From positions 1-23,459 of the IMG/VR virus record IMGVR_UViG_3300037672_001058: a stretch of DNA of 23,459 nt; one strand, 5' to 3'. Below are positions 1 to 23,459 of this stretch, in pieces. Each line of letters opens with the position of its first letter. The stretch's first letter is position 1. The notes under the pieces were generated by a model. It ran no database searches and had not been told where the DNA came from. It saw only the letters and a list, made by a program, of their open reading frames with translations. The position numbers and the translations under genes are program-made. Origin of the DNA: a virus.

Positions 1-214
1 TTTCTTCAGTTGATTCAGTTTCTTTAACTTCATCTTTAGTGTCTTCTTTAGTCTCTTCAACAGACTCTTCTTTAGTTTCTGTAGATGCTAGGTTCTCGTA
101 GATGTCTCTAGACTTCTCTACAACTATTTCGTGAAACATTTGTTCTGCTTTATCATTTTCTTCGTTGATAAGCAATTCCAACAATGATTCGAACTTATTG
201 CTTGGTTGTGTCAT
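1..214 (-). CDS. Prohead core-like protein (gp67-like), partial
   Basis: Only the first 71 codons are present; the gene runs off the left edge. The ATG at 214 is well supported by an AAGGAG ribosome site about 10 bases upstream. The visible protein starts MTQPSNKFESLLELLINEEN, forms a short amphipathic helical stretch (about residues 5-45), then becomes very rich in Glu, Thr, Ser and Lys with repeated EE/KE pairs. In T4 the genes after portal gp20 encode small acidic prohead core proteins (gp67, gp68), then protease gp21 and scaffold gp22. The short helix followed by an acidic tail, and the position downstream of gp20, fit a gp67-like internal core protein that helps shape the prohead. This is inference from composition and position; it could instead be the N-terminus of a longer scaffold protein. 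About 120 non-coding bases separate it from the gene upstream. Confidence 0.5.
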   Translation of the reverse strand, partial: MTQPSNKFESLLELLINEENDKAEQMFHEIVVEKSRDIYENLASTETKEESVEETKEDTKDEVKETESTEE

Positions 215-334
215 ATGACTCGTGCTCCTTTTTAATTTCGGCATTAAACTTAATTAAGTAATACATATTTAACAAGGAAGTCGCATTTAGGGTGTTCTTT
301 ATGACAAAAACGGTGGATTTTTGGTAGGTCTTAA

Positions 335-949
335 TTAAAAACGTAGTTGTAAAGTATGTATCTTAAGAAACTCTTCGATATCTACGTGCTTTATATTTTT
401 ATTCCACTCCAAATCGTTAGGACGGAACCATCCCTTTGGAGTTACTCTAATAAATTCTATGCCTGGATGGTCTTTTAAGACTCGTTTGGTCTGATTCATC
501 CAGTTGCCAAAAAAAGTTGCATCTTCATTAGATTTTTTATAGTTTCTTGTGTCCTTAAACAAGTTATTAAACTTTTTATTCTGCTTTTCTGAGTGTCCTT
601 CGTAATCAAAACCTAGTATGTAGATAGTTTTTGGTTTGTATTCAGCCGCATACTTCAAAGCAGTAGGACCTGATGACCAACCCAACGATGGTTGAAAGAA
701 TTGTACTTTTTCCATTATCTTAGGATGTTTTTCGTACATAGCATTATAGTTTGACCATACTATATTATTGTCCATATAGTCACTCTCTGCTATTTCTAAC
801 AGCATTTTAGGATCAACAGCAACTAATACGTCAGGGGTATCGGAACGATAGACTCCGTTACAGGCAAACACTTTGCCTAGTTTCTTTAATTCCTCGATCT
901 GGATGCCCTTTCGAGACTCTCCATTACCTAGTACAAATGCAACTTCCAT
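335..949 (-). CDS. Rossmann-type protein resembling DUF115/GT42 glycosyltransferases, in the capsid operon
   Basis: A 204-aa protein of uncertain function. The N-terminus (VAFVLGNGES, residues 3-12) is a beta strand plus Gly-rich loop as in nucleotide-binding Rossmann folds. It is followed by FACNGVYRSDTPDVLVAVD (about 28-46) and a second block, SSGPTALKYAA...IYILGFDYEG (about 92-119). From memory, the same order of motifs (GNGPS, CN, SG, GIDFY) occurs in GT42 sialyltransferases such as Campylobacter Cst-II and in the related DUF115 family. The residue lining up with the Cst-II catalytic His appears to be Asn here (FFGNW), so activity is doubtful. It lies 5 bases after the 78-aa gene in the portal operon, so it is probably made late with head proteins. 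It could modify a virion or host glycan, or act as a non-catalytic binding protein. The fold call is moderate and the function unknown. Confidence 0.6.
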   Translation of the reverse strand: MEVAFVLGNGESRKGIQIEELKKLGKVFACNGVYRSDTPDVLVAVDPKMLLEIAESDYMDNNIVWSNYNAMYEKHPKIMEKVQFFQPSLGWSSGPTALKYAAEYKPKTIYILGFDYEGHSEKQNKKFNNLFKDTRNYKKSNEDATFFGNWMNQTKRVLKDHPGIEFIRVTPKGWFRPNDLEWNKNIKHVDIEEFLKIHTLQLRF

Positions 950-954
950 TACAC

Positions 955-1191
955 TTATAATGTGTCTTCTGTTGGTGGTGCTCCATACATCTTCTGGACG
1001 AAGATGGCTTCTTCATGCTGTTGAGTATCATGCTCTTCTGCAGATAATCTAATATCTTTGATGTCTTTAAGTGATAGTCTTGTTTTTCTGGTGTCTGCTT
1101 TATCTAATATAGAAATATCTTGGTCAGGATTGTAGTTTTTATCCTGCTCAAAGCCGTCTTCACCATATCTAAAGAATTCAAATAGTTTCAT
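955..1191 (-). CDS. Conserved small protein downstream of portal
   Basis: A 78-aa charged protein with no membrane segment or signal peptide. A central basic stretch (DTRKTRLSLKDIKDIRL, about 33-49) is followed by an acidic helix and a C-terminal VQKMYGAPP motif. Small proteins with an RKTRL...L.KI..LR...KMYG pattern sit beside the portal gene in many marine T4-like phages, to my recollection; none has a function known to me. It begins 15 bases after the portal stop and ends 5 bases before the next start, so it belongs to the portal operon. Its place matches that of T4 gp67/gp68, so a prohead core or portal-associated role is possible. No clear ribosome site precedes the ATG, which suggests translational coupling to the portal gene. 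Confidence 0.65.
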   Translation of the reverse strand: MKLFEFFRYGEDGFEQDKNYNPDQDISILDKADTRKTRLSLKDIKDIRLSAEEHDTQQHEEAIFVQKMYGAPPTEDTL

Positions 1192-1206
1192 TTTCTATAT
1201 TTAACC

Positions 1207-2925
1207 TTATAATGTGTTTGTTCCGCCCGGAGTTGGAGGTGTTCCTCCTGGTGTTCCTCCACCGCCACCTGGTGTTTCTCCTTCTGGTGGTGGTGCTCCA
1301 TCTGGTGCTTCAGGTTCTTCAAATTGATCTAGGTCACTTGATATTCCTGCTTGTGATACTCCGCCGCTTCTTAATTGTGTTGATTTAGTTTGTGATTTTT
1401 GCGATACTGCATTTTCTTCTGCCCATAGATCAGCATTTCTTGCCATTTCTTCTTCTGAAAGACCAAGATATCTGCTTAATGCAAATCTTTTACTCATGTA
1501 AGGTAAATCTGCAACTGCTGTGAATGTGTTTACTCTTGCTTGATCCATTTCTGTTTGTCTGTATGCCGCAAAGTTTTGTGGTGGGTTAAATTTAATTTCA
1601 AACATACCATTATCTAAATTGTAACCTTTGTTTTTAACCCAAATTTTAAATTCTTGATCAAATGCTGGCGATAACATTGATTGCAATCTCATACAATACT
1701 TGTTAAATCTTAATTCTTGGATGTATGCTGTTCCAACTCTACCATCATTGTATTGTTGTCCGCCATCCTCTGCTCCAGTTGGTAGATAAGAACTTGGAAT
1801 TCTTAAACCTCTGAATAATTTGTTTGTAAAAAATCTTAAATCGTCTATTTCACCTAAGTTAGTACCACCTGGCAGTGTATCTACTTTAGATCCTCTACCT
1901 TCTGCTGTTTGTGGAAAGAAATAATCCTCGTTAATGCTCATAGGATTGTATGTTGCATCAACATAGTTGACACCACCTGATGTGCTTGGAATTCTTCTTT
2001 GATTAATTTCATTTTTAACTCTCTCAACGAATTGCATCGCCAAGTGTGTTGGCATATTACCTACGTCAATATAGAACACTCTTCTTTCAGGTGCTCTTTG
2101 AACTCTGTAAATGATAATTGCGTCTTCCAGTAATTCTTTTTGCTTGTAAACCTTGAATACTTGTTCTAGCACTGACTGTCCAAACGGAAATAAGTTATCT
2201 AAACCATCTGACATTGTTAAATGAATTACATTTTCTGCATTAATACTGTATTGATTCATCGTTCTGTAGAATCTTCCACCAGCCGCGGCAGTAGAGGCAT
2301 TGGTCATATTAGATCCTTGACCTGCTCCTGCATATTGTTGACTACCTGCACCACCAGTTGTTCCACCGCCACCGTAAACTTGGTTAGGTGTTATTGATGT
2401 TGCACTTAATCTTTGTAAGTTTGGATTGATATCTCTAATGACATACTGTTCAGGCTTTTTGCCATCTGACTCGTTAACAACAATTCTGTCAACTTTTGCA
2501 TTATCGATGTAAAGCCATTTGTTTGTTTCGGGATCTCTAACAAAGAAACAATCTCCGTACTTCAATGCATTTCTAAAAATTCTAAAAATTCTTTTTGAAA
2601 ACTGATTTGCTGTTGTCCATTGCTGAAGTGCTTTCTTTAAAAGTTTAACTTCGTGACTAGTAACTTCGTCCTTGAACACAATGTCGAACGGTGTTTCGTT
2701 CTCTGTATTTTTTTGTGAACAAAATTCTGCAAGTATGTCTAGTGCCGCATTGATTTCTGAATCCGAATCCATTTGATCATATTGAAAATATCTTTGAATT
2801 CTATTTGGGTGTCCTGTATATACATCAGGTAGATACGAAGAATAATTTCTCTTCGCAAAATTGGGTCTATTATCTCCTGAAATAGGAGAAAGGTTCGCGT
2901 CTTTAAAATATTTTTTCCAAGCCAT
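1207..2925 (-). CDS. 20: Portal vertex protein gp20
   Basis: A 572-aa protein matching the T4-like portal family (T4 gp20 is about 524 aa). The portal forms the dodecameric ring at one capsid vertex through which DNA is packaged and to which the tail joins. Recognisable family features are the N-terminal stretch with YFQYDQMDSDSEINAALDIL (about 47-66), the FRNALKYGDCFFV strand (about 119-131), the long helix with QRAPERRVFYIDVGNMP (about 276-292), and LRIPSSYLP with QYNDGRVGTAYIQELRF further on. A Gly/Ala/Ser/Thr-rich insertion lies near residues 185-215. The C-terminus (about 535-572) is a Pro/Gly/Glu-rich tail with a run of Gly, absent from T4 gp20 as I remember it. The start lies 7 bases after the tape measure stop, so the two are co-transcribed. 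Confidence 0.95.
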   Translation of the reverse strand: MAWKKYFKDANLSPISGDNRPNFAKRNYSSYLPDVYTGHPNRIQRYFQYDQMDSDSEINAALDILAEFCSQKNTENETPFDIVFKDEVTSHEVKLLKKALQQWTTANQFSKRIFRIFRNALKYGDCFFVRDPETNKWLYIDNAKVDRIVVNESDGKKPEQYVIRDINPNLQRLSATSITPNQVYGGGGTTGGAGSQQYAGAGQGSNMTNASTAAAGGRFYRTMNQYSINAENVIHLTMSDGLDNLFPFGQSVLEQVFKVYKQKELLEDAIIIYRVQRAPERRVFYIDVGNMPTHLAMQFVERVKNEINQRRIPSTSGGVNYVDATYNPMSINEDYFFPQTAEGRGSKVDTLPGGTNLGEIDDLRFFTNKLFRGLRIPSSYLPTGAEDGGQQYNDGRVGTAYIQELRFNKYCMRLQSMLSPAFDQEFKIWVKNKGYNLDNGMFEIKFNPPQNFAAYRQTEMDQARVNTFTAVADLPYMSKRFALSRYLGLSEEEMARNADLWAEENAVSQKSQTKSTQLRSGGVSQAGISSDLDQFEEPEAPDGAPPPEGETPGGGGGTPGGTPPTPGGTNTL

Positions 2926-2931
2926 AACTTA

Positions 2932-5109
2932 TTATACAATACTTTCACTCTTGTTTGCAAGTCTTCTTTGTGTTTTATCTGTATTTCTTGCAATATCAGT
3001 ATCAATACTTACCAACGTATTTACGTTCTTATTAAATGTTTTCATTTCGTTAACAACTGCGGTCATTTTAGTATTCATCGCATTAAATGTAGTATTCATT
3101 GACATTAATGCTGTGTTGTCCCCACCGGTTGCTTGGCTAGAAAGGTAAGAATCTGTTTCTGCTTTGGTTAGTACTCTTTCACCTGCATGAATCGTGGACA
3201 AATTATCATTAATTTCTCTTAAATTACCGGTTGTTCCTACTGTTCCTCTGGCTTTTCCGTTCAATCCAAGTTTTTCAGCGGCCATATCATCGTAATCAGA
3301 TGCTCTGAACAATCCGTAAACTCCTCCTAGTATTCCGCCTATCGCGGCACCTACTGCTGTACCAACAACTGGAACAACAGATCCTATCATGGCGCCTGTT
3401 AATGCACCACCGGCCGCACTTGATCCTACTCCTAATGCTTTGCCGGCTGTTGAATCTGCCTGGTCTGCTATGTTGCCTCCCATGGCCATAGTACTAACAC
3501 CTACTGCTCCACCGCCTACCTTGGCAACATTCTTTAATCCTTTGCCAAAACCACCACCACCCATTCCTCCAGGTCCTAACGGTGCCCAAAGTTTTAATGC
3601 GGCATAAGTTCCTGCCGTGATAGGTGCAGTTTCTCTTAACATACTGCCAGCGGTTGTTACAATTTCTTTAGCGGCGTATAAAGCAGTTTGGGTTCCTTCA
3701 CCCATTTTTTTAATGTCTTCTGCAAGACCATTCATTGTATCGTTTAATGATCCAACACCGGTTCCTAAAAAGTTTCCAATAAATTTTAAGAAACTTGTTT
3801 CAGTTCCTTGGAATGCACTGGAAAGATTTTTAGATGCGTTTTGAAATTCTGTTAATTCTTGTGTAAGTTTATTTGCCGCTTCTCTTTGTTCGTCTGTTGC
3901 TCCGGTAGTATCTAGTAGTGATGTTGCTAATTTATTTGTTCCAACAAACATTCCATCAATGAATTCCACCTGACCAGTTTTTGCAACATCTCTAAACATT
4001 TCTTGAGATTTCGTTGCTTCAATTTTTAATAGTCTCATCGCTTCAACGTTATCAATTCCGCCTGCTTCTAATTGTTTAATAATTGCTGTTGCGCCTGGCA
4101 TATTTTTAACAAGGTCCTGTGCCGCTTGAGTTACTGGTACTCCACTTGTTGCTATTAGATCTTGCAATCCTGTTGATAGTTCAGGAGCAATAGTACCAAT
4201 ACCTGCCGCAAATAATTGTGTTTGTTCTCTGATAGCCGGTGACATATCCCCTAGTGCCGCTAAAAATCTAGCATTAGAAAGTTGTGCTTCCATTTCGTCA
4301 GCAATAGCATCTCTCTGCTGACCTGTTAATTTTGCTAACCTGTCCATTTGTTTGATTAGTGATGCACCCGCGGCAATTCTTTGAGAATCATTCATCTGCT
4401 GAAACAACCCAGATCTTCGATTAAGTGTAAATGATGTTAATAGTTGTTCATTCAATTGTTCAACCGTAAGTCCTAGTGGTGCAAGGTCTTCGATATATGT
4501 CGATCTTAATTGTTTTGATAGATTAGAAAATGCTACTGCACCTTGAGATGTTGTTCCAAACAGTTTTGCAAGTTCTTCTGAATTTTTTCCAATTAGGTTT
4601 GCAAAATCGTCTAGAGGTAATCCTGCTCGAGCGGCAGTTTCTCTCATGGTGATTAGGTTTTGACTGAATGATGCTCCAACATCAGACAGAGTTCTGTACA
4701 TATCCAGACTAGATCCAACAACACTACCTACTCTGGCAAACATTTCTCCTATAGGACCAAATGCTTTTAGAGTGTCCGTGAAGTCTTGTATTTGACCTGT
4801 GCCTTGATATATTGCCGATCCAAATTTACCAGCAAATGATGATGTTGTTTCTAATCCCTTACCAAACTTAAATGCCATTGCCTCTGACATACCCATTCGT
4901 TTACCGAACTTGCCAAAGTGCCCTTGTAGGTTAGTTGATGCTTTTATTAATTCTTCTCTGCTTTTAAGCAGTTTTTCCAGTGATTTCTTCTCTTCTGCCG
5001 AAACACCCTTGGATGCTTTTGCAGATCTGTCCAACTCCTGCCTGAACTTTTTGAGGTCAGCACTGCTGAAAGCCTCATTGAGCATCTGTTTTAGTTGTGT
5101 TTCATCCAT
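2932..5109 (-). CDS. Putative tail tape measure protein
   Basis: A 725-aa, mostly helical protein that I call the tape measure, the rod that fills the tail tube and sets tail length. Evidence: Lys/Glu-rich helical N-terminus (1-70); long Ala/Gly/Leu-rich helical middle; Gly-rich hydrophobic hairpin at about residues 565-600 (VVPVVGTAVGAAIGGILGG), typical of the membrane-active segment in tape measures; and the IHAGERVLTKAE motif at about 637-648, a frequent C-terminal signature in tape measure proteins of other tailed phages. T4 gp29, the functional equivalent, is 590 aa. At the usual 1.5 Angstrom per residue this protein would span roughly 110 nm, reasonable for a myovirus. It is first in the minus-strand operon leading into the portal gene and sits 60 bases after a late-promoter match. 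Sequence identity to gp29 itself is not evident by eye. Confidence 0.75.
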   Translation of the reverse strand: MDETQLKQMLNEAFSSADLKKFRQELDRSAKASKGVSAEEKKSLEKLLKSREELIKASTNLQGHFGKFGKRMGMSEAMAFKFGKGLETTSSFAGKFGSAIYQGTGQIQDFTDTLKAFGPIGEMFARVGSVVGSSLDMYRTLSDVGASFSQNLITMRETAARAGLPLDDFANLIGKNSEELAKLFGTTSQGAVAFSNLSKQLRSTYIEDLAPLGLTVEQLNEQLLTSFTLNRRSGLFQQMNDSQRIAAGASLIKQMDRLAKLTGQQRDAIADEMEAQLSNARFLAALGDMSPAIREQTQLFAAGIGTIAPELSTGLQDLIATSGVPVTQAAQDLVKNMPGATAIIKQLEAGGIDNVEAMRLLKIEATKSQEMFRDVAKTGQVEFIDGMFVGTNKLATSLLDTTGATDEQREAANKLTQELTEFQNASKNLSSAFQGTETSFLKFIGNFLGTGVGSLNDTMNGLAEDIKKMGEGTQTALYAAKEIVTTAGSMLRETAPITAGTYAALKLWAPLGPGGMGGGGFGKGLKNVAKVGGGAVGVSTMAMGGNIADQADSTAGKALGVGSSAAGGALTGAMIGSVVPVVGTAVGAAIGGILGGVYGLFRASDYDDMAAEKLGLNGKARGTVGTTGNLREINDNLSTIHAGERVLTKAETDSYLSSQATGGDNTALMSMNTTFNAMNTKMTAVVNEMKTFNKNVNTLVSIDTDIARNTDKTQRRLANKSESIV

Positions 5110-5135
5110 AGTTTAATACCACCATTATATACGCA

Positions 5136-5144
5136 CATAAATAT
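5136..5144 (+). promoter_or_regulatory. Late-type promoter element for gp26 block
   Basis: CATAAATAT differs by one base from the T4 late -10 element TATAAATA and lies about 43 bases before the gp26 ATG. It is part of a stretch, ATATACGCACATAA, also found just before the gp6 promoter. No -35 is expected because gp55-type sigma factors recognise only the -10. Confidence is reduced by the mismatch and AT-rich background. Confidence 0.5.
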
Positions 5145-5168
5145 AGACATACATACGTTAACAAAGTA

Positions 5169-5177
5169 TATTTATAG
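5169..5177 (-). promoter_or_regulatory. Late promoter for tape measure-portal operon
   Basis: Read on the minus strand this is CTATAAATA, identical to the T4-like late consensus with the leading C also seen before gp48 and gp6. It is 60 bases upstream of the tape measure start. It points toward the plus-strand late element at 5136-5144, so the two transcripts should overlap at their 5' ends. Confidence 0.7.
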
Positions 5178-5186
5178 AAGAAGAAA

Positions 5187-6044
5187 ATGGAAGAAAAAAC
5201 AAACCCTTTAGCAAAATTTTATAGACAGCCAGCAATCTATATAAAGTTCCCATCTGGCGGAAAGTACTATACCGATGACATAGTAACACCAACTGAAACC
5301 GGCGAACACGCAGTATTGCCCATGACAGCCAAAGATGATCTAGCATTTAAGACACCAGATTCTATGATGAGTGGACAATCCACAGTAGATGTGATTAAAT
5401 CATGCATTCCTGATATCAAAGACCCATGGAGACTTGTAAACTATGATGTAGACACTGTTTTAATAGCAATCAGAATTGCAGGTTACGGTGAAAGCATGGA
5501 AGTGAGCACCCAGGTACCGGTAACAAACGATCCAATAAATCATTCAGTTAACTTACCCTCTATGCTTGAGACAATACACAACAAAAAAATTGAGGAACAA
5601 GCAAATTTGGCAAACGGAATGAAAATAAAAGTAAAACCGTTGACTTACAAAATGATGACTGACACACAATTAAAAACATTTGAACAACAAAGAAAATATA
5701 TGCAGGTCAATTCATCAACGTTGAAAGACGATGACAAAGCAAGAATGTTCAATGAAAGTTTTAAAACATTAACAGAACTAAATTCAAAATTGCTGTTGTC
5801 TAACATTGAAACAATAACTCTACCTTCCGGTGACGAAGTATCTGATTCAGCACAGATAAGTGAATTCATTGAGAATGCAGATGCAAAATTGGTTCAAGAG
5901 TTAGAAGCCGCATTGATCAAAATAAGACAGCAAGGTTCACTGAAACCTATGACAGCAAAATCCACAGAAGAGCAAATTAAGAAAGGTGCACCGGCAACAT
6001 ACCAAGTACCTATCACGTTTGATAACGCAAATTTTTTCGGATAA
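5187..6044 (+). CDS. 26: Baseplate hub protein gp26
   Basis: A 285-aa protein of the T4 gp26 hub family (T4 gp26 is 208 aa). The N-terminal signature FYRQPAIYIKFPSGGKYY (about 11-28), then LPMTAKDDLAFKTPDSMMSG and IKSCIPDIKDPW, is the conserved block of this family. In T4, gp26 takes part in assembly of the central baseplate hub. The middle is Lys-rich and helical (about 150-195); the C-terminal third has NIETITLPSGDEV and a helical tail. The ATG at 5187 follows GAAGAAGAAAATGG, with a purine-rich AAGAAG 5 bases upstream. Next to it, 2 bases after the stop, is the gp51-like gene, a hub-assembly pairing also known in T4. Confidence 0.85.
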   Translation: MEEKTNPLAKFYRQPAIYIKFPSGGKYYTDDIVTPTETGEHAVLPMTAKDDLAFKTPDSMMSGQSTVDVIKSCIPDIKDPWRLVNYDVDTVLIAIRIAGYGESMEVSTQVPVTNDPINHSVNLPSMLETIHNKKIEEQANLANGMKIKVKPLTYKMMTDTQLKTFEQQRKYMQVNSSTLKDDDKARMFNESFKTLTELNSKLLLSNIETITLPSGDEVSDSAQISEFIENADAKLVQELEAALIKIRQQGSLKPMTAKSTEEQIKKGAPATYQVPITFDNANFFG

Positions 6045-6046
6045 AG

Positions 6047-6268
6047 TTGCTGACACTCACGGAGTCTGACATTTTATCATATTTCAAAGATTTAGACAAT
6101 GAATCAAAAAACATTAAACACGAACTGCTTAAAATATGCTGGTATATGCGAGGAGGCGTAACGTGGCAAGAATCTCTAAACCTTTCTGTAGAGGAGAGAA
6201 AAATTATTGCAGACATAATAAAAGAGAACTTGGAAACTGCCAAGAAAACCGGACAACCATTTTTTTAG
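6047..6268 (+). CDS. Small gp51-like baseplate hub assembly protein, TTG start
   Basis: A 73-aa protein with the conserved-looking block HELLKICWYMRGGVTWQESL...LSVEERKIIADIIKENLE (about 26-64), which I associate with gp51-like or tail-assembly proteins following gp26 in marine T4-like phages. T4 gp51 is far longer (249 aa), so this is at best the conserved core. The start chosen is TTG at 6047: in-frame stops (TGA, TAA at 6020-6025) lie just upstream, and the first in-frame ATG falls inside the conserved block. There is no clear Shine-Dalgarno, so translation is probably coupled to gp26, whose stop is 2 bases away. The likely role is hub assembly, inferred mainly from its neighbour. Confidence 0.7.
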   Translation: MLTLTESDILSYFKDLDNESKNIKHELLKICWYMRGGVTWQESLNLSVEERKIIADIIKENLETAKKTGQPFF

Positions 6269-6269
6269 A

Positions 6270-6287
6270 ATTATAGTATACTATAAT
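6270..6287. promoter_or_regulatory. 18-bp perfect palindrome containing TATAAT
   Basis: ATTATAGTATACTATAAT is its own reverse complement and falls in the 50-base gap before the coiled-coil gene. Its right arm ends in TATAAT, a perfect sigma-70 -10 hexamer about 32 bases before the next ATG. No good -35 is visible. It may be an operator overlapping a promoter, or a chance AT-rich palindrome. Confidence 0.35.
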
Positions 6288-6318
6288 GGAACACAGACCT
6301 CTTTAAATAAATGAACAT

Positions 6319-6720
6319 ATGTCGACCAGCGATCTAGTCCTAGAACTTAAAAATACAATCAAAGACCTAACACTTGAAAAGGAACACCTACATCAGGCAG
6401 TTTCTCAAAAAGAGAGTCGTAACAAGCAGATACTCATACGATTAGAAAATGCTACCAAAGACGTAGACCATGTCGGCAAACACGCCGCGGGCGTAAAACA
6501 AGAAAACGAGGAACTAAAACTTAAGGTCGCAACACTAAAAGCAAAACTGGAAACCACGGAAGAAGTGTTAAAACTAGCAAAAGAAAAACTTAAAGATTTT
6601 GAGCCGGATAAGGAAGTAGAATTGACTGACGAGGATGTTTCCAATATTGAAGAATCAGAAGAACCGGAATTAAAGTCAGTACTATCAGAAAAATATAACA
6701 AAGTCGACGACGAAGAATAA
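6319..6720 (+). CDS. Coiled-coil protein of unknown function
   Basis: I do not recognise this 133-aa protein. Residues 1-95 are Lys/Glu/Leu-rich and look like one long coiled coil (for example EELKLKVATLKAKLETTEEV at about 65-84). Residues 96-133 are acidic and probably disordered. There is no membrane segment, Cys motif or catalytic signature. The ATG at 6319 is preceded by an AT-rich CTTTAAATAAATGAACAT with no Shine-Dalgarno. It follows the gp26/gp51-like pair on the same strand after a 50-base gap holding an 18-bp palindrome, so it may have its own promoter. A chaperone or scaffold role in baseplate assembly is possible from context only. Confidence 0.7.
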   Translation: MSTSDLVLELKNTIKDLTLEKEHLHQAVSQKESRNKQILIRLENATKDVDHVGKHAAGVKQENEELKLKVATLKAKLETTEEVLKLAKEKLKDFEPDKEVELTDEDVSNIEESEEPELKSVLSEKYNKVDDEE

Positions 6721-6734
6721 TCATATCAACTAAA

Positions 6735-6752
6735 AGATGTCTAAAGACATCT
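6735..6752 (-). terminator. Weak terminator-like hairpin at end of candidate RNA
   Basis: On the minus strand AGATGTCT and AGACATCT form an 8-bp perfect stem around TT, followed by TTTAG. The T run is short and the stem only moderately GC-rich, so this may be a 3'-end stabilising hairpin rather than a strong terminator. On the plus strand the following bases are A-rich, which does not fit termination. Confidence 0.35.
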
Positions 6753-6830
6753 AAACTTTCGCTTACGCTCAGTTTACTTCTAATTTACGCAATCTCGAAA
6801 ATAACTTTTAACGCAACTTAACTGTTGCGT

Positions 6831-6857
6831 ACTCTGTGGCAGATGAGTAGTCATAAT
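6831..6857 (-). repeat. Imperfect direct repeat, copy A
   Basis: Shares CTGTGGC, a 6-7 base spacer and GTAGTCAT with copy B at 6888-6915; on the minus strand the shared blocks read ATGACTAC and GCCACAG. The copies are 57 bases apart and flank the GAAA-capped hairpin at 6857-6876. Confidence 0.65.
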
Positions 6858-6887
6858 TCGGCTATTTCTAGCCGAACCAACTTTGAA

Positions 6888-6915
6888 ACCCTGTGGCGAG
6901 TATCGTAGTCATTAT
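6888..6915 (-). repeat. Imperfect direct repeat, copy B
   Basis: Second copy of the block at 6831-6857. The conserved halves are identical while the spacer differs (AGATGA against GAGTATC), as expected if the conserved pieces are functional elements of an RNA or protein-binding boxes. Confidence 0.65.
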
Positions 6916-7005
6916 GTATCGTTGCTTTCGCCGGGCGGTTGTGCTGTACCCGTTAACTCATTCATCCAACGCGAGCCTACCAAACCCTTACACAATAGTA
7001 TTTGG

Positions 7006-7029
7006 TAAACCTGAGGTTTATCTTTTTCT
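7006..7029 (+). terminator. Possible plus-strand terminator
   Basis: TAAACC-TGA-GGTTTA forms a 6-bp perfect stem followed by TCTTTTTCT on the plus strand. It could end transcripts coming from the gp26/coiled-coil block. It lies within the candidate minus-strand RNA, where the same hairpin would also form, so its role is ambiguous. Confidence 0.35.
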
Positions 7030-7157
7030 AAGAGCCTCATCATTTTTTGCTGTTTGCATCATGGGATTCGCCTGTGTTGTTACACCGTAACTCCCTTATG
7101 TACGAAGATGCTATATCTGCCTGTGAGAAATTTTAATTTGCTGTGTTGCCTATCAGT

Positions 7158-7188
7158 AGTATATAACATAAACATTTTTTCAGGTCAA
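7158..7188 (-). promoter_or_regulatory. Host sigma-70-type promoter for candidate RNA
   Basis: On the minus strand TTGACC (7188-7183) is followed after 17 bases by TATATA (7165-7160), extending into TATACT. This is close to the TTGACA-N17-TATAAT consensus, with expected start near 7153. No minus-strand gene begins downstream of it for about 2 kb of leftward sequence, which supports a non-coding transcript. Confidence 0.5.
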
Positions 7189-7211
7189 CCTTTTTGGCTT
7201 TAAATAGTAAT

Positions 7212-7646
7212 ATGCAATGGACGTACAAAGAAGAAATAGTAAATGAAGTACCAGAAGGTGTAGTTGGGTTTGTATATCAGATCACAAATACAACCAACGG
7301 TAGGAAATATATTGGTAAAAAGTTAGCAGAGTTTAAAAAAGCAAGACCTCCGTTAAAGGGAAGAGTGAACAAACGTAGATACACAGTGGAATCAGATTGG
7401 AAAGAGTATTTTGGTTCAAGTGATGCTTTGACAGAAGATGTCCAAAAACTTGGTAAAGATAATTTTACACGAGAAATACTTTTTTATTGTAAATCCAGAG
7501 CAGAACTATCCTACATAGAAGCCAGAGAACAGTTTGCACGTAAAGTTCTTGAAACTGATGATTATTACAACGGTCATATCAGAGTGCGAATACACGGATC
7601 TGGAATTATCAGAGAGAAAAAAAGCAAAGGTATTCTCGAGTCGTAA
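7212..7646 (+). CDS. GIY-YIG nuclease-like protein
   Basis: A 144-aa single-domain protein. GFVYQITNTTNGRKYIGKK near the N-terminus is the GIY-(N10-11)-YIG signature of this nuclease superfamily. Further on come SDWKEYFGSS, FTREILFYCKSRAEL, and a downstream Glu and Asn (IEAREQF...YYN) at the places where the family has its metal-binding Glu and conserved Asn. Such compact proteins are common in marine T4-like phages; T4 relatives include the Seg homing endonucleases, but no C-terminal DNA-binding domain is visible here. I prefer ATG at 7212 over an in-frame TTG at 7194 because the former starts at the usual distance from the motif; neither has a clear ribosome site. It stands alone between the candidate RNA and a terminator. 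It could be a homing, repair or host-DNA-degrading nuclease. Confidence 0.8.
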   Translation: MQWTYKEEIVNEVPEGVVGFVYQITNTTNGRKYIGKKLAEFKKARPPLKGRVNKRRYTVESDWKEYFGSSDALTEDVQKLGKDNFTREILFYCKSRAELSYIEAREQFARKVLETDDYYNGHIRVRIHGSGIIREKKSKGILES

Positions 7647-7679
7647 AAAAGCCTGCACAACATAATTGCACAGGCTTTA
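7646..7679. terminator. Bidirectional rho-independent terminator
   Basis: AAAGCCTG (7649-7656) and CAGGCTTT (7672-7679) form an 8-bp perfect stem. On the minus strand it is followed by TTTTTT (7651-7646 read leftward), on the plus strand by a shorter T run. It lies between two converging genes and should end both. Confidence 0.8.
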
Positions 7680-7701
7680 ATGAGATCTCAATAATTAAAA
7701 A

Positions 7702-7893
7702 TTACGCCGCTGTCTTCGCCGCGTTTTTAACTTCTTGAATTTCTTTTCTTCTCGATTTGATCAATTTTGAAAGAGATGCTAATGCCTTTCTTGCTCTTGT
7801 GGCACTCGCTTTAACACCCTTCTCTGTGAATTTTTGATTCTCTTCAGAGTAAGTTTGAATCTCAGTCATGATCTGTTCATGTGTTTCTGACAT
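7702..7893 (-). CDS. Histone H1-like (Hc1-type) small basic protein
   Basis: A 63-aa helical protein with acidic N-terminal half and basic C-terminal half. The stretch EKGVKASATRARKALASLSKLIKSRRKEI (split: EKGVKASATRARKALA at about 24-39, then SLSKLIKSRRKEI) resembles the N-terminal repeat region of chlamydial Hc1, recalled as KGNKAAAQRVRTESIKLEKV. Hc1 proteins compact DNA. The lysine/alanine-rich tail of chlamydial Hc1 is missing; only KNAAKTAA remains. The ATG follows AAGAAGGATATAATT, a good ribosome site, and a sigma-70-type promoter lies 41 bases upstream. It is monocistronic, ended by the bidirectional terminator. Likely a nucleic-acid-binding protein made early, perhaps acting on host or phage DNA; function is inferred from family resemblance alone. 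Confidence 0.7.
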   Translation of the reverse strand: MSETHEQIMTEIQTYSEENQKFTEKGVKASATRARKALASLSKLIKSRRKEIQEVKNAAKTAA

Positions 7894-7933
7894 AATTATA
7901 TCCTTCTTTATATTATTAATTAATATATCTTTT

Positions 7934-7963
7934 ATTAAAGCACGTATGATCTGGTTTTGTCAA
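7934..7963 (-). promoter_or_regulatory. Sigma-70-type promoter of histone-like gene
   Basis: On the minus strand a perfect TTGACA (7963-7958) is followed after 18 bases by TTTAAT (7939-7934). It begins just 8 bases after the gp46 stop, giving the histone-like gene a host-polymerase promoter of its own. Confidence 0.65.
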
Positions 7964-7970
7964 GTAAAAT

Positions 7971-9746
7971 CTAAACAATAATATCCACATCATTTTCATA
8001 ATTGGTAAAACCGTTCTCTTTTACTACTTTCAGTACAGAATTCACTCTGCTTACCAATTCATCTTTGTGAGATATTAGGAAAATATTCTTTTGCTGTGTT
8101 CTACTCATGTCTTTTAATACAGCAATAGAAGATTCAACACCAGATGCGTCCATACCAGCATCTACCAATTCATCAATGAACAACAAGTTGATCTGTTGAT
8201 AAAGTGATTCCCATACATCTCTAAATGCCCAACTCAAAGATAATATTAATCTGTTTCTTTCGCCTCTACTCAAATTATCAAAATCAAGTTCTCTACCTAG
8301 TTCTTCAATACGCACAGTCAAATCACTTTGGAATGTAACCGTGTGTGGAAGTTTTACTTGTCCTAGATAGTATGCTAAACGTTGATTTAGATATGTTAAG
8401 TTCTGTTCAATAATTCTTGTTCTTATAAATGAATCTTTTGCTGTTAACAGTTTATATAAAAAGTCTTGGTGTCTGTTTAAATCTTCAAGTTCATTTATAA
8501 TTGTATAATCAATTTTTTGTATTGCAGATTTGTTTAGTTCTTCTACCTGTTCTGCATAAGGATCTTCTTTGGTTTCGTTTTGTTCTAGTTGTCTTTGTAA
8601 ATCTTTTAATGAACCTTTGTGATTGTATGCTTCATCAATACTGTCATAATAGGTATCTGGAGTTTGTCCCAAGTCGCCAATATCATCAATACTTTTTTGT
8701 ACAGTAGCAATATCGGTTTTTGCTTTTTCAAAATCTACTTTACTTTCGGTAAGTGTAGTAACTAGATTATCAGTTAGTTGTTTGTGTTTTTCGTCATGTA
8801 ATGATTGTTCACAAGTTGGACATTTGGCCTGTTCTGCAAACTTTAAATCAGATTCAGTTTTAGTTACATTTGTTTCTGCCCTAGTAAATGCATCTTCATG
8901 GTATGCTTTTTCTTTTTGCAAACCCATCAGTTTCAAATAATCTTCACTGTGCGATTGTGCTTTTTTGTGTGCTTCTAATTCTGCCTTGATATCTACTTTT
9001 TCTAGTTCTGCTATTGCTTGAGCAAAGTTTACAGAATCTTGATCTTTTTGACTTTGCCATGCACTAGATCTTATTTTTAAACTTTCGATTGATTCTTGTA
9101 TTTTTTCATTAGAGGCGTTTTTTGCATCAAGTTTTATTTTTTCTTCTTGCAACTCGTTTTTAGTTGATTTTATTTGCTCTTTTAAAAGATCCGACTTTTC
9201 ACTTAAAAGTGTTATACCAAGTAACTGTTCGATAATTTCTCTTTGTTCTCCTTGTTTAGTTGCAAGGAACGGTAAAGTATAAGTGTTTAGTGCAATTATG
9301 TTTTTAAACATGGCATGAGTCATACCAAGTAATTTGTTTATTTCTTGTTGTGTTTCTCTGTTCTCACCTTGTGCTTCGTTACTCTCTATATTTTGCTCTA
9401 TTTCGTTTGCATAAAATCTAAACACTTGAGGTTTTCTACCTCTTTCAATAGTATATGTGATATTGTTCTTAACAAACGATACAGAAACCATCATGCCTTT
9501 TTCGTTTGTTTTGTTTACAAGATTATCTCTTCTGATACTTGTTAATGCTTCTCCGTAAAACACATATGATAGTGCGTTAATGATTGTAGTCTTACCAGTA
9601 CCATTTCTAGCACCAGCATCATCACCGCCCAGATCCATGTTTTCACCAATTACTAGAACAAGGCTTTTGTTATCAAAATTAATACCTTGTGCAGTATTAC
9701 CTACACTCATGAAGTTTTTTACTGATAATGATTTAATGGTTAACAT
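7971..9746 (-). CDS. 46: Recombination endonuclease subunit gp46 (Rad50/SbcC-like ATPase)
   Basis: A 591-aa SMC-type ATPase (T4 gp46 is 560 aa). With gp47 it forms the phage Mre11-Rad50 complex, which resects double-strand ends for recombination-dependent replication and helps degrade host DNA. Visible motifs: Walker A GARNGTGKTT (45-54), Q-loop region near ALNTYTLPFLATKQGE (about 152-167), two coiled-coil arms (about 170-300 and 315-450) joined by a zinc hook with C309-P-T-C312, ABC signature LSRGE (492-496), Walker B LLFIDE (521-526) and an H-loop His in LISH (557-560). All catalytic motifs are intact. The ATG lies inside the last codons of gp47 (14-base overlap), so the two are translationally coupled. 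It is the last gene of the gp55-gp47-gp46 operon. Confidence 0.95.
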   Translation of the reverse strand: MLTIKSLSVKNFMSVGNTAQGINFDNKSLVLVIGENMDLGGDDAGARNGTGKTTIINALSYVFYGEALTSIRRDNLVNKTNEKGMMVSVSFVKNNITYTIERGRKPQVFRFYANEIEQNIESNEAQGENRETQQEINKLLGMTHAMFKNIIALNTYTLPFLATKQGEQREIIEQLLGITLLSEKSDLLKEQIKSTKNELQEEKIKLDAKNASNEKIQESIESLKIRSSAWQSQKDQDSVNFAQAIAELEKVDIKAELEAHKKAQSHSEDYLKLMGLQKEKAYHEDAFTRAETNVTKTESDLKFAEQAKCPTCEQSLHDEKHKQLTDNLVTTLTESKVDFEKAKTDIATVQKSIDDIGDLGQTPDTYYDSIDEAYNHKGSLKDLQRQLEQNETKEDPYAEQVEELNKSAIQKIDYTIINELEDLNRHQDFLYKLLTAKDSFIRTRIIEQNLTYLNQRLAYYLGQVKLPHTVTFQSDLTVRIEELGRELDFDNLSRGERNRLILSLSWAFRDVWESLYQQINLLFIDELVDAGMDASGVESSIAVLKDMSRTQQKNIFLISHKDELVSRVNSVLKVVKENGFTNYENDVDIIV

Positions 9747-10755
9747 CTAAATTCCTATAAATTGCCATTAAGATGTTTTTGTCATAAGTTTCAGAATCAA
9801 CACCTTCTAATTGTTTTAAAACAATTTGATCCACAGAATCAAACTTTTGCACTTCAACAAGTGGTTGTTGTGCATTATCTACTTGTTCTGGTATTAGTTG
9901 TAATTCTCTTAAACTATATTTGTCGATGAATGTTTCTCTAATAAAATTTGCTTCTTCGTAACTTATTTTGATATCTAACCCAACTCTAACGTACATATTT
10001 TTGTCTAATAAATCATCTGCATTTTTTAACAGTTCACTTATTTTAATATGTCTGTACTTTGGACAATCAGGCCAATTAATATACTTAGGCTCACCACCCC
10101 ACTCTAATACCATCATTCCTCTTTCGTCATCTCCGGCATCTGCGTAGTTGTGGGGAAACGCATTACCCATATAAGTTACATTCTTCATCTGCTGTCTTTT
10201 ATGAAAATGTCCCGAAAATACTTTTTCACATCCTGCGAAATGATCTGTTTTAATTGTGCCAACATCAGGCATATCAATCATTGCATTCATTTTAAAGTAT
10301 GGTAGTTCAAAGTGTCCAAACACATATTTCTTTTTCATATTTGCAATCTTTTTCCATTCGTCTCCTACAATCCACGGAATGATTGCAACATCGTCATCTT
10401 CCACCCATTTGTTAACCATTATAATATTTGGAATATTTCTAATAAATTCCATAGAGTTAATTTCTCTTTTTTCTCTGTAGAATAAATCGTGGTTACCCAT
10501 TATTACATAAACTTTTTCAAATGCCGCACCCAATCTTTCCATATTAGATACAGTATAGTTCATTGTGGAAACATTTGTCGCTGATCTATGATGATGCCAA
10601 TCTCCTAAAAATATACAAGTGTCGCACCCTTCTGCTTTGGCTTGTTCGATAAACCAATAAATGAATGATTCGCAATCATCGTTGTGTACTCGAGAATTAC
10701 CTTTTAGTCCAAAATGTATATCAGTAAAACAAGCAACCTTTTTAAAAAAAGCCAT
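9733..10755 (-). CDS. 47: Recombination endonuclease subunit gp47 (Mre11/SbcD-like)
   Basis: A 340-aa metallophosphoesterase, nearly the length of T4 gp47 (339 aa). It is the nuclease partner of gp46. Metal-binding motifs are complete and in family order: D12-I-H14, GDWHH (51-55), GNHD (87-90), GHFE with H148, and SGHFH (181-185). The C-terminal part (about 225-340) is the less conserved capping and partner-binding region. The start follows the gp55 stop by a single base (TAACATG), implying coupling. The complex is expected to act in the cytoplasm on double-strand breaks and on free phage DNA ends. Confidence 0.95.
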   Translation of the reverse strand: MAFFKKVACFTDIHFGLKGNSRVHNDDCESFIYWFIEQAKAEGCDTCIFLGDWHHHRSATNVSTMNYTVSNMERLGAAFEKVYVIMGNHDLFYREKREINSMEFIRNIPNIIMVNKWVEDDDVAIIPWIVGDEWKKIANMKKKYVFGHFELPYFKMNAMIDMPDVGTIKTDHFAGCEKVFSGHFHKRQQMKNVTYMGNAFPHNYADAGDDERGMMVLEWGGEPKYINWPDCPKYRHIKISELLKNADDLLDKNMYVRVGLDIKISYEEANFIRETFIDKYSLRELQLIPEQVDNAQQPLVEVQKFDSVDQIVLKQLEGVDSETYDKNILMAIYRNLDVNH

Positions 10756-10756
10756 G

Positions 10757-11800
10757 TTACTTCTTACCTCTAGTACCCCAAGTTTTTAGTACGGGAGGTT
10801 TTATATCTTCGGGTTTTATATCTTTGTATTTTAACATCTCGTGCTCATCATCATGGAGTGTATCGGTAATTTTTTTATCGTCGTCCTCATCTCTCATTTT
10901 GTTTCTTTTTTCTTTTTTTAATTTTTTGTTTAGTTCTTTAATCGATGTCTTTGTTGCCATTCTTACTGAACCATGCATACTTTTAACTTTATTTGCATAT
11001 GAAACGTTGCCAAACTCGTTTGCATTCTGTCTAGTAAATGATGGCTTCATGTGTTCTTGTTCTAACAAATCATCTCTTATGTTTTGATTTTTCTTTTCAA
11101 TGTTTAATATCCTAGTAAATGAATTTGTTATTGCCGCGGTATAATATGCAAACGGATTCTCCGATTTTGATTCATCAAACTGTAGACCAATTTGTGATAA
11201 TTGCATCAATGCTTGTGATTGCATCTCGTCATTATAAGTATAACCTCTCCAGTTTGCTCTTGTACCGTAACGTTCACATAATTTCATAAACATTTTTGCA
11301 AGTTCGTTTGTAATCTTTCCACCATCTAGTTTAAAGTTACCATTTGACATACCACCTTCCCAGTGTGATTTTCCTACACAATATAGTTTTCCTTTTTTAT
11401 CAATCTTATAATGCTGATAAGGAGGGAAGTTAACTTTGACGTGTCTGTCTGCTACAGACTTTGGATTTCTTTTTCTAGTAGCATCTTCAGGTATATGATC
11501 AAATGACATAACTCTAAATACTAAATCAGTTTTATCAATTTTTCTAGGCGAAACAGTAAAGTCAGTTAATTTAATTTTTTTCTGACCTTCTTCTTTTGCT
11601 TTTTCCCATGCTTCCTGTGTTAATTTTTTGGCCCTTGTTTTTTTAGCCATTGCAATGGATCTGATATTAACTTTCTCCTTTGCAGGTACAATGACATCAA
11701 AAAACTCATCACCTTCGTCCACAAATGAACTAAAGGTCATTTTGCTTTTGTGTATTTGTATTAATAAATCTCTGTTGTTTAAGTACTTTACTCTTCTCAT
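10757..11800 (-). CDS. 55: Late-transcription sigma factor gp55, N-terminally extended
   Basis: A 347-aa protein whose middle carries the gp55 signature: a sigma region 2-like segment from WRGYTYNDEMQSQAL (about 184) through ENPFAYYTAAITNSFTRIL (214-232) and IEKKNQNIRDDLL (234-246). T4 gp55 is only 185 aa; it replaces host sigma and directs RNA polymerase to TATAAATA late promoters with the sliding clamp. Here about 150 residues precede the core, beginning VKYLNNRDLLIQIHKSKMTF and including two basic helical stretches; they look like a separate small domain fused to gp55. The C-terminus is Lys/Asp-rich and ends TWGTRGKK; I see no obvious hydrophobic clamp-binding tail like that of T4. The ATG follows CAAGGAAAA, a good ribosome site. 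It heads the operon gp55-gp47-gp46. The late promoters in this window are its presumed targets. Confidence 0.88.
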   Translation of the reverse strand: MRRVKYLNNRDLLIQIHKSKMTFSSFVDEGDEFFDVIVPAKEKVNIRSIAMAKKTRAKKLTQEAWEKAKEEGQKKIKLTDFTVSPRKIDKTDLVFRVMSFDHIPEDATRKRNPKSVADRHVKVNFPPYQHYKIDKKGKLYCVGKSHWEGGMSNGNFKLDGGKITNELAKMFMKLCERYGTRANWRGYTYNDEMQSQALMQLSQIGLQFDESKSENPFAYYTAAITNSFTRILNIEKKNQNIRDDLLEQEHMKPSFTRQNANEFGNVSYANKVKSMHGSVRMATKTSIKELNKKLKKEKRNKMRDEDDDKKITDTLHDDEHEMLKYKDIKPEDIKPPVLKTWGTRGKK

Positions 11801-11905
11801 TTTTCCTTGCTTTTTGCTATTGCTGTTATAATTGTTGTAAAGTCGACCACAAACAGGTCTGTTAAAGTGTGCCGTAACGGGAATTAAATACGCCTAAAAT
11901 TGTGC

Positions 11906-11914
11906 CTATAAATA
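11906..11914 (+). promoter_or_regulatory. Late promoter of baseplate operon
   Basis: CTATAAATA matches the T4-like late -10 consensus exactly and lies 47 bases before the gp48-like ATG. The flanking ATAAATATAG is also present at the gp26-side element (5138-5147). No other promoter-like sequence is evident until gp6, so this one should serve gp48 through gp25. Confidence 0.75.
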
Positions 11915-11960
11915 TAGTTAAAGTATACAATTATTAAATTGAAAACGCAACCGGAAAAAT

Positions 11961-12866
11961 ATGGCAGATATAGAAGATAAATTTAGTCCCGATAAAAAGA
12001 CCCTAACAGAGGTGTTTAAATCCAGTGGGGGTAACATTTTTAGCAGAACACTAGGTCGTTTATTTGGCGCAGGTTTACCACCAGGCGGTGAGGGACCGAT
12101 GTCAGCAAACACAACAGCAAAATGGTCTAGAAGATCAAAGCAAACAGATTGGAGAGTTAAGTTAACTCTACGTCAAGGAGAGGATATGTACAATTTCTTT
12201 TTCAATGGCGGTGGTAAAACAGAATCACAATCAAAATCAAATATATTGGGACCACTGGCAGAAGAAGGCGGAATTATATTTCCATTAACACCTTCAGTTA
12301 TTTTACAACACAATGCAAATTATAATCCATTAGCAACAACCCATGCAAACTATCCATTTTATGCATACCAAAATTCTGAACCTGCAAACATGACAATAGT
12401 TGCAGAGTTTCCAGTACAGAATCAACAAGACGCATTATATTGGGTAGCAACATTACACTTTTTAAGAGCGGCAACAAAAATGTTTTTTGGCGGAGAAGAA
12501 GGTGATGCAAACAGAGGAAACCCTCCACCGATATGCACACTCAATGGATACGGAAATCATGTATTCAAAAATATTCCTTGTGTTATCAGTACATTCACTT
12601 GTGAATTAAGAGAAGGAATAGATTATATTTCTACAAGTCAAATGGGAATGGGCGGAGCAATGAATTCAGGAGCAGACACAATGAATCCAAACGAGATGAG
12701 AGCAATGGATCAAGATAGTGCTCTTCCTGAAACGTGGGCACCAACACAAAGTTTATTCACAATACAATTACAACCAGTGTACTCTAGAGATACAGTTAAG
12801 AAATTTAACATGAAAGATTTTATATCTGGTGATTTACAAAACAAAGACGGAATAGGATTCATTTAA
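11961..12866 (+). CDS. 48: Baseplate tail tube cap protein, gp48-like
   Basis: A 301-aa protein that I assign to the gp48/gp54 group, which sits on the hub and starts tail tube polymerisation. The family-like core is WRVKLTLRQGEDMYNFFF (about 62-79), then GGIIFPLTPSVILQHNANY (about 98-116) and HANYPFYAYQNSEP...EFPVQNQQDALYWVATLHFLR (about 122-170). T4 gp48 is 364 aa and gp54 320 aa. I prefer gp48 because of the PLTP...Q..ANY...HANYP.Y.Y block; gp54 remains possible, and no second protein of this group is in the window. The ATG follows a weakly purine-rich CCGGAAAAAT. Its TAA overlaps the gp53 ATG (TAATG), coupling the two. Confidence 0.75.
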   Translation: MADIEDKFSPDKKTLTEVFKSSGGNIFSRTLGRLFGAGLPPGGEGPMSANTTAKWSRRSKQTDWRVKLTLRQGEDMYNFFFNGGGKTESQSKSNILGPLAEEGGIIFPLTPSVILQHNANYNPLATTHANYPFYAYQNSEPANMTIVAEFPVQNQQDALYWVATLHFLRAATKMFFGGEEGDANRGNPPPICTLNGYGNHVFKNIPCVISTFTCELREGIDYISTSQMGMGGAMNSGADTMNPNEMRAMDQDSALPETWAPTQSLFTIQLQPVYSRDTVKKFNMKDFISGDLQNKDGIGFI

Positions 12867-13165
12867 TGGCAAAATATTCAAACACTTCTCCGTACCTTAA
12901 TACTGAACAAACAGATACACACCTAGGTATTTTTAATCCTAGACCTATAACAGGTGGTGCAGATGATATTCAGTATGAGATTGATAGAATATATGCATAC
13001 AGACCAGACTTATTGGCATTTGACTTATATGGTACTCCAAGGTTATGGTGGGTGTTTGCTCAACGAAATCCAAACGAAATAGAAGATCCAATATACGACT
13101 TCAAACCAGGAACTGTAATAAGAATACCAAAATTAAGTAATTTGCAAAACGATCTAGGATTGTAA
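12866..13165 (+). CDS. 53: Baseplate wedge protein gp53
   Basis: A 99-aa protein matching the gp53 family, about half the length of T4 gp53 (196 aa). Residues 34-60 (IQYEIDRIYAYRPDLLAFDLYG) and the LysM-like fold at about 50-89 (FDLYGTPRLWWVFAQRN, then DFKPGTVIRIPK) are characteristic. In T4, gp53 joins neighbouring wedges around the hub. The shortened form appears to keep only the conserved region and its LysM-like module. It starts within the stop of the gene upstream and ends one base before the next ATG, so it is tightly coupled to both neighbours. Confidence 0.88.
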   Translation: MAKYSNTSPYLNTEQTDTHLGIFNPRPITGGADDIQYEIDRIYAYRPDLLAFDLYGTPRLWWVFAQRNPNEIEDPIYDFKPGTVIRIPKLSNLQNDLGL

Positions 13166-13166
13166 A

Positions 13167-15950
13167 ATGGCAGATTTCACTTCCGCAGAAATTCAAACAT
13201 TCAAAAAAATGTCGTACGATGAGAAGATGGCGTACTTCAAAGAACACAGAGTAAATTTATTTGCTTTAGATTTAGAAACAATAGTTGCATCTGACATAGC
13301 AGAAGCAACAACGGCAGACTCGGCATCCGGAGCCACAGTAGAAGAAAAACTTGAAAACAGCAACCTAAGTCATATTCATAAAAATTCTTACAAGAATAAT
13401 AAAAGTTTACAGAACAAAACTGAAGAGTTTATACACGATATAGAATCTGAAACAGTCAAAGAAGTAGATACATCAGAAAATTCAAATTTTGTTGAATCTA
13501 AAAAAATGTATAGTAATAGATACCAACAAAGTGAAAGACAATTTACTCACACTAATGTATTACACCAATTTGCAAGTTACAACTACATTTGGACATTGTC
13601 GGGGTTGACCGAAGGCGACGTGAGATTTCCTGCTAACATAATAACTCAAACACCACACGATATTATTGCAAAATCAGGTGGTATAGGAACCGGCGGAAGT
13701 TTTAGTAAAGAAAATTTTGTTAAATCAGAGTCTGGAGGAAGTATACACGAAAGTAGAGCCAACGCAGAAAAAGAAGATGCGGCTAGGAAAGCATACGAAC
13801 CTTATAGAAAGTTTTCTTCTGATATATTAAAAGACAATCATGATATCTATTTTGAAAGAATAAACATAGAAGGAATTCATGCACCCAACGAAGATAGAAA
13901 ACTAATGAATTTTACCAAGATAGAATTTGAGATGACCGAACCATTTGGTGTAACATTATACGAAAAATTACGTGGAGCGGCTCTTAATTGTGGTTACATA
14001 GATCACATGGATGCACCATTTTTATTAACACTAGAATTTGTAGGGTATGATTCAAAAGGCAATGTAGTTAAAGGTGTTCCGGGGTTAACAAAAAAACAAT
14101 ATCCAATTAAACTAGTAAACTCAACAGTTGATATAAATCAAGGAGGTTCAAAGTATACTTTGACTGCTGTACCTTACACAGAGTTTGCAATGGTTAACAG
14201 ATTTAACTATGTTAGAGGACCGATCGAAGTAACAGGAAGAAATATAGCAGAACAGTTTGAGGCCATAGTAAACGGCATAGACAAAATACAAGATACTGAA
14301 ATAACAAAAAAACAAAGAGAATTTAAAGACGAATACAGAATAACATACGATCCTTATTTTTCAGGTCAAAAAGTAGAATCGTCCGGGGATCCTATGACTT
14401 TCTGGAATATTGGAAAATTTGATTTGCCGCCTATAGGATCAAAGAAAATTGATTACAAAAAGTTTGAAGGTGTTGATGTTGGATTACAGAATGCAATTAT
14501 AAAAAATACTCCAGCAATCAAGGCTTTACAAATGAAAGATAATTCATCAATACCTGCAACAATTGAAGCCATAATGATGCGTACTGATGCATACAATGAC
14601 ATAGCAACAGACTTTGTAGAAAAGTATTGGAAAAAAACTATGGATGCATCACAAAGACCAGAATACAAAGGTGGTGTGCCAGGTTCGGCCGACAAAGCAG
14701 TTATGAAAGAGTATGTGCCATGGTTTAAAATTATTACCAGTGTTTACACACATTCTGATTTAGATGGTATTAATAAGATGCATAGAAAAACAATACACTA
14801 TCACATACAACCATATCTTATACATATAGGAAATTTTGTTGCACCAGGGTTGACCGGTGCAGGCAAATGGGGGAAATTAGTTAAGAAAAAATACAATTAC
14901 ATCTATACAGGTCAAAATTTAGATGTACTAGATCTAAACATCAATTACAAGTATGCATTTTTTCAAGCAAGAATGTCTGATGCTAATACACTAGATCATG
15001 ACAGTAAAGAAATTAAAGATTTTAATGACAAGAAAAAAGATAAAACAATAGTAGGCAGAGATGGCGTATATGGAAATGAATTGTTTGGAGTCAGAAGTCA
15101 TCCAGTATCGTCGGGTTCGGTCAATAACGGAGAGTCTGACAGCGATAAAAAGTCTGCAAAAACAAGAGAGTTTTATGATTATCTAACTAATCCTTTAGCA
15201 GACATGATAAAAGTAACAATGAATATAATGGGTGATCCAGCATGGATAGGATCGGATCAATACATACCAATGGCATACGAGCCAAACTATGATCCAAAAA
15301 ATCCTGTTATGGTATCTAAAAAATGGGGAACCATAAAAGGAAACACATGGAGCGAAGAAACAGGATCATTCTCTCTTGACGAAGCAGAGCCTTTATGCAC
15401 ACTTGATTTTAAATTTCCAACAGACTTTAATGAAAAATCAGGAAAATATAATTTTGCCGAATCAGGAAAAGATGTTAGGTTTTCGGGATTGTATAAAGTA
15501 TATAAAGTAGACAGCAACTTTGAAGAAGGAAGATTTACACAAGATATTCATATGATAAGAATTAAAAACCAGGGTGGAGTAAATGCAACAACATATCCTT
15601 CTATCGAACCTGAAATTCCTAAAGGTGATACATCAAAGAAAACAAACGGTACGTTTTCATACAGTGAAAACGCACAATCAAGATGGCATCCAGATGGACA
15701 AATGCACACAGTTGCAACACAGCCTCATGAACCTGGTTCAGATGATATCACTATCGAAGATGCAAAAATTATGATGAACACAGATCAATTCCAACACACA
15801 GTTTCGGAAGGTGTGAAACACACAGTAGAAACTAAAGGCAACAAGCACGATCCTTTGGTAAAACAAAAAACAGCACAGTACAACAACAAAAGAATTATGA
15901 TTGATCCAAAAACAGGTAAACCTTACGGTCATGTGTTAGGAGGATTATAA
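13167..15950 (+). CDS. Large virion structural protein, possible hub protein in the gp27 role
   Basis: A 927-aa protein of uncertain identity, translationally coupled to gp53 (one base apart) and ending 4 bases before gp5. The N-terminal 120 residues are helical and charged. A better ordered beta-rich part follows from about 235, with MTEPFGVTLYEKLRG (about 253-267), FLLTLEFVGYDSKGN (about 286-300) and VDINQGGSKYTLTAVPYTEFAMVN (split: VDINQGGSKYTL, TAVPYTEFAMVN; about 320-343). Strand pairs of this kind are typical of tail hub proteins of the gp27/gpD type. T4 gp27 (391 aa), which binds gp5, has no other candidate in the window, and this gene is next to gp5. I therefore suggest a hub role. 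The C-terminal 90 residues are His/Lys/Thr-rich and probably extended. I cannot exclude a different baseplate component. Confidence 0.65.
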   Translation: MADFTSAEIQTFKKMSYDEKMAYFKEHRVNLFALDLETIVASDIAEATTADSASGATVEEKLENSNLSHIHKNSYKNNKSLQNKTEEFIHDIESETVKEVDTSENSNFVESKKMYSNRYQQSERQFTHTNVLHQFASYNYIWTLSGLTEGDVRFPANIITQTPHDIIAKSGGIGTGGSFSKENFVKSESGGSIHESRANAEKEDAARKAYEPYRKFSSDILKDNHDIYFERINIEGIHAPNEDRKLMNFTKIEFEMTEPFGVTLYEKLRGAALNCGYIDHMDAPFLLTLEFVGYDSKGNVVKGVPGLTKKQYPIKLVNSTVDINQGGSKYTLTAVPYTEFAMVNRFNYVRGPIEVTGRNIAEQFEAIVNGIDKIQDTEITKKQREFKDEYRITYDPYFSGQKVESSGDPMTFWNIGKFDLPPIGSKKIDYKKFEGVDVGLQNAIIKNTPAIKALQMKDNSSIPATIEAIMMRTDAYNDIATDFVEKYWKKTMDASQRPEYKGGVPGSADKAVMKEYVPWFKIITSVYTHSDLDGINKMHRKTIHYHIQPYLIHIGNFVAPGLTGAGKWGKLVKKKYNYIYTGQNLDVLDLNINYKYAFFQARMSDANTLDHDSKEIKDFNDKKKDKTIVGRDGVYGNELFGVRSHPVSSGSVNNGESDSDKKSAKTREFYDYLTNPLADMIKVTMNIMGDPAWIGSDQYIPMAYEPNYDPKNPVMVSKKWGTIKGNTWSEETGSFSLDEAEPLCTLDFKFPTDFNEKSGKYNFAESGKDVRFSGLYKVYKVDSNFEEGRFTQDIHMIRIKNQGGVNATTYPSIEPEIPKGDTSKKTNGTFSYSENAQSRWHPDGQMHTVATQPHEPGSDDITIEDAKIMMNTDQFQHTVSEGVKHTVETKGNKHDPLVKQKTAQYNNKRIMIDPKTGKPYGHVLGGL

Positions 15951-15954
15951 GCAG

Positions 15955-18402
15955 ATGGCAAATATTCATTTAAGTGGAGATGTAGCAACTACTAAAGCAC
16001 CAAAAAAAGAAGAGTCGTATACAAGTATAGATTCGGGTCCTTATGTTGCTATTGTAAAACAAAATTATGATCCAGAGAAAATGGGTAGGGTTAAAGTTGT
16101 TATCCCTGCTCTATCAAAAACATCTGAGCCTGCACAATCTGATCTAATAACTTGTCAATATCTAACACCTTTCTATGGTGTAAAAAGTTTAAACGCAACT
16201 AACAAATCTGATCCTTATGATTACGCAAACACACAACACTCTTATGGTATGTGGGCAACTCCGCCAGACATAGATACTAGAGTACTTGTAATTTTTGCAG
16301 AAGGAAAAATTGATCAAGCATTTTGGATAGGATGTATTCAAGATGCATATGCAAACCATATGATTCCTGGTATTGCGTCATCTGAACAAACTAAAACAAA
16401 AGATGTAAAAGGCCATCATTCAGCAGGATTATCAAAAGAAACTGTGTATGGTACAAGTTCTGTGCCTGCAGGAGAAGTAAACAAAAGGGCATGGAATGTT
16501 AATGGCGGAAATTACGATAAGATTTCAAAACCCATACACCCGATTGCAGAAACATTAAGAAAGCAAGGATTAATACAAGATGATGTTAGAGGAACAACAT
16601 CATCTTCAGCAAGGAGAGAATCTCCTAGTACAGTGTTTGGTATTAGTACACCAGGACCGTTGGACAGATCTCCGTCAGCAAAAAAATACAAATTAGGTGC
16701 AATAGATAATCCACAAGATCAAGAAGTAAACAGATTACCTGGACATACATTTGTTATGGACGACGGTGATTATCAACAAGACAACCAACATATTAGATTA
16801 AGAACCTCAACAGGTCACCAAATACTATTACATGACACAGAAGGAGTAATTTATATTGGATCTGCCACAGGAGAATCTTGGGTACAATTAGCGGCCAACG
16901 GAGCAATTGACATATATGCCGGCGGTGGATTAAATGTACGTTCAACAAACAACATAAATTTTCATAGTGATGCAAATATTAATATGTTTGCCAAAGGACA
17001 AATCAAAATGAAAGCAAAAGATAAAGTTGTTGTTGACGGAAGAGACATTCAACAAATTGCTGACAATGATATAAAATTACACGCAGTTGGAGGATCGCTA
17101 TCAACTAAAGCACCAGCAGGTGCAATATTATCTTACGCAGGTACAGGTCAAGAACATCACTCCGGAGGACAGGTACACCTTGCAGGTACGCAGGTTCACC
17201 ATAACACAATTACACCAAACGCAGAAGTTGTTAAAAATTTAGTAAGAACAGATTTATTATCTGAAGACCCAGCAGGAACAAATACGTTGGTTACGCCAAT
17301 TGGTGATGTTAATTCTGCTAACAAAATTAAACCAAAACCTTTAAAATGGGAAGATGGTATCAATGAGTCTATGGACGGTATGAGAGTACCAACACACGAG
17401 CCATTTGAATATCATTATGGATTAACAAGAGGCATGAATACATTTGCAGGTGCGTCAGCAACAGACAATAATGTTGTAGCAAAATCTAAAAATCCTGATA
17501 ATGCAGAAAGTATTCAACAATCAAACAGAACAAGTTCAAATGAAACTATTAAAGCAGATCAAGTAAAAGCAGATTTAGAAGAAAAAATTAAATCTTTGAA
17601 TTTAGAAAAATCAATTGATATAGAAAAAATTCAATCAGTTGCAGAATCATTTGCAAAAGATTACGCCAAAGTATTTGATCTAGCAAACGCAAAACCAGAG
17701 GCACCGGGTCCATGGAATAATTTTGGAAAAGATATTAAACCAGTTGGTCCGTTTGATATTAATAAAATAAAATCGTCAGCAAATGAAATTTCGTCTATGT
17801 TTAAAGAATCAGTAGATTCGTTGGTATCAGGTGATGCAACAAATATGTTTAAAGATAAAGTTTTTGTAAACACAGACGGATTGTTAAATGTAAAAGGTGA
17901 TTTATCAAAACTAATCAAAACTAAAAATCTTCCTTTAGACGGCGATTTATCTAAATTAACCGAAGGAGCAAAAAGTATTGCTAACGTATTAGGCGATTCT
18001 ATAGTTAAGAATTCAGAAACCATAGTTTCACCTCATCTAGAAGGGCCTATCATAAAAGAGTCAATCTCAGTTGATGTAAATAAGATAAAGAGTGTACATA
18101 AACACATAGTAGGAAATAAAGTGGTTGCAGTTACTGAAACTAATACAATAAAAGATAAACTGGGCAAAAATTTAGCATCAGTGAGTAAAAACATAGGAAA
18201 AATATTTGGATTTGATACAGATATGTTTTCAAATATTGATACTAGTAGTAGTTCAAGTAGTGGATCTTATGATATTGATAAGTTATATAGTGACGAGATG
18301 TACGAACCATGGGGTGGTAAAGCAAACTTTGAAAAAGCACAAGACGAGGCATTAAAAAAAGCAAAATCCGGCGAAGGTTGGGGTTGGCAGAAGAAAAAAT
18401 AA
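15955..18402 (+). CDS. 5: Baseplate central spike protein gp5, without lysozyme domain
   Basis: An 815-aa gp5/VgrG-type spike. Residues about 22-140 form the OB-fold: YVAIVKQNYDPEKMGRVKV, then YGMWATPPDIDTRVLVIF and QAFWIGCIQDAYANHMIPG. Residues about 267-362 are the start of the spike beta-helix, with short alternating repeats (VIYIGSATG, AIDIYAGGGLNV, KIKAKDKVVVDG-like pattern) continuing to about 410. T4 gp5 has a T4-lysozyme domain between these two parts; here there are only about 125 linker residues, and I see no Glu-Asp-Thr lysozyme site. The C-terminal 350 residues are Lys/Glu/Asp-rich and partly helical, ending in GWGWQKKK. The spike pierces the outer membrane; cell-wall lysis must come from another protein. 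It starts 4 bases after the preceding stop. Confidence 0.88.
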   Translation: MANIHLSGDVATTKAPKKEESYTSIDSGPYVAIVKQNYDPEKMGRVKVVIPALSKTSEPAQSDLITCQYLTPFYGVKSLNATNKSDPYDYANTQHSYGMWATPPDIDTRVLVIFAEGKIDQAFWIGCIQDAYANHMIPGIASSEQTKTKDVKGHHSAGLSKETVYGTSSVPAGEVNKRAWNVNGGNYDKISKPIHPIAETLRKQGLIQDDVRGTTSSSARRESPSTVFGISTPGPLDRSPSAKKYKLGAIDNPQDQEVNRLPGHTFVMDDGDYQQDNQHIRLRTSTGHQILLHDTEGVIYIGSATGESWVQLAANGAIDIYAGGGLNVRSTNNINFHSDANINMFAKGQIKMKAKDKVVVDGRDIQQIADNDIKLHAVGGSLSTKAPAGAILSYAGTGQEHHSGGQVHLAGTQVHHNTITPNAEVVKNLVRTDLLSEDPAGTNTLVTPIGDVNSANKIKPKPLKWEDGINESMDGMRVPTHEPFEYHYGLTRGMNTFAGASATDNNVVAKSKNPDNAESIQQSNRTSSNETIKADQVKADLEEKIKSLNLEKSIDIEKIQSVAESFAKDYAKVFDLANAKPEAPGPWNNFGKDIKPVGPFDINKIKSSANEISSMFKESVDSLVSGDATNMFKDKVFVNTDGLLNVKGDLSKLIKTKNLPLDGDLSKLTEGAKSIANVLGDSIVKNSETIVSPHLEGPIIKESISVDVNKIKSVHKHIVGNKVVAVTETNTIKDKLGKNLASVSKNIGKIFGFDTDMFSNIDTSSSSSSGSYDIDKLYSDEMYEPWGGKANFEKAQDEALKKAKSGEGWGWQKKK

Positions 18403-18416
18403 AAGGATAATGAACA

Positions 18417-18821
18417 ATGGCTGACGAAAAAAATAATATACCTAAAAGAGGAAACGCATTTAAGGGGTTTAGTTCACGTGCAGATAATACCAACTTTAAA
18501 TTGTACGATTTTGAGTTAATCAAACAAGATTTAATGAACAGATTGTCTGTGAGAAAGGGTGAAAGGGTAGAAAATCCTGCTTTTGGCACTATTATATACG
18601 ATGCATTATTTGAGCCATTAACAGAAGCAACAAGACAATTAATAATTGATGACGTGACTGAGCAATTGAACGCAGATCAGCGTCTAGCAACTAATGAAAT
18701 TATAGTAGAAGAATATGAGCACGGTATTGCAATTCAGGCGTCTTTGACATATGTTCCGTACAATATCACTGAAAAATTGGTATTCAAATTTGACAGAGAT
18801 ACATCTTTGCGCCTATCTTAA
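18417..18821 (+). CDS. 25: Baseplate wedge protein gp25
   Basis: A 134-aa member of the gp25/GPW family, the same size as T4 gp25 (132 aa). The core is IKQDLMNRLSVRKGERVENP (about 35-54), followed by FGTIIYDALFEPLTEATRQLI (split: FGTIIYDALFEP, LTEATRQLI; about 56-76), with the conserved EP pair and a downstream ITEKLVFKF strand. gp25 helps trigger sheath polymerisation and links wedge to sheath; relatives occur in type VI secretion systems. The ATG is preceded by AAAAGGATAATGAACA, giving an AAGGA ribosome site at 9 bases. The last codon overlaps the first base of the ATATACGCACATAA motif before the gp6 promoter. Confidence 0.95.
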   Translation: MADEKNNIPKRGNAFKGFSSRADNTNFKLYDFELIKQDLMNRLSVRKGERVENPAFGTIIYDALFEPLTEATRQLIIDDVTEQLNADQRLATNEIIVEEYEHGIAIQASLTYVPYNITEKLVFKFDRDTSLRLS

Positions 18822-18840
18822 TATACGCACATAATTAATA

Positions 18841-18849
18841 CTATAAATA
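18841..18849 (+). promoter_or_regulatory. Late promoter of gp6
   Basis: CTATAAATA, exact match to the late consensus, in the 44-base gap between gp25 and gp6 and 17 bases before the gp6 ATG. The predicted leader is only about 10 bases. It would boost gp6 and the following protein over the upstream baseplate genes. Confidence 0.7.
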
Positions 18850-18865
18850 TCGTTTATAAAGTATT

Positions 18866-21800
18866 ATGGCCACAAAAAGACAAAACAGATTATTAGTAGC
18901 AGAGGATTGGAGAAAGATCTATACTTCTTTCCAATCGGCAGATTTCAAATCTTATGATTTTGAAACCATACGTAGAACTATGGTTGCATATCTGCAAGAA
19001 AATTATCCAGATGATTTTAACGACTTTGTTGAAAGTTCTGAATATGTTGCTCTATTAGATCTAATCGCTTATATGGCACAGTCATTATCATTTAGAGTTG
19101 ATTTAAATGCAAGAGAAAATTTTCTAGAAACAGCGTCAAGAAGAGATTCGGTTTTAAGATTAGCAAGACTTATCAACTACAATGCCGCTAGAAATAAGCC
19201 ATCGGTTGGAATGTTAAAATTTACGTCGGTATCAACTACTGAAGAAATAAAAGATAGTGCAGGTCAAAGTTTAGCAGGATTAACAATACGTTGGAACGAT
19301 GCGGCAAATCCAAATTACAGAGAACACTTTGTTAATATTCTCGAAGGTTTAAATCAAACAGGACAGTCTTTTGGAAAACCATTAGAGTCTGGAAAGATTG
19401 GAAATATATCTACAGAAGTTTACGCAACAAGGTCTAGTAATACAGATGTACCAATGTATACTTTTTCAAGACCAGTGAGTGGTATAACAAGAAAATTTGA
19501 AATTGTTCCATCAACAATACTTAAACAAGATTACATTTATGAAAGACTACCTCTACCGGGCGGTTCGTTCTCATACATTTATAGAACTGATGGTGCAGGT
19601 GACTCTTCAAACAACACAGGATTTTTTGCTTTGTTCAAAGAAGGAACATTACAAGCAGAAGATTTTACAATAACAGATTCAACAACAAATTTAGTACAAC
19701 CGTTAGGTGCTAATAACATTAATGATTCAGATGTTTGGTTATGGCAATTAGATGATTTTGGCCAACCTTATTCTTTATGGAAAAACGTTCCAGCACTTGC
19801 AGGTAACAACGCAATTTATAATTCCGTCGAATCAAGTGTAAGAAACATTTACAACACAGTTACTAGAGCAAACGACAGTGTTGATTTAGTATTTGGTGAC
19901 GGAAACTTTGCAGATATTCCTATGGGAAGATTCAGAGCATACTATAGAACAAGTGCTAATGAAAGATATACAATTCAACCTGCTGATATGCAAAGTATAC
20001 AATTTAATATTCCGTACTTAGATAAAAATGGTGCAAATCAAACTTTAACTGTTGGAGCAAGTTTACAACAAACACTTTATAATTCTGCACAATCAGAATC
20101 AAGTGCATCAATTAGAGAAAAAGCACCACAGGTTTATTATTCACAAGATAGAATGATTACAGCAGAAGATTACAATGTTGTACCATTAAAAGCATCGCAA
20201 GAAATTATTAAAATTAGATCTGTTAACAGAACAGCGTCAGGAATATCAAGAGCAAAAGAAATTGTTGATCCAACTGGATCATATTCAAATGTTAATGTAA
20301 TTGCCGATGACGGTGTTCTTTATAAAGAAGAAACGTTACCTTCATTTACGTTTACATTTAATAACAAGAATGATATTGTTAACACACTTAACACAAAAAT
20401 AGAAACAAAAATAAAACTACCGTACTCAAGACAGTTTTATTATAACAAGTATGGGTCAAAAGATCTTTCATTGTTAACAACATCTTGGAACAGTACAACA
20501 ACAAGTACAAACACAAACACTGGATACATTTATTCGGCCGGTCCTTTGGTAGTAGGCCAATACGCAACATCAAATTTAAAATACATAAAACCGGGTGCGT
20601 TGGTTAAATTTACATCACCGGATACAAGAAAATTCAAAAATGGGAAATTAGTTGATTCAGCAACCGACGAGTCACAGGATAGACATTGGGCAAAAATAGC
20701 CTCAGTTGTCGGAGATGGAGCAAATGGTGGTGTTGGAAATTTAGAGTCAGGATTAGGACCAATAACATTAGCAGATGTTCTTCCGGACAATGCAGTTGTA
20801 AAAGCAGTTATTCCACAACTAGCAACGTCACTGGGTGCAACATTAAAAGCAGATTTACAAAATAGAATTACTGCATATGAAAATTTTGCATTAAGATATG
20901 ACGAAACAACAGGTACATGGAAAGTTATTAAAACAACAGATGTTAGTTCAAACAGTACATTTAGTTTAGGGTTTGCAGGAGATGAATCAGGAACAAATTT
21001 AGATCAAAGTTGGTGGTTTAATTTTACTAATGATGGATCTACATACACAGTATCATACAGAAAATTAGATTACATATTTGAATCAGCAGGGCAAAACAAA
21101 TTTCATTTTGATCCACAAGAAAAAATTTACGATTACACATCAGGACAAACTAAAAAAGATACAATTAAAATATTAAAAAACAATACACTTGTTAGTACAG
21201 GAAACGCAGTAGGCTATCCAAATGTTTGGCAAGTGGTTGATACTATATCAGAAGCAGATGGATACCAAGATAATAGAAAAGTAAAAGTTGGTTTCTTTGA
21301 TTCAGACGATGACGGTGTTGTTGATAATCCTGAATTATTTGAAATAATGATTGAGCCTACATTAAGCGAAGCAACTAAATGGGTATTCTATGAAAAATTC
21401 ATATCAACAGATAACAATATTGAAAGATGGAGACCGTACGCATCAACTAATTTTATTGTAACACAGAACGAATCTAGTATTGCACTACCCGGATCATACA
21501 CAGACGGACAGTTATTTTACTTTTATGATACAGCAGAAAATGTGATTAAAAAATATAATTCTACAACAAATTCTTTAGTTACTTCAACAGATTATTATGC
21601 ACGAAAAGGAAGATCGTCATTGTACTTCCAGTATCAACATTTTGCTGGAAACAATACAAGAATAGATCCTTCCGTATCAAACATAGTTGACATATATCTA
21701 TTAGAAAGATCTTATGATACATTATTTAGAAAATGGCTTAAACAAGGTGGCACAAAACCAGCACCAAGTACATCGGATCAGTTAAGAATAAGTTATTCAA

Positions 21801-22330
21801 ACAAATTAAATCCAGTAAAAGGATTATCAGATCAAATAATTTATCATCCTGTATCTTACAAAATATTATTTGGAACAAAATCAGAAGAAGAATTTCAAGC
21901 AACATTTAAAGTTGTAAAAAATCCTGAATCAAATATCTCAAATGCAATCGTAAAAACAATGGTAACAGATACAATAGATCAATTTTTTGCATTGAATAAT
22001 TTTGATTTTGGAGATTCTTTCTACTTTACAGAACTTGCGGCGCACGTTCACAATAGATTAGCACCGCATTTATTAACAGTTGTAATAGTACCAAATCAAA
22101 CAGGACAAGCATTTGGATCATTATTTCAAATATCAGGAACATCAAACGAAATATTCATTAGTGGGGCCACCGTTGATGATGTATCAATAATTGATGCCAT
22201 TGGAGCAAACCAACTTCAAGCATCAGGAACAGTTGTAACATCGACCACTTCAACAACAACGACTTCAAGGTCTACATCAGCAGTATCAGGATCCACTTCA
22301 ACAGGAACAGTTAGTGGTGCTGGATACTAA
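18866..22330 (+). CDS. 6: Baseplate wedge protein gp6, expanded
   Basis: A 1154-aa protein. The N-terminal 120 residues match the gp6 family strongly: FKSYDFETIRRTMVAYLQ (about 29-46), SEYVALLDLIAYMAQSLSFR (about 59-78), ENFLETASRRDSVLRLARLI (about 84-103). gp6 dimers form the ring that holds baseplate wedges together. Blocks at about 340-460 (VFGDGNFADIPMGRFRAYYR; then YYSQDRMITAEDYNVVP) are the BaseplateJ-like region. T4 gp6 is 660 aa; the extra length lies mostly at about 500-1000, a beta-rich insertion with a canonical EF-hand loop at 812-823 (D-S-D-D-D-G-V-V-D-N-P-E). The family C-terminal domain then resumes (LNPVKGLSDQIIYHPVSYK, about 980-998). The last 35 residues are a Ser/Thr-rich low-complexity tail. 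It has its own late promoter. Confidence 0.92.
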   Translation: MATKRQNRLLVAEDWRKIYTSFQSADFKSYDFETIRRTMVAYLQENYPDDFNDFVESSEYVALLDLIAYMAQSLSFRVDLNARENFLETASRRDSVLRLARLINYNAARNKPSVGMLKFTSVSTTEEIKDSAGQSLAGLTIRWNDAANPNYREHFVNILEGLNQTGQSFGKPLESGKIGNISTEVYATRSSNTDVPMYTFSRPVSGITRKFEIVPSTILKQDYIYERLPLPGGSFSYIYRTDGAGDSSNNTGFFALFKEGTLQAEDFTITDSTTNLVQPLGANNINDSDVWLWQLDDFGQPYSLWKNVPALAGNNAIYNSVESSVRNIYNTVTRANDSVDLVFGDGNFADIPMGRFRAYYRTSANERYTIQPADMQSIQFNIPYLDKNGANQTLTVGASLQQTLYNSAQSESSASIREKAPQVYYSQDRMITAEDYNVVPLKASQEIIKIRSVNRTASGISRAKEIVDPTGSYSNVNVIADDGVLYKEETLPSFTFTFNNKNDIVNTLNTKIETKIKLPYSRQFYYNKYGSKDLSLLTTSWNSTTTSTNTNTGYIYSAGPLVVGQYATSNLKYIKPGALVKFTSPDTRKFKNGKLVDSATDESQDRHWAKIASVVGDGANGGVGNLESGLGPITLADVLPDNAVVKAVIPQLATSLGATLKADLQNRITAYENFALRYDETTGTWKVIKTTDVSSNSTFSLGFAGDESGTNLDQSWWFNFTNDGSTYTVSYRKLDYIFESAGQNKFHFDPQEKIYDYTSGQTKKDTIKILKNNTLVSTGNAVGYPNVWQVVDTISEADGYQDNRKVKVGFFDSDDDGVVDNPELFEIMIEPTLSEATKWVFYEKFISTDNNIERWRPYASTNFIVTQNESSIALPGSYTDGQLFYFYDTAENVIKKYNSTTNSLVTSTDYYARKGRSSLYFQYQHFAGNNTRIDPSVSNIVDIYLLERSYDTLFRKWLKQGGTKPAPSTSDQLRISYSNKLNPVKGLSDQIIYHPVSYKILFGTKSEEEFQATFKVVKNPESNISNAIVKTMVTDTIDQFFALNNFDFGDSFYFTELAAHVHNRLAPHLLTVVIVPNQTGQAFGSLFQISGTSNEIFISGATVDDVSIIDAIGANQLQASGTVVTSTTSTTTTSRSTSAVSGSTSTGTVSGAGY

Positions 22331-22332
22331 AG

Positions 22333-23459
22333 ATGGCAGACAACGCAATTGACAGCACAAAAAGATACGAAGTAGTCACAGACAAAAACGGTCGTGAATA
22401 TAGAAGAACTGTTGCCCACCTTCCTCATTATTACAGAACAGATGCTAACGAAAAGTTTTTAAGTAGCACACTAGATCCTGCAATACAAAAAGGAAAACTT
22501 GAAAGACTAGACGGTTACATTGGAAGATTAGATTCTTATACTAGAAATATAACAGACAATTATTTAGGTGCAACAACTAAAAGCAGAACACAGTATCAGT
22601 TAGAGCCAACTGTAACTGTTACTGACGTCGATACAACTTCAACAACTGTTAACGAAAAAATTAAATTCACAGCAACGTATGATGACTTTTTAAATCAACT
22701 AGGATATCTTAATGCACCCACAGATAACCATGATAGATTAACAAAAGAGAAAACATATTCTTGGAATCCGTATATAGATGCAGATAAACTTGTTAACTTT
22801 AGAGAATACTATTGGTTGCCAAATGGTCCAACAGCAGTATTAGTTGATAAAATTGCAACAGGATCAACAACAGAAATCGCAGTAAGTGTACCAAGAGTAG
22901 GTGTATATAAATTTTCTACACACGAAGCAAAAGATAATCCTTCAATAACATTGTACAGAGGTAACACATATAAATTTAAAGTTGACGCAGTTGGACATCC
23001 TTTATGGATAATGACAGAGCCAGTATCGTCAGGCAAAGCATCAGACGGCAGTACATCAATATTGTACACAAAAGGAGTAACAAATCAAGGTATAGACAAA
23101 GGTACAATAACATTTACAGTACCAGCAGATGCTCCTGACTCTTTGTTTTATCAATGCGGTAATCATGGAGCGATGCACGGTGTTATAAAAATTCAAACAG
23201 AAACATCAACAACCAAAATTAATCCAACAGAAGATATTGTAGGTGCAATAAACTATACAATGTGTACTGGAACAGTTTTATCCAATGGAATGAAAATAAG
23301 ATTTGCTTCAAACGTAATTGATACAACTACACACGGAGATAAATCTTTTTACGTTGAAGGCGTTGGAAGTAAAATTACATTAACTGATGTTGATGATCTA
23401 ATTACTCCAGAGTCTTATGCAACAGAAACTACAATACTTTATGATTCAGTTGGGTTTGA
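22333..23459 (+). CDS. Large tail/baseplate protein with cupredoxin-like domain, partial (gp7 position)
   Basis: An open frame of 375 codons that runs off the right edge, starting at ATG 2 bases after the gp6 stop. In T4 the next gene is wedge gene 7, so by position this is the gp7 counterpart or a marine replacement; I do not see T4 gp7 similarity. The first 165 residues include AHLPHYYRTDANEKFLSSTLDPAIQK (split: AHLPHYYRTDANEKF, LSSTLDPAIQK) and KTYSWNPYIDADKLVNFREYYWLP (split: KTYSWNPYIDADK, LVNFREYYWLP), a block I associate with large structural proteins of marine T4-like phages. Residues about 205-290 look like a cupredoxin: His222 in GHPLWI, then Cys275, His278 and Met281 in YQCGNHGAMHG. 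The Cys-x2-His-x2-Met spacing equals that of amicyanin. Whether copper is bound is unknown. Confidence 0.8.
   Translation, partial: MADNAIDSTKRYEVVTDKNGREYRRTVAHLPHYYRTDANEKFLSSTLDPAIQKGKLERLDGYIGRLDSYTRNITDNYLGATTKSRTQYQLEPTVTVTDVDTTSTTVNEKIKFTATYDDFLNQLGYLNAPTDNHDRLTKEKTYSWNPYIDADKLVNFREYYWLPNGPTAVLVDKIATGSTTEIAVSVPRVGVYKFSTHEAKDNPSITLYRGNTYKFKVDAVGHPLWIMTEPVSSGKASDGSTSILYTKGVTNQGIDKGTITFTVPADAPDSLFYQCGNHGAMHGVIKIQTETSTTKINPTEDIVGAINYTMCTGTVLSNGMKIRFASNVIDTTTHGDKSFYVEGVGSKITLTDVDDLITPESYATETTILYDSVGF

Follow-up and report, generated by a model that had tools for sequence, protein, structure and literature searches.

With near certainty, the minus strand of a 473-nt gap in a viral contig encodes a structured RNA, probably as a stand-alone gene, and not a reading frame. 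The window analysed here is the whole 23,459-nt stretch of IMG/VR record IMGVR_UViG_3300037672_001058, and the gap (6721-7193) is flanked by orf6319, which ends at 6720, and by segE, which starts at 7194. This marine RNA, RNAs of cultured jumbo phages and the orphan motif Methylobacterium-1 (RF01712) very probably form a single superfamily, as judged from a shared order of elements, a shared pseudoknot and shared core sequence. An earlier note on this DNA had suggested that the minus strand of a T4-like phage may encode a structured RNA, lying in a GC-enriched gap of about 470 bases and framed by a sigma-70-like promoter and a terminal hairpin. These proposals hold: the homologues that were subsequently collected display conserved, covarying stems without a conserved reading frame, and the G+C content reaches 0.45 at positions 6800-6999, as compared with about 0.33-0.40 in the flanking genes.

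The first loci were fetched via the gp26-like baseplate protein, and blastn and nhmmer then located the element in about 43 sequences. The core pattern AAYGGGTACAGCACAACCGCCC, present in all 29 of the 29 gp26-selected homologues, occurs in at least 119 stretches of viral contigs, and each fetched stretch has the element. Dereplication below 97% yielded 78 near-full-length marine sequences that are 53-97% identical (median identity 72%). The nucleotide identity of the element is often 72-83% where the orf6319 protein is only about 40-45% identical. In bacterial and archaeal genome assemblies the core was found in only four contigs, all of them from MAGs, which we infer to be binned phage contigs. 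A blastn comparison of the window RNA and of a second marine RNA (L029) with named phages gave no real match.

Marine contigs with long enough flanks share a gene order in which gp20 and the gene for a 725-aa protein (minus strand) are followed by gp26, a gp51-like gene and orf6319 (plus), the RNA (minus), segE (plus), and gp46, gp47 and gp55 (minus). The RNA has the gp26 module on one side and the gp46-47-55 module on the other, in every case on the strand opposite to gp26 and segE, and it is kept in some contigs in which segE was not detected or lies further off.

The RNA is assigned to the minus strand because G-U pairs far exceed A-C mismatches in the helices of the homologues (372 versus 25), an asymmetry that rules out a plus-strand RNA. 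A protein-coding gap is likewise ruled out, since no open reading frame in it is conserved across the homologues and the open frames change both frame and strand from one homologue to the next. The presumptive 5' end was placed from the promoter and the presumptive 3' end from the terminal hairpin. The promoter hexamers seen in the window have counterparts elsewhere: TTGA[CT] is present in 58 of the 78 homologues, and a TATA-like hexamer follows 14-19 nt downstream in 53 of these 58, so that 53 of the 78 possess both a TTGAC-type -35 and a TATA-like -10 element. An automated promoter scan, which requires a T at position 6, left this site unlisted.

Table 1. Features of the RNA gene and its promoter, in window coordinates
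Feature	Position	Strand	Remarks
Sigma-70-like promoter	7160..7188	-	TTGACC 7188-7183, 17 nt, TATATA 7165-7160
Structured RNA gene	6735..7153	-	about 419 nt; found in 78 homologues (lowest nhmmer E 1e-138); covariation
AGGCA motif 1	7147..7151	-	near 5' end; conserved in most homologues
AGGCA motif 2	7118..7122	-	conserved
P2, enclosing P3	7056..7111	-	GCATC/GATGC, 7111-7107 with 7060-7056; compensatory pairs
P3	7096-7092 with 7066-7062	-	pair 7095-7063 above all null scores
P4 hairpin	7012..7039	-	7039-7035 with 7016-7012; 3/5 pairs changed on both sides
P5 long hairpin	6974..7011	-	directly after P4; 11/13 pairs changed on both sides
Pseudoknot strand 1 (P5 loop)	6989..6992	-	pairs with 6918-6915
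GUUG	6967..6970	-	proposed long-range pairing with CAAC 6941-6938; invariant in marine RNAs
Invariant core AACGGGTACAGCACAACCGCCC	6933..6954	-	hairpin B (6952-6949 with 6935-6932) and CAAC loop
Hairpin C	6924..6931	-	GC-GAAA-GC here; loop GNRA or UNCG among homologues; both pairs compensatory
Pseudoknot strand 2	6915..6918	-	just 5' of M1
M1 repeat	6891..6897	-	GCCACAG, in hairpin loop
P10 hairpin between M1 and M2	6854..6879	-	6873-6860 above all null scores; compensatory pairs
M2 repeat	6834..6840	-	GCCACAG, identical to M1
P12 hairpin	6753..6775	-	AAACT-GA-GC-GTAA-GC-GA-A-AGTTT; 3 pairs with compensatory changes
P13 terminal hairpin	6735..6752	-	weak terminator-like tail; 6747-6740 and 6746-6741 covary

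Single-sequence folding of the window only moderately beats shuffled sequences (z -2.64 for the minus strand, -2.23 for the plus strand), and the claim of a structured RNA could therefore not rest on the window alone. In an alignment of 29 sequences, 33 of the 74 consensus pairs show compensatory, both-sided changes. A phylogeny-aware null, for which substitutions were redistributed on a FastTree tree in 40 replicates and whose E-values are rough, leaves six pairs above all null scores, the P4 pair 7037-7014 among them; a further six have E-values of at most 0.05, and the pseudoknot pair 6990-6917 has an E-value of 0.125 in this null. All four pairs of the marine pseudoknot carry compensatory changes, with 99.3% of the cells paired, and 98.6% of the cells pair in the core alignment of 36 sequences, as opposed to 79.9% after shuffling (0/500). 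Covariation thus establishes the P5 pseudoknot in the marine RNAs themselves and the GUUG:CAAC pairing in their relatives.

Several structural details of the earlier note need to be adjusted. It had counted at least seven perfect inverted repeats; a repeat finder set to 8 nt or more returns only two (6735-6752 and 6857-6876), and the other stems are shorter. The positions that it gave for three GNRA-type loops on the minus strand are exact (GTAA 6766-6763, GAAA 6868-6865, GAAA 6929-6926), but their conservation is only partial: at 6929-6926 some homologues have a GNRA loop, and others have UACG or UCCG instead. What defines the RNA is a core made up of the pseudoknot and the invariant 22-nt segment, whereas some of the GNRA loops just cap their stems stably. 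The internal loop of the first hairpin, described as purine-rich, proved to be a tandem GA that is found as GA/GA in 74 of the 78 homologues.

By their gp26 and portal proteins, the nearest named relatives are jumbo phages, and relatives of the RNA, mostly unannotated and often present in multiple copies, were found in giant phages in culture whose hosts include Agrobacterium, Pseudomonas, E. coli and Klebsiella. The same place is occupied by unannotated or poorly annotated stretches in Phosso, PA5oct, CBB and XaC1 (about 0.8-1.5 kb), and likewise in 121Q, Munch and BF. According to a core model, CBB, XaC1, Munch, BF (with one further weak hit) and Hallingskeid have five copies apiece, 121Q has four, and RaK2 and K64-1 have three apiece. 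The repetition of the CBB stretch within genomes was also found by blastn, and the CBB copies occupy gaps of 660-790 nt between genes. Each marine contig searched has one copy only, and the multi-copy habit is therefore not universal. These RaK2/CBB/121Q-type RNAs (650-790 nt) resemble the marine RNA in locus and strand (most of them), in the P5-loop pseudoknot and the GUUG:CAAC pairing, in the succession of M1, hairpin and M2 with co-changing repeats, and in a tandem-GA hairpin followed by a terminal hairpin; they differ from it by a longer 5' domain, by their three to five copies per genome and by a sequence that diverges beyond the core. The promoter region of the CBB RNA has short matches at positions 288303, 301521 and 301678 of the CBB genome (NC_041878.1), and promoter sequence may be reused there.

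One of the three copies in PA5oct is annotated: ncRNA004 (NC_071039.1 246116-246734) is entered in RefSeq as a 'putative lncRNA', with 'annotation based on RNA-Seq data'. It ranks among the best matches of the marine model, has P4 in register and shares the two-hairpin end, and is unlike the marine RNA in its length (about 620 nt as annotated) and in its three genome copies. For the syntenic PA5oct copy (NC_071039.1 75748-77108), RefSeq puts four short hypothetical ORFs over the RNA that are likely false gene calls. Atu_ph07 possesses two copies whose invariant core (GGGTACAGGACAACCGCC) is almost identical to the marine one, and its locus contains GGGTACAGGACAACCGCC, a pair of AGGC motifs, P4 and the hairpins of the 3' end in the marine order; P4 recurs in PA5oct, in Atu_ph07 and in one RF01712 locus. 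Neither model matches the genome of Sinorhizobium phage Phosso; its unannotated syntenic gap of 1.0 kb (L180 11224-12237) folds with a z of -5.4 versus shuffled sequences and is possibly a further divergent relative.

The order common to the groups comprises the P5 hairpin, the loop pseudoknot, a pairing of the GUUG:CAAC type and a hairpin flanked by two similar repeats, whose joint change was computed for the marine RNAs and seen by eye in the jumbo-phage RNAs; every group forms the pseudoknot from a different pair of sequences. In 28 of the 29 jumbo copies the P5 loop is complementary to the pre-M1 segment over at least 7 nt, and this complementarity exceeds that obtained when each copy is given the partner of another (p 1e-4 by permutation). 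In two of these copies (L234 and L237) the longest match lies elsewhere, and AUUGUAU/AUACAAU is also present by eye; the corresponding pairing of Atu_ph07 is visible by eye as well. The GUUG:CAAC pairing covaries in the jumbo RNAs (GUUGC/GCAAC, GUUGU/ACAAC, GUUAC/GUAAC, UCUGC/GCAGA). The best matches of the marine model (R2) are to PA5oct copies (E 0.02 and 0.05), with a CBB copy in third place and aligned as expected (E 0.19), and run over the Atu_ph07 genome it gives a match at E 0.0023. Across the marine models, PA5oct copies come at or close to the top, in register. The three best matches of a sequence-profile search lie within these RNAs on the right strand, each of them weak (E 0.4-1.5), and the same search on the reversed sequence gave no match. 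The jumbo core model (R1) misses the marine and PA5oct copies and is therefore a within-group model only. It should be noted that the E-values of models across clades are modest (0.0012 to 0.2), and the case is carried more by position, order and covariation. These modest values, and the fact that the marine and CBB-type RNAs can hardly be aligned in overall sequence, would agree with unrelated RNAs that merely occupy similar loci. We regard this as improbable, given the almost letter-for-letter invariant core in the two Atu_ph07 copies with P4 in order, the silence of the reversed-sequence control, and the pseudoknot and twin repeats in the same order across the groups.

Methylobacterium-1 is a 103-nt orphan Rfam motif described by Weinberg et al. 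in 2010 (PMC2864571). Its model has no match in the window; the best marine homologue, L061, is matched in register over P4-P5 at 19.6 bits versus a gathering score of 40. Conversely, among five RF01712 loci in alphaproteobacterial genomes (L314 to L318), R2 matches one, L314, in register over P4-P5 (E 0.0012). The RF01712 model spans P4, P5 and the ACCGUAGUU that comes after them, to which CGCGUUG, as found in marine RNAs, or GACCGUUG is equivalent. The RF01712 model ends before the pseudoknot partner, unlike the marine RNA; beyond the model, the loci do contain a partner of the P5 loop that is re-paired between genomes (CAGTC/GACTG, CAATC/GATTG, ATTGCATC/GATGCAAT). L314 and L316 have CGCAGATT twice, flanking a hairpin, which is not clear in L315, L317 and L318. 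The loci also differ from the marine RNA in that they adjoin apparent tyrosine integrases and not T4-like core genes: frames beside four of them resemble such enzymes by eye, and the motifs therefore seem to reside within integrative elements or prophages. Methylobacterium-1 hence appears to be a fragment of a longer RNA that is a distant relative in the same superfamily, a link resting on few sequences since the swap control is uninformative for near-identical loci. A plasmid search with the RF01712 consensus returned nothing convincing. The earlier note had recognised no family, which stands insofar as the window has no match above threshold to any Rfam family, but not with regard to this apparent fragment.

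Rfam searches at gathering and permissive thresholds gave nothing above threshold in the window, in four marine homologues (L061, L029, L217, L226) or in six jumbo-phage loci, and no tRNA or tmRNA was found in the window. Neither Rfam models nor ARAGORN indicate a group I intron, a tmRNA or an RNase P RNA. A published large-scale prediction of phage RNAs may list fragments of the family. Our literature search found the family undescribed beyond RF01712 and the PA5oct annotation; the PA5oct RNA-seq paper lay outside its reach.

With moderate confidence, we favour as the best overall explanation a pseudoknot-locked RNA gene of the superfamily whose product would be a trans-acting scaffold with twin contact sites. 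A host-type RNA polymerase would start at the minus-strand promoter and make an RNA of about 420 nt that would end at the terminal hairpin. The product folds into a compact core locked by the pseudoknot, consisting of P4 and P5, with the P5 loop pairing to the pre-M1 segment and GUUG pairing to the CAAC in the hairpin B loop. Beside this core, the RNA presents M1 and M2, two copies of the same 7-nt sequence flanking P10, which may serve as twin contact sites for one partner, whose nature is a guess. More tentatively, the RNA may act in trans at an early stage of infection and form the scaffold for a particle made of RNA and protein or of RNA only. It is equally tentative to view the superfamily as an RNA machine of an undescribed type in which a trans partner docks on two identical loops, and which would extend from T4-like phages of the sea to jumbo phages in culture and to the integrative elements that marine bacteria carry. 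The RNA probably matters to infection, considering its fixed place in many ocean phages and its presence in up to five copies in giant phages. The tie to the 2010 orphan motif merges several puzzles into one question, and this question is now testable because relatives exist in the cultured phages 121Q (E. coli), PA5oct (Pseudomonas) and Atu_ph07 (Agrobacterium C58), which opens an overlooked RNA family of large phages to the laboratory.

The marine RNA might instead be an RNA-only homo-oligomer or cage, functionally of the GOLLD/ROOL/OLE sort. GOLLD and ROOL are likewise large, pseudoknotted, phage-encoded RNAs of unknown function (PMC12286853); the marine RNA also stands alone without an obligatory protein neighbour, ornate RNAs of this sort form multimers (PMC12286853), and the twin loops could serve as intersubunit contacts. 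The marine RNA is not a relative of GOLLD or ROOL, which the earlier note had cited as precedents: the GOLLD, ROOL and OLE models have no match at gathering score in the window or the six jumbo-phage loci, the tRNA-island neighbourhood typical of GOLLD and ROOL is missing from the tRNA-free window, and the marine RNA is smaller and of another architecture. At 420 nt it is also small for a cage, and we consider such an assembly rather unlikely.

The scaffold that we favour draws on the behaviour of the twin repeats. Within marine RNAs, M1 equals M2 at 6.94 of 7 positions versus 5.39 when permuted, a permutation that ignores phylogeny, and the single pair 6891-6834 has an E-value of 0.1 in the tree-based null; the 7-mer itself differs from phage to phage. 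No segment complementary to M1 or M2 was found in cis, which leads us to reject pairing within the RNA. We infer that both share one trans partner, and their joint change is proposed to arise because this partner contacts both. A pair of identical, exposed 7-mers whose sequence changes from one phage to another could also be the seeds of a trans-acting regulatory RNA that pairs with phage mRNAs. This is highly doubtful, as complements of each phage's own 7-mer are not enriched near gene starts in six phage genomes (0-2 sites) and the conservation of the core is far above the needs of a seed carrier.

An invariant, partly unpaired 22-nt core adjoining a pseudoknot would suit the active site of a ribozyme, a reading we think quite unlikely for an RNA that matches no known ribozyme family, has no cleavage or splicing context and does not lie inside a gene. 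A cis element (a leader, a 3' UTR or a replication-origin transcript), as the constant position in genomes of the marine clade and of many jumbo phages might indicate, is similarly implausible in view of the RNA's own terminal hairpin, the lack of a minus-strand gene directly after it, the dispersal of three to five copies over unrelated sites of jumbo genomes and the integrase-like neighbours of the RF01712 relatives.

Some observations concern the neighbouring genes. segE (7194-7646) is a SegE-type GIY-YIG gene, at whose place the jumbo relatives have a resolvase (endonuclease VII or RusA-like); the label of PHROG 447 for the SegE-type family, 'NAD synthetase', looks misannotated. A late-promoter-like element, GGCTTTAAATA (7194-7212, plus strand), is conserved ahead of segE in most homologues. 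Downstream of the portal gene, positions 335-949 of the window weakly resemble a family of viral sialyltransferases (phrog_4603, E 6e-6).
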